From: Burkholderiales bacterium
GTDB taxonomy: Bacteria; Pseudomonadota; Gammaproteobacteria; Burkholderiales; Thiobacteraceae
Direction of reading: 5' to 3'
NCBI GenBank assembly: GCA_023511995.1
Contig: JAIMAL010000005.1
Location: 1 to 64,000, forward strand
Length of the DNA: 64,000 bases
Positions 1-64,000 of the stretch are shown one piece after another. Below the pieces are notes generated by a model. The model did no database searches. It worked only from the letters and a program-made list of their open reading frames with translations, and was not told where the DNA came from. Every line of letters starts with the position of its first letter. Positions within the stretch are counted from its first letter, which is position 1. The translations under genes were made by a program, and so were the position numbers.

Positions 1-101
1 ACGCCTGAACTGGAAAACACCTCATCAGGTATTTATGCAATCATACAGCCGCGTTGCACTTCGAGATTGAATCCACCGACTGTTTGAAAGGAACGTGAAA
101 C

Positions 102-319
102 ATGGGCGCGAAACGCAAGCAACACGGCTGGCGGAACTCGTCTCGGAATTCGGCGTGCATCCGACGATGATCAGCGCCTGGAAGCAGGAACTGGCGAAGA
201 ACGCCAAGACGCTATTCGAGCGGGGCAACAAGAAGATGGAAGACCCGCAGAAGGTCATCGACCACCTGCACCGCAAGATTGGCCAGTTGCAGGTCGAACG
301 GGATTTAGTTCCGGCGTAA
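102..319 (+). pseudogene. IS3-family OrfA, internally deleted and frameshifted
   Basis: The expected start is ATG 102, after an AAAGGAA ribosome site, and it opens MGAKRKQH, the usual OrfA beginning. Right after this the reading continues sensibly only in another frame (codons from about position 131), with LAELVSEFGVHPTMISAWK, the helix-turn-helix core. About 20 codons normally lying between these two segments are missing, which explains the frame change. The C-terminal HRKIGQLQVERD heptad segment is preserved, but the final residues (LVPA, stop) are aberrant, suggesting another indel near 305. A GTG at 95 opens the second frame, but that is probably fortuitous. Confidence 0.8.
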
Positions 320-402
320 CGCCCTGCCCGCGTTAGCCTGCACTGAAACTGCGTTTTCTTGGCCGGACAGCCCGCCATGGCCCGCCTGCTGAAAGGCGCG
401 CG

Positions 403-1236
403 ATGATTGCCCGGGGGAGCGTGCTGTCCGTAACCCGGCAAGCCAAGTTGCTGGCCATCTCTCGCAGCAGCGTCTATTACCGGCCCAAGCCGGCGTCACA
501 GGAGGAGATCGACCTGCTCAAGCGGCTCGACGAACGCTTCACCGAGAACCCGATGTATGGCAGCCGGCGACTGCAGGTCATGCTCAAACGGTAAGCCGTC
601 CTCGTCGGATGCTGCCGCATCCGTCGGCTGATGGGGAAGCTCGGCCTGTGGGTGGTCGGCCCCAAGCCCGGCCCCAGCCGGCCGCATCCGGAGCACAAGG
701 TCTAGCCTTATCCGCTGCGCGGCCTCATCATCGACCGGCCGAACCAGGTTTGGGCGACCGACATCACCTACATCCGCATACGGCACGGCTTCCTCTACCT
801 GTGCGCGATCATGGGCTGGGCGACCAGGAAAGTGCTGGCATGGCGTCTGTCAAACACGCTGACCAGCGACTTCTGCACGGTGGCACTCAAGGAGGCCATC
901 TCCCGCTACGGAACCCCCGAGATCCTCAACACCGACCAGGCCCGCCAATTCACCCGCGCCGAACTCACCCGCGTGCTCAAGGCGCAAGGCATCCAGATCA
1001 GCATGGATGGCCGGGGACGCTGCCACGGTAACATCTTCGTCGAACGGCTGTGGTGGACCATCAACCACGAATGGGTCTATCTGCACCCGTGCGACACGGG
1101 CATCGAGCAAAAAAGGCGCATTGCCGAATGCTTCGACTGGTATAACCGCCAGCGACCGCATCAGTCGCTGGGTTGGAAAACGCTGGATGAGACCTACTTC
1201 GATGCGTTGGCGAAAGCCCAACCCTTGGCGGCGTGA
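403..1236 (+). pseudogene. IS3-family OrfB transposase with two in-frame stop codons
   Basis: One reading frame runs from ATG 403 to the stop at 1236 and is recognisable throughout as an IS3 transposase. The N-terminal part carries the SRSSVYYRP and NPMYGSRRL motifs. The integrase core carries WATDITYI (first Asp), NTDQARQF (second Asp) and FVERLWWTINHEWVY (Glu), followed by YNRQRPHQSLG. The frame is broken by TAA at 592-594 and TAG at 703-705. The TAG stands where relatives have the tyrosine of HKVYPY, so it looks like a simple TAC/TAT to TAG substitution. Downstream codons up to 1236 remain intact, indicating recent decay. Confidence 0.85.
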
Positions 1237-1257
1237 CATGCAACAAGCGCGATGCAC

Positions 1258-1338
1258 TGTGGATTTGTGGGCAGCCGGCTGCGCCGGTTCCCGCTTAAGC
1301 GCTTTGCGCGCTCAGGCGGCTGCCCACAAGCTCCACAG
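1258..1338. repeat. Large imperfect palindrome beside the IS remnant
   Basis: The arm at 1258-1277 is the reverse complement of 1317-1337 with one inserted base and one mismatch near the outer end, giving a stem of about 20 bp around a 39-base loop. The 5' side of the loop begins with a further palindrome, GCAGCCGGCTGC at 1271-1282. It follows the OrfB stop by about 20 bases. It could be a hairpin at the end of the insertion sequence or a REP-like element into which the IS inserted. There is no T-run, so it does not look like a simple intrinsic terminator. Confidence 0.75.
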
Positions 1339-1475
1339 CGCTTCGCCTACAATCTTTCAAATCCGGGAACGCCAAAACCATCTCTCCGGCACCGGCCTTA
1401 GCTTATTCCTCCCCGGTGGCTGTGCAAACGACCGGGACCATCGCTTGTTCTCGCCAGTCGCTGCGAGACCCCTGC

Positions 1476-3038
1476 TCACTCCCACTCGATGGTTGCGGGG
1501 GGTTTGCTGGAGATGTCGTAGACGACGCGGTTGATGCCGCGGACTTCGTTGATGATGCGGTTGGAGACTTTGGCCAGGAGGGTGTAGGGCAGCTCCGCCC
1601 AGTGGGCGGTCATGAAATCCTGGGTCTGCACCGCGCGCAGGGCAACGACGTAATCATAGGTGCGGCCATCGCCCATGACGCCCACCGACTTCACCGGCAG
1701 GAAGACGGCAAAGGCCTGGGAGGTTTTCTCGTACCAGCCGGAGGCACGCAGCTCTTCGATGAAGATGGCGTCGGCACGCCGCAGCAGGTCGGCATATTCG
1801 CGCTTCACCTCCCCCAGGATGCGCACTCCCAGCCCCGGACCGGGAAAGGGATGCCGATAGACCATGTCATGGGGCAGGCCCAGGGCGAGCCCCAGTTGGC
1901 GCACTTCGTCCTTGAAGAGTTCACGCAGCGGTTCCAGAAGCTTGAGGTGCAGGGTTTCCGGCAGGCCGCCCACGTTGTGGTGTGACTTGATGGTATGGGC
2001 TTTCTTGGTTTTGGCGCTCGCCGATTCGATCACGTCGGGGTAGATGGTGCCCTGCGCCAGCCATTTGACGTTGGGCAGTTTTGCCGCTTCCTCCTGGAAG
2101 ACGTGGACGAATTCGCGGCCGATGATCTTACGTTTCTCTTCGGGATCGGTCACCCCGCGCAGGGCGGACATGAAACGCTCCGAGGCATCCACGTGGATGA
2201 CGCGCACCCCCAGATTGCGGGCGAAGGTGGCCATGACCTGTTCCGCCTCGTTGACGCGCAGCAGGCCGTTGTCAACGAAGACACAGGTGAGCTGATCGCC
2301 GATGGCGCGGTGCAGCAGGGCGGCGACCACCGACGAATCCACCCCTCCCGATAGCCCCAGGATGACTTCCTCGCTGCCCACCTCGGAGCGGATGCGGCCG
2401 ATAGCCTCTTCCACGTAATCGGGCATGTTCCAGTCGTGGCCACAGCCGCAGATGTCGTGCACGAAACGGTCGATGATGGCCCTGCCCTGCAGGGTGTGGG
2501 TGACCTCGGGATGAAACTGCAGACCATAAAACCGCCGGCTGTCGTCGGCCATGCCGGCGATGGGTGTGGCCGCATTCTCACAGATGACCTTGAAACCCGG
2601 CGGCAACGCGGTGACCTTGTCGCCATGGCTCATCCAGACATCCAGCCAGCAGTGGCCATCGGCATCGCAGCGATCCTGGATGTCCCGCAGCAGGGCGGAA
2701 TGTCCGTGCACACGCACCTCGGCATAGCCGAATTCCCGATGCGTGGCGTTTTCCACCTTGCCCCCGAGCTGGGCGGCCATGGTCTGCATGCCGTAGCAGA
2801 TGCCCAGCACGGGCACACCGAGGTGGAAGACGATATCGGGAGCGCGAGGGGTCTGCGCCTCATAGACGGAGGCCGGGCCGCCGGAGAGGATGATCCCCTT
2901 GGGGTTGAAATCGCGGATGAACTGTTCCGCCACATCGTAGGGATGGAGCTCGCAATACACCTCACTTTCCCGTACCCGACGGGCGATGAGTTGGGTGTAC
3001 TGGGAACCGAAATCGAGGATGAGGATTTTGTCGTGCAT
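1476..3038 (-). CDS. guaA: GMP synthase (glutamine-hydrolysing)
   Basis: It converts XMP to GMP using glutamine and ATP, the last step of de novo guanine nucleotide synthesis. The 520-residue length is normal for the single-chain enzyme. The N-terminal class I amidotransferase shows the nucleophile elbow GICYGM and QFHPEVTH. The ATP-pyrophosphatase domain has the P-loop LSGGVDSSV, and the C-terminal dimerisation domain ends in the conserved ATIEWE. It lies 67 bases downstream of guaB on the same strand and is probably co-transcribed with it. Confidence 0.97.
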
Positions 3039-3105
3039 GTTCTGTCAGCCCGTGGCCGCACTGCAATGCCCTGGCGGTGCAGGCCCCCGGGCATGCCTGC
3101 CGCTT

Positions 3106-4689
<1,584 letters not shown>

Positions 4690-4726
4690 TCAGGATATCC
4701 ACTGACCAAAAGAGGAGCCCAAAACG

Positions 4727-5053
4727 ATGAAACAGGTACTCATCACCCTTGCCGCTGCCGGTTTCCTGGCCCTTGCCGGTTGCCAGACCACCCCGAGCCA
4801 GCCCCAGGCCGCAGCGACCCCGGCTTTGTCCGACGAAGCCAAGGCCGCCCTGGCCAAGGCGGAAGCGGATGTGAAGGCCGCCGACGCCAAAGGCGCTCTG
4901 TGGACCACCGCCGAAGATGCGCTGAAAGCGGCGAAGGAAGCCGCGCAAAAAGGGGACAGCGCAGCGGTGATCAAGCATGCGAAAACGGCCAGCGAGCATG
5001 CCGCCCTGGGCCTTGCCCAGAAATCCTACCCCTTGAGCGTGGTGGGCAAGTAA
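4727..5053 (+). CDS. Small alanine-rich lipoprotein
   Basis: This 108-residue protein has a signal peptide ending in the lipobox LAGC (Cys19), so it should be lipidated and anchored in the envelope. The mature part begins with a Pro/Thr/Gln linker. An Ala/Lys/Glu-rich amphipathic helical region follows (about residues 35-100), with no recognisable catalytic motif. It resembles small helical envelope lipoproteins, but I cannot name the family. A GC-rich hairpin terminator follows immediately, so it is probably monocistronic. It is divergent from guaB. Confidence 0.8.
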   Translation: MKQVLITLAAAGFLALAGCQTTPSQPQAAATPALSDEAKAALAKAEADVKAADAKGALWTTAEDALKAAKEAAQKGDSAAVIKHAKTASEHAALGLAQKSYPLSVVGK

Positions 5054-5060
5054 GCCGCCC

Positions 5061-5084
5061 AAGGCCGCCTGCGGGCGGCCTTTT
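5061..5084 (+). terminator. Intrinsic terminator after the lipoprotein gene
   Basis: The stem AAGGCCGCC/GGCGGCCTT has 9 perfect pairs around a TGCG loop, followed by TTTT. It begins 8 bases after the stop codon at 5053. Confidence 0.85.
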
Positions 5085-5102
5085 CGCTCGAGCCGTCAAG
5101 CC

Positions 5103-5549
5103 TTGAAAGTTCTGCTTCCCCTCCTTCTGGCCCTTGCCCTGCCCGGGCTTGCCGCCGCCCAGCTCTACAGGTGGGTGGATGCCCAGGGCAGAGTTCACTA
5201 CTCGGACACGCCTCCGCCGGCTGGTGCCAGGACATCGAAATCCCTGCCGGCCGCGCCTTCCAACGCCGCGCCCACCGCCCCGGCGAAAACCTGGCAGGAA
5301 AAGGAAATGGAGTTCCGCCAGCGGCGCGCCGCGGAAGCGGAGGCCCAGGCGAAAAAGGAAAAGGAAGCGGAGGAAGCCCGGCAGAAACAGGCAAACTGCG
5401 AGGCCGCGCGCAACCACCTGCGGCTCCTGGAAAGCGGCCAGCGGGTGGCGCGGGTCAACGCCGAGGGGGAACGGGAATTCCTCGACGACGCAGCCCGGGA
5501 AAAGGCGATCCGCGATGCCCGCAAGGCCGTGGAGACCTGGTGCAAGTAG
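5103..5549 (+). CDS. DUF4124 domain protein, secreted
   Basis: This 148-residue protein starts at TTG 5103. A signal peptide ending around GLAAA is followed by LYRWVDAQGRVHYSDTPPP, the hallmark of DUF4124. Residues about 55-110 form a highly charged Lys/Glu/Ala-rich helix, probably a coiled coil. The C-terminal part contains two cysteines (NCEAARN and TWCK) that could pair in the periplasm. DUF4124 proteins are common in beta- and gammaproteobacteria and have no assigned function. A terminator precedes the start, so it needs its own promoter, which I could not identify. Confidence 0.85.
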   Translation: MKVLLPLLLALALPGLAAAQLYRWVDAQGRVHYSDTPPPAGARTSKSLPAAPSNAAPTAPAKTWQEKEMEFRQRRAAEAEAQAKKEKEAEEARQKQANCEAARNHLRLLESGQRVARVNAEGEREFLDDAAREKAIRDARKAVETWCK

Positions 5550-5714
5550 CCCCAAGTCCCTCAGGCCCCATCAAAACCCCCTTCTTGCTTGAAGCACTGG
5601 CTAAAGGAAGCGCAATCCCTCCCTCCGTGCTTCGGCGCGGCTTAGCCCTAGCAAGAACGCTCACCCGCAGGGGGGCCTTGCGGGGCCGCCTTTGAGGTGC
5701 CAAGCAAGGCCCGC

Positions 5715-6044
5715 TCATTCAGCCTCGGCCGGGAGTTCACCCCCGCCTTTTTTCATCGCCTTGCCTTCCTCCGCCCGTTTACGCCGGACCTCCTTCGGAT
5801 CGGCAATGAGGGGGCGGTAGATTTCCACCCGGTCGCGGTCGCGCAGGGGAGTGTCCAGCTTGCTGAGCTTGGACCAGATGCCCACCTTGTTGCGCGTCAG
5901 ATCGATTTCGGGAAAGCGCTCCAGCACACCGGAGCGTCGGATGGCTTCCTCCACCGTCGCCCCCGGTGGTAACCGTACCGGGAGGAGCACCTGCTGATCC
6001 GGCCGGGCGTAGGCCACTTCCACCAGGATTTCTTCAGTTGCCAT
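5715..6044 (-). CDS. rnfH: RnfH/RatB family ubiquitin-like protein (UPF0125)
   Basis: The 109-residue beta-grasp protein starts at [13 protein letters not shown] (ATG 6044). Diagnostic segments include [15 protein letters not shown] and [20 protein letters not shown], followed by a basic tail. The family sits next to ratA in many proteobacteria (called RatB in E. coli) and in some species beside rnf genes. Its biochemical function is unsettled. The gene overlaps the end of ratA by 11 bases, indicating translational coupling. Confidence 0.92.
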
Positions 6045-6468
6045 AGAGCTTCTCCGCGCGCGCAACAAAGGCTTCCACCAGACTGCCGGCAATCAGGCTG
6101 AACACCGGATTGACCACGTTCTCGATCCAGCGCGTGGCAAATTCGTAGTGAAGCCGGAATTCCACTTTGCAGGCGTCCTCCGCCAGGGCACGGAACACCC
6201 AGCTTCCCTCCAGGGCGCGAAAGGGCCCTTCCTTAAGCCGCATCTCGATGCGGTGGGGGCGCAGCCGCACATTCTCGGTGGTAAAGCTTTGCCTCAGGTG
6301 GTGATAATCGATATGGATGGTGGCCACCACGCGCTCTTCCTCACGGCAAGCCACTTCGGTGCGGGCGCACCAGGGAAGGAAGAGGGGATAATCCTCCACC
6401 CGGTCCACCAGCTCGAACATCTGCGGCGCAGAGTAGGCAACCAGCACGGATTTTTCGACTTGCGCCAT
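6034..6468 (-). CDS. ratA: RatA/COQ10-like START-domain protein
   Basis: This 144-residue protein starts at [24 protein letters not shown]. It has the full SRPBCC/START fold signature of the RatA/Coq10 group: YPLFLPWC near the N-terminus, FTTENVRL in the middle and a C-terminal helix ending KLYGN. E. coli RatA was described as a toxin blocking 70S subunit association, while the mitochondrial homologue Coq10 binds ubiquinone; for this organism a quinone-binding role is at least as likely. It is divergent from smpB, a widely conserved arrangement. Confidence 0.93.
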
Positions 6469-6520
6469 GGTAAGGGCGAAAACGGCAGGCCGGCGGCAGG
6501 CGGCCCATGGCAAAAGTGTT

Positions 6521-6526
6521 TAGAAT
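6521..6526 (+). promoter_or_regulatory. Candidate -10 element for smpB
   Basis: TAGAAT followed by ACGCG lies 39 bases before the smpB start. The same TARAAT plus GCG-rich discriminator appears before several other genes here (ettA, aat, ilvE, pyrD). No convincing -35 element is present. Confidence 0.35.
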
Positions 6527-6564
6527 ACGCGATTTTTCCGGCGGGTTCACCCCGGGCGGCCACC

Positions 6565-7017
6565 ATGTCCATCGTCCAGAACAAGAAGGCCTTTCACGAT
6601 TACTTCATCGAGGAAAAGTACGAGGCCGGCATCGTCCTCGAGGGCTGGGAGGTAAAAGCCATTCGCGCCGGGCGCGTCCAGCTCAAGGAATCCTACGTCG
6701 TCATCCGCAACGGGGAGCTCTACCTCATCGGGGCCCATATCAGCCCGCTGCCCACGGTCTCCCGCCACGTCCACCCGGACCCCACCCGCAGCCGCAAACT
6801 GCTGCTCCATGCAGAAGAAATCAAACGCTTGATCGGCAAGGTGGAACGTGCCGGCTACACCCTCGTTGCCCTCGATCTGCACTACAGCAAAGGCCGCATC
6901 AAGGCGGAAATCGGCCTGGCGAAGGGCAAGAAGAAACACGACGTGCGCGAAGCCGAGAAAAAGCGGGAGTGGGAGCGGGAGCGGGCGCGCCTCATGCGTA
7001 CACCCCGCAGCGGCTGA
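6565..7017 (+). CDS. smpB: SsrA-binding protein SmpB
   Basis: It binds tmRNA and delivers it to stalled ribosomes for trans-translation. The 150-residue length is typical. Recognisable stretches are [56 protein letters not shown] and the C-terminal basic helix [14 protein letters not shown] that inserts in the mRNA channel. The start ATG 6565 is chosen by homology; the frame extends upstream through the divergent ratA gene, which is a shadow. The ssrA gene itself is not in the window. Confidence 0.96.
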
Positions 7018-7101
7018 CGCTCACCCCGATTCACCGGGATGCGCCTCCGGCCGCCATCTCCCAGCGGCGGATGGGGAAACGCCTTGCTTTTCCCCGCCGG
7101 G

Positions 7102-7142
7102 AAAAGGCCGGCCTGCTTACGGTCTGCTTACTTTTGCCGGCC
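7102..7142 (-). terminator. Possible terminator for tRNA-His
   Basis: On the minus strand GGCCGGC (7142-7136) pairs with GCCGGCC (7112-7106) across a 23-base loop and is followed by TTTT (7105-7102). It lies 35 bases after the tRNA 3' end. The long loop lowers confidence. Confidence 0.4.
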
Positions 7143-7176
7143 GCCTTGGGCGAGTTGTCGCAGGGGCTTGATTGTT

Positions 7177-7253
7177 TGGGGCGAGGTATGGGGATCGAAC
7201 CCACGACACCTGGAGCCACAATCCAGTGCTCTACCAACTGAGCTAACCCCGCC
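7177..7253 (-). tRNA. tRNA-His (anticodon GTG)
   Basis: The cloverleaf folds completely. The acceptor stem is GCGGGGT/ACCTCGC with one G-T pair, and the extra G at position -1 pairs with C73, the identity mark of histidine tRNA. The D arm contains AGCTCAGTTGGTAGAGC and the anticodon stem is CTGGA/TCCAG with loop TTGTGGC. The T arm contains GGGTTCGATCCCC. CCA is encoded at 7177-7179. Confidence 0.97.
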
Positions 7254-7370
7254 ATGGGAGACTGCGATAGCAGTAAAGCAGGAAATTATGGCCCAGCCCC
7301 CGGTGAAAAGCAACCAATCCGGCGGAATCGTTCTGCCGCACAAGGCGCCGCCGTTTTGATAAGACACCCC

Positions 7371-8540
7371 TCACCGCCCGGGCCCAAGCTGCCAGGCGAG
7401 CAGCAAAAGCGCCAGCAGCGCGCAGCCGGCGGCGAGGGAATAGGTCACCGCCGGCCCCCACAGGTCCCAACTGTAACCCGCGTAGAGGCTGCCCAGCGTG
7501 CCGCCGGCGCCGAAGGAAATGCTGTTGTAGAGGGCCTGGCCCCGTGCCTGCAGGCGGCCGGGGAAGAAACGATGCACGAGGGCGATGGCGGAGGCGTGAT
7601 AGGCGCCGAAGGTGGCGGCGTGGAAGGTCTGGGCGAGGACGATGAGCCAGGGATGCCGCACCCCCCAGGCAATGATGAGGAAGCGCGCCACGGCAAAGGC
7701 GAAGCTGGCCTTGAGCACCGTCTCCAGGGACAGACGGCCAAACAGCCGCCCCGCATAAAGGAAGACGCCGATCTCGCACAGCACGCCCAGCGCCCACAGC
7801 CAGCCGATGCCGCTTTTGCTGTAGCCGTGGGCAGCGAGATAAATGGAGTAGAAGGTGTAGTAGGGCCCATGCGCCGCCGACATGAGAAAACAGGCGGCGA
7901 TGAGGGCCATGACCGGCGGCTTGCGCAGCACCGCCCACACCGAGCCCGGGGCACTGTCGTGGCTGGCCACCTGCGCCTCGGGGATGTGGCGGGAAAAGAG
8001 GGCCACCCCCACCAGGGTGGCGAGCACGATCCAGGGCAGCCAGCGCAGGGGAAGGTAGTCCAGAAGATACCCCACCCCCACCACGCTGAGGATGAAGCCC
8101 ACCGAGCCCCACAGGCGGATGCTCCCATAAAGATCGGTGCGTTCCCCCAGATGGCTCAAGGTGGTGGCCTCCACCAGGGGCAGTGAGGCGCTCCAGAAAA
8201 AGGCGAGCAAGGCCATGCAGACGAAAAGCAGGGCGAAACTCTCGCCCAGGAAAACTCCAGAAAAGGCGATCACGCTGGAAAGAGCGGCGATCTGCACGAT
8301 GAAGACCCGGCGGCCATGGCGGTCCGCGAGGTGTCCCCACACATTCGGGGCGAACATGCGCATCACGGCCAGCAGCGACATGAGCACGCCGATTTCGAAG
8401 GCGGTGAAGGAAAGCGACTTGAGATAAAGGCTCCAGTAGGGGGAGATGACGCCGACGAAGGCGAAATAGAAAAAGTAAAACCCGGCGAGCTCCCAATAGG
8501 GGAGCCCGCCTGCATGCGGCTGCCCACCTTCCGTGTGCAT
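7371..8540 (-). CDS. MFS permease, phenylpropionate-permease (HcaT)-like
   Basis: This 389-residue inner-membrane protein has about twelve predicted membrane segments. The loop between segments 2 and 3 reads GHLADRHGRR, the major facilitator signature. The N-terminal PYWELAGFYFFYFAFVGVISPYWSLYLKSL is characteristic of the MFS_1-like/HcaT group (3-phenylpropionate and nucleoside-type permeases). The substrate cannot be predicted. It lies 24 bases downstream of aroC on the same strand and may be co-transcribed with it. Confidence 0.8.
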   Translation of the reverse strand: MHTEGGQPHAGGLPYWELAGFYFFYFAFVGVISPYWSLYLKSLSFTAFEIGVLMSLLAVMRMFAPNVWGHLADRHGRRVFIVQIAALSSVIAFSGVFLGESFALLFVCMALLAFFWSASLPLVEATTLSHLGERTDLYGSIRLWGSVGFILSVVGVGYLLDYLPLRWLPWIVLATLVGVALFSRHIPEAQVASHDSAPGSVWAVLRKPPVMALIAACFLMSAAHGPYYTFYSIYLAAHGYSKSGIGWLWALGVLCEIGVFLYAGRLFGRLSLETVLKASFAFAVARFLIIAWGVRHPWLIVLAQTFHAATFGAYHASAIALVHRFFPGRLQARGQALYNSISFGAGGTLGSLYAGYSWDLWGPAVTYSLAAGCALLALLLLAWQLGPGR

Positions 8541-8564
8541 GGGATTGAGGCGCCTTTGTGGGGC

Positions 8565-9671
8565 CTAGGCCCCGCCGGCGCGGCCCGGGATGGGGGGAAG
8601 GGGAGGCACCACGTCCGCGTTCTGCGCGCGATGGCGCAGGGCGTGATCCATCAACACGATGGCGAGCAGCGCCTCGGCAATGGGGGTGGCACGGATGCCC
8701 ACGCAGGGATCGTGGCGGCCCGTGGTCACCACCTGCACCGGCTGGCCAGCAAGGTCCACGGAACGCCGCGCAACGGCGATGCTGGAGGTGGGCTTGATGG
8801 CAATGGATACCTCGATGTCCTGGCCCGTGGAAATCCCGCCGAGGATGCCGCCGGCATGATTGCTGCGGAAGCCCTCGGGGGTGAGCTCATCACCGTGCTC
8901 ACTGCCGCGCTGGGTGACGGCGCGGAACCCCGCCCCGATCTCCACCCCTTTCACCGCGTTGAGCCCCATCATGGCGTGGGCGATGTCGGCATCGAGGCGG
9001 TCATAGATGGGCTCGCCCCAGCCGGGGGGCACGTTGTGGGCCACCACCCGCACCCGGGCGCCGATGGAATCCTTCTCCCGCCGGATGGCGTCGAGATAAG
9101 CCTCAAGCTCCGGCACGATGGCATTGTTGGGCGCGAAAAAGGGATTCTCATCCACCTCGTCCCAACTGACGAAGGGGATTTCCTTCTCCCCCATCTGCGC
9201 CAGACAGCCGCGGATGACGATGCCGTGGCGTTCCTTCAGCCACTTGCGCGCAATGGCGCCCGCCGCCACCGTGGGGGCGGTCAGCCGCGCGGAGGACCGG
9301 CCGCCGCCGCGATGGTCGCGGATGCCGTATTTCTGCAGGTAGGTGTAATCGGCATGCCCCGGGCGGAAGGTGGTGGCGAGGTTGCCATAGTCCTGGCTGC
9401 GCGCATCTTCGTTGCGGATCACCAGCGCAATGGGGGTGCCGGTGGTGCGCCCCTCGAACACGCCGGAAAGGATTTCCACGCGGTCCGACTCCCGCCGCTG
9501 GGTCACGTGGCGAGAGGTTCCGGGTTTGCGCCGGTCGAGATCCCGCTGGATGTCCTCCACCGTGAGGCTCATGCCGGGCGGACAGCCGTCCACCACACAA
9601 CCGATGGCGGGGCCATGGGATTCGCCGAAATTGGTGACGCAGAAGAGCTTGCCGAGGGTGTTGCCAGACAT
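8565..9671 (-). CDS. aroC: Chorismate synthase
   Basis: It catalyses anti-1,4-elimination of phosphate from EPSP to chorismate using reduced FMN, the final step of the shikimate pathway. The 368-residue protein starts [20 protein letters not shown], with the GESHG active-site motif. It also contains the [16 protein letters not shown] region and [15 protein letters not shown] near the C-terminus, both strongly conserved. It is divergent from the P-type ATPase gene, with 57 bases between the starts. Confidence 0.97.
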
Positions 9672-9728
9672 GGGAGCGGACCTGATGCTTTTGCGCTAAG
9701 TTTAACATGCGCCTTTTGCCGCCCCATC

Positions 9729-12410
9729 ATGAAAATCCACCAGCTCAGCGTCGAGGAAGCGCTTGCCCGTCTCAATAGCTCCCCCGTGGGCCTTGCCCGC
9801 GCGGAGGCCGAGCGCCGCCTGCGGGAATTCGGCAAAAATAGCATCGAAGCGGCGCGGCGCACGCCCCTGCTCCTCAGGTTCTTGCGGGAGTTCGTCCACT
9901 TCTTCGCCCTCATCCTGTGGGTGGCGGCGGCACTGGCCTTTTTCGCCGAGTGGCGCATGCCCGGGCAAGGCATGGGGACCCTCGCCATCGCCATCGTCTG
10001 CGTCATCCTCATCAACGGGATTTTTTCCTTCTGGCAAGAATACCGCGCCGAACGCACCCTGGACGCGTTGCGCCGGCTGCTGCCCTTGCGCGCCAAGGTG
10101 TGGCGGCAGGGGCGGCTTGAGAAGCTTCTGGCCGAAGAGCTGGTGCCGGGGGATGTGATCGAGCTCGACGCCGGCGATGCGGTGCCGGCCGATGCGCGCC
10201 TCATCCGCGCCGAACGCCTGCGCCTCAACGTCGCCACCCTCACCGGCGAATCGGTGCCGCGCACCGCCACGCCCGAACCCTCCGTCGCCGAATCACTCCT
10301 CGACAGCCGCAACGTGGTCCTCGCCGGCACCTCGGTGGTGGCGGGCACGGGCACTGCCGTGGTCTTCGCCACCGGCATGCGCACCGTGTTCGGCGCCATT
10401 GCCCGCTCCACCCAGCAGCAGCCGGAGGCGCCCTCCCCCCTCATGGGGGAGATCGCCCACATGAGCCGGCTTTTCGCCTGGCTTGCCACCGGGCTCGGGG
10501 TGGCGGCCTTTTTCGCCGGGCGCGCCGCCGGCATGCCGCTCGCGGCGGATTTTATGTTCGCCATCGGCATCATCGTCGCCAACGTACCGGAGGGACTTCT
10601 GCCCACCATGACCCTGGCCCTGGCCATGGCCACCCAACGCATGGCCAGGCGCCGCGCCTTGGTGCGCCACCTGCCGGCGGTGGAAGCACTGGGGGCGACA
10701 ACCGTCATCGTCACCGACAAGACCGGCACCCTGACCGAGAACCGGATGGCGGTCGCCGAGGTGTTCGTTGCCGGACATCGCCTGCCGGCCGAAGGGGCGG
10801 ACCTGCCCGCCCCCCTGCTCGACGCCGCCGCCCACTGCCACGAGCTGCACGGGCAAGGGCCCCCCGCCGATCGGCTCGGCGATCCCATGGAGGTCGCGCT
10901 GGCGGAATTCGCCGCCTGGCACGGGATCAAGGCGCGTTTCCCCCGCCTTGGGCTTGTGCCCTTCGACAGCGAGCGCAAACGCCTGTCCACCCTGCACGCC
11001 ACGCCGGAAGGCGCCGTGCTCTACTGCAAGGGGGCGCCGGAAACGGTGCTGCCCCTGTGCAGCCGCAGCTGGGCGGGCGACAGGCCACGTCCCCTGACGG
11101 CGGAGGAACGCGCCACCCTCGCCGCGACGGCGGCAGCCATTGCCGAGAGGGGACTGCGGGTGCTCGCTTTCGCCTGGCGGCCGCCTGCGCCAACGGTTGA
11201 TGCCGAGGCGGACGCGGCCGAAGCGGAAGCCGATCTCGTCTTCCTCGGCTTTGTCGCCCTGCGCGACCCACCCCGGCCGGAAGTGCCCGCCGCCATCGAA
11301 ACCTGCCGGCGGGCGGGCGTCCGTCTCATCATGGTGACGGGGGATCATCCCCGCACGGCGCTTGCCCTCGCACGGGAAATCGGCCTTGCCGATGAAGCCC
11401 CGGTCCGCATCATCACCGGCCCGGAGCTCGAGCGCATGACCGCAGCGGAACTGCAGCTTGCCCTCGATGCGCCGCAAACCCTCTTCGCCCGCCTCGGCCC
11501 GGATCAGAAAACGCGCGTCGTCGAGGCCCTGCGTCACAAGGGCGAGGTGGTGGCGGTGACCGGAGACGGCGTCAACGATGCGCCGGCGCTGCGTGCCGCC
11601 GACATCGGCATCGCCATGGGCAGAAGCGGTACCGATGTGGCGCGGGAGGCGGCCGATCTCATCCTCCTCGACGACAATTTCGCCACCATCGTTGCCGCCG
11701 TCGAGGAAGGTCGCGCCGTGTATGACAACCTGCGCAAATTCCTCACCTACATCCTGACCTCCAACATTCCGGAAATCGTGCCCTATGTGGCTTTCGCGCT
11801 GTTCGCCATTCCCCTTCCCCTCACCGTGATGCAAATCCTGGCGGTGGATTTGGGCACCGATCTTTTGCCCGCGCTCGCCCTCGGCGCCGAGCGTCCTGAT
11901 GCCGCGGTCATGCGCCGGCCACCGCGTCCGCGCCAGGCGCGGCTTATGGATCTGCCCCTGGCCGCCCGCGCCTATCTGTGGCTGGGCCTGCTGGAAGCCG
12001 CGGCAGCGATGACCGCCTATTTCCTCGTCCTCACCCAGCATGGCTGGCACTATGGCGACATCCCACCGGCCACCGATCCGACCTATCGCTTGGCGACGAC
12101 GGCCTGTCTTGCCAGCATCGTCGTCATGCAGGTGGTCAACGTCTTTCTCTGCCGCAGCCCCCACCGCTCCCTGTTCGACACCACCCTGGGCGGCAATCGT
12201 CTCCTGCTGCCCGCCCTCGCCGTGGAAATCGGGCTTCTGCTGGCCATCGTCTACACGGCGCCCGGCCAGGCCATCTTCGGCACCGCCGCGCTGCCTCTGG
12301 AATTCTGGCCGGTGGCCGCTACCATGGCGCTGGCCATGGCGGTGCTGGAGGAAGGGCGCAAGGCCTGGGTGCGGCGGCGGGCAATTCCCAAGGCGGCCGG
12401 GGCCGGATAA
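9729..12410 (+). CDS. P-type ATPase, Na+/K+-ATPase-like (type IIC-like)
   Basis: This 893-residue cation pump has an N-terminal cation-ATPase domain, the actuator TGES motif, and the phosphorylation site DKTGTLT at Asp330. The nucleotide domain follows, then the hinge GDGVNDAPALRAADIGIAMG and a long membrane C-terminus. Membrane segment 4 reads VANVPEGLLPTMT. Segments 5 and 6 read YILTSNIPEIVPYVAF and ILAVDLGTDLLPALALGAE. These match animal Na+/K+-ATPase alpha subunits (NVPEGLL, YTLTSNIPEI, DLGTD) better than bacterial Ca2+ pumps. The start ATG 9729 is set by homology; the frame extends upstream only through antisense aroC. No clear ribosome site is visible. Confidence 0.9.
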   Translation: MKIHQLSVEEALARLNSSPVGLARAEAERRLREFGKNSIEAARRTPLLLRFLREFVHFFALILWVAAALAFFAEWRMPGQGMGTLAIAIVCVILINGIFSFWQEYRAERTLDALRRLLPLRAKVWRQGRLEKLLAEELVPGDVIELDAGDAVPADARLIRAERLRLNVATLTGESVPRTATPEPSVAESLLDSRNVVLAGTSVVAGTGTAVVFATGMRTVFGAIARSTQQQPEAPSPLMGEIAHMSRLFAWLATGLGVAAFFAGRAAGMPLAADFMFAIGIIVANVPEGLLPTMTLALAMATQRMARRRALVRHLPAVEALGATTVIVTDKTGTLTENRMAVAEVFVAGHRLPAEGADLPAPLLDAAAHCHELHGQGPPADRLGDPMEVALAEFAAWHGIKARFPRLGLVPFDSERKRLSTLHATPEGAVLYCKGAPETVLPLCSRSWAGDRPRPLTAEERATLAATAAAIAERGLRVLAFAWRPPAPTVDAEADAAEAEADLVFLGFVALRDPPRPEVPAAIETCRRAGVRLIMVTGDHPRTALALAREIGLADEAPVRIITGPELERMTAAELQLALDAPQTLFARLGPDQKTRVVEALRHKGEVVAVTGDGVNDAPALRAADIGIAMGRSGTDVAREAADLILLDDNFATIVAAVEEGRAVYDNLRKFLTYILTSNIPEIVPYVAFALFAIPLPLTVMQILAVDLGTDLLPALALGAERPDAAVMRRPPRPRQARLMDLPLAARAYLWLGLLEAAAAMTAYFLVLTQHGWHYGDIPPATDPTYRLATTACLASIVVMQVVNVFLCRSPHRSLFDTTLGGNRLLLPALAVEIGLLLAIVYTAPGQAIFGTAALPLEFWPVAATMALAMAVLEEGRKAWVRRRAIPKAAGAG

Positions 12411-12434
12411 ACTTGCCCGCTTCAAGGAGGCGCC

Positions 12435-13436
12435 ATGAAAGCCATTCTCATGAAAGCCGCCGGCGGGCCCGAGGTGCTCGAGTCTGCCGATCTTCCCCTG
12501 CCGGAACTGCCCAGCCCCGATCACGTGCGGGTGAAACTGTGCGCGGCGGGGGTAAACCCCGTGGACACCAAACTGCGCAAGAGTGGGACCTATTACCCGG
12601 AGCGGCTCCCCTGCGTGCTGGGTTGCGATGGCGCCGGCATCGTGGAGAGCGTGGGGGCCAACGTGCACCGTTTCACACCGGGCGACGAGGTCTATTTCTT
12701 CAACGGGGGCCTGGGCCTGGAGCAGGGCAATTACGCAGAATACACGGTGGTGCACCAGGACTACGTGGCCTTCAAGCCCCGCCACGTCACCATGGAGGAG
12801 GCCGCGGCCCTGCCCCTCGTGCTGATCACGGCATGGGAATCCCTCGTGGACCGCACCTGTCTTGCCGAGGGGCAGACCGTGCTCATCCACGCCGGCGCCG
12901 GCGGCGTGGGGCATATCGCCATCCAGCTTGCCAAACAGATCGGCGCCACGGTCATCACCACCGTCGGCACGCCGGACAAAGCCGCCTGGGTCACCCATCT
13001 GGGCGCCGACCGGGTCATCGCCTACCACGACGCCGATTTTGTCCAGGCGGTGCTGGACTGGACCCAGGGCCGCGGCGTGGACGTGGTGCTCGACACCGTG
13101 GGCGGTGAGACCCTTTGCCGTTCCTTTGCCTGCACGCGCATCTACGGCCGCGTGGTGACCCTGCTGCAGATGGACTGCGCGGCGGAAGCCATCAAGACCG
13201 CGCGGCTGCGCAATCTGGCCGTGGTCCAGGAGCTGATGCTCACGCCCTCCCTCTTCCAGCTCCATGAGCACCGCGTCCACCAGCGGCGCATCCTCGAGGA
13301 AGGCGCGCGTCTGGTGGAAGCGGACCGGCTCAAGGTGAAGGTCTCCCACATCCTGCCGCTTGCGGAAGCGGCGCAGGCCCACCGCCTGATCGAGCAGGGA
13401 CACACGACGGGCAAGATCGTGCTGAAAATTGCCTAA
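12435..13436 (+). CDS. NAD(P)H:quinone oxidoreductase-like, zinc-independent MDR protein
   Basis: This 333-residue medium-chain dehydrogenase/reductase begins MKAILMKAAGGPEVLE and has a GroES-like N-terminal domain (AAGVNPVDTKLRKSG). A Rossmann domain follows with VLIHAGAGGVGHIAIQLAKQIGATV. The zinc ligands of classical alcohol dehydrogenases are lacking, which fits the quinone oxidoreductase/YhdH-YhfP side of the family. The physiological substrate is unknown. A strong ribosome site AAGGAGG precedes ATG 12435, and the gene follows the P-type ATPase by 24 bases, so the two may form an operon. Confidence 0.85.
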   Translation: MKAILMKAAGGPEVLESADLPLPELPSPDHVRVKLCAAGVNPVDTKLRKSGTYYPERLPCVLGCDGAGIVESVGANVHRFTPGDEVYFFNGGLGLEQGNYAEYTVVHQDYVAFKPRHVTMEEAAALPLVLITAWESLVDRTCLAEGQTVLIHAGAGGVGHIAIQLAKQIGATVITTVGTPDKAAWVTHLGADRVIAYHDADFVQAVLDWTQGRGVDVVLDTVGGETLCRSFACTRIYGRVVTLLQMDCAAEAIKTARLRNLAVVQELMLTPSLFQLHEHRVHQRRILEEGARLVEADRLKVKVSHILPLAEAAQAHRLIEQGHTTGKIVLKIA

Positions 13437-13441
13437 GCCGC

Positions 13442-13462
13442 GTAGGGGGTGTCCGCCCCTAC
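13442..13462. terminator. Hairpin between convergent genes
   Basis: GTAGGGG (13442-13448) and CCCCTAC (13456-13462) form a perfect 7-bp stem between the converging oxidoreductase and aminopeptidase genes, overlapping the latter's stop codon. No T-run follows on either side, so terminator activity is uncertain. Confidence 0.35.
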
Positions 13463-14964
13463 CGTGGTGCCTCTTTCAGCAGACGCTCGATCATCTCCAC
13501 GCCCCAGGCCACGCCGAAACCGGTGACTTCCCCGGCCACCGCACCCAGGCCGCCCTCGCAGTCATCGGCGGAGAGATCCATGTGTAGCCATGGCCGGCCT
13601 TCGATGAAGCGCATCAGGAAGCGCGCCGCCAGGATGTGGTCGGCCTCCCCTTCCATGGTGCATTGTTTGATGTCGGCCACTTTGCTTTCCAGTGCCGCCT
13701 CATAGTCGGCATCAATGGGGAAGGCACACACCCGCTCCCCGCTGGCCTGACCCGCGGCAATGGCGAGATCCAGCAGTTGGGTGGAATTGGAAAGCACCCC
13801 GCTGTAGCGGTTGCCCAGCGCCACCTTCATGCTGCCGGTGAGGGTGGCGAAATCGAGAATGCATTCCGGATTTTCCCGCGCCGCCAGGGTCAGGGTGTCG
13901 GCGAGCACCATGCGCCCTTCGGCATCCGTATGCACCACCTCGATGGTGGTGCCGTTCAGGGCCCTGACGACGTCGTTCTGTTTGTAGGCGGCAGGGCTGA
14001 TGTGGTTCTGCGCCAAGGCAAGCCAGGCATCGATGCGCACCGGAAGCGCGAGATCCGCTGCCGCCTGCAGGATACCCAGCACCACGGCCGAGCCGTTCAT
14101 GTCCTTGTGCATGCCGTGCATGTGGCGCGCCGGTTTCAGGTTGTGGCCCCCGGTGTCGAAGCAAATGCCCTTGCCCACCAGCGCCAGCCTGCGCCTGGCC
14201 CCACGCGGGGCATAACTTATGTGCACGATCGCCGCATCCCGGGTGAGACTGCCCTGCGCCACGGCACAGAAGGCCCCTGCCCCCATGCGGCGCAAGGCGT
14301 CGAAACCGAATTCCCGCAATTTCCAGCGCCGCCCCCGCGCCAGTGCCCGGATGCGTTGGCGGTAGAGGCCGGGGGTCAGTTCATTGGGGGGCAACTGGGT
14401 GAGAGCGCGGGTGAGCACATTGCCCGCCGCCACCGCCTGCACACGCCGCAGGGTCTGCGCCCCGGCAAAACCATAAAGATCGATGCACGCCAGCGCCTTC
14501 CGGGCGTCCTTGCTCTTGTGGCTGGGCAGCGGGGCGCCGTTGATGAGGGCCACGTAGGCCGCTTCCGCTGCTGCGCGCGCACGCTTCTCCGGCGTGCCAT
14601 ACACCGCCAGCAGAAGCCGCTGCGGATTCTCCTCAAGGAGGGGCGTAAGTCCCTTGCGCAGAAGGGTGAGGCGCTCGAAGGGCGTGCGCGCCTCTTCAAG
14701 CCTCACCCAGGAGACCAGCGTCCCCGAGGCCGTTTGGCTCAGCACGGGCTCGCGGGCGAGATGCGCAGGTTGCAACCGCCGCCGCGCCAAGGTGTGGCGC
14801 AGGCTGCTGGCAAAGGGGGGTTGCGCATCCGGCAGCGCTTCACTGTCGGGCAGCACCATCAACACATGACCCGCCCCTGAAAGATTCCGCTCGCTGGCGG
14901 GGGCTGCGTGGGCGTTGATGCGGGCAAGGGAGGAAACTCCGGCGGGAAAACGGCGTAAATCCAT
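13459..14964 (-). CDS. M17-family leucyl aminopeptidase
   Basis: This is a two-zinc cytosolic aminopeptidase releasing N-terminal residues from peptides. The catalytic half shows the metal site GKGICFDTGGHNLKP and the signature HTDAEGRMVLADTL, with DFATLTGS downstream. The 501-residue protein is taken from ATG 14964 (MDLRRFPAG), which is preceded by TCAGGA; an open extension to 15117 lacks homology-like sequence. HGMHKDMNGSA resembles the M17 subgroup containing PepB and related bacterial enzymes rather than classical PepA. Confidence 0.88.
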   Translation of the reverse strand: MDLRRFPAGVSSLARINAHAAPASERNLSGAGHVLMVLPDSEALPDAQPPFASSLRHTLARRRLQPAHLAREPVLSQTASGTLVSWVRLEEARTPFERLTLLRKGLTPLLEENPQRLLLAVYGTPEKRARAAAEAAYVALINGAPLPSHKSKDARKALACIDLYGFAGAQTLRRVQAVAAGNVLTRALTQLPPNELTPGLYRQRIRALARGRRWKLREFGFDALRRMGAGAFCAVAQGSLTRDAAIVHISYAPRGARRRLALVGKGICFDTGGHNLKPARHMHGMHKDMNGSAVVLGILQAAADLALPVRIDAWLALAQNHISPAAYKQNDVVRALNGTTIEVVHTDAEGRMVLADTLTLAARENPECILDFATLTGSMKVALGNRYSGVLSNSTQLLDLAIAAGQASGERVCAFPIDADYEAALESKVADIKQCTMEGEADHILAARFLMRFIEGRPWLHMDLSADDCEGGLGAVAGEVTGFGVAWGVEMIERLLKEAPR

Positions 14965-14983
14965 GTAAATCCTGACGATTGGC

Positions 14984-15012
14984 TTGACGGAGGCAGACTC
15001 TTTGGCGATGAT
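14984..15012 (+). promoter_or_regulatory. Candidate promoter for the pyruvate dehydrogenase operon
   Basis: TTGACG (14984-14989), a 17-base spacer and GATGAT (15007-15012) lie in the 225-base divergent region between the aminopeptidase and pdhA. It would give a leader of about 170 bases. The rest of that region (15013-15189) shows no gene or strong hairpin that I can identify. Confidence 0.35.
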
Positions 15013-15189
15013 AGCAGACTTTGTTCGGGCCAGATTCGGGGTAGAAACAGGCCTGCCGCGGCAAAAACAAACGAGCCAAACCCTCGTCCGGCAGGCGCGA
15101 CGGCCCCACGCGGCCATCCCCTTCTACCCATTCCGCATCTGCCGCATCCGCTTGCCGCAAACCCGGAATCAACAGTCAAGGAACCGCGT

Positions 15190-16191
15190 ATGAAATTGGA
15201 AGACAAGAAACGCGTCCTGCGCGAGATGGTGCTTGCGCGCCGCTTCGAGGAGCGCTGCTACCAGGCCTACATGGAGCGCAAGATCGGTGGCTTTCTGCAT
15301 CTCTACCCCGGCCAGGAGGCGTGCTGCATCGGCGTCATGGAAGCCGCCCGTCCCGGCTACGACTACGTGATCACGGGTTACCGGGATCACATCCATGCCA
15401 TCAAGTGCGGCGCCGATCCGAAAGCGGTGATGGCCGAACTCTATGGCAAGGAAACCGGCTGTTCCAAGGGGCGCGGCGGGTCCATGCACATTTTCGACGT
15501 GGCCCACCGCTTCATGGGGGGCTACGCTCTGGTGGGCGGTCCCTTCCCCCTCGCCGCAGGCTTGGGCAAGGGCATCCAGATGAAGGGCGGGGATGAGATC
15601 GCCATTTGTTTCCTCGGTGATGCCGCCAACAATCAGGGTACCTTCCACGAAACCATGAACATGGTGGCGCTCTACAAGCTGCCGGTATTGTTCGTCTGTG
15701 AAAACAATCAGTACGGCATCGGCACGGCCATTACCCGCTCCACAGCGGTGGTGGACCAGTACAAGCGCGTCTGCGGCTATGGCATCGAATCGGCCCAGTG
15801 TGACGGGCAGGACGTGGAAGTGGTCTACGAGCACGCGCGCCGCGCCGTGGATTATGTGCGCTCCCGCAAGGGGCCCTACTTTCTCGAGCTGCTCACCTAC
15901 CGTTACCGCGGGCACTCCATGTCCGATTCCCGTTCTTACCGCAGTCGCGAGGAAGAGGAAATGTGGAAGAAGCGCGACCCCATTTTCATTCTCCGCGACC
16001 GCCTCATCGAGGAAGGCGCCCTCACCATGGAAGAGTTCCAGAAGCTGGAAAAGGAAATCGACGACTACATCGAAAACGAAGTGGTCCGCTTTGCCGAGGA
16101 GTCCCCGGAGCCGGATGTCAAGGACCTGGAAAAATACGTTTTTGCCGACCGCGAGACACAGTTGCCCTGGCTCACCGGGAAAGTGGCATAA
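15190..16191 (+). CDS. pdhA: Pyruvate dehydrogenase E1 component, alpha subunit
   Basis: It is the thiamine-diphosphate E1 subunit of a heterotetrameric (alpha2beta2) 2-oxoacid dehydrogenase. The 333-residue sequence has GFLHLYPGQEA, SKGRGGSMH and GDAANNQGTFHETMNMV (the ThDP/Mg-binding GDxxxxQG...N motif). The phosphorylation-loop-like YRGHSMSDSRSYRSREE is also present. These features resemble PDH alpha of mitochondria, plastids and alphaproteobacteria rather than the single-chain AceE usual in betaproteobacteria. It begins a tight three-gene operon; a ribosome site AAGGAA precedes ATG 15190. Confidence 0.93.
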   Translation: MKLEDKKRVLREMVLARRFEERCYQAYMERKIGGFLHLYPGQEACCIGVMEAARPGYDYVITGYRDHIHAIKCGADPKAVMAELYGKETGCSKGRGGSMHIFDVAHRFMGGYALVGGPFPLAAGLGKGIQMKGGDEIAICFLGDAANNQGTFHETMNMVALYKLPVLFVCENNQYGIGTAITRSTAVVDQYKRVCGYGIESAQCDGQDVEVVYEHARRAVDYVRSRKGPYFLELLTYRYRGHSMSDSRSYRSREEEEMWKKRDPIFILRDRLIEEGALTMEEFQKLEKEIDDYIENEVVRFAEESPEPDVKDLEKYVFADRETQLPWLTGKVA

Positions 16192-16200
16192 GGAGCGAAC

Positions 16201-17184
16201 ATGGCTGAAATGATGTATTGGGAAGCGATCCGCCGCGCCCACGATGAGGAAATGGCGCGCGATCCCATGGTGATCTGCCTGGGTGAGGACATCGGCGTGG
16301 CCGGCGGCACCTACAAGGCCACCAAGGGACTCTACGAGAAATACGGGCCGCTGCGGGTGATCGACACCCCGATTTCGGAAAACGGTTTCACCGGGCTGGC
16401 CATCGGCGCCTCCTTCATCGGCGTGCGGCCCATCGTCGAGATCATGTCGGTGAACTTCGCCTGGCTGGCCATGGACCAGATTTTCAACACCGCGGCCAAG
16501 GTGCGTTACATGTCCGGAGGCCAGCTCGCGGCACCCATCGTCATCCGTGCTCCCGGTGGCAGCGCCCATCAGCTCGGTGCCCAGCATTCGGCGCGCATGG
16601 AAAAGGTGTTCATGGGGGTGGCCGGCATCCGCGTGGTCACCCCGTCCAATCCCCGTCAGGCCTATGGCCTGCTCAAATCGGCCGTGCGCTGCGACGATCC
16701 GGTGTTCATCAACGAGCACGAGCTCATGTATAACATGAAGGGGGATGTGCCCGACCACGAGTACTTCCATCCCCTGGAAGGCTCGGAAATCGCCCGCGCC
16801 GGCACCGATGTCACCCTCTTCGGCTACAACATCTCCGTCCACTGGTGTCTCAAAGCGGCGGAGATTCTGGACAAGCAATACGGCATCAGCGCGGAGGTGG
16901 TGGACCTCTACGCCCTCTCCCCCCTCGATCGGGAAGGTATCCGCAGATCCGTCACCAAGACACACCGTGCAGTGATCGCCGAGGAGGACGAGGGCCCGGT
17001 GGGCGTGGGCGCGGAAGTGATGGCCATCATCAACGAGGAATGTTTCTTCGACCTCGACGCCCCGCCGGTGCGGGTGCATTCCGCCAACGTCCCCCAGCCC
17101 TACAACCGCAGGCTGGAAAAGGCAGCCATCCCCGACCACGAGGACGTGGTGAACGCCGTGCTTAAGCTGTTCGGAAAATCCTGA
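16201..17184 (+). CDS. pdhB: Pyruvate dehydrogenase E1 component, beta subunit
   Basis: This 327-residue partner of the preceding alpha subunit begins 9 bases after it. It carries the transketolase pyrimidine-binding domain (CLGEDIGVAGGTYKATKGL, DTPISENGFTGLAIGAS) with the activating glutamate. The C-terminal transketolase domain follows (EVVDLYALSPLDREGIRRSV). APGGSAHQLGAQHS is a typical PDH-beta segment. Together with the alpha subunit it decarboxylates pyruvate and acetylates the lipoyl groups of the downstream fused E2-E3. Confidence 0.94.
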   Translation: MAEMMYWEAIRRAHDEEMARDPMVICLGEDIGVAGGTYKATKGLYEKYGPLRVIDTPISENGFTGLAIGASFIGVRPIVEIMSVNFAWLAMDQIFNTAAKVRYMSGGQLAAPIVIRAPGGSAHQLGAQHSARMEKVFMGVAGIRVVTPSNPRQAYGLLKSAVRCDDPVFINEHELMYNMKGDVPDHEYFHPLEGSEIARAGTDVTLFGYNISVHWCLKAAEILDKQYGISAEVVDLYALSPLDREGIRRSVTKTHRAVIAEEDEGPVGVGAEVMAIINEECFFDLDAPPVRVHSANVPQPYNRRLEKAAIPDHEDVVNAVLKLFGKS

Positions 17185-17212
17185 TCCAATGCGGGAACGC
17201 AGGAATCGCAGG

Positions 17213-17230
17213 GAAAACGCGGTTTTCTTT
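17213..17230 (+). other. Small hairpin between pdhB and the E2-E3 gene
   Basis: GAAAAC and GTTTTC (17213-17218, 17222-17227) form a perfect 6-bp stem with loop GCG, followed by TTT, within the 86-base gap. It could be a weak attenuator or processing site; the stem is AT-rich and short. Confidence 0.3.
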
Positions 17231-17270
17231 GCCCAGCCTGCGTCTTCACCTTGAGAACTGAGGGGTCGCA

Positions 17271-20249
17271 ATGTCCTCCCATTACGTCATCACCATGCCG
17301 CAGCTCTCGGACACCATGACCGAGGGCGTGGTGGTCACCTGGGAAAAGAAACCCGGTGATCGCGTCGAACGGGGTGACATCGTCGCCACCGTGGAAACCG
17401 ACAAAGCCATCATGGACGTGGAGGTGTTCAAGGCGGGTTACCTCGCCGGCCCGCTGGCCGAAGTGGGCTCCACCGTTCCCGTCGGGGGTGTGCTCGGTTA
17501 CATCACGGATACTCCGGGCGATCTGACGGTGCCGTCCGACGAGGTGGTCACGGAAAAGGCGCCCTCGGAAATGATCCCGCACCATGCCGGCACCGCCATC
17601 GTCATGCCGCAGCTATCCGATACCATGACCGAAGGCGTGGTGGTGAGCTGGGAAAAGAACATCGGCGACCCCATCAAGCGCGGCGACATCGTGGCCACGG
17701 TGGAAACCGACAAGGCCATCATGGACGTGGAGGTGTTCCAGGAGGGTTTTCTGTCGGGGCCGCTGGCGGACGTGGGCAGCACCGTGGAGGTGGGCCATCC
17801 CATGGGCTTCATCGTCAGTGATCCCGCCAAGGTGGTGGACACCGCGGTCACCATCACCGCCGACCACCGGGTCACCGATGTGCACCACAAGGCGCCCACA
17901 CCGCCTAAGCCGGCCACCCCCGCCCCGGCCAAACCCCTGCTCACCGCAACCCCCTCCGTGAGTGCAGAGGCCAAACCCGTGCCCCGCGTGCCCGGTCGCA
18001 AAATTACCCCCTACGCGCGCAAGGTGGCCGGCGCCCTGGGGGTGGACATTTCCACCATCGCCGGCAGCGGCCCGGAAGGCGTGGTCGTCGCCCTCGACGT
18101 GCAACGCGCCCGCCCCTCCATGAAAGAGGTGGCGCACAGTCTGCCGCAGGTGGACGTGCCGGGCGAGGGCCGGCCGATGACCTCCATGGAAAAGGCTGTG
18201 GCCCATGCCATGACGGCCTCCCTCACCATGCCCACCTTCCATGCCACCATGAACATCGACATGAACCGGCTCACCCAGGCCGCCAAGGCGCAGGGGGTGT
18301 CGGTGACCGTGGCCATCGCCAAAGCCTGCTCGCTGGCGATGCAGAAGCACCCGCGGATGAACTGGGCCTATCAGCCGGTGGACAAGCTAGTGGAGCGCAG
18401 CCACCACGATTTCGGCATCGCCGTGAAGAGCGACGACGGGGGGCTTGTCGTACCCATTCTGGCCGGCGTGGAACGCCGCAGTCTCAAGGAACTGCAGGCG
18501 GCGTGGAGCGAGCTCGTGCCGCGGGCGCGCATCCGCAAGCTGGCGCCGCGGGAATTCGCCAATCCCACCTTCACCATCTCCAACATGGGGATGTTCGGCA
18601 TCACCCATTTCACGGCGATCCCCACCCCGGGCATCGCCGCCATCCTGGCCATCGCTGCCGCCAGCCCCAATGGCACGCCCTTCACCATCACCGCCGACCA
18701 TCGGGTGCTCAATGGCGCCGACGTGGCCGCCTACCTGGTAGAGCTGAAAAACGTCATCGAACATCCGGAAACCTGGATGGAAGGGGCCGCCGTCTCCGCG
18801 CCGCCCCTCTCCCCCATTCCCGAAGGCAAGTGGGATACGCAGGTGCTGGTCATCGGCGGCGGTCCGGGGGGTGAGGACTGCGCCCGCGATCTGGCCGATC
18901 ATGGCATCCAGGTGGTGATGGTCAACGATGCCCCGCTGCCCGGCGGTGAATGCCTGTGGCGCGGCTGCATCCCGTCCAAGGCCTGGCGCCATGCGGCCGA
19001 CCTCATCCGCGACCGCGCCCATGACGCGGCCAAGGGCGTGGCGGGAACCGATCGGCCGCGGCTCGTCTGGGAAACGCTGGAGGCGCACCGCAAACAGGTC
19101 CTTCAAAGCCGCGGCGAGATGGCGTTGAAGACCGACAAGGGCATGAAAATCGACGTGCGCCAGGGCTTCGCCCGCTTCGTCGATGCCCACACCGTGGAAA
19201 TCACCCCCGTTGAGGGCGAACCCTACCGCCTCACCTTCGGCGCGGCGGTGATCGCCACCGGTGCTCCACCCTTCGTGCCGCCGATTCCCGGGGCACGCGA
19301 GGGCCTGGCCAGCGGTGGCGTGCTCACCTCCGACACCATCTGGAATCTGCCCGCCCCCATCCGCCGGCTCGGCATCATCGGCGGCGGCGTGATCGGCGTG
19401 GAAATGGCCCAGATCTGGAAGGACTTCGGCGCCGACATCCTGATGCTGGAAGCCCGGGATCGCATCCTCGCCGAAGTGGAGGAGGAGATCGCAAAACAGC
19501 TCACCACCCTCCTTACGGCTGAATTCCCCGTGGTGACCTCGGCAACCATCACCGCCATTTCCGGTGAGCCCGGCAACATGCGCATCGAGTACACCGATGG
19601 CGGCGGCGCACGCCACGAGTACGCCTGTGATTACGTGCTCATGGCCACGGGCAAACGCCCGGACACCTCGCGGCTCGCCCTGGACAAGGCGGGGGTCGCC
19701 CTCGATGGCGCCGCGATCAAGGTCGATGCCGCCTGCCGTACCAGTCAGCCCCACATCTACGCGGTGGGGGATGTCATCGGCGGCTACATGCTGGCCCACA
19801 CTGCAGCCACCCAGGGCCGGGTGGCGGCGCGCAACCTTACGGGACATCCCGCCCGCTACAATCCGGACCTCGACTGCGCTGTGACCTTCTCCCGGCCGCA
19901 GGCCGGCTTCGTCGGTCTGTCCCTGGCGCAGGCGAAGGCGAAGGGCATCGACGCGGTGGAAGCCAAGATTCCCCTGAGCATCGATGCCAAAGCGATGATC
20001 AGCCTGGAGACCCACGGCATGATCAAGCTGGTGGCGGACAAGGCCACGCAGAAGATCATCGGCGTGCATTTTCTCGCCGACCACACCGACACCCTGATCG
20101 GCGCGGCGGTGATGATGGTCAGCGGCGGCATGACCCTTGCCCAGGTGGCGGAGGCCATCTTCCCCCACCCCACGCAGACCGAACTCTTTGGCGAGCTGGC
20201 GCGGCGGCTTTTGGCGCGGCTGCGCCGGACGACGAAGGCCAAGGCTTAA
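17271..20249 (+). CDS. Fused dihydrolipoyl acetyltransferase (E2)-dihydrolipoyl dehydrogenase (E3)
   Basis: This 992-residue protein joins two PDH components that are normally separate. Two near-identical lipoyl domains come first, with lipoylation lysines Lys45 and Lys148 in ETDKAIMDVEVF. A Pro/Ala linker follows, then a peripheral subunit-binding domain (about 238-280; KITPYARKVAGALGVD). The E2 acyltransferase core spans about 295-505 with active-site DHRVLNGAD (His477; the usual Asp is Asn481). The E3 flavoprotein spans about 520-990 with FAD motif VIGGGPGG, redox cysteines Cys561 and Cys566 in CLWRGC, and C-terminal His966/Glu971. The start follows a TGAGGGG ribosome site. E1 genes lie upstream in the same operon. 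Confidence 0.93.
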   Translation: MSSHYVITMPQLSDTMTEGVVVTWEKKPGDRVERGDIVATVETDKAIMDVEVFKAGYLAGPLAEVGSTVPVGGVLGYITDTPGDLTVPSDEVVTEKAPSEMIPHHAGTAIVMPQLSDTMTEGVVVSWEKNIGDPIKRGDIVATVETDKAIMDVEVFQEGFLSGPLADVGSTVEVGHPMGFIVSDPAKVVDTAVTITADHRVTDVHHKAPTPPKPATPAPAKPLLTATPSVSAEAKPVPRVPGRKITPYARKVAGALGVDISTIAGSGPEGVVVALDVQRARPSMKEVAHSLPQVDVPGEGRPMTSMEKAVAHAMTASLTMPTFHATMNIDMNRLTQAAKAQGVSVTVAIAKACSLAMQKHPRMNWAYQPVDKLVERSHHDFGIAVKSDDGGLVVPILAGVERRSLKELQAAWSELVPRARIRKLAPREFANPTFTISNMGMFGITHFTAIPTPGIAAILAIAAASPNGTPFTITADHRVLNGADVAAYLVELKNVIEHPETWMEGAAVSAPPLSPIPEGKWDTQVLVIGGGPGGEDCARDLADHGIQVVMVNDAPLPGGECLWRGCIPSKAWRHAADLIRDRAHDAAKGVAGTDRPRLVWETLEAHRKQVLQSRGEMALKTDKGMKIDVRQGFARFVDAHTVEITPVEGEPYRLTFGAAVIATGAPPFVPPIPGAREGLASGGVLTSDTIWNLPAPIRRLGIIGGGVIGVEMAQIWKDFGADILMLEARDRILAEVEEEIAKQLTTLLTAEFPVVTSATITAISGEPGNMRIEYTDGGGARHEYACDYVLMATGKRPDTSRLALDKAGVALDGAAIKVDAACRTSQPHIYAVGDVIGGYMLAHTAATQGRVAARNLTGHPARYNPDLDCAVTFSRPQAGFVGLSLAQAKAKGIDAVEAKIPLSIDAKAMISLETHGMIKLVADKATQKIIGVHFLADHTDTLIGAAVMMVSGGMTLAQVAEAIFPHPTQTELFGELARRLLARLRRTTKAKA

Positions 20250-20268
20250 GGGGCAACGGCGAGCAGCC

Positions 20269-21630
20269 TCAGCCGTCGCGGCCTTCGCTTTGCCATGCCT
20301 TGAGCTTGCGCCAGAGGGAAGCGCGGTTGATGCCGAGAATCTGCGCCGCCGCGGTCTGGTTTCCGTTCACCTCCTTCAGCACCCGCTGGATGTAAGCGCG
20401 CTCCTGCTCCGCCAGCGTGGGCAGACGGTTGCCCGGTGGCACGAGTCCACGGCCTGCTCGCTTCTGCACATGCTCAGGCAGGTGAATGACCTCGATGGTA
20501 TCGTCCGTGGCCATGGCCACGCCACGTTCGATCAGATTTTCCAATTCCCGCACATTGCCGGGGAAACCATATTCCATCAGCGTCGCCATCACTTCCGCCG
20601 AGAGCCGGCTTACCGCCTTGTTCATTCGCCGCGCATACTTGGCGAGAAAATGGTGCGCAAGCAGCGGGATGTCGCCGCGGCGCTCCGCCAGTGAAGGCAG
20701 GTGCAGATTGACCACGTTGAGGCGGAAATAGAGATCCTCCCGGAAACGGCCACTGCTGACCGCCTCCTCCACGTCACGATTGGTGGCTGCCAACACCCGC
20801 ACATCACAGGGCACCGGACGGGTGCTGCCAAGGCGCAACACCTCTTTTTCCTGCAACACGCGCAGCAGCTTGACCTGCATGGACGGCGTCATCTCCGTCA
20901 CTTCGTCAAGAAAGAGAGTGCCGCCCGTGCTGACTTCGATGAGCCCCTTTTTCAGAGCTGTGGCACCGGTGAAAGCGCCTTTTTCGTGTCCAAACAATTC
21001 ATTTGCCAACAACTCCTCCGTGAACGCGCCGCAGTTGATGGCGGTGTAGGGGCCATCCCGTCGGTTGCTGTACTGATGGACATAGCGGGCAAGCAGTTCC
21101 TTACCAGTGCCGCTCGCGCCGGTGATGAGCACATTGCAGTCCGTCGGGGCAATCTGTCGCGCGATCTCCAGGAGCCGCTGCATGGCCGGGTCCTGGGTGA
21201 CGATCCCCACATCGTCCCGATAGCGCGCAATTTCCCGCCGCAGCAGTTGATTCTCGCGGCGCAGGCGGACCTTTTCCACCGCCTCGGCCACGACCTTGCG
21301 CACTTCATCCAGGCGAAACGGTTTGGCCAGGTAGTAGAAGGCCCCATGCTTCAGCGCCTGCACAGCAGATTCCGCCGTCGCGTAGCCGGTGATGAAGATC
21401 ACCTCGGCATCCGGTTGCAGTTGCCGGCTCCGCTTGAGGACATCCATGCCATCGGCACCTTCCATACGCAGGTCGGTGAGCACGACGTCGAAGCGCATGC
21501 GTTCCAGACAGTCCATCGCCTCGGCACCACTTTGACAGGCCGTGACCCGGTAGCCCTCCTTTTCCATCACGTGCTGCAGATTGCGCAGCGCGATCTCTTC
21601 GTCATCGACGATGAGCAAATGGGCTTGCAT
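20269..21630 (-). CDS. NtrC-family sigma-54-dependent response regulator
   Basis: This 453-residue activator has three modules. The receiver domain has phospho-acceptor Asp53 in LTDLRM. The AAA+ sigma-54 activation domain has Walker A GASGTGKE, GAFTGA loop GHEKGAFTGAT, Walker B GTLFLDEV and the arginine-finger region. A Fis-type helix-turn-helix closes the protein (NQTAAAQILGINRASLWRKL). ATG 21630 overlaps the kinase stop as ATGA, so translation is coupled. The protein must act with RpoN; a good sigma-54 promoter lies at 23327-23343, in front of the divergent DUF599 gene. Confidence 0.94.
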   Translation of the reverse strand: MQAHLLIVDDEEIALRNLQHVMEKEGYRVTACQSGAEAMDCLERMRFDVVLTDLRMEGADGMDVLKRSRQLQPDAEVIFITGYATAESAVQALKHGAFYYLAKPFRLDEVRKVVAEAVEKVRLRRENQLLRREIARYRDDVGIVTQDPAMQRLLEIARQIAPTDCNVLITGASGTGKELLARYVHQYSNRRDGPYTAINCGAFTEELLANELFGHEKGAFTGATALKKGLIEVSTGGTLFLDEVTEMTPSMQVKLLRVLQEKEVLRLGSTRPVPCDVRVLAATNRDVEEAVSSGRFREDLYFRLNVVNLHLPSLAERRGDIPLLAHHFLAKYARRMNKAVSRLSAEVMATLMEYGFPGNVRELENLIERGVAMATDDTIEVIHLPEHVQKRAGRGLVPPGNRLPTLAEQERAYIQRVLKEVNGNQTAAAQILGINRASLWRKLKAWQSEGRDG

Positions 21631-23120
21631 CAGGCATCTCCCACTTCTGCCACAGGCAGGCGGATGCGGAAGGTTGCACCCTCTCCCGGCGTGCTTTGCA
21701 CGGCGATGCATCCGCCGTGTTCGTCCACGATCTGGTAGACCACAAAAAGCCCCAGTCCCATCCCGTGGCCCACCTCCTTGGTGGTGAAGAAGGGATCGAA
21801 AATGTGGGGCAGGATGTCAGGAGCGATTCCCGGACCGTTATCGGCGACACTGATCTCCACGACCTCGCCCTCCGTTTCGCAGCCGATCCCGAGGGAGGTA
21901 CCCTGCGGCGGCCCGTCCACCCGGAGCCGCCGCGCGGAGATGCGGATCTCCCCATCCGTACTCAGACCGTCCAGCGCATTGCGGATCAGATTCACGAACA
22001 CCTGCTGGAGACGCTGCGCATCGGCCGGGACGTACAGGTCCTCAGGAACATCCAACCCGACCACCGACTTCGCGGACACTTCGCCCCGCACAAAGCCCAC
22101 GGTCTGCTGGATCAGTGGCCGTAGCAGCACGGGTTCCTTGCGGAATTGTTTCTCCCGCGAGAACTCGAGCAGGGAACGGACGATGTGGCGCGCCCGCTCG
22201 GTCTGCTGGTCGATCGCTTCGAGGTATGCTTTCTGCGTTTGCGGATCGGCCTCACCCAACTCCTCCTGCAGAATCTGACAGGAGGTGGAGATGTTTGACA
22301 ACGGGTTGTTCAGCTCGTGGGCCACGCCGGAGAGCATGGTGCCGAGCGAGGCCAGCCGCTCGGAACGCATGAGCGACTTCTGCCGCAGATCCAGCTCCTT
22401 CAGCATGTGATTGAAGGCGGAAATGATGGAGAGGATTTCCCGGTCATTGGACGGCGGCGAGAGGAACTCCCGGCGCTGCGCGCCGATCGCCGCCACACTG
22501 GCCTCCATTTCCTTGAGGGGACGTACCACCCGCTGTGACAACGCACGGCCGATGACCACGATCAGCGAAGCCACGGCAACAATAACGGCAAGGAGCAAGG
22601 TACGCAGGGATGCGAGGGTAGCCTGGACCTCACGCCGCTCGGAGGTGGCCATGTCCTCGGCGATAGCCACCACCTCCTGGCCTAGCGCTCTTAGCGACGG
22701 CTCATTGGCCCGCATTTCCCCCGCCGCATCGGCCGCCGCCAATGCCGACAGGCGTTGCTGATAGCGGTCGAGCAGCAGATCCAGCTGACCAATCCGCGCC
22801 GCCGGCGCGATGGCGAGGAACTCGGCGCGGTGGCTGCGCAGCAGATGCTGTGCGAGCTGGACGTAACGGGCGGCCTCCAGACGATCGCTTGCCACATGAT
22901 AAAGAAAATAGTTGCGCTCGAAACGACGGATCTCCAGCACCGTATCGAATAGGTCGGTGGCGCGTTGACCCAGCACGACCCGGGCCTCCAGCGTGCGCAG
23001 TTCGCCGACAAAGAAGAGTGTTGCCACCACCATCATGGCTGCCACCGCGGCGTAGCCCAAGGTGATCTTCCCCCGCAGGGAATGCCGCAGCCCCAGCAGA
23101 CCTTCGATGCCCAATCCCAT
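21630..23120 (-). CDS. Membrane sensor histidine kinase paired with the NtrC-type regulator
   Basis: The 496-residue kinase has a membrane segment near the N-terminus (ITLGYAAVAAMMVVATLFFV). A helical periplasmic sensor of about 135 residues follows, with RRFERNYFLYH resembling four-helix-bundle sensors. After the second membrane segment comes a HAMP domain. The cytoplasmic part has a HisKA domain with AHELNNPLSNI and an HATPase with NLIRNALDGL, DNGPGIAP and GMGLGLFVV. ATG 23120 is preferred over TTG 23159, because the longer start lacks a ribosome site and would overlap the paired repeats at 23155-23182. The signal is unknown. Confidence 0.9.
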   Translation of the reverse strand: MGLGIEGLLGLRHSLRGKITLGYAAVAAMMVVATLFFVGELRTLEARVVLGQRATDLFDTVLEIRRFERNYFLYHVASDRLEAARYVQLAQHLLRSHRAEFLAIAPAARIGQLDLLLDRYQQRLSALAAADAAGEMRANEPSLRALGQEVVAIAEDMATSERREVQATLASLRTLLLAVIVAVASLIVVIGRALSQRVVRPLKEMEASVAAIGAQRREFLSPPSNDREILSIISAFNHMLKELDLRQKSLMRSERLASLGTMLSGVAHELNNPLSNISTSCQILQEELGEADPQTQKAYLEAIDQQTERARHIVRSLLEFSREKQFRKEPVLLRPLIQQTVGFVRGEVSAKSVVGLDVPEDLYVPADAQRLQQVFVNLIRNALDGLSTDGEIRISARRLRVDGPPQGTSLGIGCETEGEVVEISVADNGPGIAPDILPHIFDPFFTTKEVGHGMGLGLFVVYQIVDEHGGCIAVQSTPGEGATFRIRLPVAEVGDA

Positions 23121-23154
23121 TGCCGCCCCAATCCCCGACCAAGGTGTCCCACTA

Positions 23155-23182
23155 TGCAACAGGCCGTCACATTTTGCAACAG
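23155..23182. promoter_or_regulatory. Paired direct repeats, candidate enhancer for the response regulator
   Basis: TGCAACAG occurs at 23155-23162 and again at 23175-23182, exactly 20 bases apart (about two helical turns), each in a T/A-rich context. They lie 145-172 bases upstream of the sigma-54 promoter, the usual distance for an NtrC-type enhancer, and just upstream of the kinase start. Assignment to this regulator is an inference from position. Confidence 0.45.
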
Positions 23183-23326
23183 ACCCAGATAAGGAGATTT
23201 TGAGTTTGCTGCCCGAGGGTTAGCGGTTCGGTTCCGTGCCCCGCGTTGCGCAGTTCAACGTGCGGCGTCGAACCCCGTTTCGCCGCGCTAGCGATAAAAT
23301 CAAATTAAAACAGGCGTTTAGAGAGG

Positions 23327-23343
23327 CTGGCACGCAAGCTGCA
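23327..23343 (+). promoter_or_regulatory. Sigma-54 (-24/-12) promoter upstream of the DUF599 gene
   Basis: CTGGCACGCAAGCTGCA matches the consensus YTGGCACG-N4-TTGCW with one deviation (CTGC for TTGC). The invariant GG and GC doublets have correct spacing. It points toward the DUF599 gene and would start transcription near 23355. It lies beside genes for a sigma-54 activator and its kinase. Confidence 0.75.
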
Positions 23344-23379
23344 TGGCCATGGCCGAGAAAACTCTCAACGGAGCAGGGC

Positions 23380-23586
23380 ATGGACCCCCACCAGTCTACC
23401 GGCAAACGACTCCTCGCCTGCTTGGCTTTTGCCAATGCAGGCAACATGAATGAATTTCTGACCCTGTTGCGCGACACTCCGCCGCCCGGGCCCTTGGTGA
23501 GCCGGTCCGCTTCGCAGCAGCCTGGCGCAGGGCGAAAAAAGCGTCTGCCCGCGGCACCCATCCCGCTCTTTGATCAAACCCGCTAG
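23380..23586 (+). CDS. Possible small basic protein in the sigma-54 leader
   Basis: An open frame of 68 codons starts at ATG 23380, about 25 bases after the predicted sigma-54 transcription start, with GGAG ten bases upstream. The product begins MDPHQSTGKRLLACLAFANA and becomes Pro/Arg-rich. I recognise no family. It could be a real leader peptide or chance in GC-rich DNA. Confidence 0.25.
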   Translation: MDPHQSTGKRLLACLAFANAGNMNEFLTLLRDTPPPGPLVSRSASQQPGAGRKKRLPAAPIPLFDQTR

Positions 23587-23635
23587 CGCCTCCCTCCACC
23601 GGCATGGACGATTCGAAAGGAACACGCGAGAGCAA

Positions 23636-24376
23636 ATGAGTCACCTTGAGGAATTCGCTGCCGACCTACTGTCGTTCGTTGCCAGCTGCCTGCTGGTGGC
23701 GGGCTACTATTACTTTCTCCAGCGCAGGGTGCGCACCAATCCCACGTACACCATCCATGGTGTCAATGCCCTGGCGCGCCGCCTCTGGGTGGAGAACGTC
23801 ATGCGCAATCCCGCCAAGGACATCATGGCCGTTCAGTCTTTGCGCAATTTCATCATGGCCCCTTCCCTCATGGCTTCCACGGCTGCGCTGCTCATCATCG
23901 GTACGCTGACCCTCTCCGGCCAGGCCGACAATATCTCCCGGACCTGGCACGTGCTGAGTATCGGCGGCTCCTCCTCCAGCGCCCTGTGGATTTTCAAAGT
24001 GATGCTTCTGTTGGTGGACTTCATCGTCGCCTTCTTCGCCTTCGCCATGTCGGTGCGTCTGGCCAATCATGTGTTGTTCATGATCAACGTTCCCGAACAC
24101 GATGCCCACCACAACTTCTCGCCGAAGGCCGTGGCTCGCCGGCTTCACCGCGCCGGCAACATGTTTGCGATCGGCATGCGCGCCTTCTTCATCGCCATCC
24201 CGTTGGTGTTCTGGTTGTTCGGGCCGTATTTCCTTCTGCTCGCAGCCGTGGGCCTGGTGATCACCCTGCATCGCCTTGACCGCAGTGAAACGCAGGAAGA
24301 GATTGAAGCGGACTGCCTGCCTGTACCCAACAGAACGTCTGTCATCCCCCTGCAGCGAGCCAGACAGGCCGACTGA
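23636..24376 (+). CDS. DUF599 family integral membrane protein
   Basis: This 246-residue protein has about four or five hydrophobic segments and the family features NPAKDIMAVQSLRNFIMA and the NVPEHDAHHNFSP loop. DUF599 proteins are predicted membrane proteins without an assigned role. ATG 23636 with GAGAG upstream is chosen; an in-frame ATG at 23570 would add 22 residues unlike the family. The upstream sigma-54 promoter and the divergent NtrC-type system suggest it is the system's dedicated target. A strong terminator follows, so it is transcribed alone or with the small leader frame. Confidence 0.85.
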   Translation: MSHLEEFAADLLSFVASCLLVAGYYYFLQRRVRTNPTYTIHGVNALARRLWVENVMRNPAKDIMAVQSLRNFIMAPSLMASTAALLIIGTLTLSGQADNISRTWHVLSIGGSSSSALWIFKVMLLLVDFIVAFFAFAMSVRLANHVLFMINVPEHDAHHNFSPKAVARRLHRAGNMFAIGMRAFFIAIPLVFWLFGPYFLLLAAVGLVITLHRLDRSETQEEIEADCLPVPNRTSVIPLQRARQAD

Positions 24377-24414
24377 GTCCCCACGCAACGATAATAACCG
24401 GCAACACGCCTTTC

Positions 24415-24436
24415 GGGCCGCTTCGCGGCCCTTTTT
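24415..24436 (+). terminator. Intrinsic terminator after the DUF599 gene
   Basis: The perfect 7-bp stem GGGCCGC/GCGGCCC with a TTC loop is followed by TTTTT. It lies about 40 bases after the DUF599 stop codon and isolates the locus from ettA. Confidence 0.9.
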
Positions 24437-24467
24437 CTTGTCGCGCGCCGACCGTTGCCAGCCGGGT

Positions 24468-24473
24468 TAAAAT
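24468..24473 (+). promoter_or_regulatory. Candidate -10 element for ettA
   Basis: TAAAAT followed by GGCGGG lies 54 bases before the ettA start and just after the previous terminator. No clear -35 element is present. The motif recurs before other genes in the window. Confidence 0.35.
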
Positions 24474-24526
24474 GGCGGGCCTGAAGTCCTACCCTCTTCC
24501 AACGCTGACCGAGGTTACGATCCGGC

Positions 24527-26191
<1,665 letters not shown>

Positions 26192-26240
26192 CCGCCCGCG
26201 CCCCGATGGGACGGGGGTTGCAATAAAGGGGAAGGCCGCC

Positions 26241-26492
26241 TCAGGAGGCAGGGGGCGGGCAACCCGGTTGCTCACGCAGGGTGCTTTGCAGGTAACAGGT
26301 GAGGGCACTTGAGCCCGCGGCGAACAGCCAGAAGACGAAGAAGCCGATGGTGTAGGCGGCCAGCCGGTTCTGGAACAGGGGCTCGCCGGCGTAGCTCAGT
26401 TCCAGCGGATCGAAGCTGGAGAACAACACCCCATCCATCGCGATGGCCACCAGAAACGATGGCCACAGAATCCACATCAGGCGTTTCATCAT
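26241..26492 (-). CDS. Small membrane protein at the end of the cco/fix cluster
   Basis: This 83-residue protein starts MMKRLMWILWPSFLVAIAMDGV after a G-rich ribosome site. It has two membrane segments separated by a short polar loop (FSSFDPLELSYAGEPLFQN). Its tail, from TCYLQSTL onward, carries two cysteines. I cannot name the family. It lies downstream of fixH on the same strand and may be a cbb3-oxidase accessory protein by position only. Confidence 0.7.
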   Translation of the reverse strand: MMKRLMWILWPSFLVAIAMDGVLFSSFDPLELSYAGEPLFQNRLAAYTIGFFVFWLFAAGSSALTCYLQSTLREQPGCPPPAS

Positions 26493-26560
26493 GGCAGTCC
26501 CCCCTTCTTTTCGCCCGCCGCAGCAGACCCACGCCGACGTATGCCCGGCGGCTTTGTCAG

Positions 26561-27055
26561 CTATTGTAGCGGCAGCAGCCGTGCGCGGGTGGCGCCCGGC
26601 TCGATCTCGCCGGAAAGGCGCCAGGTGCGCGCCGCATCCTCCAGCACCAGTTTCCACTTGCCGTTGCCCAAGGCCGCGCCGCGCCCTTCATAGGTGGCCG
26701 CCCCCTCCCGCGCAAGCAGAAGCGTCTGATCGTGGCCGGCGCGGGTGGGGTGCAGCACGCGCAACACCACCTGCTCGGGCCATTGCGTGGGCTGGCCGGT
26801 GAGTTCGAGGCGCACCCTGCCGCCATCGATGTGCAGTTCGCCCTGCAGGCCGAAGGCCGCCGCCGCCTCGCCCCGCGCCAGCACCCGGTTGATGGCCAGG
26901 CCCTGCCTGTAATAATCGTCCTCCACCACCCCGTCGTCGGTGTTGGCGGCAATGCGCAGGGTAATGATGCCGCCCACGACCGCCGCGGCCGGCAGAGCCA
27001 TGAGGAACCATGGCCAGAATTCCCGGTACCAGGGCCGAAGTTCTTTGTCTTCCAT
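26561..27055 (-). CDS. fixH: FixH family protein
   Basis: This 164-residue membrane-anchored protein has one N-terminal membrane segment (FWPWFLMALPAAAVVGGIITL) followed by DDYYRQGLAINRVLAR, the FixH/CcoH hallmark. A periplasmic beta-rich domain ends the protein. FixH/CcoH assists assembly and stability of cbb3 cytochrome oxidase. It starts 3 bases after the ccoG stop, so the two are coupled. Another frame in the same region (26557-27069) is a shadow. Confidence 0.9.
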   Translation of the reverse strand: MEDKELRPWYREFWPWFLMALPAAAVVGGIITLRIAANTDDGVVEDDYYRQGLAINRVLARGEAAAAFGLQGELHIDGGRVRLELTGQPTQWPEQVVLRVLHPTRAGHDQTLLLAREGAATYEGRGAALGNGKWKLVLEDAARTWRLSGEIEPGATRARLLPLQ

Positions 27056-27058
27056 GGC

Positions 27059-28474
27059 TCAGCGGGCAAAGAAGGTTGATTTCTGCACCCGCAGCACCCG
27101 CGGGTCCTGCTCGTCCATCAACCGGAATTCCAGCCGCACCGTGCGCCCGGGTACTGCAGCTGGGTCCGCCTTCACCCGCACCGCCACCAGCCGGGAAGAG
27201 AGCGCCGGCACGGTGAGGGGCACCGCATCCAGCTCCACCTGCGCGCCTTCGATGCCGCTCACGGTGAGGCGGTAGGTATGGTCGCGGTCATCCATGTTGA
27301 TGACGTTGAGGCGGTAGCTGTTCTCCACCAGCCCTTCCGCCGTCTCCCGCGCCAGGGCGTTGCGGTCCCGGATGACGTCGAACTGCAGGGGGATGCGCAG
27401 TGCCAGCGCCGTCACCAGCAGGCCGACGGCAACAAGGAGGATCACCCCATAGACGATCACCCGCGGGCGCAGCACATGGCGGAGGATTTCCCGGTCGCTG
27501 TACTTGTGCTTCATCACGTTCTCGGTGGAGTAACGGATGAGGCCGCGGGGATAGCCCATCTTGTCCATCACCTGGTTGCAGGCATCGATACAGGCCCCAC
27601 AGCCGATGCATTCGTATTGCAGCCCGTTGCGGATGTCGATGCCGGTGGGACAGACCTGGACACAGATGCTGCAGTCCACGCAATCCCCCAGGCCTTTCGC
27701 GCGCGGGTCCTCGCCCTTGCGGCGCGGCCCGCGAGGTTCGCCCCGCGTTGCATCGTAGGTGATGATGAGGGTGTCCGGGTCGAACATTACCCCCTGGAAG
27801 CGGGCGTAGGGGCACATGTACTTGCACACCTGTTCCCGCATGAAACCGGCATTGCCATAGGTGGCAAAGCCGTAAAAGATGATCCAGAAGGTTTCCCAGG
27901 GGCCCAGATTGAAATGGACCAGTTCCGTGGCCAGCGTCTTGATGGGCGTGAAATAGCCAACGAAGGTGAAACCGGTCCAGAAGGCCACGGCGATCCAGGC
28001 TGCGTGCTTGGCGAACTTGATGGCAAATTTCCGCGGCGACATGGGCTCCTGGTCGAGTTTCATCCGCTTGGGACGATCCCCCTCGATGACCCGCTCAAGC
28101 CAGAGGAAAATCTCCGTATAGACGGTCTGCGGACAGGCATAGCCACACCACAGGCGACCCGCCACCGCGGTGAAGAGGAAGAGGGAAAGGGCGGCGATGA
28201 CCAAAAGCCCGGTGAGGAAAATGAAATCCTGCGGCCACAGCACGAGGCCGAAGATGTAGAACTTGCGGTTGACGAGGTCGAAGAGGACGGCCTGGCGGCC
28301 GTCCCAGCTCAGCCAGGGCAGCCCATAGTACAACGCCTGGGTGAGGAAGACCGCCGCCCAGCGCAGGTTGGCATAAAGGCCGGTGACGGCGCGCGGGTAG
28401 ATTTTTTGGCGAACGGCATAGAGCGCCTGCTCCATGTCCTGTCTGGCGCTGGCATCGGCAGGGGTGCGCGTCAC
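27059..28474 (-). CDS. ccoG: Cytochrome c oxidase accessory protein CcoG (RdxA/FixG)
   Basis: This 471-residue membrane ferredoxin is implicated in copper reduction for cbb3 oxidase assembly. Several membrane segments fill the N-terminal half. Cysteine motifs are GYACPQTVYTEIF, CVDCSICVQVCPTGID and CIGCGACIDACN, the latter two forming two [4Fe-4S] clusters. A C-terminal periplasmic IG-like domain follows the last membrane segment. GTG 28474 is chosen because GAAGGAAA precedes it; the in-frame extension to 28516 crosses an intrinsic terminator. Confidence 0.94.
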   Translation of the reverse strand: MTRTPADASARQDMEQALYAVRQKIYPRAVTGLYANLRWAAVFLTQALYYGLPWLSWDGRQAVLFDLVNRKFYIFGLVLWPQDFIFLTGLLVIAALSLFLFTAVAGRLWCGYACPQTVYTEIFLWLERVIEGDRPKRMKLDQEPMSPRKFAIKFAKHAAWIAVAFWTGFTFVGYFTPIKTLATELVHFNLGPWETFWIIFYGFATYGNAGFMREQVCKYMCPYARFQGVMFDPDTLIITYDATRGEPRGPRRKGEDPRAKGLGDCVDCSICVQVCPTGIDIRNGLQYECIGCGACIDACNQVMDKMGYPRGLIRYSTENVMKHKYSDREILRHVLRPRVIVYGVILLVAVGLLVTALALRIPLQFDVIRDRNALARETAEGLVENSYRLNVINMDDRDHTYRLTVSGIEGAQVELDAVPLTVPALSSRLVAVRVKADPAAVPGRTVRLEFRLMDEQDPRVLRVQKSTFFAR

Positions 28475-28488
28475 GGTTTTTCCTTCGC

Positions 28489-28521
28489 AAAAAAAGCCGC
28501 GGTGCGGGGACACCACGGCTT
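28489..28521 (-). terminator. Intrinsic terminator between ccoP and ccoG
   Basis: On the minus strand AAGCCGTGGTG (28521-28511) pairs with CACCGCGGCTT with one G-T wobble, giving an 11-bp stem. A run of seven T follows (28495-28489). It sits directly between the ccoP stop and the ccoG ribosome site, so it should reduce ccoG-fixH expression relative to the structural genes. Confidence 0.8.
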
Positions 28522-28538
28522 CATGTTACCTCAGGGGG

Positions 28539-29441
28539 TCACTGATGGGACAGGCCGTACACGTAGGCGGCGAGCAGATGGATCTTGGCCTCCGACAGCT
28601 TGCCCTTCTGGGCCGGCATCTGGCCGTTGCGTCCCTTGGTGATGGTCTCGATGATGCTGGCCTCGCTTCCCCCATAAAGCCAGACGTTGTCGGTCAGGTT
28701 GGGGGCGCCGATGGCCTGGTTGCCCTTGCCGTCCGGCCCATGGCAGGCGGCACAGACGGCGAACTTCTCCTTGCCGCGGGCGGCAAGCTGCGGATCATGG
28801 GGGCGCCCCGAGAGGGAAAGCACATAGTGGGCCACTTCCCTCGCGCCTTCTTCGCCCCCCACCGCTGCCACCATGGGTGGCATCATCCCATTGCGACCCT
28901 CGGTGATGCTGGTCTTGATGGTCTCCGGCTCACCCCCGTAGAGCCAGTCGTTGTCGGTGAGGTTGGGGAAGCCCCGTGCCCCGCGCGCATCAGAACCATG
29001 GCACTGGGAGCAGTAGGTCAGGAACAGGCGCTGCCCCATCTGCCGGGCTTCCGGGTCGGCGGCCACGACCTTGAGATCCTGCTGCAGAAACTTGTTGAAG
29101 ATGGGGCCATAGGTGGCCTCCGCCCGCGCCATCTCCTGCTCGTACTGCCCCTGGGAAGACCAGTTGCCCAGGCCCTGGAAAACACCGAGGCCGGGATAAT
29201 AGAGCAGGTAACCCAGGGCGAAGATCACCGTCAGGTAGAACAGGCCCGCCCACCAGCGGGGCAGCGGGTTGTTGTATTCCGCCAGGTCTTCGTCCCAGGT
29301 GTGGCCGGTGGTGGCCGCCTTCTCGCCGGGCGCCAGCCGCCGGATGCTCATCATCTTCAGGAATACGGCGCACCCGATGACGCTCGCCAGGGTGATGACG
29401 GCGATGTAGGGTCCCCAGAAACCACTCACGAAGTCTGCCAT
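28539..29441 (-). CDS. ccoP: cbb3-type cytochrome c oxidase subunit III (diheme)
   Basis: This 300-residue subunit has two N-terminal membrane segments and two periplasmic c-type cytochrome domains, with heme sites CSQCH and CAACH. NNPLPRWWAGLFYLTVIFALGYL is the FixP signature. It passes electrons from soluble cytochrome c to CcoO and CcoN. It ends just before an intrinsic terminator, making it the last gene of the structural operon ccoSNOQP. Confidence 0.96.
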   Translation of the reverse strand: MADFVSGFWGPYIAVITLASVIGCAVFLKMMSIRRLAPGEKAATTGHTWDEDLAEYNNPLPRWWAGLFYLTVIFALGYLLYYPGLGVFQGLGNWSSQGQYEQEMARAEATYGPIFNKFLQQDLKVVAADPEARQMGQRLFLTYCSQCHGSDARGARGFPNLTDNDWLYGGEPETIKTSITEGRNGMMPPMVAAVGGEEGAREVAHYVLSLSGRPHDPQLAARGKEKFAVCAACHGPDGKGNQAIGAPNLTDNVWLYGGSEASIIETITKGRNGQMPAQKGKLSEAKIHLLAAYVYGLSHQ

Positions 29442-29468
29442 TTGTATTCTCCTCGCTGATTACCGGCG

Positions 29469-29633
29469 TTATGCCGCGCGGTCTTGCATCCCTTCGTCCT
29501 CTTCGTCGAAGACCAGGTGTGCGGCTTCGTCGAAGGCCTGTTTCCGGCGGCTGCTGTAAGCCCACAGCACGATGCCGACGAAGGTCAACAGGGAAAGGAC
29601 GGTCATCAGACTGCGCAGATCGTTGATGTCCAT
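29469..29633 (-). CDS. ccoQ: cbb3-type oxidase subunit IV
   Basis: This 54-residue single-pass membrane protein begins MDINDLRSLMTVLSLLTFVGIVLWAYS and has a charged cytosolic tail (KQAFDEAAHLVFDEEDEG), the standard CcoQ/FixQ plan. It is thought to stabilise the CcoP association. ATG 29633 is chosen inside a longer open frame by homology and by its position 10 bases after ccoO. Confidence 0.92.
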   Translation of the reverse strand: MDINDLRSLMTVLSLLTFVGIVLWAYSSRRKQAFDEAAHLVFDEEDEGMQDRAA

Positions 29634-29643
29634 GCGATTCCCC

Positions 29644-30258
29644 TCACCTCGAGGCCTTGAGTGCAGTGCCCAGGCTCTGCAGGTAGGCAATGAGCGCGTC
29701 CTCCTCCGTCTTGCCCGCCACCGCTTCCTTGGCCCCGGCGATGTCGGCGTCGGTATAGGGCACGCCCACCAGACGCAGGCCTTTCATGTGGCGGACGATC
29801 GCATCCCCATCCACCATGGCATTCTGCAGCCAGGGATAGGCGGGCATGTTGGATTCCGGCACCACGTCGCGGGGCATGCGCAAGTGCGCCCGGTGCCAGT
29901 CGTCCGAATAACGCCCGCCCACCCGCGCAAGATCCGGGCCGGTGCGTTTGGAACCCCACTGGAAGGGATGGTCATAGACGAACTCCCCCGCCACCGAATA
30001 ATGGCCGTAGCGCTCGGTCTCGGCGCGGAAGGGGCGGATCATCTGCGAATGGCAGACATAACATCCCTCCCGCTGATAAACGTCGCGCCCCGCCAGTTGC
30101 AGCGCCGTATAGGGCTTGAGGCCTGCCACCGGCTCGGTGGTGGACCTCTGGAAGAAGAGGGGGACGATCTCCACCAGGCCGCCCACGCTCACCACCAGCA
30201 GGATGAGCAACATCATGAGGCCGATGTTTTTCTCGATGATCTCGTGTGTCGTGCTCAT
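29644..30258 (-). CDS. ccoO: cbb3-type cytochrome c oxidase subunit II (monoheme)
   Basis: This 204-residue protein has one N-terminal membrane anchor ([25 protein letters not shown]) and one c-type heme site, [13 protein letters not shown]. The axial methionine region MPAYPWL follows. It receives electrons from CcoP and hands them to CcoN. It lies 14 bases after ccoN and 10 before ccoQ. Confidence 0.96.
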
Positions 30259-30272
30259 AACGTTCTCCCTTC

Positions 30273-31688
30273 TCAGGCGTGGGCCGGGGCGGGGATCGGC
30301 GCATCCACGGCCTTCTGCCCGGCAATGGTCTTGATCACGTTGTAGGCCATGATGAGCATGCCGGCGAAGAAGAGCACCCCACCCAGCAGACGGATCATGT
30401 AGTAGGGATACATGGCCTTCACCACTTCGGCGAAGCTGTACTTCAGCGTGCCATCCACGTTGAAGTCACGCCACATCAGCCCCTGCATGACGCCGGCGAT
30501 CCACATCGAGGCGATATAGAGCACGACCCCGATGGTGGCCACCCAGAAGTGCACCGTGATCAGCCGCGTGCTGTACATCTCGGTGCGGCCGAACAGCCGG
30601 GGAATCAGGTAATAGAGGGAACCGATGGACACCATCGCCACCCAGCCCAGCGCACCGCTGTGCACGTGGCCGATGGTCCAGTCCGTGTAGTGGGAGAGGG
30701 CATTCACCGTCTTGATGGACATCATCGGCCCTTCGAAGGTGGACATGCCATAGAAGGACAGCGACGTGATCAGGAACTTGAGGATGGGGTCCGTGCGCAG
30801 CTTGTGCCAGGCCCCGGACAGGGTCATGATGCCGTTGATCATGCCACCCCAAGACGGTGCCAGCAGGATGAGCGAGAACAGCATCCCCAGCGACTGCGCC
30901 CAGTCCGGCAGTGCGGTGTAATGCAGATGGTGCGGACCCGCCCACATGTAGGTGAAGATGAGCGCCCAGAAGTGCACCACCGACAGGCGGTAGGAGTACA
31001 CCGGCCGCTGCGCCTGCTTGGGCACGAAGTAATACATCATGCCCAGGAAGCCGGCAGTAAGGAAAAAGCCCACCGCATTGTGGCCATACCACCACTGGAT
31101 CATCGCGTCTTGCACCCCCGCATAGACGGAGTAGGACTTCATCGGACCCACCGGAATCTCGATGTTGTTGACGATGTGCAGCAGGGCAATGGTGATGATG
31201 AAGGCGCCGAAGAACCAGTTGGCCACATAGATGTGGGGAGTGCGCCGTTTGGCGATGGTGCCGAAGAAGACGATGGCGTAGGCCACCCAGACGATGGCGA
31301 TGAGAATGTCGATCGGCCACTCCAGCTCGGCGTATTCCTTGGACGTCGTGTAACCCAGGGGCAGGGTGATGGCAGCGAGCACGATGATGAGCTGCCAGCC
31401 CCAGAAGGTGAACGCCGCCAGTTTGTCCGAGAACAGCCGGACATGGCAGGTGCGCTGCACCACGTAATAGGAGGTGGCGAACAGGGCGGAGCCGCCGAAG
31501 GCGAAAATGACCGCATTGGTGTGCAGCGGTCGCAGTCGGCCGTAACTGAGCCAGGGAATGCCGTAGGTCATGTCCGGCCAGATCAGCTGGGCGGCGATGA
31601 ACACGCCCACCAGCATGCCGACGATGCCCCAGACCACGGTCATCAGGGCGAATTGCCGGACCACTTTGTAGTTGTATGTGGTTTCCAT
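30273..31688 (-). CDS. ccoN: cbb3-type cytochrome c oxidase subunit I
   Basis: This 471-residue catalytic heme-copper subunit has twelve membrane segments. Metal-ligand regions are [39 protein letters not shown] (Cu-B histidine and crosslinked tyrosine helix), [16 protein letters not shown] and the HVHSGALGW loop. It reduces oxygen to water with high affinity. ATG 31688 follows a strong AGGAGAGG ribosome site and is preferred over the upstream in-frame ATG at 31721, which lies in the hairpin region. Confidence 0.97.
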
Positions 31689-31715
31689 GCGCACCTCTCC
31701 TTTCGTTAAGGTCAT

Positions 31716-31749
31716 AGCCATCAGGCGGCTCCCTTACCGCCTGATGGCT
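31716..31749. promoter_or_regulatory. 13-bp perfect hairpin at the ccoS stop codon
   Basis: AGCCATCAGGCGG (31716-31728) is the exact reverse complement of 31737-31749, with an 8-base loop containing the ccoS stop codon. No T-run follows on the minus strand, so it is unlikely to be a simple terminator. A role in transcript processing, in stability, or in partial attenuation between ccoS and ccoN is plausible. Confidence 0.8.
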
Positions 31750-31928
31750 GTCACCTCGCCTGGCTCGGCAGCCTCCGCCCCCGGGGGCGTGTCATCATCC
31801 ATCACCACGCGAAAGGCCGGCCCTTCCAGGTCGTCGAACTGGCCGCTGCGCACCGCCCAGACGAAGGTGAGGCCCACCAGCAACACCAGCACCAGGCTGA
31901 GCGGAATGAGGAGATAGAGGATTTCCAC
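31734..31928 (-). CDS. ccoS: cbb3-type oxidase assembly protein CcoS
   Basis: This 64-residue protein has one membrane segment (LYLLIPLSLVLVLLVGLTFVWAV) followed by RSGQFDDLEGPAFRVVMDDD, diagnostic of CcoS/FixS. It is needed for cofactor insertion into the oxidase. It starts at GTG 31928 without an obvious ribosome site. CcoS leads the operon here; in many genomes it stands at the end of ccoGHIS, and the copper ATPase ccoI is not adjacent. Confidence 0.93.
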   Translation of the reverse strand: MEILYLLIPLSLVLVLLVGLTFVWAVRSGQFDDLEGPAFRVVMDDDTPPGAEAAEPGEVTAIRR

Positions 31929-31967
31929 GTACCGCCACTAACGGGATATTCGCATCTTTTATTCGTA

Positions 31968-31996
31968 ATATTAGGAAATGCGGCGGAAGGTCGCAA
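31968..31996 (-). promoter_or_regulatory. Candidate cco promoter with RegA/RegR-type box
   Basis: On the minus strand TTGCGA (31996-31991), a 17-base spacer and TAATAT (31973-31968) form a possible promoter. GCGACCTTCCGCCGC (31994-31980) lies within it. As I recall, the RegR redox-regulator box is GNGRCRTTNNGNCGC, which this matches at 10 of 11 defined positions. RegA/RoxR-type regulators control cbb3 oxidases in other proteobacteria. No FNR/Anr box (TTGAT-N4-ATCAA) is visible. Confidence 0.4.
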
Positions 31997-32055
31997 GTCC
32001 TTTTTGTCTATAGCACCGATTTTGCCCGAGTAAGGCAGTCGGGTTTGGCTGCGGC

Positions 32056-32061
32056 TAGAAT
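32056..32061 (+). promoter_or_regulatory. Candidate -10 element for aat
   Basis: TAGAAT followed by GGGCGG lies 6 bases before the GTG start at 32068. Transcription from it would give an almost leaderless mRNA. No -35 match is visible. Confidence 0.3.
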
Positions 32062-32067
32062 GGGCGG

Positions 32068-32775
32068 GTGATTCCCTGGCTCGACTCCGACACGCCCTTC
32101 CCCCCGGTCTCCCAGGCGTTGCGTCGCCCAAACGGGTTGCTTGCCGCAGGCGGCGACCTCAGCCCGCAACGGCTGCTGGCCGCCTACGCGCAGGGGATCT
32201 TCCCCTGGTACAGCGAGGGCGAGCCCATCCTCTGGTGGAGTCCGGATCCGCGCATGGTGCTCTTCCCGGATGAATTGCGTGTGACGCGGTCCCTGCGCAA
32301 GGTGCTGCGCAACCGGCCCTACGAGATTCGTTTCGACACCGCCTTTCGCCGCGTCATGGAAGCCTGTGCGGCGCCGCGTCCCGGCCAGTCGGGGACGTGG
32401 ATCACGGCGGAGATGATCGAAGCCTACACGCACCTGCATGCGCTGGGCTTTGCCCATTCGGTGGAAACGTGGATCGGGGGCGAACTCGCCGGCGGTCTCT
32501 ACGGCGTGGCCCTGGGGGGCGTCTTCTACGGCGAATCCATGTTCCATCGGGTGCGCGATGCTTCCAAAATCGCCCTCGTGCATCTGGTGGAGCAGCTTAA
32601 GCGTCTGGGCTTCGGCCTCATCGACTGCCAGATGAAGACCGCCCATCTCGCCTCCCTGGGCGCCCGGGAAATTCCGCGGGCGGAGTTCGTGCGGCTTTTG
32701 CGCAAGCTGATAGAATCGCCCCATCACCCCGGCCCCTGGCGGTTTCAGGGGACATGCGAAGATCACCCGGCATGA
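32068..32775 (+). CDS. aat: Leucyl/phenylalanyl-tRNA-protein transferase
   Basis: It adds Leu or Phe from tRNA to proteins with N-terminal Arg or Lys, creating ClpS/ClpAP degrons. The 235-residue protein starts at GTG. It contains the family motifs [44 protein letters not shown] and [14 protein letters not shown]. It is followed 4 bases later by bpt, giving a combined N-degron tagging operon. Confidence 0.96.
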
Positions 32776-32779
32776 TGCG

Positions 32780-33505
32780 ATGCTGAACGACTTTCCCGCC
32801 CACCGGCTGCAGTTCTATCTCACTTCGCCCTACCCGTGCAGCTATCTGCCCGGGCGCGTGGCCCGCTCCCAGGTGGCGACCCCCAGCCAGCTCATCACCA
32901 CGCCTCTCTACAGCAGACTGATTGAGCTCGGCTTCCGGCGCAGCGGGGTTTATGTCTATCGGCCCCTCTGTGACCGTTGCCGGGCCTGTGTGCCGGTGCG
33001 GGTGCGGACGGCGGCCTTTTCCCCCAACCGCTCCCAGCGCCGGGCGGCGGCGCGCCATGGTGGCCTCACCGTGCACATCGGGCCGCTGCGCTTTGAGGAG
33101 GAACATTTCGCCCTCTACCGCCGCTATCAGAGCCGGCGCCATCCCGGCGGTGGCATGGACCAGGACGACGCCCAGCAATACCACCAGTTTCTGCTGGAAA
33201 GCGGGGTGAGCACCCTGCTGGTGGAGTTCCGCGAAGCGGGCCTGTTGCGCATGGTGAGCATCATCGATGAAGTGGAGGATGGCCTGTCCGCCGTCTATAC
33301 CTTCTTCGACCCGGACGTACCCCGCGCGAGCTTCGGCACCTACAACATCCTCTGGCAGATCGCGGAATGCAGGCGGCGGGGGCTACCCTACCTCTACCTC
33401 GGCTATTGGATCGCCGAGAGTGACAAAATGGCCTACAAGATCCGCTTCCGGCCGCTCGAGGGACTGGTGGAGGGGAAGTGGCGCCTGCTGGAGGCAGGCT
33501 CGTGA
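32780..33505 (+). CDS. bpt: Aspartate/glutamate leucyltransferase (Bpt)
   Basis: This 241-residue enzyme transfers Leu to proteins with N-terminal Asp or Glu. It resembles eukaryotic ATE1 structurally but uses Leu-tRNA. The N-terminal segment reads [20 protein letters not shown], with the cysteine cluster [12 protein letters not shown]. The GNAT-like core contains [10 protein letters not shown] and YLYLGYWI. It completes, with Aat, both branches of the bacterial Leu N-degron pathway. Confidence 0.95.
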
Positions 33506-34314
33506 TGAGACCCGGCCATCTTGCGGCTTTCCTTCTGCTCACGGTGGCGAACGTGGGCTGCAGCCTGCAGCCGGTGCGCACATCCCCCGCTTTCGAGATG
33601 CTGGCGGAGGAGCCGCGGGTGCGCTTCGAGGTGGGCGGGGAACACCACGCCCGCCGCGTGGCGGAGCTGTTGCCGGAGGCGGTGAGCCGGGTGGAGGCGG
33701 CCCATTATTCCCCCTTCGCCGAAGCCGTGACCGTGCACGTCTGCGTGACGGACGCCTGCTTCGACAGCCAGGTGAGCACTCCCAACGTGAGTGGTGCCAC
33801 CGTCCCCGACAACCGGGTCTTTCTCTCCCCGCGTCTCTTTGGACGGGAGGCACACCGTCTGCCCCTGATCCTCGCCCATGAGCTTTCCCACCTGCATCTG
33901 GGCCAGCGCCTGGGGCATTACAGCCCGGCCGTGCCCGTCTGGTTCCACGAGGGTCTGGCCGCCTATGCCTCCGGCGGGGGCGGTGCCGATTATGCGAGCG
34001 AAGAGGAGGCCCGTGCCAACTGGCTTGCCGGCCGCGCCTTTTCCCCGGCGGTGCTGGATACCCCGGAGAAACGTCACCGCGCCGAGAGCTGGAATCTTTC
34101 CCCCTATCTTTTCTACCGGCAGGCGATGATGTTTCTCGAGTACCTGAAATCCGTCAGCGAGGCGGGCTTCCGCGATTTCCTGCTGCGGGTGCAGTCGCGG
34201 GAGGATTTCGCCGCCGCCTTCACCGCCGCCTTTGGCTTCACCCTGGCCGAGGCCGGGCAGCGTTTCCTGGAATCGCTGTCTGTCGCGGCCGCCCCCGCCG
34301 CACCCGGCGACTGA
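33505..34314 (+). CDS. Exported metalloprotease-like protein (HExxH)
   Basis: This 269-residue protein has an N-terminal hydrophobic leader ending VGC, which may be a lipobox although the -3 residue is Asn rather than Leu. The core has the zinc-protease motif AHELSHLHLG and, 20 residues later, FHEGLAAYASG, the spacing of MA-clan (gluzincin) peptidases. VTDACFDSQ precedes the core. ATG 33505 overlaps the bpt stop as TGATG; GTG 33502 is also possible. The substrate is unknown. It lies between N-degron and folate genes without obvious functional connection. Confidence 0.75.
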   Translation: MRPGHLAAFLLLTVANVGCSLQPVRTSPAFEMLAEEPRVRFEVGGEHHARRVAELLPEAVSRVEAAHYSPFAEAVTVHVCVTDACFDSQVSTPNVSGATVPDNRVFLSPRLFGREAHRLPLILAHELSHLHLGQRLGHYSPAVPVWFHEGLAAYASGGGGADYASEEEARANWLAGRAFSPAVLDTPEKRHRAESWNLSPYLFYRQAMMFLEYLKSVSEAGFRDFLLRVQSREDFAAAFTAAFGFTLAEAGQRFLESLSVAAAPAAPGD

Positions 34315-34332
34315 AACGAGGGAATTTCAGCC

Positions 34333-35127
34333 ATGCAGCAGTATCTCGACCTCATGCGTCATGTCCTGGAACACGGCCATCGCAAAAGCGACCGCACCGG
34401 GACGGGCACGCTGTCGGTGTTCGGCTACCAGATGCGCTTCGACCTGAGGCAGGGCTTTCCGCTCCTGACGACGAAGAAACTCCACCTGCGCTCCATCATC
34501 CACGAGCTGTTGTGGTTCCTGCGTGGCGACACCAACATCAAATACCTGCACGACAACGGCGTCACCATCTGGGACGAATGGGCCGACGAAAACGGCGACC
34601 TCGGTCCCATCTACGGCTATCAGTGGCGTTCCTGGCCCACCGCAGACGGCCGCCACATCGACCAGATCAGCGAGGTGATCCGGGAAATTCGCAGCAATCC
34701 CGATTCGCGCCGTCTCATCGTCTCCAGTTGGAACGTGGGCGAGCTGCCCAAAATGAAGCTGCCGCCCTGCCATGTGCTGTTCCAGTTCTACGTGGCGGAG
34801 GGCAGTTTGTCCTGCCAGCTCTACCAGCGCAGTGCCGACATTTTCCTCGGCGTGCCTTTCAACATCGCCTCCTACGCCCTGCTCACCATGATGGTGGCCC
34901 AGGTGTGCGACCTTGAGCCGGCCGAATTCATTCACACCCTGGGCGATGCCCATCTTTACCTCAATCATCTACAACAGGCGCGGGAACAGTTGTCGCGCAC
35001 GCCGCGGCCGCTCCCGCGCATGAGACTCAACCCGGCGGTGAAGGACATTTTCGCCTTCCGCTATGAAGACTTCACCCTGGAAGGCTACGACCCCCATCCG
35101 GCGATCAAAGCGCCGGTGGCCGTTTGA
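34333..35127 (+). CDS. thyA: Thymidylate synthase
   Basis: It methylates dUMP to dTMP with methylenetetrahydrofolate. The 264-residue length is that of E. coli ThyA. Motifs include [18 protein letters not shown], the catalytic [12 protein letters not shown] and [21 protein letters not shown]. folA follows 11 bases later, an arrangement that couples dTMP synthesis with regeneration of tetrahydrofolate. Confidence 0.98.
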
Positions 35128-35138
35128 CGAGGAAAGCC

Positions 35139-35660
35139 ATGACCCCGCAGAAGCCGCGCATCTCCATCATCGCCGCCATGGCCGCCAACCGGGTGATCGG
35201 TCAGGGCAACCGTCTGCCCTGGCACCTGCCGGAGGATCTGCAGCATTTCAAGGCGCTCACCATGGGCCATCACATCGTCATGGGGCGCAAGACCTTTGCC
35301 TCCATCGGCAGGGTGCTGCCCGGCCGCACCACTGTCATTGTCACACGCAAGGTGGACTATGCGGCGCCGGGCTGCATCGCCGTCAATTCCATCGATGCCG
35401 CCCTGGCCGCCTGTCATGGCGATAGCGAAATCTTTTTCGCCGGTGGCGCGGAGGTCTATGCCCAGGTGCTGCCCATCGCCGACCGTCTCTATCTGACCGA
35501 GATCAAGCGGGATTTTCCCGGCGATGCCTACTTCCCCGTTTTCGATCCCCGCGAGTGGCGGGAGATTTCCCGCGAGCGTCACCACAAACAGAACGGGGAG
35601 GACTTCGAGTATCATTTCGTGATCTACGAGCGAAACCGCCCTTCACCCCACGATCACTGA
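35139..35660 (+). CDS. folA: Dihydrofolate reductase
   Basis: It reduces dihydrofolate to tetrahydrofolate with NADPH. The 173-residue protein contains RLPWHLPEDLQHFK, MGRKTFASIGRVLPGRTTVIVTR and FFAGGAEVYAQVLPIADRLYLTEI, the canonical substrate and cofactor loops. ATG 35139, with GAGGAAA upstream, is preferred to TTG 35124. It is coupled to thyA. Confidence 0.96.
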   Translation: MTPQKPRISIIAAMAANRVIGQGNRLPWHLPEDLQHFKALTMGHHIVMGRKTFASIGRVLPGRTTVIVTRKVDYAAPGCIAVNSIDAALAACHGDSEIFFAGGAEVYAQVLPIADRLYLTEIKRDFPGDAYFPVFDPREWREISRERHHKQNGEDFEYHFVIYERNRPSPHDH

Positions 35661-35675
35661 CCCAATGGAGGCATC

Positions 35676-36497
35676 ATGCACCGACTGTTGCGTGTCACCC
35701 TTGCCTTGGCCCTGCTTTGCCTCGCCCAGGCGGGCCTTGCCGCCGGTTCCACGGAGCTCACCTGGTACGGCCATGCCGCCTTCCGCCTGAAGACACCTGG
35801 CGGCAAGGTGATCCTCATCGATCCCTGGCTCACCAATCCGGCCAACAAGAACGGCAAGGAGGACCTGGCCCGGATGGAAAAGGCCGATCTCATCCTCATC
35901 ACCCACGGCCACTTCGACCATGTGGGTAACAGCGTGGAGATCGCCAAAAAGACGGGCGCGCGCCTGGTCTCCACCTTCGACCTGGGACGGGCGCTGGTGC
36001 AGTACGGCGGCTTTCCCAAGGATCAGATGGGTTTCGACACCCAGGGCAATTTCGGCGGCACCCTCACCCTGCTGGATGGCGAGGTGAAAATCACCTTCAT
36101 CCCCGCCGTCCACAGTTCCACGGTGATGGCGCCGGAAGGCAGTGCCGACAAGGACATCCACGACGGCGGGCATCCCGGCGGCTTCCTCATCAGCGTGCGC
36201 AACGGGCCGAGCTTCTATCACACGGGGGACACCGACGTCTTCTCCGACATGGCCCTCATCAGCCGCTTCGGCAAGGTGGATGTCATGCTCGCCTGCATCG
36301 GCGGCCATTTCACCATGGATCCGGAACGCGCCGCCCATGCGGTGCGCCTGGTGGCGCCGAAGATGGTGATCCCCATGCACTTCGGCACCTTCCCGGTGCT
36401 CGCCGGCAGCCCCGAACAGTTCGCCGCGGCCCTCAAACGTCAGGGCGCCAAAGCGCGACTCGCGGTCATGACCCCTGGTCAGACTTTAAGCTTCTGA
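35676..36497 (+). CDS. UPF0173-type metal-dependent hydrolase with signal peptide
   Basis: This 273-residue metallo-beta-lactamase-fold protein starts ELTWYGHAAFRLKTPGG and has the metal motif THGHFDHVGN. Further conserved pieces are YHTGDTDVF and GGHFTMDPERAAHAVRLV, all features of UPF0173. An N-terminal 23-residue signal peptide (MHRLLRVTLALALLCLAQAG, then LAA) is present, whereas most family members are cytosolic, so this one should be exported. The substrate is unknown. It starts 15 bases after folA. Confidence 0.87.
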   Translation: MHRLLRVTLALALLCLAQAGLAAGSTELTWYGHAAFRLKTPGGKVILIDPWLTNPANKNGKEDLARMEKADLILITHGHFDHVGNSVEIAKKTGARLVSTFDLGRALVQYGGFPKDQMGFDTQGNFGGTLTLLDGEVKITFIPAVHSSTVMAPEGSADKDIHDGGHPGGFLISVRNGPSFYHTGDTDVFSDMALISRFGKVDVMLACIGGHFTMDPERAAHAVRLVAPKMVIPMHFGTFPVLAGSPEQFAAALKRQGAKARLAVMTPGQTLSF

Positions 36498-36697
36498 ATT
36501 CAAGTTCTGAATCCAAGCCGGCTTAAGCCCGCCGCTTCGGCTACAGGGTTGCGTCAGCCCCTGGGAGCCGGCATTGCGGCCTGCGCGCGAAGGGGACTTT
36601 GCCCCGCAGGAAAGGCGTCCCCCGGCTGATCGCCCAAGCCATCGCGGCCGGGCAGGGGACGGCCCCCGCCGCTGCCCACCCTAGGGGAATCAAGGCC

Positions 36698-37126
36698 TTA
36701 TTGCCCCGCTTCGCGTGCCTGCATCTCCCGCAGGAGGGCGTCGATTTCCGCTTCCGCCGCCAGCCAGTCCTCGAGGGCGCTGCCGCCGACGAAACCGCGC
36801 CGCTCGGCGCGGAAATAGGCGGCATCACAGATCATGCGGTAACGCTGCTCGGGAGTGACCACGGGGGCGGCAGGCTTTTGGCTGGCCGCTGCTTCTTTTG
36901 CCTTGGCGGGCCGGCGCACGGCCTTGGGTTTGTCCTCCGGGGCGGCGGCCTTCCTGGCGGGCGCCTTGCCCTTGGCTTGCGGCTTGGCGGCGGGTTTGTC
37001 AGCCCCCTGGGCTGCCTTGGGCTTGGCGCGGGTCTTGGGGGTGGAGGAAGCCTTGCCGGAGGCGGGGGAGGTTGGGGAAGCCGCGGGCTTCGCGGTGAGT
37101 TTGGCCTTGCCGGGGGATTGCGCCAT
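36698..37126 (-). CDS. DUF2934 protein with histone H1-like basic tail
   Basis: The 142-residue protein has a long Lys/Ala/Pro-rich N-terminal region (about residues 1-90), similar in composition to eukaryotic histone H1 tails. A short folded C-terminal DUF2934 domain follows: RYRMICDAAYFRAERRGFVGGSALEDWLAAEAEID. It probably binds nucleic acid through its tail. ATG 37126 has a strong GGAGGTG ribosome site and an extended -10 promoter about 35 bases upstream. The repeats could vary by slippage. Confidence 0.85.
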   Translation of the reverse strand: MAQSPGKAKLTAKPAASPTSPASGKASSTPKTRAKPKAAQGADKPAAKPQAKGKAPARKAAAPEDKPKAVRRPAKAKEAAASQKPAAPVVTPEQRYRMICDAAYFRAERRGFVGGSALEDWLAAEAEIDALLREMQAREAGQ

Positions 37127-37438
37127 GGGGACACCTCCATTCAACTGCGTAGCAAAGTACGGACTATAGCACGGCCTCATGACGGCAACATTACCGCGCA
37201 TGGGGAACCGTTTTGCAAGGGCCATGCCACTGTGAGTCGCCCCTTTTTGCCCGCCGCCAAGGGCACATCAAGGGCACTTTTCGCCCGGAAAAGGGGCGGG
37301 TCTGCACCAAGGGAGGGCGCCTTTCACCGGAAGAACCCGAAGCGTTCGCTGCCCCCTCTCTCGACCGGGGAAGAGGCAAGGGCAGGCTTCCTGGCGGATC
37401 GCCGTCCCCTCATTATGGGCGACGCGGCGCCATGAGCG
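37127..37438. other. 312-base gap between the DUF2934 gene and tldD
   Basis: The right half (37226-37438) is GC-rich with a short tandem repeat (AAGGGCACATCAAGGGCAC near 37259). It holds no convincing open frame, RNA gene or intrinsic terminator. Only the DUF2934 promoter at its left end is identifiable. Confidence 0.5.
37163..37171 (-). promoter_or_regulatory. Extended -10 promoter of the DUF2934 gene
   Basis: On the minus strand TGCTATAGT forms an extended -10 (TGn plus TATAGT, five of six consensus). No well-spaced -35 is visible, which is usual for this promoter type. The start would lie about 30 bases upstream of ATG 37126. Confidence 0.5.
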
Positions 37439-38914
37439 TCAGCTTGCTGTGCCGCCGACGGTGAGACCATCGATGCGCAGGGTGGGCTGGCCGACCCCCA
37501 CCGGGACGCTCTGGCCTTCCTTGCCGCAGGTCCCCACGCCGGGATCCAGCCTGAGGTCGTTGCCCACCATGGAAACGCGGGTGAGCACATCCGGCCCGTT
37601 GCCGATGAGGGTGGCGCCCTTGACGGGCGTGGTGATGCGGCCGTCCTCGATCATGTAGGCTTCGGCCGCGGAGAAGACGAATTTGCCGCTGGTGATATCC
37701 ACTTGGCCACCGCCGAAATTCACCGCATAGAGGCCCCGCTTGACGGAGCGGATGATTTCCTCCGGGTCCTTGTCACCGGCCAGCATGTAGGTATTAGTCA
37801 TGCGGGGCATGGGAATGTGGGCGAAGGATTCCCGCCGGCCGTTGCCGGTGACCGGCATGCCCATCAGGCGGGCATTCAGGGTGTCCTGCATGTAGCCCCG
37901 GAGGATGCCGTCTTCGATGAGCACGGTGCATTGGGTGGGGTTGCCCTCGTCGTCCACGTTGAGGGAGCCGCGCCGCCGGGCTAGCGTGCCATCGTCCACG
38001 ACGGTGACCCCCGGTGCCGCCACCCGGGTGCCGATGCGGCCGGCGAAGGCGGAGCTGCCCTTGCGGTTGAAATCCCCCTCCAGGCCATGACCAATGGCTT
38101 CATGCAGCAGGATGCCGGGCCACCCCGGACCCAGCACCACCGTCATGGTGCCGGCGGGCGCCGGTCGCGCCTCCAAATTCGTGAGGGCCTGGTGCACCGC
38201 CTCCCGCACATAGCCCGCTAGCACTTCGTCGGTGAAATAGCCGTAGTCGAAACGCCCGCCGCCACCCGCGCTGCCCTGCTCCCGGCGACCGTGGGCCTCG
38301 GCGATGACCTGCAGCGAAAACCTCACCAACGGCCGCACGTCGGCGGCAAGCTGGCCGTCGGAACGGGCGATGAGTACCACCTCGTATTCACCGGCCAGGG
38401 TGGCGATCACCTGGGTGATGCGGGGATCCGCCGCTTTCGCCATCCGCTCGGCCTTCTCCAGCAGGGCCACCTTGTCGGCATCGGCAAGGCTCAACAGGGG
38501 ATCGTGGGGGGCATAGAGGGTGGGTCGCGGCGATGGGGCACCGGGTACGAGCGCCTCCACGCGCGCCGCGGCCCCGGCCCGGGCCAGGGCACGAGTGGCG
38601 GCCGCCGCCGACTTAAGGGCGGTCAGGCTGATGTCGTCGCTGTAGGCGAAAGCCGTCTTTTCCCCATGCACGGCGCGCACGCCCACGCCCTGGTCGATGC
38701 TGAAGCTGCCGGTCTTGACCTTGCCTTCCTCGAGCTGCCAGCCCTCGCTGCGACTGTACTGGAAATAGAGATCGGCAAAGTCGACGCCGCGCAGAAGGAT
38801 TTGGTCCAGCACCGCGGCAAGCTGTCCCCGTTCGATGCCATAGGGGGCAAGCAGGCTCGCCTCGGCGGTGCGAAGGAGGGTTTCATGGGGGATCACTTCC
38901 TGGGCCAAGGTCAT
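37439..38914 (-). CDS. tldD: Metalloprotease TldD
   Basis: This 491-residue member of the TldD/TldE (PmbA) family forms a heterodimeric zinc protease with TldE and processes modified peptides in other bacteria. The zinc-binding site [22 protein letters not shown] (HExxxH) is intact. [22 protein letters not shown] and the C-terminal [22 protein letters not shown] are typical. TldE is not in the window. It follows the nitrilase gene by 7 bases. Confidence 0.95.
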
Positions 38915-38921
38915 GGCTTCC

Positions 38922-39812
38922 TCAACATTTGTGCAGGGTGCGGTGTTTGAGCGCCGGCAAGCTATTGCGCAGGCTTTTCTGGTAACTGGGGTTGACGCCG
39001 GCGATCACAACCCCCGAACCCCGGGGCAGCCGGTCGAGGATCACGCCCCAGGGATCGACGATCATGCTGTGGCCATGGGTTTCGCGCCCGGAAAGATGAT
39101 AGCCGCCCTGGGCCGGCGCCAGCACGTAGGCGAGATTTTCGATGGCCCGGGCGCGGATCAATGTCTCCCAGTGGGCCTTGCCCGTGGTTTCGGTGAAAGC
39201 GGAGGGCACGACGATGATATCCACCTCCCCCATCGCCCGGTAGAGCTCGGGAAAACGCAGGTCGTAGCAGATGGACAGCCCCAGCCGGCCAAAGGGGGTG
39301 TCCACCGTCACCACTTCCCGGCCCGGCTCGATGGTCTGCTCCTCGTGGTAGTGTTCGTTGCCGAGGTCCAGATTGAAAAGGTGGATTTTGTCGTAGCGGG
39401 CCGCGAGCCGCCCCTTGTCGTCATAGACGAGACAACTGTTGCGCACCTTGGTTTTCGCCCGCGCCTCCAGGGGCACCGAACCACCGATGAGCCAGATCCT
39501 GTGCTTCTTCGCCTGGCTGGAGAGGAATTTCTGGATCGGCCCCTTGCCGGGGGTCTCCCGCACCTCCACCTTGTCCGTGTCCTTGAGGCCCATGATGGCG
39601 AAGTATTCCGGCAGTGCCACCAGCCGCGCGCCCTGTTCCACCGCCATCTCGATGAGCCGCTCCGCCTCCGCCAGGTTGGCGGTGACACTGGGGCCGGAAG
39701 CCATCTGGATGGCGGCAATCTTGAAAATGCCCGGCTGAGGCTTGCTCTTGGCAAAGGTGGTGCGGGTCTTGCGCTTGGCGAAACCGGAGCTCGTGGTTCT
39801 GGTGGCTGTCAT
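38922..39812 (-). CDS. Nitrilase-superfamily amidase (Nit1-like)
   Basis: This 296-residue carbon-nitrogen hydrolase has the complete Glu-Lys-Cys triad: [21 protein letters not shown] and [13 protein letters not shown]. The closest described group is deaminated glutathione amidase (Nit1/YbeM), a metabolite-repair enzyme. An N-terminal Ser/Thr/Lys-rich extension of about 30 residues precedes the domain; a shorter start cannot be excluded. It overlaps the upstream small gene by 4 bases and sits in the conserved yhdP-nit-tldD order. Confidence 0.9.
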
Positions 39813-40273
39813 GGTTTGGCTTTCACGGGGGCGGCAGGGGTGACTTCGATGCGCAGCAGCCGGCCGGTGGGGCCGTCGGGGGCAAGTTCCAGACGGGAGG
39901 CGTCAATCCCCAGGGCAATCAGCCAGCCGCGCAGCTCTTCGGCCTGCGCTTGGGCCTCGTCCTCCGCCGCATGGTGCAGGATGAGGCGGGCGCCGGGACG
40001 ATTGAGCCACAGGCGCACCGGCTCGGCAATGGCAGGCTCCGCCAGCACCGCCGCGCCGCTGCGCGGGCTGAGCCAGAAGGCCGCAGGCAGGGTGAAGCTC
40101 TCGGCAAAGGCAGGAAGGAAAATCCCCGGCAAAAAAACGGCCAGGAAAAAAGCCGCACCCCGCCGTGGCAGAAAAAAAGCCGGCCACCGGCCCCACCCCG
40201 TCCTGGCCTCCCCCCGAAGCCACGCAGGGGAAGGCCACCCGCCTCTACGGGCGAGGGCACCCCAAGCCTTCAT
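39809..40273 (-). CDS. Small exported protein with OmpA-like C-terminal region
   Basis: This 154-residue protein starts at ATG 40273, overlapping the yhdP stop as ATGA. A hydrophobic segment (GAAFFLAVFLPGIFLPAFAES) lies about 40 residues in and could be a signal anchor. The C-terminal half, with AQAEELRGWLIALGIDASRLEL, resembles the helix-strand unit of OmpA-like peptidoglycan-binding domains but lacks the GHTD motif. The function is unknown. Translational coupling to yhdP suggests an envelope role. Confidence 0.6.
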   Translation of the reverse strand: MKAWGALARRGGWPSPAWLRGEARTGWGRWPAFFLPRRGAAFFLAVFLPGIFLPAFAESFTLPAAFWLSPRSGAAVLAEPAIAEPVRLWLNRPGARLILHHAAEDEAQAQAEELRGWLIALGIDASRLELAPDGPTGRLLRIEVTPAAPVKAKP

Positions 40274-43200
40274 GGACGCGTCCCCTCGGCGCCTTCCCGG
40301 GTGGGGGCGCCGGCCGGACCTTGGCCCACCTTGGTGACCTGGGGATCCGCCCAGGTGCCGGTGACCTGGTATTCATAAGCGATCATCTGGCCGACGGGGT
40401 CTTTGAGAAGCTTCTGCAGCAGGAAGGCGGTGACCCCCACCACGGGGCCGCCCAGGAATGCACCCGCCACCGCCACGCCTTCGCCTAGGGCGGGGACCAC
40501 GCGGATGCGCAGGTTCTGCGTCTCCCGGACGAGATCCGTGGTGCCACTGATGGTGACCACGGCGGCGGGCCCCTGCATGATGAAATCGGTGGTGCTCAGC
40601 ACGCCGTTGGCGATGGTGGTGGTGGCCGCAATGTTATCAAAGGCGAACCCTTCGCTGAACACATCGCGAAAATCCAGGGTGAGGCGCCGCGGCAGGGATT
40701 GCAGGCTCAAAAGCCCCAACAGCTTGCCCAGGCCGGGATCGATTCGCAAAAACTGGCCGCTGTGGGCTTCCAGCGCCAGGTTGCCGGAGAGGGTGCCCAG
40801 GTTGAAGGCGGCGGGCCCACCCCGCCAGGCGATTTCCCCCTTGAGCCGGGCATTGCCCCGCCGTATGCGGTCCGGATGCCCCAGGCGGGCGAGGAAACGC
40901 CCCACGTCGCTGACGTCGAGCTCCATGCGCAGCCGGGTGGCGGGCTCCTTGAGCCAGCTCTGCCACAGGCCGGTCGCGGAAAGCTGCGCTTCGGGGTTGG
41001 CAAGCCGCAGCTTTTCGATGCGCCAGTCCTGGTCCTTCTTGGCTGCCAGAAGTTCCAGCCGCCCCAGCTTGAGCTGGGCGATCGTGAGTTCATCGGCGAT
41101 AACGTCCAGGCCGGGCAGCTCCACATCCCGTCCCCCCGCCGGCGGGACCGCCGGTTGCGGCAGGGGGTCGGGCACCACCAGGCGCTTCAGGCGGGCGGTC
41201 AAGCGGCCACCGTCGTGGCTACGCCAGGCGCCCTCCCCCTCCAGCTCATCGGCCGTCACCGTCGCCTGCCATTGCACACCCTGACTCCACGCGTTGAGGT
41301 GCACCCGGTGGAAACGGCGACTCAGCACGTCGAGCGCCGCCACCCGCAGGTTCACCCCGGCAAGGGGCAGGGCAATCCCGCCACCCCCGTCGAGGACGGC
41401 CCGCCAGAGGTCCACGTCCAGTGCCGGCAGCTCGCCCTCCACCCACACGCCGTCGTGCACCGGTGTGGCCGCCGCCCCGCCCCCCAGACGCACCCGCCCT
41501 TTGCGGATCGTCATCCCCTCTTCCTCCAGGCGCCGCGCCAGCTGCGCGGATAGGACCTGGCCGAGGTCAATGCGCAGCAAATCCTCCCGCGCATCAAGCG
41601 CCCGCCGTTCCAGGCGCAAAGGCCGTGCCTCGCCCGGCGCCTTGTTGAGGGGCGCGGGCAGCGTGGATTCCAGCCCCACCAGATCGGAGGCCACGTTGAA
41701 ATTGGCAAGCCCCTTGGCAAGGGCCAGATTCAGACTCCAACCCGTCCCCCCCTTGAGCCTGTCCCGCAACGGCGGGGGCAGCCAGTCGCGCGCCCCTTCC
41801 ACCGTCGCCCGTCCGCTGGCGGTGACCCGCAGGGTGCCCTCTGGCCCCGTATTGAAGGCGAGGGTGGCGGGTCCCCCCAGGGTTTCCAGTTGGATACGGG
41901 GGCTCGTAACACTCTTTTCCGTGAAATCCAGGCGGCCATTGACTTGACGGAAGACGGGCAGATGGGGGGAAAGCCGCAGGGTGTTGTTGGCAAATTGCAG
42001 GTTGCCGGAAAGCTTGGCCGGGCCACCGCCCCGCAAAGGCAGGTTGAGACGCAAGGCCAGGCGCACCGGCCCTTCCGCCACGGCCGCGTCAAGGGTGTGA
42101 TCCATCCACACGGAAACGGGACTCCCATTGATGAAACGCAGCACATCCGCCGCGTTGCCCTGGGCCTCGCCCGCAAGCCGCAGGATTTCCTCCGGCGCGG
42201 TGAGGTCGTCGATGGTGACCTCAAGACGGGGGATACGCACCTGGGCGAGCACCCCCTGGATCCCTGCCATGAAGCGGGCGCCGCGGAACTGCACGTTGCC
42301 ACGGAGGTTCTCCCCTACCGGCCACCCCTCGGCATAGGCGAGGCGCACGTCCTCCGCCCGGCCGGTGACCTGAAAGAGACCCTCGCGGTCGTCGGGGAAG
42401 GGGAAATGGGCGAGGTCCCCCTTGAGGCGCAGCCGGACATCCGTCAGCCGCCCGGCCAGGAGCGCATCCCGCAGCCAGTCATGAGTGGCCTCCCCCACCA
42501 CCCGCGGCAGATAGAGATGCACGGCGCGGGCATTGGCCCGGGTGAGGCCTCCGGTGAGGTCCACCCAGCCAGGGCCGCCGGGCACCGATTCGTAACGGCC
42601 ACTGAGGCTTCCCGCGGCATCGCTGTTGGCGAAGACCGCCCGGGAGAGGGTGAGATCCACGCGGCCCTCCCGCACCCGCCAGCTCGCCGCCACCTCCAGG
42701 GTGTCGAAGCCCACGGGATTGCGCATCACCTGCGGCAGGTCGAAGGCGCTGTGTTGGCCGCTGATGAGGAGGTTGCCGCCCTTCTCGTCGAGGTCCACGC
42801 TGCCCGTCAAGCGGGTGAAACCCGGCAACTTCCGCCAGGCGTTGACGCCCAGGTCGGCGAAGCGGGCCTGGGCGGCATAACGGCGGGGCGAGGCAATGGG
42901 CCCCTCCCATTCCAGGCTGAGCTGGCGAATCACCCCTCGCGGCGAAGTCTCCGCCAGGGCCGAGCGCTGGGAGGCGGTGAGGGGGAGCCGCAGCGCCAGC
43001 TCCACGAGGGGCGCCAGGGCGATTTCCTCGGCCTTGAGGCGGCCTTTTTCCGGCGCGCCGCCTCCCGCCTCCTCATAGCGGAAAAGCAGATTGCCCGCCG
43101 GCAGATTGAGATCGGGCCCCACGGCGGTGATGCGGCGCAATTCCACCTGATAGCCCCGGGGGAGCGCCTGCCAGGCCACCCGCCCCTGGAGGAGGTCGAG

Positions 43201-44094
43201 ATCCAACTCCGGCAGGTCCCGCTTGAGGCGCGCCGCCACACCCTTGAGGGCCACATCGGCGGTGATACCTTTCACCCGCCCCTGGCCGATGTCGAGCCAG
43301 ACCTGCACATCGCCCACGCCACGCCGCACGGCGTAGGGGAAATCCACCCACGCCGCCCAAGCGGACAAATCCGTCGCCGGCAGACGGGCATAGAGGGTGC
43401 CGCGCCAGCCGGCAGGATCGTCGAAGGTGCGCCCCCGCAGATCGCCCCGCAGGTCGATGGGGCCGGCAAGATCGCGGGGCGCCTCGGCGACGATGCCGAA
43501 GCGATGGCGACGCAGCAGCGGATCGTTGTCAAGGCGCAGGCCGACGTTTTCCAGGACCAAGGGCGGCGCGCCGCGCAGCCGATCCTCCCACTCGAGGCGG
43601 GCATGCTGGATGCGGATTTCCCCCTGTCTCAGTATCCAGTCGGCAAGCCCCGCCCGGGCGCCGGGGCGGTTGACGGGAATGCCCGAGATGTAGATGAGGC
43701 CATCCGCCTCACGACGGATGGCAAGCCGCGGGCGGTCGATGATGAGGCGCTTGAGGCGCAGCTCCCCCACCAGCACCGACTGCCAGGAAAGCAGGGTATC
43801 CACCTCTTCCAGGGTCAGCGCCGGCTGCCCCTGGGCATCGAAGAGAACGATGCCCTGCAGGGTGAGCCGGGGCCAGAGGCCCTTCCAGTCGGCCTGCACC
43901 GCGGCGAGGGTCAGGGGCTGGCCCACGGCGCGGGAAAGGGCGGTGGCGATTTCCCCGCGATAGCGCTGGATGTCCGGCAGCACCACGTGGCGCAGGGTGA
44001 GCACCGCCGCCGCGCCCAGAATGAGCACGAGCAGGACCGTCGCCGCCAGGGTCTGCCAGACCCAGCCGGCGACCCTGAGGGACAGGGTCTTCAT
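40270..44094 (-). CDS. yhdP: YhdP family AsmA-like lipid transporter
   Basis: This 1274-residue protein has a single N-terminal membrane helix (VWQTLAATVLLVLILGAAAVL) and a very long beta-rich periplasmic part typical of the TamB/YhdP/AsmA-like bridge proteins. These carry phospholipids from inner to outer membrane. Conserved YhdP segments include the C-terminal LDFRDVFSEGFAFDNIAATTTI and IRVVPALGEGVAVAGAFLGGPVVG. ATG 44094 (MKTLSLRV) fits the family. It is upstream of the small protein, nitrilase and tldD genes. Confidence 0.92.
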   Translation of the reverse strand: MKTLSLRVAGWVWQTLAATVLLVLILGAAAVLTLRHVVLPDIQRYRGEIATALSRAVGQPLTLAAVQADWKGLWPRLTLQGIVLFDAQGQPALTLEEVDTLLSWQSVLVGELRLKRLIIDRPRLAIRREADGLIYISGIPVNRPGARAGLADWILRQGEIRIQHARLEWEDRLRGAPPLVLENVGLRLDNDPLLRRHRFGIVAEAPRDLAGPIDLRGDLRGRTFDDPAGWRGTLYARLPATDLSAWAAWVDFPYAVRRGVGDVQVWLDIGQGRVKGITADVALKGVAARLKRDLPELDLDLLQGRVAWQALPRGYQVELRRITAVGPDLNLPAGNLLFRYEEAGGGAPEKGRLKAEEIALAPLVELALRLPLTASQRSALAETSPRGVIRQLSLEWEGPIASPRRYAAQARFADLGVNAWRKLPGFTRLTGSVDLDEKGGNLLISGQHSAFDLPQVMRNPVGFDTLEVAASWRVREGRVDLTLSRAVFANSDAAGSLSGRYESVPGGPGWVDLTGGLTRANARAVHLYLPRVVGEATHDWLRDALLAGRLTDVRLRLKGDLAHFPFPDDREGLFQVTGRAEDVRLAYAEGWPVGENLRGNVQFRGARFMAGIQGVLAQVRIPRLEVTIDDLTAPEEILRLAGEAQGNAADVLRFINGSPVSVWMDHTLDAAVAEGPVRLALRLNLPLRGGGPAKLSGNLQFANNTLRLSPHLPVFRQVNGRLDFTEKSVTSPRIQLETLGGPATLAFNTGPEGTLRVTASGRATVEGARDWLPPPLRDRLKGGTGWSLNLALAKGLANFNVASDLVGLESTLPAPLNKAPGEARPLRLERRALDAREDLLRIDLGQVLSAQLARRLEEEGMTIRKGRVRLGGGAAATPVHDGVWVEGELPALDVDLWRAVLDGGGGIALPLAGVNLRVAALDVLSRRFHRVHLNAWSQGVQWQATVTADELEGEGAWRSHDGGRLTARLKRLVVPDPLPQPAVPPAGGRDVELPGLDVIADELTIAQLKLGRLELLAAKKDQDWRIEKLRLANPEAQLSATGLWQSWLKEPATRLRMELDVSDVGRFLARLGHPDRIRRGNARLKGEIAWRGGPAAFNLGTLSGNLALEAHSGQFLRIDPGLGKLLGLLSLQSLPRRLTLDFRDVFSEGFAFDNIAATTTIANGVLSTTDFIMQGPAAVVTISGTTDLVRETQNLRIRVVPALGEGVAVAGAFLGGPVVGVTAFLLQKLLKDPVGQMIAYEYQVTGTWADPQVTKVGQGPAGAPTREGAEGTRP

Positions 44095-44179
44095 GGGAAC
44101 AAACGTCCAGCCGCGGGGGCGGTCCGCCACGGAGCACGGGGCGCGCGGCCTCGCCCCCGCTCACGCCCCACGATGGCGA

Positions 44180-46150
44180 TCAGGACACCACCTGCCGCAA
44201 TTGATCCAGGATGGCCGGGTTTTCCAGGGTGGAGGTGTCCTGGGTGATCTCCTCGCCCTTGGCGATGGCCCGCAACAGCCGCCGCATGATCTTGCCGGAA
44301 CGGGTCTTGGGCAGGTTGTCACCAAAGCGGATTTCGTCCGGTCTGGCGATGGGACCGATTTCCTTCGCCACCCATTCCTTGAGTTCGGCGACGATTTTCT
44401 TCGCCGCCTCGCCCTCCGGGCGCGGCCCTTTCAGGACGACGAAGGCGACGATGGCCTCGCCCTTGATCTCGTGGGGTTTGCCCACCACGGCAGCCTCCGC
44501 CACCAGGGGATTGGCCACCAGCGCCGATTCGACCTCCATGGTCCCCAGACGATGGCCGGAAACGTTGAGCACGTCGTCGATGCGGCCCATGATCCAGAAA
44601 TAGCCGTCCTGGTCCCGGTGGGCGGAATCCCCGGCGAGGTAATAGCGGCCACCGGCGATGTCCTCGGGGAAATAGGCGGTCTTGAAGCGGGCGGGATCGT
44701 TCCACAGCGTCCGCAGTTGGGAAGGGAAGGGCCGCTTGATGACGAGGAAGCCTCCCTGCCCCTGGGGCACCGGCTGGCCGTGCTCGTCCACCACGTCGGC
44801 GGCAATGCCGGGTAGTGGCAGGGTGCAGGAGCCCGGCTTGGTGGGAATCGCCCCCGGCAGGGGCGCGATCATGTGGGAACCCGTCTCCGTCTGCCACCAG
44901 GTATCCACGATGGGACAGCGGGATGCCCCCACCACTTCGTAGTACCACATCCAGGCTTCCGGATTGATGGGCTCGCCCACCGTGCCCAAAAGGCGCAGGC
45001 TGGAAAGATCGTATTGGCGGGGCAGTTCGGCCCCCAGCTTGATGAGGGAACGGATCGCCGTCGGCGCCGTGTAGAAGGTAGTCACTTTGTGCTTCTGGAT
45101 GAGCTCCCAGAAGCGGCCGGGATGGGGATAGGTGGGCACGCCCTCGAAGACGAGGATGGTGGCCCCCAGCGCCAGCGGGCCATAGGCCACGTAGGTGTGA
45201 CCGGTGATCCAGCCCACGTCGGCGGTGCACCAGTAGAGGTCGCTGTCCTTGTAGTCGAACACCCAGAGCATGGACAGGATCGCCCCCAAAAGATAGCCGC
45301 CGGTGGAATGCTGCACCCCCTTGGGTTTGCCGGTGGAGCCGGAGGTGTAGAGGATGAAGAGGGGATGTTCCGCATTCACCCACACCGGATCGCAGCTTGA
45401 AGCCTGCCCGTCGGCGAGCTCATGCCACCATAAATCGCGGCCTGCGGTCCAGGCAATGGCATTGCCGGTGCGGCGGAAGACGACGACCTTTTCCACCGTA
45501 TCGCAACCGCCCAGGGCGAGAGCCTCGTCCACCGCATCCTTGAGCCGCACCGCCTTGCCGCCGCGCAGGCCCTCATCGGCGGTGACGATCACCTTGGCCC
45601 CGGCGTCGATCACCCGCTCGTGCAGGCTTTTGGCGGAGAAGCCGCCGAAGACCACGGAATGGATGGCGCCGATGCGGGCACAGGCCTGCATGGCGATCAC
45701 CGCCTCCGGCCCCATGGGCATGTAGATCACCACCCGGTCACCCTGGCGCACGCCCAGAGACTTGAGCCCATTGGCGAAGCGGCACACCTGGGCGTGGAGC
45801 TCCCGGTAGGTCAGGCGGCGCACCTGACCGTCATCGGATTCGAAAATGATGGCGGTCTTGTCGCCCTTGCTGGCGAGATGCCGGTCCAGGCAGTTGTAGG
45901 AGACATTGAGCTCGCCATCGTAAAACCACCGGTAGAAGGGGGCGTTGCTTTCGTCGAGCACCTGGGTGAAGGGCTTGTGCCAATCGATGAGCTGCCGCGC
46001 CCGCTTCGCCCAGAAGCCTTGGTAATCCTCTTCCGCCTCCCGACAGAGCGCCCGGTAGGCCTCCATGCCCGACACGTTGGCCTGTCTGGCGAAAGCCTCG
46101 CTGGGGGGAAAGACACGGGTTTCGTTGAGAACGGATTCGATGGTGGCCAT
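44180..46150 (-). CDS. acs: Acetyl-CoA synthetase
   Basis: This 656-residue enzyme activates acetate to acetyl-CoA via acetyl-AMP. The P-loop [21 protein letters not shown], the [12 protein letters not shown] motif and the C-terminal [13 protein letters not shown] are intact; the last contains the lysine that is acetylated to switch Acs off. ATG 46150 has GGAGGAGG immediately upstream. It is divergent from glnE with 80 bases between. Confidence 0.97.
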
Positions 46151-46230
46151 GGCCTCCTCCGGGTCTTGTTGGTTGATGATGCGGTACGATTGGGGGCCTA
46201 TCTTACCAAACCCTCGACCGGAACACTGCC

Positions 46231-48879
46231 GTGGACCCCGCCCTCGAACCCGCCCTGCGGCTCTCCCGCTATCTTGCGCGACTGTTTGCCGCCGAGCCCG
46301 CCCTCGCCGCCGACACCGCACAGGCCCTTGGCCGCCCCTGGACGCGGGCGGAAATGGAGGCAAACCTCGGAGAAGCCGCCGACGAGGAAGCACTCAAACG
46401 CAACCTGCGTCGCCTGCGCAAGCGGGTGTATGCGCGGCTCATTGCCCGCGATTCCCTGGGACTGGCAAGCCTCGAGGAAGTCATGGAGACCGTGACCGCC
46501 CTGGCGGAAATCGCCATCCTTGAGGCCCTGCGCCGGCTCGACGGCTGGCTTGCCACCGTTTACGGCGAGCCGGTGGGAGAGGAATCCGGCGCCCGCCAGG
46601 AACTGGTGGTGGTGGCCATGGGCAAGCTGGGAGGCAGCGAGCTCAATGTCTCCTCCGACGTGGATCTGATCTACGTCTATCCGGAGGACGGGCAGACCCG
46701 GGGGCCGCGGGTGGTCTCCAACCACGAATATTTCACCCGGCTGGGGCAGAAACTGAGCCAGACCCTCTCGGAACTGACGGCGGACGGCTTCGTTTTCCGG
46801 GTGGACACGCGGTTGCGCCCGTGGGGCGAGTCGGGACCCCTGGTGACCAGTTTCGCCGCCCTGGAGGAGTACTTCCTCGCCCACGGCCGGGAGTGGGAAC
46901 GCTACGCCTGGATCAAGGCGCAGCCGTTGAGCGGCGACGGCGAGGGCCTGATGGCGCTTGCCCGTCCCTTCGTCTATCGCAAGTACCTCGACTACGATGC
47001 CATCGCCGCCATGCGAAAGCTGCACGCACAGATCCGCCGCGAAGTGGCCCGACGGGAGCTTTCGGACGACATCAAGCTGGGGCCCGGCGGCATCCGGGAA
47101 ATCGAATTCATCGCCCAGGTCTTCCAGCTCATCCGCGGCGGCCAGGATCCCCTGCTCCAGGTGAGGCCCACCCGCGCCGCCCTCGCCCTTTTGCGCAGCC
47201 GGCGGCTGCTGCCAGAGGAAACCGTGACGGCGCTTGAAGCCGCCTATGCCTATCTGCGCCGACTGGAGCACCGGCTGCAATACCTGGACGATGCCCAGAC
47301 CCAGCGGCTGCCCGAGAATGACGAGGATCGAGTGCGTATCGCCGCCGCCATGGGGGTGGCCGACTGGGCCGCCTTGCGACAGGAGCTCGACGGCCACCGG
47401 GCGCGGGTGCAGGCCGCCTTTCAGGACGTCTTCGCCGGGGCACCGGAAAGGGAAGGGGAAGCCGCCGGCGGCCTGGCCGGGGGCAAGGAGGAGGCCATCG
47501 CGGAGCTTGCGCGCCTGGGCTTTCCCAACCCGGAGGAGACCTGGGAGAGGCTTGTCCGGCTGAAAGCGGGCAGCCGTTACCAGAGTCTGCCGGAAAGAAG
47601 CCGGGAACGCTTCGACCGCCTGCTGCCGCTCCTGGTGCGTGCCGCCGCGGCCTTCCCCAATCGCGACGTCACCCTCACCCGCCTCATCAACCTGCTGGAA
47701 ACCATCGCCCGGCGCTCCAGCTACCTCGCCCTGCTCACGGAATATCCGCAAAGCCTCAACCATGTGGCGCGACTGTTGAGCCGCAGCCCCTGGGCGGCGG
47801 AATACCTCACCCGCCATCCGCTGTTGCTCGATGAGCTGCTGGATGTGCAAACCTTGCTTGCCCCGCCGGACTGGCAAGCGCTGGCGAAGGAGCTGCGCGC
47901 GCAGCTGGGCGAGGGCGTGGACCCGGAGCGGCAGATGGACGTGCTGCGCCATTTCAAGCACACCTGCACCTTCCGGATCCTCGCCCGCGACCTGGAAGGC
48001 ATGCTCTCCATCGAGGCACTCGCCGACGAGCTCACTGCACTCGCCGATCTGCTGCTTGGCGAAGTGCTGCGTCTTGCCTGGCTTGCCCTGCCCCGCCGGC
48101 ACCGGCCCGAGCCCTGTTTCGCCATCATCGGCTACGGCAAGCTGGGCGGGCGGGAAATGGGCTATGCCTCGGACCTGGACATCATCTTCCTCTACGACGA
48201 TTCGGCCGAGGAAGCCCAGGAGGTCTACAGCCGGCTGGCGGCCCGCATCAACACGTGGCTCACCACCTACACCGCCGCCGGGGTGCTCTACGAGACCGAC
48301 CTCAGACTGCGGCCGGAGGGGGCCTCGGGGCTTCTGGTGAGCTCCATTCCCGCCTTCCGCCAATACCAGGAGGAAAGCGCCTGGACCTGGGAACACCAGG
48401 CCCTCACCCGTGCCCGCTGGGTGGCAGGCGACCCGCAGGTGGGCGAGGCCTTTGCCACCATCCGTCACGACATCCTCTGCCGGCCGCGGAACATCGAGGC
48501 CCTGCGTGCCGACGTGGTGGCCATGCGGCAAAAGATGCTCGATGCGCATCCCAACCGCTCCAATCTCTTCGACCTCAAACACGATCGCGGTGGCCTCATC
48601 GATGTGGAGTTCATGGTGCAGTTTCTTGTGCTGGCCCATGCCCACCAGCATCCGGAACTCGCCGAGAACGTGGGCAACCTCGCCCTTTTGGGGCGCGCCG
48701 CCGCTGCCGGTCTCATCGATGCCGGTGAAGCGGCGCGGGTGCAGGAGGCCTACCGCACCTTTCGTCGCCTGCAGCACAACCTGCGCATGGCGGGCGAAAC
48801 CTACGCCCGCGTCGAAGCGGGCGAGGTGGCCGCCCACGTGGAGGCGGTCCTGCACCTCTGGCGGCAGCTTTTGGGCTGA
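46231..48879 (+). CDS. glnE: Bifunctional glutamine synthetase adenylyltransferase/deadenylase
   Basis: This 882-residue enzyme adenylylates and deadenylylates glutamine synthetase under control of PII. It contains two nucleotidyltransferase domains with metal motifs [20 protein letters not shown] (deadenylylation half) and [24 protein letters not shown] (adenylylation half), separated by the regulatory helical region. It starts at GTG 46231. It is about 60 residues shorter than E. coli GlnE, mostly at the N-terminus. Confidence 0.96.
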
Positions 48880-48959
48880 GGGACACCAGCCCGCCAGTCG
48901 CAGCCTGCCGCCCCCCATGATTCAGGCGGGCGGGCGAAACGCGTCGCCTCGTTTCACGC

Positions 48960-48965
48960 TAAAAT
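48960..48965 (+). promoter_or_regulatory. Candidate -10 element for ilvE
   Basis: TAAAAT lies 36 bases before ATG 49001, downstream of glnE. No -35 match is visible. It belongs to the recurrent TARAAT pattern described in the findings. Confidence 0.35.
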
Positions 48966-49000
48966 GAGCACTTTTGCAACGAATCGGGGAGCAAAGCGAC

Positions 49001-49921
49001 ATGTCCATGGCGGACCGGGACGGACTCATCTGGTACGACGGCAGGATGGTGCCGTGGCGGCAGGCCACCACCCACGTCCTCACCCACACCCTGCACTACG
49101 GCATGGGGGTGTTCGAAGGCGTGCGCGCCTACAAGACCGAAAAAGGCACGGCCATCTTCCGTCTCAGGGAACATACCGACCGCCTGTTCCGCTCCGCCCA
49201 CATCCTGGGCATGAAACTGCCCTTCGACAAGGAAACCCTCTCCCAGGCCCAGCTTGCTGCGGTGCGGGAAAACGGCCTCGATTCCGCCTACATCCGCCCC
49301 ATGGCCTTCTACGGTTCGGAAGCCATGGGCATTTCGGCGAAGAACCTTTCCGTCCACGTCATCGTCGCCGCCTGGAAATGGGGGGCCTACCTGGGCCAGG
49401 AAGCCCTGGAGAAGGGCATCCGGGTGAAGACCTCGTCCTTTTCCCGGCATCACGTCAACGTGACCATGTGCAAGGCGAAGGCCAACGGCAATTACATGAA
49501 CTCCATCCTGGCGCACAAGGAGGCGGAACAGGATGGCTATGACGAGGCCCTGCTCCTCGACGTGGACGGCTTCGTCGCCGAAGGCTCGGGGGAGAACATC
49601 TTCATCGTGCGTAACGGCAAACTCTACACCCCCGATCTCACCTCCGCCCTGGAGGGCATCACCCGCGACACCATCATCACCCTGGCGCAGGAAATCGGCG
49701 TGCCGGTGATCGAAAAGCGCATCACCCGCGACGAGGTCTATAGCGCCGATGAAGCCTTCTTCACCGGCACGGCGGCGGAAGTGACCCCCATCCGCGAGCT
49801 GGATGGCCGCGTCATCGGCGAGGGACGCCGCGGCCCCGTCACCACCCGCCTGCAGACGCTGTTCTTCGAGTGCGTCACCGGCCGCCATCCCCAGCACCAG
49901 GATTGGCTCACCTACGTCTGA
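49001..49921 (+). CDS. ilvE: Branched-chain amino acid aminotransferase
   Basis: This 306-residue PLP-dependent class IV transaminase makes Val, Leu and Ile from their keto acids. Conserved segments are HTLHYGMGVFEGVRAY, the PLP lysine in CKAKANGNYMNSILAH, EGSGENIFIVRNGKL and FFTGTAAEVTPIRELDGR. ATG 49001 (MSMADRDGLIWYDG) is chosen over 48974 by homology and the GGGGAG ribosome site. It is followed by a zinc-finger gene and waaF, an order common in betaproteobacteria. Confidence 0.96.
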   Translation: MSMADRDGLIWYDGRMVPWRQATTHVLTHTLHYGMGVFEGVRAYKTEKGTAIFRLREHTDRLFRSAHILGMKLPFDKETLSQAQLAAVRENGLDSAYIRPMAFYGSEAMGISAKNLSVHVIVAAWKWGAYLGQEALEKGIRVKTSSFSRHHVNVTMCKAKANGNYMNSILAHKEAEQDGYDEALLLDVDGFVAEGSGENIFIVRNGKLYTPDLTSALEGITRDTIITLAQEIGVPVIEKRITRDEVYSADEAFFTGTAAEVTPIRELDGRVIGEGRRGPVTTRLQTLFFECVTGRHPQHQDWLTYV

Positions 49922-49931
49922 GGCGCAAACC

Positions 49932-50126
49932 ATGGCCGACACCCAGCCTACGCGCTTCCGCGAAATCACGGAAGACGATCTGCCCCTCTATTGCCCCACC
50001 CCCGACATGCCCCTGTGGAGCGCCCACCCGCGGGTCTTCCTGCCCATCGAGGAAACGGGGGAAGCCCTCTGTCCCTACTGCGGCACCCAGTATCGGCTGC
50101 GCGGCCGCGCCTGCCCCCACGAGTGA
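49932..50126 (+). CDS. Small zinc-finger (zf-CHCC type) protein
   Basis: This 64-residue protein has a C-terminal CPYCGTQYRLRGRACPHE motif plus HPRVFLPIEETGEA, matching the zf-CHCC domain found in mitochondrial NDUFS6 and small bacterial proteins. The N-terminal region has an additional cysteine in LYCPTPDMPLW. It starts 10 bases after ilvE. The function in bacteria is not established; position between ilvE and waaF is conserved. Confidence 0.85.
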   Translation: MADTQPTRFREITEDDLPLYCPTPDMPLWSAHPRVFLPIEETGEALCPYCGTQYRLRGRACPHE

Positions 50127-50208
50127 GGTCCCCTGCCTCAAGCCCAGCCGGCCATGGCCCCGTGCCTTTGGGGAGAGGCCGCATTTCGGGCGGGAGGGCG
50201 GCCTAAAC

Positions 50209-51234
50209 ATGGTGCGCATCCTGGTCATCGCCCCCTCCTGGGTGGGAGACACCGTGATGGCGCAACCCCTCTTCGCCCGGCTCAAGGCGCGCTTCCCCAG
50301 CGCGCAGCTCGCCGTCTTCGCCGCCGCCTGGGTGGCGCCGCTGGCGACACGCATGCCGGAGGTGGACGAAGTCATCCATAACCCCTTTGCCCATGGGGAA
50401 CTGGCGCTCGGCCGCCGCTGGCGGCTTGCCCGGGCGCTGGCGGGCCGCTTCGACTGGGCGATCGTGCTGCCCAACTCCCTGAAATCGGCGCTGCTGCCCT
50501 TCTTTGCCGGCATCCGGCGCCGCACGGGCTATGTGGGCGAGTTCCGCTATGGGCTCCTCAACGATGTGCGGCACCTCGACGAGGCGGCGCTGCCCCTCAT
50601 GGTGGAGCGTTTCGCCTGGCTTGCGGAGGAAAAGGACGCTCCCCTTTCCCGGCCCCTGCCGCCCCCCCGGCTGCGGGTGGAAGAATCCCAGCGCACCGCC
50701 ACCCTGGCCCGCCTGGGCCTTGCCGGCGACCCCGCCCCCATCGCCTTCTGCCCCGGGGCGGAATACGGGCCGGCGAAGCGCTGGCCGGCGCACCATTTCG
50801 CCCATCTCGCCCGCCTGCTGGCCGAAGCGGGCCACACCGTGTGGCTTTTGGGCTCGCAGCGGGATCGCCCCCTGGGGGAAGCCATCGCCGCGGAAAGCCC
50901 GGCCCGCAATCTGTGCGGAAGGACGGGCCTTGAGGAGGCCATCGATCTTCTGGCGAGCGCCCGTGCCGTCGTCACCAACGATTCCGGCCTCATGCATGTG
51001 GCCGCCGCCGTGCAAACCCCGCTGGTTGCCCTCTATGGCTCCTCGAGTCCCGCTTTCACACCCCCCCTCTCGGACCAAGCGCGCATCCTGAGCCTTGCCC
51101 TGCCCTGCAGCCCCTGTTTCAAGCGGGTCTGCCCCCTGGGCCACCTCGACTGCCTGGAAAAACTCACCCCGGAAGCCGTGCGCAACACCCTCGCCGCCCT
51201 CCTTGCCCCTCCCGCGCTTAAGGGGAATTCTTGA
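50209..51234 (+). CDS. waaF: ADP-heptose:LPS heptosyltransferase II
   Basis: This 341-residue GT9 glycosyltransferase adds the second heptose to the lipopolysaccharide core. It begins MVRILVIAPSWVGDTVMAQPLF and contains FCPGAEYGPAKRWPAHHFA and TNDSGLMHVAAAV, the nucleotide-sugar pocket. A cysteine-rich segment, CSPCFKRVCPLGHLDCL, is typical of this family. The ATG is chosen by homology; the frame is open further upstream. Confidence 0.93.
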   Translation: MVRILVIAPSWVGDTVMAQPLFARLKARFPSAQLAVFAAAWVAPLATRMPEVDEVIHNPFAHGELALGRRWRLARALAGRFDWAIVLPNSLKSALLPFFAGIRRRTGYVGEFRYGLLNDVRHLDEAALPLMVERFAWLAEEKDAPLSRPLPPPRLRVEESQRTATLARLGLAGDPAPIAFCPGAEYGPAKRWPAHHFAHLARLLAEAGHTVWLLGSQRDRPLGEAIAAESPARNLCGRTGLEEAIDLLASARAVVTNDSGLMHVAAAVQTPLVALYGSSSPAFTPPLSDQARILSLALPCSPCFKRVCPLGHLDCLEKLTPEAVRNTLAALLAPPALKGNS

Positions 51235-51289
51235 CTCGCCGGCTCGGGCTTCCTAGGTTGGGATTGTCGGACCAACCGGGGAGGGAATC

Positions 51290-52126
51290 ATGGTGCGTTT
51301 CCTTTTGCGCGCATTCGGCATCGTTCTGCTGCTGGCAAGCCCCGCGGCCCCTGCCGCCAACTCGCTCACCCTGGCCCTTTTTCCCTACGTCTCCCGCGTC
51401 CAGCTGGTGGAATTCCACACCCCCCTCAAGCGTTATCTCGAAGCCGAGCTCAAGCGTCCCGTCGAGCTTGTCACCGCGCCGGATTTCCTCACCTATGCCA
51501 GACGCACCCTGGCGGGGGAATACGACCTCATCTTGAGCGCGCCCCACATTGGGCGGTTGGCGGAAAAGCGCGCCGGCTTTCAGCGGCTCGTGATGACGGG
51601 ACACGAAGTGCAGGCGGTCTTCCTGGTGCAGCGGGAGTCGCCCATCCGTGAGCTTGCCGACCTCAAGGGCCGCACGGTGATGATCGCCCAGCCCGTTTCC
51701 CTCATCTATCAGATGGCCGTCGAACACCTGCGCCAGCACGGGCTCGTCCCGGGCCGCGACGTCACCATCGTGGAGACCGGCACCCACAATAACGCCCTTT
51801 ACGCCCCCGCGCGCGGGGAAGCGGATGCCTCGGCCACCGGCATCCTGCTCTGGATCAACGCCGAGCCGGCGCTGAAAGCGCAACTGCGGGAGCTGGACCG
51901 CACGCCGGGCACCCCCGGCTTCACACTCCATGCCCATCCGCACCTTGAGCCGGCCTTGCGGGAGAAAATCCGCGCCGCACTGTTGCGCTTCCCCCAGACA
52001 CCGGAAGGCCGGGCTTATTTCGAGCAGACGGGACTCAAGGGCTTCCGGCCCATTGACGATCAAAGCATGAAAGCCATCGACCCCTTCGTCCCGGTCGTGG
52101 AAGCGGCGTTGGCAAACAAACCGTAA
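51290..52126 (+). CDS. PhnD-like periplasmic binding protein
   Basis: This 278-residue protein has a signal peptide ending around PAAPAA. It has a two-lobed PhnD/SsuA-type binding fold, as in PYVSRVQLVEFHTPLKRYLE, YDLILSAPHIGRLAEK and DLKGRTVMIAQPVS. PhnD proteins bind phosphonate, phosphite or other small anions. No ABC permease or ATPase gene is nearby. The gene ends 8 bases before a membrane GGDEF-EAL protein, so it probably acts as a sensor subunit rather than as part of a transporter. Confidence 0.87.
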   Translation: MVRFLLRAFGIVLLLASPAAPAANSLTLALFPYVSRVQLVEFHTPLKRYLEAELKRPVELVTAPDFLTYARRTLAGEYDLILSAPHIGRLAEKRAGFQRLVMTGHEVQAVFLVQRESPIRELADLKGRTVMIAQPVSLIYQMAVEHLRQHGLVPGRDVTIVETGTHNNALYAPARGEADASATGILLWINAEPALKAQLRELDRTPGTPGFTLHAHPHLEPALREKIRAALLRFPQTPEGRAYFEQTGLKGFRPIDDQSMKAIDPFVPVVEAALANKP

Positions 52127-52134
52127 ACGAGACG

Positions 52135-54579
52135 ATGCCGGACCTTCCCCCTGTTCCCTTCTGGCGCTCCCTGCGCACCAAGCTGGTTCTGGTCAGTCTG
52201 GTCGTGGAGGTGCTCATGCTGGGGCTGCTTTTGGCCAACAGTTTCCGTCTGTTGAATGAGACGCTGCAGGAACAGACCCAGGCCCGGCTGGAATCCTTGA
52301 CCCCACTCCTCAACGCGGCCCTTTCCGCCCGCCTCTTCGAACGGGACCATGCGTCCATCCGGGAAATCCTGCAGCAACTGGTGAACAGCCCCCGCGCCGA
52401 TCTCGCCTACATCGTGGTCTACGACAACCGGGGGCAGGTCTATGCGCTGGAAGGCGCAGTGGATCCTGCAGCCATGCCGCCGCTGGACCGCGATGTCGCC
52501 GGCAGCCTCCTCGATCTCACCTATGATGCCTATTCGCCCCTCACCGTGGGCAGTGTGCAGGTGGGCAGTGTGCGCTTCGGTCTGTCCCTCGCCTCCCTGG
52601 CCCGTTCCCGGGACAAGCTCCTGCGCCAGAGTGCCTGGATCGCCGGCACCGAGGTGTTCCTTTCCTTTCTCCTCCTGGGCGCCGCAGGTTTCCTGCTGAC
52701 CCGTCACATCCGCTCCCTGCTCAACGCCACCCGCCGGGTGGCCGCCGGCGATTACGCAATCCACATCCCGGCGCGGGGCCGGGACGAAATCCGGGAACTG
52801 GCCGAAAACTTCAACCGCATGTCGGCGGCCGTGCGCGACCGCATCGAAGCCCTGCGCCGGTCGGAGCAGGCCCTGTTCCTGGAAAAACAGCGGGCGGAGG
52901 TCACCCTGCACGCCATTGCCGATGGCGTGATCATCACCGACGCCGAAGGCCGCGTCACCTACATGAACCCGGTCGCCGAATCCCTCACCGGTCACACCCT
53001 GGCCGAAGCCCGGAACAAGCCCGTGGAGGCAATCTACGAGGTGGTGGACGAGGAAACCGGCGTGCGCCTTTCCAACCCGGTGCGTCAGTGCCTCGCCCAG
53101 GACACGGTGATCCCGGGCACACCGCGCGCCCAATTGCGGCGCAGCGACGGAACCCGGCATTCCGTGGAGGAGACCGTCTCGCCCCTCTACGACGAAGGCG
53201 GCAGGCTGATCGGCGCGCTGCTGGCCGTGCGCGACGTGACCGCGGCGCGGGAGGCGACCCGGCAGTTGGAATATCAGGCCACCCATGACCTGCTCACCGG
53301 GCTAATCAACCGCCGCGCCTTCGAGCAGGCCCTGGAACGGGCCCTGGCGGAAGCGCAACAGGAAGGTCGCAGCCATGCCTTCTGCTACATGGACCTGGAC
53401 CAGTTCAAGGTGGTCAACGACACCTGCGGCCATGCCGCCGGCGACCGGCTGCTCATCGAGCTCACCCATCTGCTCGGCAGCAAAATCCGGGAGAAGGATC
53501 TGCTGGGCCGCCTCGGTGGCGATGAATTCGGCCTGCTGCTGCACGATGTGGACCTGGAACAGGCCCAGGCGCTGGCCGGCCTTCTGCGGGATGCCATTCG
53601 CGATTACCGCTTCCGCAGCGACGGCTACACCTTTCAGGTGGGTGTCAGCATCGGTGTGGTTGCCCTCGGTCCCGATACCGGCACGCTGGCGGAGGTGCTC
53701 ACCGCCGCCGATGTAGCCTGCTACATCGCCAAGGACAAGGGACGCAGCGAAATCTACGTGTTCCGCGAAAACGATGTGGAACAGGCGCGGCGGCAGATGG
53801 AAATGCAATGGTCGGCGCGCATTCCGCCGGCACTCCGGGAAAACCGCTTCGTCCTGCATCACCAGCGCATCCTGCCGCTACGAGAGGATGCCGGACTTCC
53901 CCGCCGCTGCGAACTGCTGGTGCGCATGGTGGAGCCGGATGGCACGCTGGTGCTGCCCGGCAGACTGATCCCCGCCGCCGAGCGCTTCCGCCAGATGCCG
54001 GACATCGACCGCTGGGTGATCCAGCATGCCCTGGCCCTCATCGCGCGGCTGCCGCCAGACCGCTATGCCTCCTACGCCATCAACCTCTCGGGCCAATCCC
54101 TCGGCCAGCCAGCCTTCCTCGATTTCGTCAGGGAGAGCATCCGTCAAAGCGGCATCGATCCCCGCCGCCTGGCCTTCGAGATCACGGAGACCGCGGCCAT
54201 CCAGCACATCGGCCAGGCCCATCGCTTCATGGCGGAACTCAAGGCCCTCGGCTGTCAATTCGCCCTCGACGATTTCGGCAGCGGACTGTCCTCCTTCGGC
54301 TATCTGAAAAACCTGCCCGTGGACTATCTGAAGATCGATGGCGGCTTCGTGCGCAACATGCTGAGCGATGGCCATGACCGCGCCATCGTGGTTGCCATCG
54401 CCCAGATCGCCCGCAGCCTGGGTCTAAGCTGTGTCGCCGAGTTCGTGGAGGATGAAGCCACCCTCATCGCGCTGCGGGAGATCGGCGTCGATTACGGCCA
54501 GGGCTTCCATCTGCACCGCCCCGAGCCCCTGCGCGCCGATGACGGCGATACGCAGCAGGCGCAGGGCGGCCACCCCTGA
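52135..54579 (+). CDS. Membrane HAMP-PAS-GGDEF-EAL protein (c-di-GMP turnover)
   Basis: This 814-residue protein has a membrane segment (about 18-38) and a periplasmic domain of about 140 residues. A second membrane segment, a HAMP domain and a PAS domain (about 255-370, ITDAEGRVTYMNPVAESLTG) follow. The GGDEF domain is intact (residues 461-465) with an inhibitory RxxD site (REKD) five residues upstream. The EAL domain has ELL (Glu593) for EAL and keeps EITETA, DDFGSG, KIDG and QGF motifs, with AEFVE for AEGVE. Both synthesis and breakdown of c-di-GMP are possible. It forms an operon with the PhnD-like gene. Confidence 0.93.
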   Translation: MPDLPPVPFWRSLRTKLVLVSLVVEVLMLGLLLANSFRLLNETLQEQTQARLESLTPLLNAALSARLFERDHASIREILQQLVNSPRADLAYIVVYDNRGQVYALEGAVDPAAMPPLDRDVAGSLLDLTYDAYSPLTVGSVQVGSVRFGLSLASLARSRDKLLRQSAWIAGTEVFLSFLLLGAAGFLLTRHIRSLLNATRRVAAGDYAIHIPARGRDEIRELAENFNRMSAAVRDRIEALRRSEQALFLEKQRAEVTLHAIADGVIITDAEGRVTYMNPVAESLTGHTLAEARNKPVEAIYEVVDEETGVRLSNPVRQCLAQDTVIPGTPRAQLRRSDGTRHSVEETVSPLYDEGGRLIGALLAVRDVTAAREATRQLEYQATHDLLTGLINRRAFEQALERALAEAQQEGRSHAFCYMDLDQFKVVNDTCGHAAGDRLLIELTHLLGSKIREKDLLGRLGGDEFGLLLHDVDLEQAQALAGLLRDAIRDYRFRSDGYTFQVGVSIGVVALGPDTGTLAEVLTAADVACYIAKDKGRSEIYVFRENDVEQARRQMEMQWSARIPPALRENRFVLHHQRILPLREDAGLPRRCELLVRMVEPDGTLVLPGRLIPAAERFRQMPDIDRWVIQHALALIARLPPDRYASYAINLSGQSLGQPAFLDFVRESIRQSGIDPRRLAFEITETAAIQHIGQAHRFMAELKALGCQFALDDFGSGLSSFGYLKNLPVDYLKIDGGFVRNMLSDGHDRAIVVAIAQIARSLGLSCVAEFVEDEATLIALREIGVDYGQGFHLHRPEPLRADDGDTQQAQGGHP

Positions 54580-54636
54580 ATCCCCAACCGCTTTCCTCAA
54601 AGGCCGATGACCGGCCGCCCGGCCGGGAAGACCCGT

Positions 54637-56001
54637 TCACACCGTGCGTGAATAGCGGGGCTGGTCCCGATCACGCTTGAGGTAGGCATCGAAGCACATG
54701 GCGATATTGCGCAGGAAGATGCGCCCCAGGTCGGTGACCGCGATGCGTTCCGGGGTGATCACCACCAGCCCGTCCGCCGCCAGCCCGGCAAGCTCATCGA
54801 GGGCGTCGGCAAAATAGGCGTCGAAATCGATGCCCCATTTCGCCGCCAGGGCCTGCCGGTCGAGGTAAAGATCGCACATCAGGGCGAGAATGGCATCGCG
54901 GCGGATTTTGTCGTCGCGGCTCACCCGGACACCCCGTTCCGTGGCAAGGCGCCCCGCCGCAATGCGCGCCTCATAGTCCGAAAGCCGCTTGCAGTTCTGC
55001 ACATAAACGTCTTCGGTCTGGCTGATGGCCGAGACACCGAAGGCGTAGATGTCGCAGTCCTTGTGCGTGGTGTAGCCCTGGAAATTGCGGTGCAGGGTGC
55101 CTTGCGCCTGCGCCTTGACCAGCTCGTCATGGGGCCGCGCGAAGTGATCCATGCCGATATAGACGTAGCCTGCCGCGGTGAGGCGCTCCAGGATGAGCTG
55201 CTGCAGAGCGATGCGGGTGGAAAAATCCGGCAGGTCGGCCTCGTGGATGAGCTTCTGGTGCTTCTTCAGCCACGGCACGTGGGCGTAGCTAAACACCGCC
55301 AGCCGGTCGGGCCCCATGTCGATGATTTTTTCCAGGGTGGTGGCGAAGCTTGCCACGCTCTGGTGGGGCAGGCCCACCATGAGGTCCATGTTGATGCTGG
55401 CAAAACCCGCCTCCCGCATCCAGCCGAAGACTTGCCGCACCAGTGACTCGGGCTGCACCCGGTTCACCGCACGCTGCACCACCGGGTCGAGGTCCTGCAC
55501 GCCCAGACTCAGGCGGTTGAAGCCAGCTTCCTTCAGTGCCGCCACGTGCTCCCGGGAAAGCTCCCGCGGATCCACCTCGCAGCCCGCCTCCACCTCCCCG
55601 GCAAAGACGAAACGGCGATGCAGATGCTCGGCGAGGCGTCGGATGTCATCCGGTCGCAGATAGGTCGGCGTGCCGCCGCCCCAGTGGAGCTGTTCGACCC
55701 TGCGCCCCTTTGCGATGAGGTCGGCATAAGAATCGATTTCGCGGCTGAGGAAATCGAGGTAGCGCGTCGCCTTGCTGTAATCATGGGTCGCCACCATGTT
55801 GCAGCCGCAGTAGTAGCAGAGGGTGTCGCAGAAAGGAATGTGCACGTAAAGGGACAAGCCGCGGTGATGCTGCGCGCGGCGCATCTCCTCCCGCCATTCC
55901 CTTTCCCCGAACGCCTCCGTAAAATAGGGAGCCGTCGGATACGACGTATAGCGGGGGCCGGGCTTGCTGTATTTTTCGAGCAGTTCAGGCGCGACACGCA
56001 T
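54637..56001 (-). CDS. hemN: Oxygen-independent coproporphyrinogen III oxidase
   Basis: This 454-residue radical-SAM enzyme of heme synthesis decarboxylates coproporphyrinogen III without oxygen. The cluster motif CDTLCYYCGCN is intact, and RYTSYPTAPYF, GGGTPTYL and SLGVQDLDPVVQRAVNR are conserved. ATG 56001 is preferred over TTG 56016. No FNR box is visible upstream. It supports microaerobic growth along with the cbb3 oxidase. Confidence 0.95.
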   Translation of the reverse strand: MRVAPELLEKYSKPGPRYTSYPTAPYFTEAFGEREWREEMRRAQHHRGLSLYVHIPFCDTLCYYCGCNMVATHDYSKATRYLDFLSREIDSYADLIAKGRRVEQLHWGGGTPTYLRPDDIRRLAEHLHRRFVFAGEVEAGCEVDPRELSREHVAALKEAGFNRLSLGVQDLDPVVQRAVNRVQPESLVRQVFGWMREAGFASINMDLMVGLPHQSVASFATTLEKIIDMGPDRLAVFSYAHVPWLKKHQKLIHEADLPDFSTRIALQQLILERLTAAGYVYIGMDHFARPHDELVKAQAQGTLHRNFQGYTTHKDCDIYAFGVSAISQTEDVYVQNCKRLSDYEARIAAGRLATERGVRVSRDDKIRRDAILALMCDLYLDRQALAAKWGIDFDAYFADALDELAGLAADGLVVITPERIAVTDLGRIFLRNIAMCFDAYLKRDRDQPRYSRTV

Positions 56002-56019
56002 GGCAGGTTTGCACAAAGA

Positions 56020-56039
56020 GGATAAGGCTATCCATTATA
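56020..56039 (-). promoter_or_regulatory. hemN -10 element with adjacent small inverted repeat
   Basis: On the minus strand TATAAT (56039-56034) lies about 33 bases before ATG 56001. Directly downstream is the perfect inverted repeat GGATA-AGGC-TATCC (56020-56033), overlapping the expected start point. No good -35 is visible, so an activator may be needed. Confidence 0.4.
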
Positions 56040-56058
56040 GCCCAACGGAGACGGCCCC

Positions 56059-56475
56059 ATGAGTTCCCGCTTCGAAACCCCTGCCGACGCGGAAACGGCG
56101 TTCTACCGCGCCTTCGAAGCCAACGATCTGGCCGCCATGATGGCCGTATGGGATGAAGCCGACGACGTCGTGTGCGTGCATCCCATGGGCCGACCCCTGC
56201 GCGGCGTGCGCGCGGTGCGGGAGGGATGGCGGGAACTGTTCGGCGCCGAGGTGGCCATGCGCTTCGGCGTGGAAGCGGTGCAGGTGAGCCGCCACGATGA
56301 CCTCGCCATCCATATCGTCATGGAGCACATCCTGGTGCCGGATGGCCGGCCCGTGGCGCCCATGACCGCCACCAACATCTACCGACGCACGCCCCTGGGC
56401 TGGCGCATGGTGCTGCACCATGCCTCGCCGGCACCGGGAGCGGCGACGGCCACAAGCGGCCACGCCCTCCACTGA
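56059..56475 (+). CDS. NTF2-like/SnoaL-type small protein
   Basis: This 138-residue protein belongs to the nuclear transport factor 2-like group (SnoaL_3/DUF4440 style): ADAETAFYRAFEANDLAAMMAVWDEADDVVCVHPMG, then VREGWRELF and RRTPLGWRMVLHHASPAP. Such proteins are cone-shaped dimers used for ligand binding or simple isomerase chemistry. The role here is unknown. It overlaps the next gene by one base, so the two are coupled, and it is divergent from hemN. Confidence 0.85.
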   Translation: MSSRFETPADAETAFYRAFEANDLAAMMAVWDEADDVVCVHPMGRPLRGVRAVREGWRELFGAEVAMRFGVEAVQVSRHDDLAIHIVMEHILVPDGRPVAPMTATNIYRRTPLGWRMVLHHASPAPGAATATSGHALH

Positions 56476-57497
56476 TGCCCGGCCGGCTTGTGCATTCCAC
56501 CTATCGGGCGCCCCTGTGGCTCGCCGGGGGGCATCTCCAGACGCTCTATGCGGCGCTCTTGGTGCGCGTGCCCTCCATCCCCTATCGCCGCGAGCGCTGG
56601 GTGCTGGCCGACGGTGATTTCCTCGACCTGGATTGGGTGGACGGGCCCCTCGATGCGCCGCTTCTGGTGCTCTTCCATGGACTGGAAGGCAGCTCCCGCG
56701 GCCATTATGCGCGGGCGCTCATGCAGGCGGTGCGCCGGCGCGGCTTCTCCGGAGTCATCCCCCATTTCCGCGGCTGCAGCGGCGAGCCCAACCGCCTGGC
56801 CCGCGCCTACCATTCCGGAGACAGCGCGGAAATCGATCTCATCCTGCGCCGGCTGCGCGCCGAATTTCCCCGCCGGGCCCTCTTCGCGGTGGGGGTTTCC
56901 CTGGGGGGCAATGCGCTCCTCAAATGGCTGGGGGAGGGGGGTGCCGCCTGCCGGTCGGTGATCGATGCGGCAGCCGCGGTCTCCGCCCCCGTGGACCTCG
57001 TCGCCGCCGGCCGGACGCTGGACCGGGGTTTGAACCGCCAGCTCTATGTGCGTCATTTTCTGGCAAGCCTCAGGGCCAAGGCCCTGGACAAAATCGCCCG
57101 CCACCGGCTGCCGGTGAGTCCCGCCGCCATCCGCAGCGCCTCGACCCTGTACCGCTTCGATGATTTGTTCACCGCCCCCCTGCACGGCTTCCGCGATGCC
57201 ATGGATTACTGGACGCGCGCCAGCAGCAAGCCCTGGCTGAATTCCATTGCCGTGCCAACCCTGCTGCTCAATGCGAGGAACGATCCCTTCCTGCCGGCAA
57301 GCGCCCTGCCCACGGTGGAGGAGGTGAGCGCCGCAGTGACGCTGGAATACCCGGCCGCGGGCGGGCACGTGGGTTTCGTCAGCGGCCCTTTCCCCGGGCG
57401 CCTTGACTGGCTGCCCCAGCGCCTGATGGATTTCTTTGCCGCGCAGGGGAACAAGCCGATAAGGGTTGCGCCCGAATCGTTATTCTCAACCGTGTAG
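56475..57497 (+). CDS. YheT-family alpha/beta hydrolase
   Basis: This 340-residue hydrolase has WLAGGHLQTLYAALL at the N-terminus, HGLEGSSRGHYARALM around the oxyanion hole and the nucleophile elbow GVSLGGNALLKWLGE (serine). The C-terminal ...PAAGGHVGFVSG carries the catalytic histidine. It is a COG0429/YheT-type esterase-like protein related to ABHD1/ABHD3. The substrate is not known. Confidence 0.92.
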   Translation: MPGRLVHSTYRAPLWLAGGHLQTLYAALLVRVPSIPYRRERWVLADGDFLDLDWVDGPLDAPLLVLFHGLEGSSRGHYARALMQAVRRRGFSGVIPHFRGCSGEPNRLARAYHSGDSAEIDLILRRLRAEFPRRALFAVGVSLGGNALLKWLGEGGAACRSVIDAAAAVSAPVDLVAAGRTLDRGLNRQLYVRHFLASLRAKALDKIARHRLPVSPAAIRSASTLYRFDDLFTAPLHGFRDAMDYWTRASSKPWLNSIAVPTLLLNARNDPFLPASALPTVEEVSAAVTLEYPAAGGHVGFVSGPFPGRLDWLPQRLMDFFAAQGNKPIRVAPESLFSTV

Positions 57498-57513
57498 CAG
57501 CGACGGAGTCATC

Positions 57514-58890
57514 ATGCCCCATTATCCCAAGGAAATCTTCAAGGCCTACGACATCCGCGGCATCGTCGGCCAGACCTTCACCCCCGAGATCGTCGAGGCC
57601 ATCGGCCAGGCCATCGGCTCGGAAGCCCGGGCCCGGCATCAGCGCGCCATCGTCATCGGCCGCGACGGCCGCCTCTCCGGCCCGACCCTGGCGGAGGCCC
57701 TGGCGCGGGGGATTCTCAAGGCCGGCATCGATGTCATCGACATCGGTATGGTGGCCACTCCCATGACCTATTTCGCCGCCTTCGAACTGGGCACCCATTC
57801 GGCGGTGATGGTCACCGGCAGCCACAACCCGCCGGATTACAACGGCCTCAAAATGGTGCTGGGCGGCGAGACCCTCGCCGGCGAGGCGATCCAGGCCCTG
57901 CGCGAGAGACTGGAGCGCAACGATCTCAGCCACGGCCAGGGGAGTCTGCGGCAGGAGGACATCAGCGACCGCTACATCGAGCGCATCGTCTCCGATGTCA
58001 AGCTGGCGCGACCGATGAAGATCGTCATCGATTGCGGCAATGGGGTGCCCGGCGCGTTTGCCCCCAAGCTCTATCGCCGCCTGGGCTGCGAGGTGACGGA
58101 GCTCTACTGCGAGGTGGATGGCCGCTTCCCCCATCATCATCCCGATCCCTCGCAACCCAAGAACCTCGAGGACCTGATCCAGGCGCTTGCGCAAGGCGAT
58201 GCGGAGATTGGGCTGGCCTTCGACGGTGACGGCGATCGTCTGGGCGTGGTGACCAAAGAGGGCCAGATCATCTTCCCTGACCGCCAGCTCATGCTCTTCG
58301 CCGATGATGTGCTGTCGCGCAATCCCGGCGCGAAGATCATCTTCGACGTCAAATCCACCCGGAAACTCTTCGACTGGATCCGCGCCCGCGGCGGCGAGCC
58401 CATCCTGTGGAAGACGGGTCATTCCTTCATCAAGGCGAAGATGAAGGAAACCGGCGCGCTGCTCGCCGGCGAGATGAGCGGCCACATTTTCTTCAAGGAT
58501 CGCTGGTATGGCTTTGACGACGGCATGTATGCGGGCTGCCGCCTGCTGGAATATCTGTCACGCCAGCCCGACGTGAGCGCCACCCTGACCCGCCTGCCGG
58601 ACACGGTGAACACGCCGGAGCTGCAGATCAGGATGGCCGAAGGGGAACACTACGCCCTGATGGAAAAGCTCAAGACCACCGCCCGCTTTCCCGGGGCCAG
58701 GGAAATCATCACCCTCGATGGCCTGCGGGTGGAATACGCAGACGGCTTCGGCCTCGCGCGTCCCTCCAACACCACCCCGGTGATCGTGCTGCGCTTCGAG
58801 GCCGACAACGAGGCGGCCCTCAAGCGTATTCAGGCCGACTTCCGCCGCGTCCTGCTGGAAGCCGCGCCCGATCTCAAGCTGCCGTTCTGA
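57514..58890 (+). CDS. Phosphomannomutase/phosphoglucomutase (AlgC-like)
   Basis: This 458-residue alpha-D-phosphohexomutase interconverts hexose 1- and 6-phosphates for LPS and exopolysaccharide precursors. It begins KEIFKAYDIRGIVG. It has the phosphoserine loop VTGSHNPPDYNG, metal loop FDGDGDRLG, sugar specificity loop GEMSGHIF and C-terminal phosphate loop ARPSNTTPVIVLRFEA. All functional loops are intact. The length and GEMSGHIF fit the dual-specificity AlgC group. ATG 57514 has CGGAG upstream. Confidence 0.93.
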   Translation: MPHYPKEIFKAYDIRGIVGQTFTPEIVEAIGQAIGSEARARHQRAIVIGRDGRLSGPTLAEALARGILKAGIDVIDIGMVATPMTYFAAFELGTHSAVMVTGSHNPPDYNGLKMVLGGETLAGEAIQALRERLERNDLSHGQGSLRQEDISDRYIERIVSDVKLARPMKIVIDCGNGVPGAFAPKLYRRLGCEVTELYCEVDGRFPHHHPDPSQPKNLEDLIQALAQGDAEIGLAFDGDGDRLGVVTKEGQIIFPDRQLMLFADDVLSRNPGAKIIFDVKSTRKLFDWIRARGGEPILWKTGHSFIKAKMKETGALLAGEMSGHIFFKDRWYGFDDGMYAGCRLLEYLSRQPDVSATLTRLPDTVNTPELQIRMAEGEHYALMEKLKTTARFPGAREIITLDGLRVEYADGFGLARPSNTTPVIVLRFEADNEAALKRIQADFRRVLLEAAPDLKLPF

Positions 58891-58932
58891 GCCAACGGCG
58901 GAGGAATACCCCGCCGTCGGCGTCAGCGCGCC

Positions 58933-59160
58933 TCAATCCACGCCGCCCACCACATCGGAGCGGCGCGCGGCATAGGCCATGTCCCGCTCCGGCGGCACCA
59001 GCTCCGCTTCCAGGTTAGTCGTTGCCACGTCGCGCGGCCGTCGGTCGCGTAGCCACCAGTAGGCCCAGTTGCGGCTGCGTTCGGCCTCGATCTTCGGGTC
59101 CTCCCGCAGTTTGCGAATGAGGACATCCACCTCGGATTCGTAAGGATTGCGCTTGCTCAT
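58933..59160 (-). CDS. Small DUF3460-like protein
   Basis: This 75-residue protein begins [20 protein letters not shown] and continues [16 protein letters not shown], resembling the short DUF3460 proteins of betaproteobacteria (YES..T.FL..LK..P.I....R..WW). It is hydrophilic and charged, with no signal peptide. The function is unknown. It is divergent from pyrD and convergent with the hexomutase gene. Confidence 0.6.
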
Positions 59161-59224
59161 GGTTTCCCCCGCCGCGCACCATAGCGAAAAGGCGCAGGTC
59201 CCGCAAGGTCCCAGCGTCAATCAT

Positions 59225-59253
59225 TTGTGGTCGCGGCACAATCGGACTAAAAT
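59225..59253 (+). promoter_or_regulatory. Candidate pyrD promoter
   Basis: TTGTGG (59225-59230), a 17-base spacer and TAAAAT (59248-59253) followed by CGCGG lie just before pyrD. It is the best-spaced example of the recurrent TARAAT motif in the window. Confidence 0.45.
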
Positions 59254-59276
59254 CGCGGCACCCCCGGGGTGCCTCC

Positions 59277-60302
59277 ATGCTCTATTGCCTCGCCCGCCCC
59301 CTCCTTTTCGCCCTCGACCCGGAAACCGCCCACGATCTTACCCTCGAGGCGCTGGCCAGGGCGGGCGGCCTGTTGCGCTTCGCGGCACCCCGCGTCCCCT
59401 GCACACCGCGCACGGTGATGGGCATCTCCTTCCCCAATCCCCTGGGACTGGCGGCGGGTCTCGACAAGAATGGCGAGGCCATCGATGGACTCGCGGCCCT
59501 GGGCTTCGGTTTTCTCGAAATCGGCACCGTCACTCCGCGACCGCAGCCGGGCAACCCCCGGCCGCGCCTTTTCCGCCTCCCCGAGGCACAGGCCCTCATC
59601 AACCGCATGGGCTTCAACAACCACGGTGTCGATGTCCTGGTGGAGAACGTCAGACGGGCGCAATATCGCGGCGTGCTGGGCATCAACATCGGCAAGAACT
59701 TCGACACCCCCATGGCGCAGGCGGTGGAGGACTATCTCATCTGTCTGCGCAAGGTCTATGCGTATGCCAGTTACGTGACGGTGAACGTCTCCTCCCCCAA
59801 CACCCGCAACCTGCGTGATCTGCAGGGAGAGAAGGCGCTCGACGGACTGCTCTCCGCCCTCAAGGGGGAACAGGCGCGCCTTGCCGACCGCCATGGCCGT
59901 TACGTGCCCCTCGTGCTCAAGATCGCCCCCGATCTCGACGGGGACCAGATCGCGGTCATCGCCGATCGGTTGATTGCCCATCGCATCGACGGCGTCATCG
60001 CCACCAACACCACCACAAGCCGCGAAGGGGTGAGCGGGCTGGTGCACAGCGAGGAGGCCGGGGGCCTGTCCGGCGCGCCGTTGCGGGACAAGGCCACCGC
60101 GGTCATCCGTGCTCTCCATGCAAGGCTTGGGGATGCCGTGCCCATCATCGGCGTGGGAGGCATTCTCACCGGCAGGGATGCGCAGGAAAAAATCGAGGCG
60201 GGGGCGAAGCTCGTGCAGATTTACACCGGCCTCATCTATCGCGGCCCGGCGCTTGTCCGGGAGATCCTGGAAACCCTTTGTCCCGGCGGGAATCCCCCAT
60301 GA
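59277..60302 (+). CDS. pyrD: Dihydroorotate dehydrogenase (quinone)
   Basis: This 341-residue class 2, membrane-associated flavoenzyme of pyrimidine synthesis passes electrons to the quinone pool. Signature regions are the N-terminal amphipathic segment [68 protein letters not shown] (catalytic serine) and [19 protein letters not shown]. Its stop overlaps the kup start as ATGA. Confidence 0.97.
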
Positions 60303-62176
60303 GTCATGCATCCCGTGGCGTAAGCACAGTGGGGCTTGCCGCCAGCGCCATCGGCGTGGTGTTCGGTGACATTGGCACCAGCCCCCTCTACACCATGAAG
60401 GAGGTGTTCGCCGGCCACCACCCCCTGGAGCCCAGCACCGACAATGTGCTGGGCATCCTGTCGCTGGTGTTCTGGGCGATCACCATCGTCGTCTCGGTCA
60501 AGTACGTGGCCTTCATCATGCGCGCCGACAACAATGGTGAAGGGGGCATCATGGCCTTGATCGCCGTGGTGCAACGCGCCGTGTCCCCGGGCACCCGCCT
60601 GGGTTGGCTGCTCGCGGTACTGGGCATTTTTGGTGCCTCCCTCTTTTACGGCGACGGCATGATCACGCCGGCCATCTCGGTGCTCTCCGCGGTGGAGGGG
60701 CTGCAGGTGGCCACCCCCGCGCTGCGGCCGCTGGTGGAGCCTCTCTCGCTTGTGGTGCTGATCATTTTGTTCGCCATCCAGCGTCACGGCACCCAGCATG
60801 TGGGACGTTTCTTCGCCCCGGTGATGGCGCTCTGGTTTCTCACCCTGGCGCTTCTGGGGGTGGTCAACATCCGGGCGGAGCCGGCCGTGCTGGCGGCGGT
60901 GAATCCGTTACACGCCCTGGATTTCTTCGCCCGGCACCAGGGCTATGCCTTCCTCACCCTCGGTGCGGTGGTGCTGGCCGTCACCGGCGCCGAAGCCCTC
61001 TACGCAGACATGGGCCATTTCGGCCGCACCCCCATTCGCCTGGCCTGGTTCGGCTTCGTCCTGCCGGCGCTGCTGCTCAACTATTTCGGCCAGGGCGCCC
61101 TGCTCATCCGCCATCCGGAAGCGGTGAGCAATCCCTTCTACATGCAGGCACCAGAATGGGCGCTGCCACCCCTCATCGCGCTGGCCACCGCCGCCACCAT
61201 CATCGCGTCGCAGGCGGTGATTTCCGGCGCCTTCTCCGTCACCCGCCAGGCCATCCAGCTCGGCTATCTGCCGCGCATGCAGATCGTCCACACCTCGGAA
61301 CACGCCATCGGCCAGATCTACATCCCCTTCATCAACTGGACCATGCTGAGCGGCATCGTCATCCTGGTGTTGATGTTCGGTTCCTCCAGCAACCTGGCCG
61401 CCGCCTATGGCATCGCCGTCACCGGCACCATGCTGATCGACACCTTGCTGGGCTTCGTCGTGGTGATCGGTCTGTGGCGGTGGAACCGTTGGCTCGCCAT
61501 CGCCGGCCTCATCGCCTTCCTCACCGTGGATGTGGCTTTCTTCGGGGCAACCTCCCTCAAGATCGTCGAGGGAGGCTGGTTCCCCCTGCTGGTGGGGGTG
61601 GTGGTGTTCACCCTGCTGTCCACCTGGAAGCGGGGCCGCCAGCTCCTTCTCGCCCGCCTCAACTCTGGGGCCATCGCGCTCACACCCTTCATCGAGGGTC
61701 TTATGGCCCATCCGCCCGTGCGGGTGCCGGGTACCGCCGTTTTCCTCACCGCGAGCAAGGACGGCGTGCCCCATGCCCTGCTGCACAACCTGGCGCACAA
61801 CAAGGTGCTCCACGAGCGGGTGGTCTTTCTCACCGTGATCACGGAAAACCGACCCTTCGTTCCCGCCGCTGAACGGGTCGAGATCGAGGACCTGGGTCAT
61901 GACTTCTACCGCGTAGTGGTGCACTATGGCTTCAAGGATGAACCGGACATTCCCGCCGCCCTTGCCCTGTGCGGGGAGAAAGGGCTCACCTTCGACATGA
62001 TGCAGACTTCCTTCTTCCTTTCCCGGGAGACCATCATCGCCACGGGTCTGCCTGGCATGGCACCCTGGCGGGAGCAGTTGTTCATCCACATGGCCCGCAA
62101 TGCGGAAAGCGCCATGAGTTTCTTCCGCATCCCCACCAACCGCGTGATCGAACTGGGCACGCAGGTGGAAATCTAA
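60299..62176 (+). CDS. kup: Low-affinity potassium transporter Kup
   Basis: This 625-residue K+/H+ symporter of the KUP/HAK family has twelve membrane segments and a C-terminal cytosolic domain. [52 protein letters not shown] and [20 protein letters not shown] are family signatures. ATG 60299 overlaps the pyrD stop, suggesting coupling. Confidence 0.96.
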
Positions 62177-62191
62177 CGGACGAGGAACCCC

Positions 62192-63307
62192 ATGCGCATC
62201 GGCATCCCCAAGGAGATCAAGGATTTCGAATATCGTGTGGGTGCCACGCCCGCCGGCGTGCACATGCTGGTGGCGGCAGGCCACGAGGTCTGTGTGGAAA
62301 GCGGTGCCGGCGCCCACATCGGTTTCAGCGACGCGGACTATCAGGCCGCGGGTGCCCGCATCGTCGCCACAGCGGAGGCGGTTTACCGCTGCCCCATGGT
62401 GGTGAAGGTCAAGGAACCGCAGCCCGCCGAGATCCCGCTGCTCAAGGAAGGGCAGGTGCTGTTCTGTTACCTGCACCTCGCCGCCGCCCCGGCCCTCGCC
62501 CAGGCCCTCCTGCAACGCAAAGTCATCGCCATCGCCTATGAAACCGTCAGCGACGGCCAGGGCGGCCTGCCCCTGCTGGTTCCCATGTCGGAAATCGCCG
62601 GCCGCATGGCCATCCACGTGGGGGCCAATTGTCTGCACTTCGCGGCAGGGGGCAATGGCGTCCTCCTGGGCGGGGTGCCGGGCGTGGCACCGGGGCGGGT
62701 CTTGATCATCGGCGGCGGCACGGTGGGCACGCAGGCGGCGAAGATGGCCCTGGGGTTGGGGGCCGACGTGACCCTGCTCGATGTCAATCTCGCCCGCCTG
62801 CGCTATCTCGACGACATCCTCGGTCCCCGTCTGAAGACCCGTTATTCGGAAGCCCACGCCATTGCCGAACTGGCTACCGAGGCCGACCTCGTGGTGGGCT
62901 CCGTGTACCTGCCTGGCAAACGCGCCCCCAAGCTCATCACCCATGACACGGTGCGACGGATGAAGCGCGGCGCCGTGCTGGTGGACGTGGCCATCGACCA
63001 AGGAGGGTGCGCGGAAACCTCGCGGCCCACCACCCACAGTCACCCCACCTACATCCACGACGGCGTGGTGCATTACTGTGTGGCCAACATGCCCGCCGCA
63101 ACCGCGCGCACTTCCACCCAGGCGCTCGCCAACGCCACCCTGCCCTACACCCTGGCCCTCGCTGCCGATCCCCTCACCGCGCTCAAAACCCGCGCCGATC
63201 TGCGCGCGGGCCTGCAGCTCTGCGTGGGCCATGTCACCCACCGGGCGGTGGCAGAGGATTTGGGCTTGCCCTATACCGAGCCGGAAACGGCCCTCTCTGG
63301 TCTATAG
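62192..63307 (+). CDS. ald: Alanine dehydrogenase
   Basis: This 371-residue NAD-dependent enzyme interconverts alanine and pyruvate plus ammonia. It has [23 protein letters not shown], the substrate loop [10 protein letters not shown] and [11 protein letters not shown]. The Rossmann [24 protein letters not shown] and [24 protein letters not shown] are also present. Pyruvate links it metabolically to the PDH operon. It follows kup by 15 bases. Confidence 0.96.
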
Positions 63308-63398
63308 GGCAGGGAAAACCCGCGGCGGCGCAGGGTTGCAGCCCCTCCGCCCAAAGCGGATAATTTGGTCGTTTTATTTGCCGCCGGACCGGCTCATC

Positions 63399-63974
63399 GT
63401 GGAGACCTATCTGCTCATTCTCGTGAGCACGGTGTTCGTCAACAACATCGTGCTGGTCAAGATTCTCGGCCTGTGCCCCTTCATGGGGGTGTCGAAGAAG
63501 CTGGAACCCGCCATCGGCATGGGGCTTGCCACCACCTTCGTGCTCACCCTCGCCTCCGGTGCAAGCTACCTCATCAACGAATATCTTCTGGGCAGCGAGC
63601 TCTTCTATCTGCGCACCCTTTCCTTCATCGTGGTCATCGCGGCGGTAGTGCAATTCACGGAAATGTTTCTGCACAAGATGTTTCCCCTGCTCTACCAGGT
63701 GTTGGGGATTTATCTGCCCCTCATCACCACCAACTGCGCGGTGCTGGGCATTCCCCTGCTCAATGTGCAGGCGCGGCACGATTTCGTCGAGTCTCTCTTC
63801 TTCGGCTTGGGTGGGGCGCTGGGGTTTTCCATGATCTTGATCGTGTTTGCCGCCATGCGGGAACGTCTGGAAGGCGCCGACGTGCCGGCTCCCTTTCGCG
63901 GCACGGCCATCGCCATGGTCACGGCGGGCTTCATGAGCCTCGCCTTCATGGGCTTTTCCGGACTGGTGAAATGA
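63399..63974 (+). CDS. rnfA: Electron transport complex subunit RnfA (RsxA)
   Basis: This 191-residue integral membrane subunit of the Rnf complex has six membrane segments. It contains [37 protein letters not shown] and [15 protein letters not shown], the conserved cysteine-bearing helices. The C-terminal [29 protein letters not shown] closes it. It starts at GTG 63399. Rnf couples ferredoxin/NAD redox to an ion gradient; rnfB should follow beyond the window. Confidence 0.95.
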
Positions 63975-64000
63975 CCAAGCCCCGCCCACCGGCTACCGCG
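63971..64000 (+). CDS. Start of the next rnf gene (cut by the window)
   Basis: ATG 63971 overlaps the rnfA stop as ATGA and the frame stays open to the window edge (10 codons, [10 protein letters not shown]). By operon order it should be rnfB, but these residues do not look like the hydrophobic RnfB N-terminus, so the true rnfB start may lie further on or the subunit may have an N-terminal extension. Confidence 0.3.

Follow-up and report, generated by a model that had tools for sequence, protein, structure and literature searches.

The locus occupies C5:20269-24376 of a 2.5-Mb genome (Burkholderiales bacterium, GCA_023511995.1) and falls within the stretch of 64,000 nucleotides that was analysed as a whole, hereafter the window. 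Its minus strand encodes an NtrC-type response regulator of 453 aa (20269-21630; Pfam Response_reg, Sigma54_activat and HTH_8) and a membrane histidine kinase of 496 aa (21630-23120) with a predicted four-helix periplasmic sensor and HAMP, HisKA and HATPase domains, the kinase stop overlapping the regulator start by one base. Divergent from this pair on the plus strand, as a preliminary description had claimed and as open reading frames and Pfam domains bear out, is the gene for a DUF599 membrane protein of 246 aa (23636-24376). A small ORF of 68 aa (23380-23586, plus strand) with the motif L.ALAFANxGNxxEF..LL precedes it. The terminator that had been placed after DUF599 is also present: a sequence scan located an intrinsic terminator stem of seven G-C pairs out of seven, with a loop of three and then the T-run TTTTTCTTGT, at 24415-24431 on the plus strand, where it precedes ettA and closes the DUF599 unit, although the two sites found in the region as a whole, against 1.4 expected in shuffles, are a count at chance level. 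Elsewhere in the window, at 17271-20249 (plus strand), a 992-aa ORF reads in translation as a fusion of the E2 and E3 components of pyruvate dehydrogenase, the E2 part with two lipoyl-like repeats, and is preceded by ORFs that read as E1 alpha and beta.

The divergent units are separated by a putative sigma-54 -24/-12 element, TGGCACGCAAGCTGCA (23328-23343, plus strand), which is kept in relatives. The preliminary description had this near-consensus element and its GG-N10-GC spacing right, with its start one base off. It had also reported two TGCAACAG repeats, and these are indeed found at 23155-23162 and 23175-23182, but they are the right halves of imperfect palindromes, to which no strand is assigned. 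The distal palindrome, GTCCCACTATGCAAC (23146-23160), has two mismatches to GTTGCA-N3-TGCAAC and lies 182 bp upstream of -24; a second distal one, GTCACATTTTGCAAC (23166-23180), lies 20 bp promoter-ward of the first; and a proximal one that had been missed, GTTGCGCAGTTCAAC (23245-23259), lies 83 bp upstream of -24. The promoter had been taken to be aimed at DUF599, and it very probably does drive this gene, but the first gene past it is the 68-aa ORF, which had been overlooked.

Comparison with relatives sharpens these signals, the consensus there being a clean GTTGCA-N3-TGCAAC. The 260-bp promoter regions of 27 DUF599 module loci hold on average 1.85 palindromes with no more than two mismatches; these loci were taken without a palindrome criterion (26 of the 27 have one), and the 28th DUF599 locus (L194) was omitted because the scanned stretch contained no -24/-12 site that reached score 9. 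The flanking DNA of 64 loci, including 37 other-cargo loci selected for a palindrome, holds 0.013 per 260 bp. Of the 27 loci, 24 have a distal site, and in 23 of those it begins 177-183 bp upstream of -24; for the proximal site the distance is 79-83 bp in 23 of 24. The -24/-12 score is at least 10 in 24 of the 28 DUF599 module loci, and a score of at least 9 coincides with a palindrome in 26 of the 28, where the choice among several -24/-12 candidates favoured the one with more palindromes. The promoter and palindrome recur across relatives; the pair spaced by 20 bp, whose recurrence the preliminary description had proposed as a check, is confined among DUF599 module loci to the window and the same-genus genome G050. 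The genome also encodes rpoN (PF04552, 222 bits). Sigma-54 regulation of the module is well supported by this comparison of putative sites.

The regulator consists of a receiver, a sigma-54 AAA+ domain and a Fis HTH, and its translation contains GAFTGA, which we take to be the sigma-54 activator motif. It reaches no NCBIfam cut-off among the 25 matches listed, falling below those for the equivalogs AtoC (436 bits, cut-off 714), ntrC (404, cut-off 559) and GlrR (397, cut-off 763). The sensor was modelled as a four-helix bundle (pLDDT 88.8) and carries an invariant RR.E motif, whose two adjacent arginines are invariant in 20 and in 30 aligned sensors. In Foldseek the model lies nearest NarQ and QseE, and also de novo bundles; NarQ-type four-helix sensors are its best relative (prob 1.00, TM 0.57-0.63), but the E-values are only 2e-3 and four-helix bundles are common. 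Matches to HBM (PF16591) are weak and limited to two of 20 sensor members (best E 0.0023), the window's copy not among them. That the kinase senses an anion is a lead only. With regard to QseE, the profile of window-type kinase sensors matches 9m08_C, titled QseG-QseE complex (E=2.8e-5), and GlrK-GlrR / QseE-QseF likewise has a sigma-54 regulator; its genetic context differs, however, and the window's regulator stays below the GlrR cut-off. Another likeness is to TspS-TspR and TcsS-TcsR, which the available portion of PMC12194929 presents as sigma-54 kinase-regulator pairs of chemolithoautotrophic sulfur oxidizers, namely Acidithiobacillia, beside sox or tetH-doxDA genes. In a comparison confined to description and neighbourhood, TspS-TspR is sox-adjacent according to that portion, whereas the window's module lies beside a small protein and a putative anion carrier. 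The soxB gene of the window's genome is on another contig than the module (C1:179332).

A search of 300 genomes of the order found the sensor region in 20 of them, at 21 loci. Each of the 21 has adjacent kinase and regulator genes, a divergent -24/-12 element with a score of 10-11 out of 12, and one or more palindromes that deviate from the consensus at no more than two positions. A further survey of species genomes took the best 80 of 376 candidate loci, because of which the loci named here favour near relatives; the 21 and 80 loci, less 13 duplicate records, gave 88 distinct kinases. Genes on the strand that points away from the kinase, up to a distance of 6.5 kb, were the only ones scored as cargo; the direction of the cargo is therefore set by construction, and the genes counted are putative members of the operon. 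Over the 88 kinases the cargo is DUF599 alone in 26, DUF599 with SulP in two, SulP in 33, TauE/SafE in 19 and ChrA in one, while in seven there is none or the contig is too short; including the double-cargo loci, DUF599 is found at 28 and SulP at 35 of the 88. Of the 88 loci, 75 reach a -24/-12 score of 9 or more and 71 have a palindrome; the two signals occur together at 24 of 26 DUF599 loci, both double-cargo loci, all 33 SulP loci, six of 19 TauE loci, the one ChrA locus and five of the seven loci with none. The 13 TauE loci where promoter and palindrome were not found are mostly from Nitrospirota. Similarly, 10 of the 13 loci among the 88 with no promoter match are Nitrospirota by title or taxonomy, and seven of these 13 gave no convincing match when rescanned over 3 kb. 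TauE can be as distant as 5.3 kb from the point of reference, and may therefore lie outside the operon at such loci. Proton_antipo_M-like genes follow in 17 of the 35 SulP loci, and some SulP loci also have genes that we label Usp-like; two such proteins and two fused ones were scanned and gave no Pfam match. The cargo of genome G043 also includes a sodium:sulfate symporter. Two loci, L176 and L219, come from metagenome-assembled records titled Rhizobium sp. and Bordetella parapertussis; their modules are of the Thiobacillus or betaproteobacterial autotroph type, and the titles are for that reason probably wrong.

In a kinase tree from a quick search, with SH-aLRT and no bootstrap as branch support, 27 DUF599 loci group together in a single clade (SH-aLRT 100) that lies within the SulP loci. 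This clade holds the window together with Thiobacillus, Hydrogenophilales and relatives and one member of the Rhodocyclaceae, and DUF599 is present at 27 of its 27 loci, in line with the local sigma-54 two-component system of the preliminary description. Its earliest branch, L198 (Rhodocyclaceae), has the order small-DUF599-SulP-NuoL, and elsewhere in the tree a Sulfuricella denitrificans MAG (G106/L230) has small-SulP-DUF599. In genome G173 the cargo of the module is SulP; DUF599 is found at a distance of about 10 kb from the kinase, where it has a palindrome and a -24/-12 element of its own as well as a small ORF that by eye seems truncated. These three loci look like intermediates of a cargo swap. 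Outside the clade, a kinase-regulator pair of like kind stands beside SulP, TauE or ChrA. These carriers thus sit behind the same kind of pair as DUF599, most SulP loci having the same promoter and palindromes as well, yet the searches with DUF599 turned up no sequence or fold relation to them. Three SulP genes lie elsewhere in the window's genome, all of them without a palindrome in their vicinity, and DUF599 therefore need not replace SulP function. In the same genome, a SulP gene and the gene for the RuBisCO large subunit are about 2 kb apart (G000:C2:96751-101213).

The window's DUF599 protein scores 211 bits against PF04654, where the gathering cut-off is 27, and is the only copy in its genome. 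The preliminary description had gone on to link the DUF599 family to one signal and one regulator, a claim that the comparison does not support: DUF599 occurs in 92 of the 300 genomes of the order and the kinase in 14 of those 92, while other loci of the module carry SulP, TauE or ChrA. Relatives that keep DUF599 without the kinase and regulator, the very observation that had been named as counting against the link, are thus common (78 of the 92), which argues that DUF599 has wider roles. Within 450 bp, promoter and palindrome precede DUF599 at four of 16 copies in kinase genomes, a count that leaves out G067 with its promoter about 520 bp upstream, and at none of 88 copies elsewhere. Therefore, given the 78 genomes and the 88 copies, the family as a whole is not tied to the window's regulator.

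A model of DUF599 built from 26 sequences (pLDDT 70) found no Foldseek match in the PDB at E<0.001, and VIA-align matched it to nothing but helical bundles (Z at most 10.4), for which reasons we make no claim about its fold; a PDB sequence search with the DUF599 profile gave nothing convincing (best E 0.14). Bestrophin, suggested as a relative by besA in an eLife paper, was absent among the matches listed, and the protein in an Erwinia copper paper proved to be DUF5993, another family. The available portion of Michener et al. (PMC4271186) does concern a member of the same Pfam family, EdgA of Methylobacterium, for which the authors inferred a role in chloride export. EdgA differs from the window's protein in being alphaproteobacterial and in having been found via laboratory-evolved alleles, and no regulator is described in that portion of the paper. 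Carrier-like matches, some of them weak, lie within about 6 kb of DUF599 at 12 of 103 loci of the order besides the window, in a neighbour survey from which many wrong-frame ORF clusters were dropped. At 17 loci (e.g. L108, L115) a gene that by reading is Sel1-repeat-like lies near DUF599, with a median start 0.95 kb before it; 10 of the 17 are on the same strand, some are perhaps wrong-frame, and 13 of the 17 loci have the window-like type of DUF599. L094 (G154:C5) has a second DUF599 gene, oriented divergently to a different sigma-54 two-component pair whose regulator scores 320 bits to the window's; the gap between them contains TGGTACGCAACTTGCG, with no palindrome and no small-protein match.

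The 68-aa protein has no Pfam or NCBIfam match and is, judging from its sequence, a member of an undescribed small-protein family. Relatives occupy the matching position at 57 of the 88 loci and 27 of the 28 DUF599 loci (by cargo, 25 of 26 with DUF599 alone, two of two with both, 20 of 33 with SulP, six of 19 with TauE, one of one with ChrA and three of seven with none); the other 31 of the 88 gave no small-protein match. Among the 21 loci of the order, it starts 45-90 bp from -24 at 18 and carries the motif L.ALAFANxGN or MAYAEAGD, while G095, G266 and G187 have no small-protein match and a Usp-like ORF in its place, the one in G266 being without a Pfam match. Of the 300 genomes, 16 contain a match to the small-protein profile at E<=1e-6, and 14 of the 16 also have the kinase. 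Six further copies are located away from the module promoter (L282-L287, in G035, G062, G182, G014, G080 and G243). Five of the six are directly before SulP, G243 having the order small-SulP-DUF599, and none has the sigma-54 signals; five of the six also stand behind a different kinase-receiver pair, among them four of the five that precede SulP. Therefore, the small protein appears to belong with the carrier and not only with the regulator. In three genomes (L173, L171 and L172, in G261, G043 and G088) a longer, Usp-like ORF begins with the small-protein motif. Those of L171 and L172 have no Pfam match, and the SulP of G043 itself has a Usp domain.

One might ask whether the 68-aa ORF is a protein at all. 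It is short, its C-terminal half is variable and its dN/dS has a median of 0.53 over 314 pairs, all that were usable, as might be expected if it were a leader whose conservation reflects RNA. We consider this highly improbable, given that the profile finds relatives at the corresponding position even in distant loci, that dN/dS is 0.05-0.15 in the six closest pairs (from four Thiobacillus sequences), that more copies stand before SulP where the promoter is absent, and that the motif begins a longer protein in the three genomes above. The presence of the small protein bears in turn on the account in the preliminary description, in which the stand-alone pair controls DUF599 as its dedicated single target and function is left open. 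In the window's genome there are 48 palindromes (at most two mismatches) and 30 matches to TGGCAYRN5TGCW, and the two signals fall within 1 kb of each other only at the DUF599 locus; with one such site, the regulator seems to have a single target there, and the constancy of DUF599 throughout the kinase clade agrees with this. As an account of the module, however, it is quite improbable: the first gene past the promoter encodes the small protein, like pairs with promoter and palindromes precede other carriers outside the clade, and most DUF599 genomes lack the kinase.

What the carriers move was approached through the physiology of the host genomes, where two functional readings compete. A dsrA match (E<=1e-80) is present in 64 of the 300 genomes of the order, including 20 of 20 kinase genomes versus 44 of 280 others (p=2.6e-15, relatedness ignored); it exceeds the family cut-off in 18 of the 20, and in G014 and G261 there are only pieces below it. 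SoxB over cut-off is likewise present in all 20, but with 140 of 300 genomes it is less discriminating than dsrA. Genomes with DUF599 of the close type have dsrA in 23 of 32, counting two (G140 and G100, loci L096 and L097) that are without it. Carbon fixation follows the kinase as well: a RuBisCO match occurs in 137 of the 300 genomes, that is in 20 of 20 kinase genomes versus 117 of 280 others, and still in 19 of the 20 when 27 weak matches are set aside. The module might then serve inorganic-carbon uptake, its carriers importing bicarbonate for the Calvin cycle and DUF599 being a bicarbonate channel or counter-ion path. According to the available portion of PMC10880623, bicarbonate is carried in autotrophic Proteobacteria by SulP-family transporters and by one of the Chr family; according to that of PMC12628692, an E. 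coli strain was rescued at low CO2 by a SulP of Thiomicrospira pelophila that is carboxysome-adjacent, whereas this organism's other SulP and its Chr protein gave no rescue. The Proton_antipo_M-like genes after SulP would also suit carbon uptake. Among the 137 RuBisCO genomes, however, the kinase is found in 20 of 62 with dsrA and in none of 75 without it (relatedness ignored), and these 75 genomes are all that separates carbon fixation from sulfur oxidation. Furthermore, we know of no TauE/SafE or sodium:sulfate symporter that carries bicarbonate. In view of the dsrA distribution, carbon uptake, which had initially been our first functional reading, was put second, and we now regard it as unlikely.

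On balance, we consider it probable that the locus is a sigma-54 module for anion traffic in reverse-Dsr sulfur oxidizers, which are mostly autotrophic, and that DUF599 is its anion carrier here, likely for export of a sulfur oxyanion or counter-anion. The parts of this module, its putative promoter and enhancer sites, the exchange of cargo and the co-occurrence with dsrA can be read directly from the genomes compared. In the proposed mechanism, the membrane kinase, with its four-helix periplasmic sensor, would phosphorylate the NtrC-type regulator, which would then bind GTTGCA-N3-TGCAAC enhancers, located some 182 and 80 bp before the -24/-12 promoter, and start an operon pointing away from the two regulatory genes. 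This putative operon would begin with the small LAFAN-motif protein, perhaps an accessory or gate associated with the carrier, and continue with a membrane anion carrier, which is SulP or TauE/SafE in most other lineages, ChrA once, and DUF599 in the Thiobacillus-like lineage. Since the other cargo (SulP, TauE/SafE, ChrA and the sodium:sulfate symporter) fits oxyanion transport, and since chloride export was inferred for EdgA in the available portion of the work on it, DUF599 most likely moves an anion in this module. It would most likely act as an exporter, either of sulfate or sulfite as sulfur oxyanions or of a counter-anion that cytoplasmic sulfur oxidation produces. More doubtful is the bolder proposal that DUF599 represents an overlooked exporter or channel of reverse-Dsr sulfur oxidizers for such an oxyanion or counter-ion, gated by the LAFAN protein, and that the module is a plug-in slot where unrelated anion carriers (SulP, TauE, ChrA and DUF599) have succeeded one another during evolution.

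Sigma-54 two-component control of transport is a known kind of regulation; the swappable carriers, the undescribed small protein and the DUF599 slot are a new combination, and no description of the module was found among the matches listed in the literature searched, which covered few subscription journals. To our knowledge, the means by which sulfur oxidizers dispose of cytoplasmic sulfite or sulfate anions are poorly known. The module points to candidate anion carriers of these organisms, one of them from a family without assigned function, and its regulator and promoter offer a handle for switching such candidates. The small protein accompanies SulP also at loci that lack the sigma-54 signals. 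For DUF599, the module yields a hypothesis of anion transport that is testable in cultured Thiobacillus strains.
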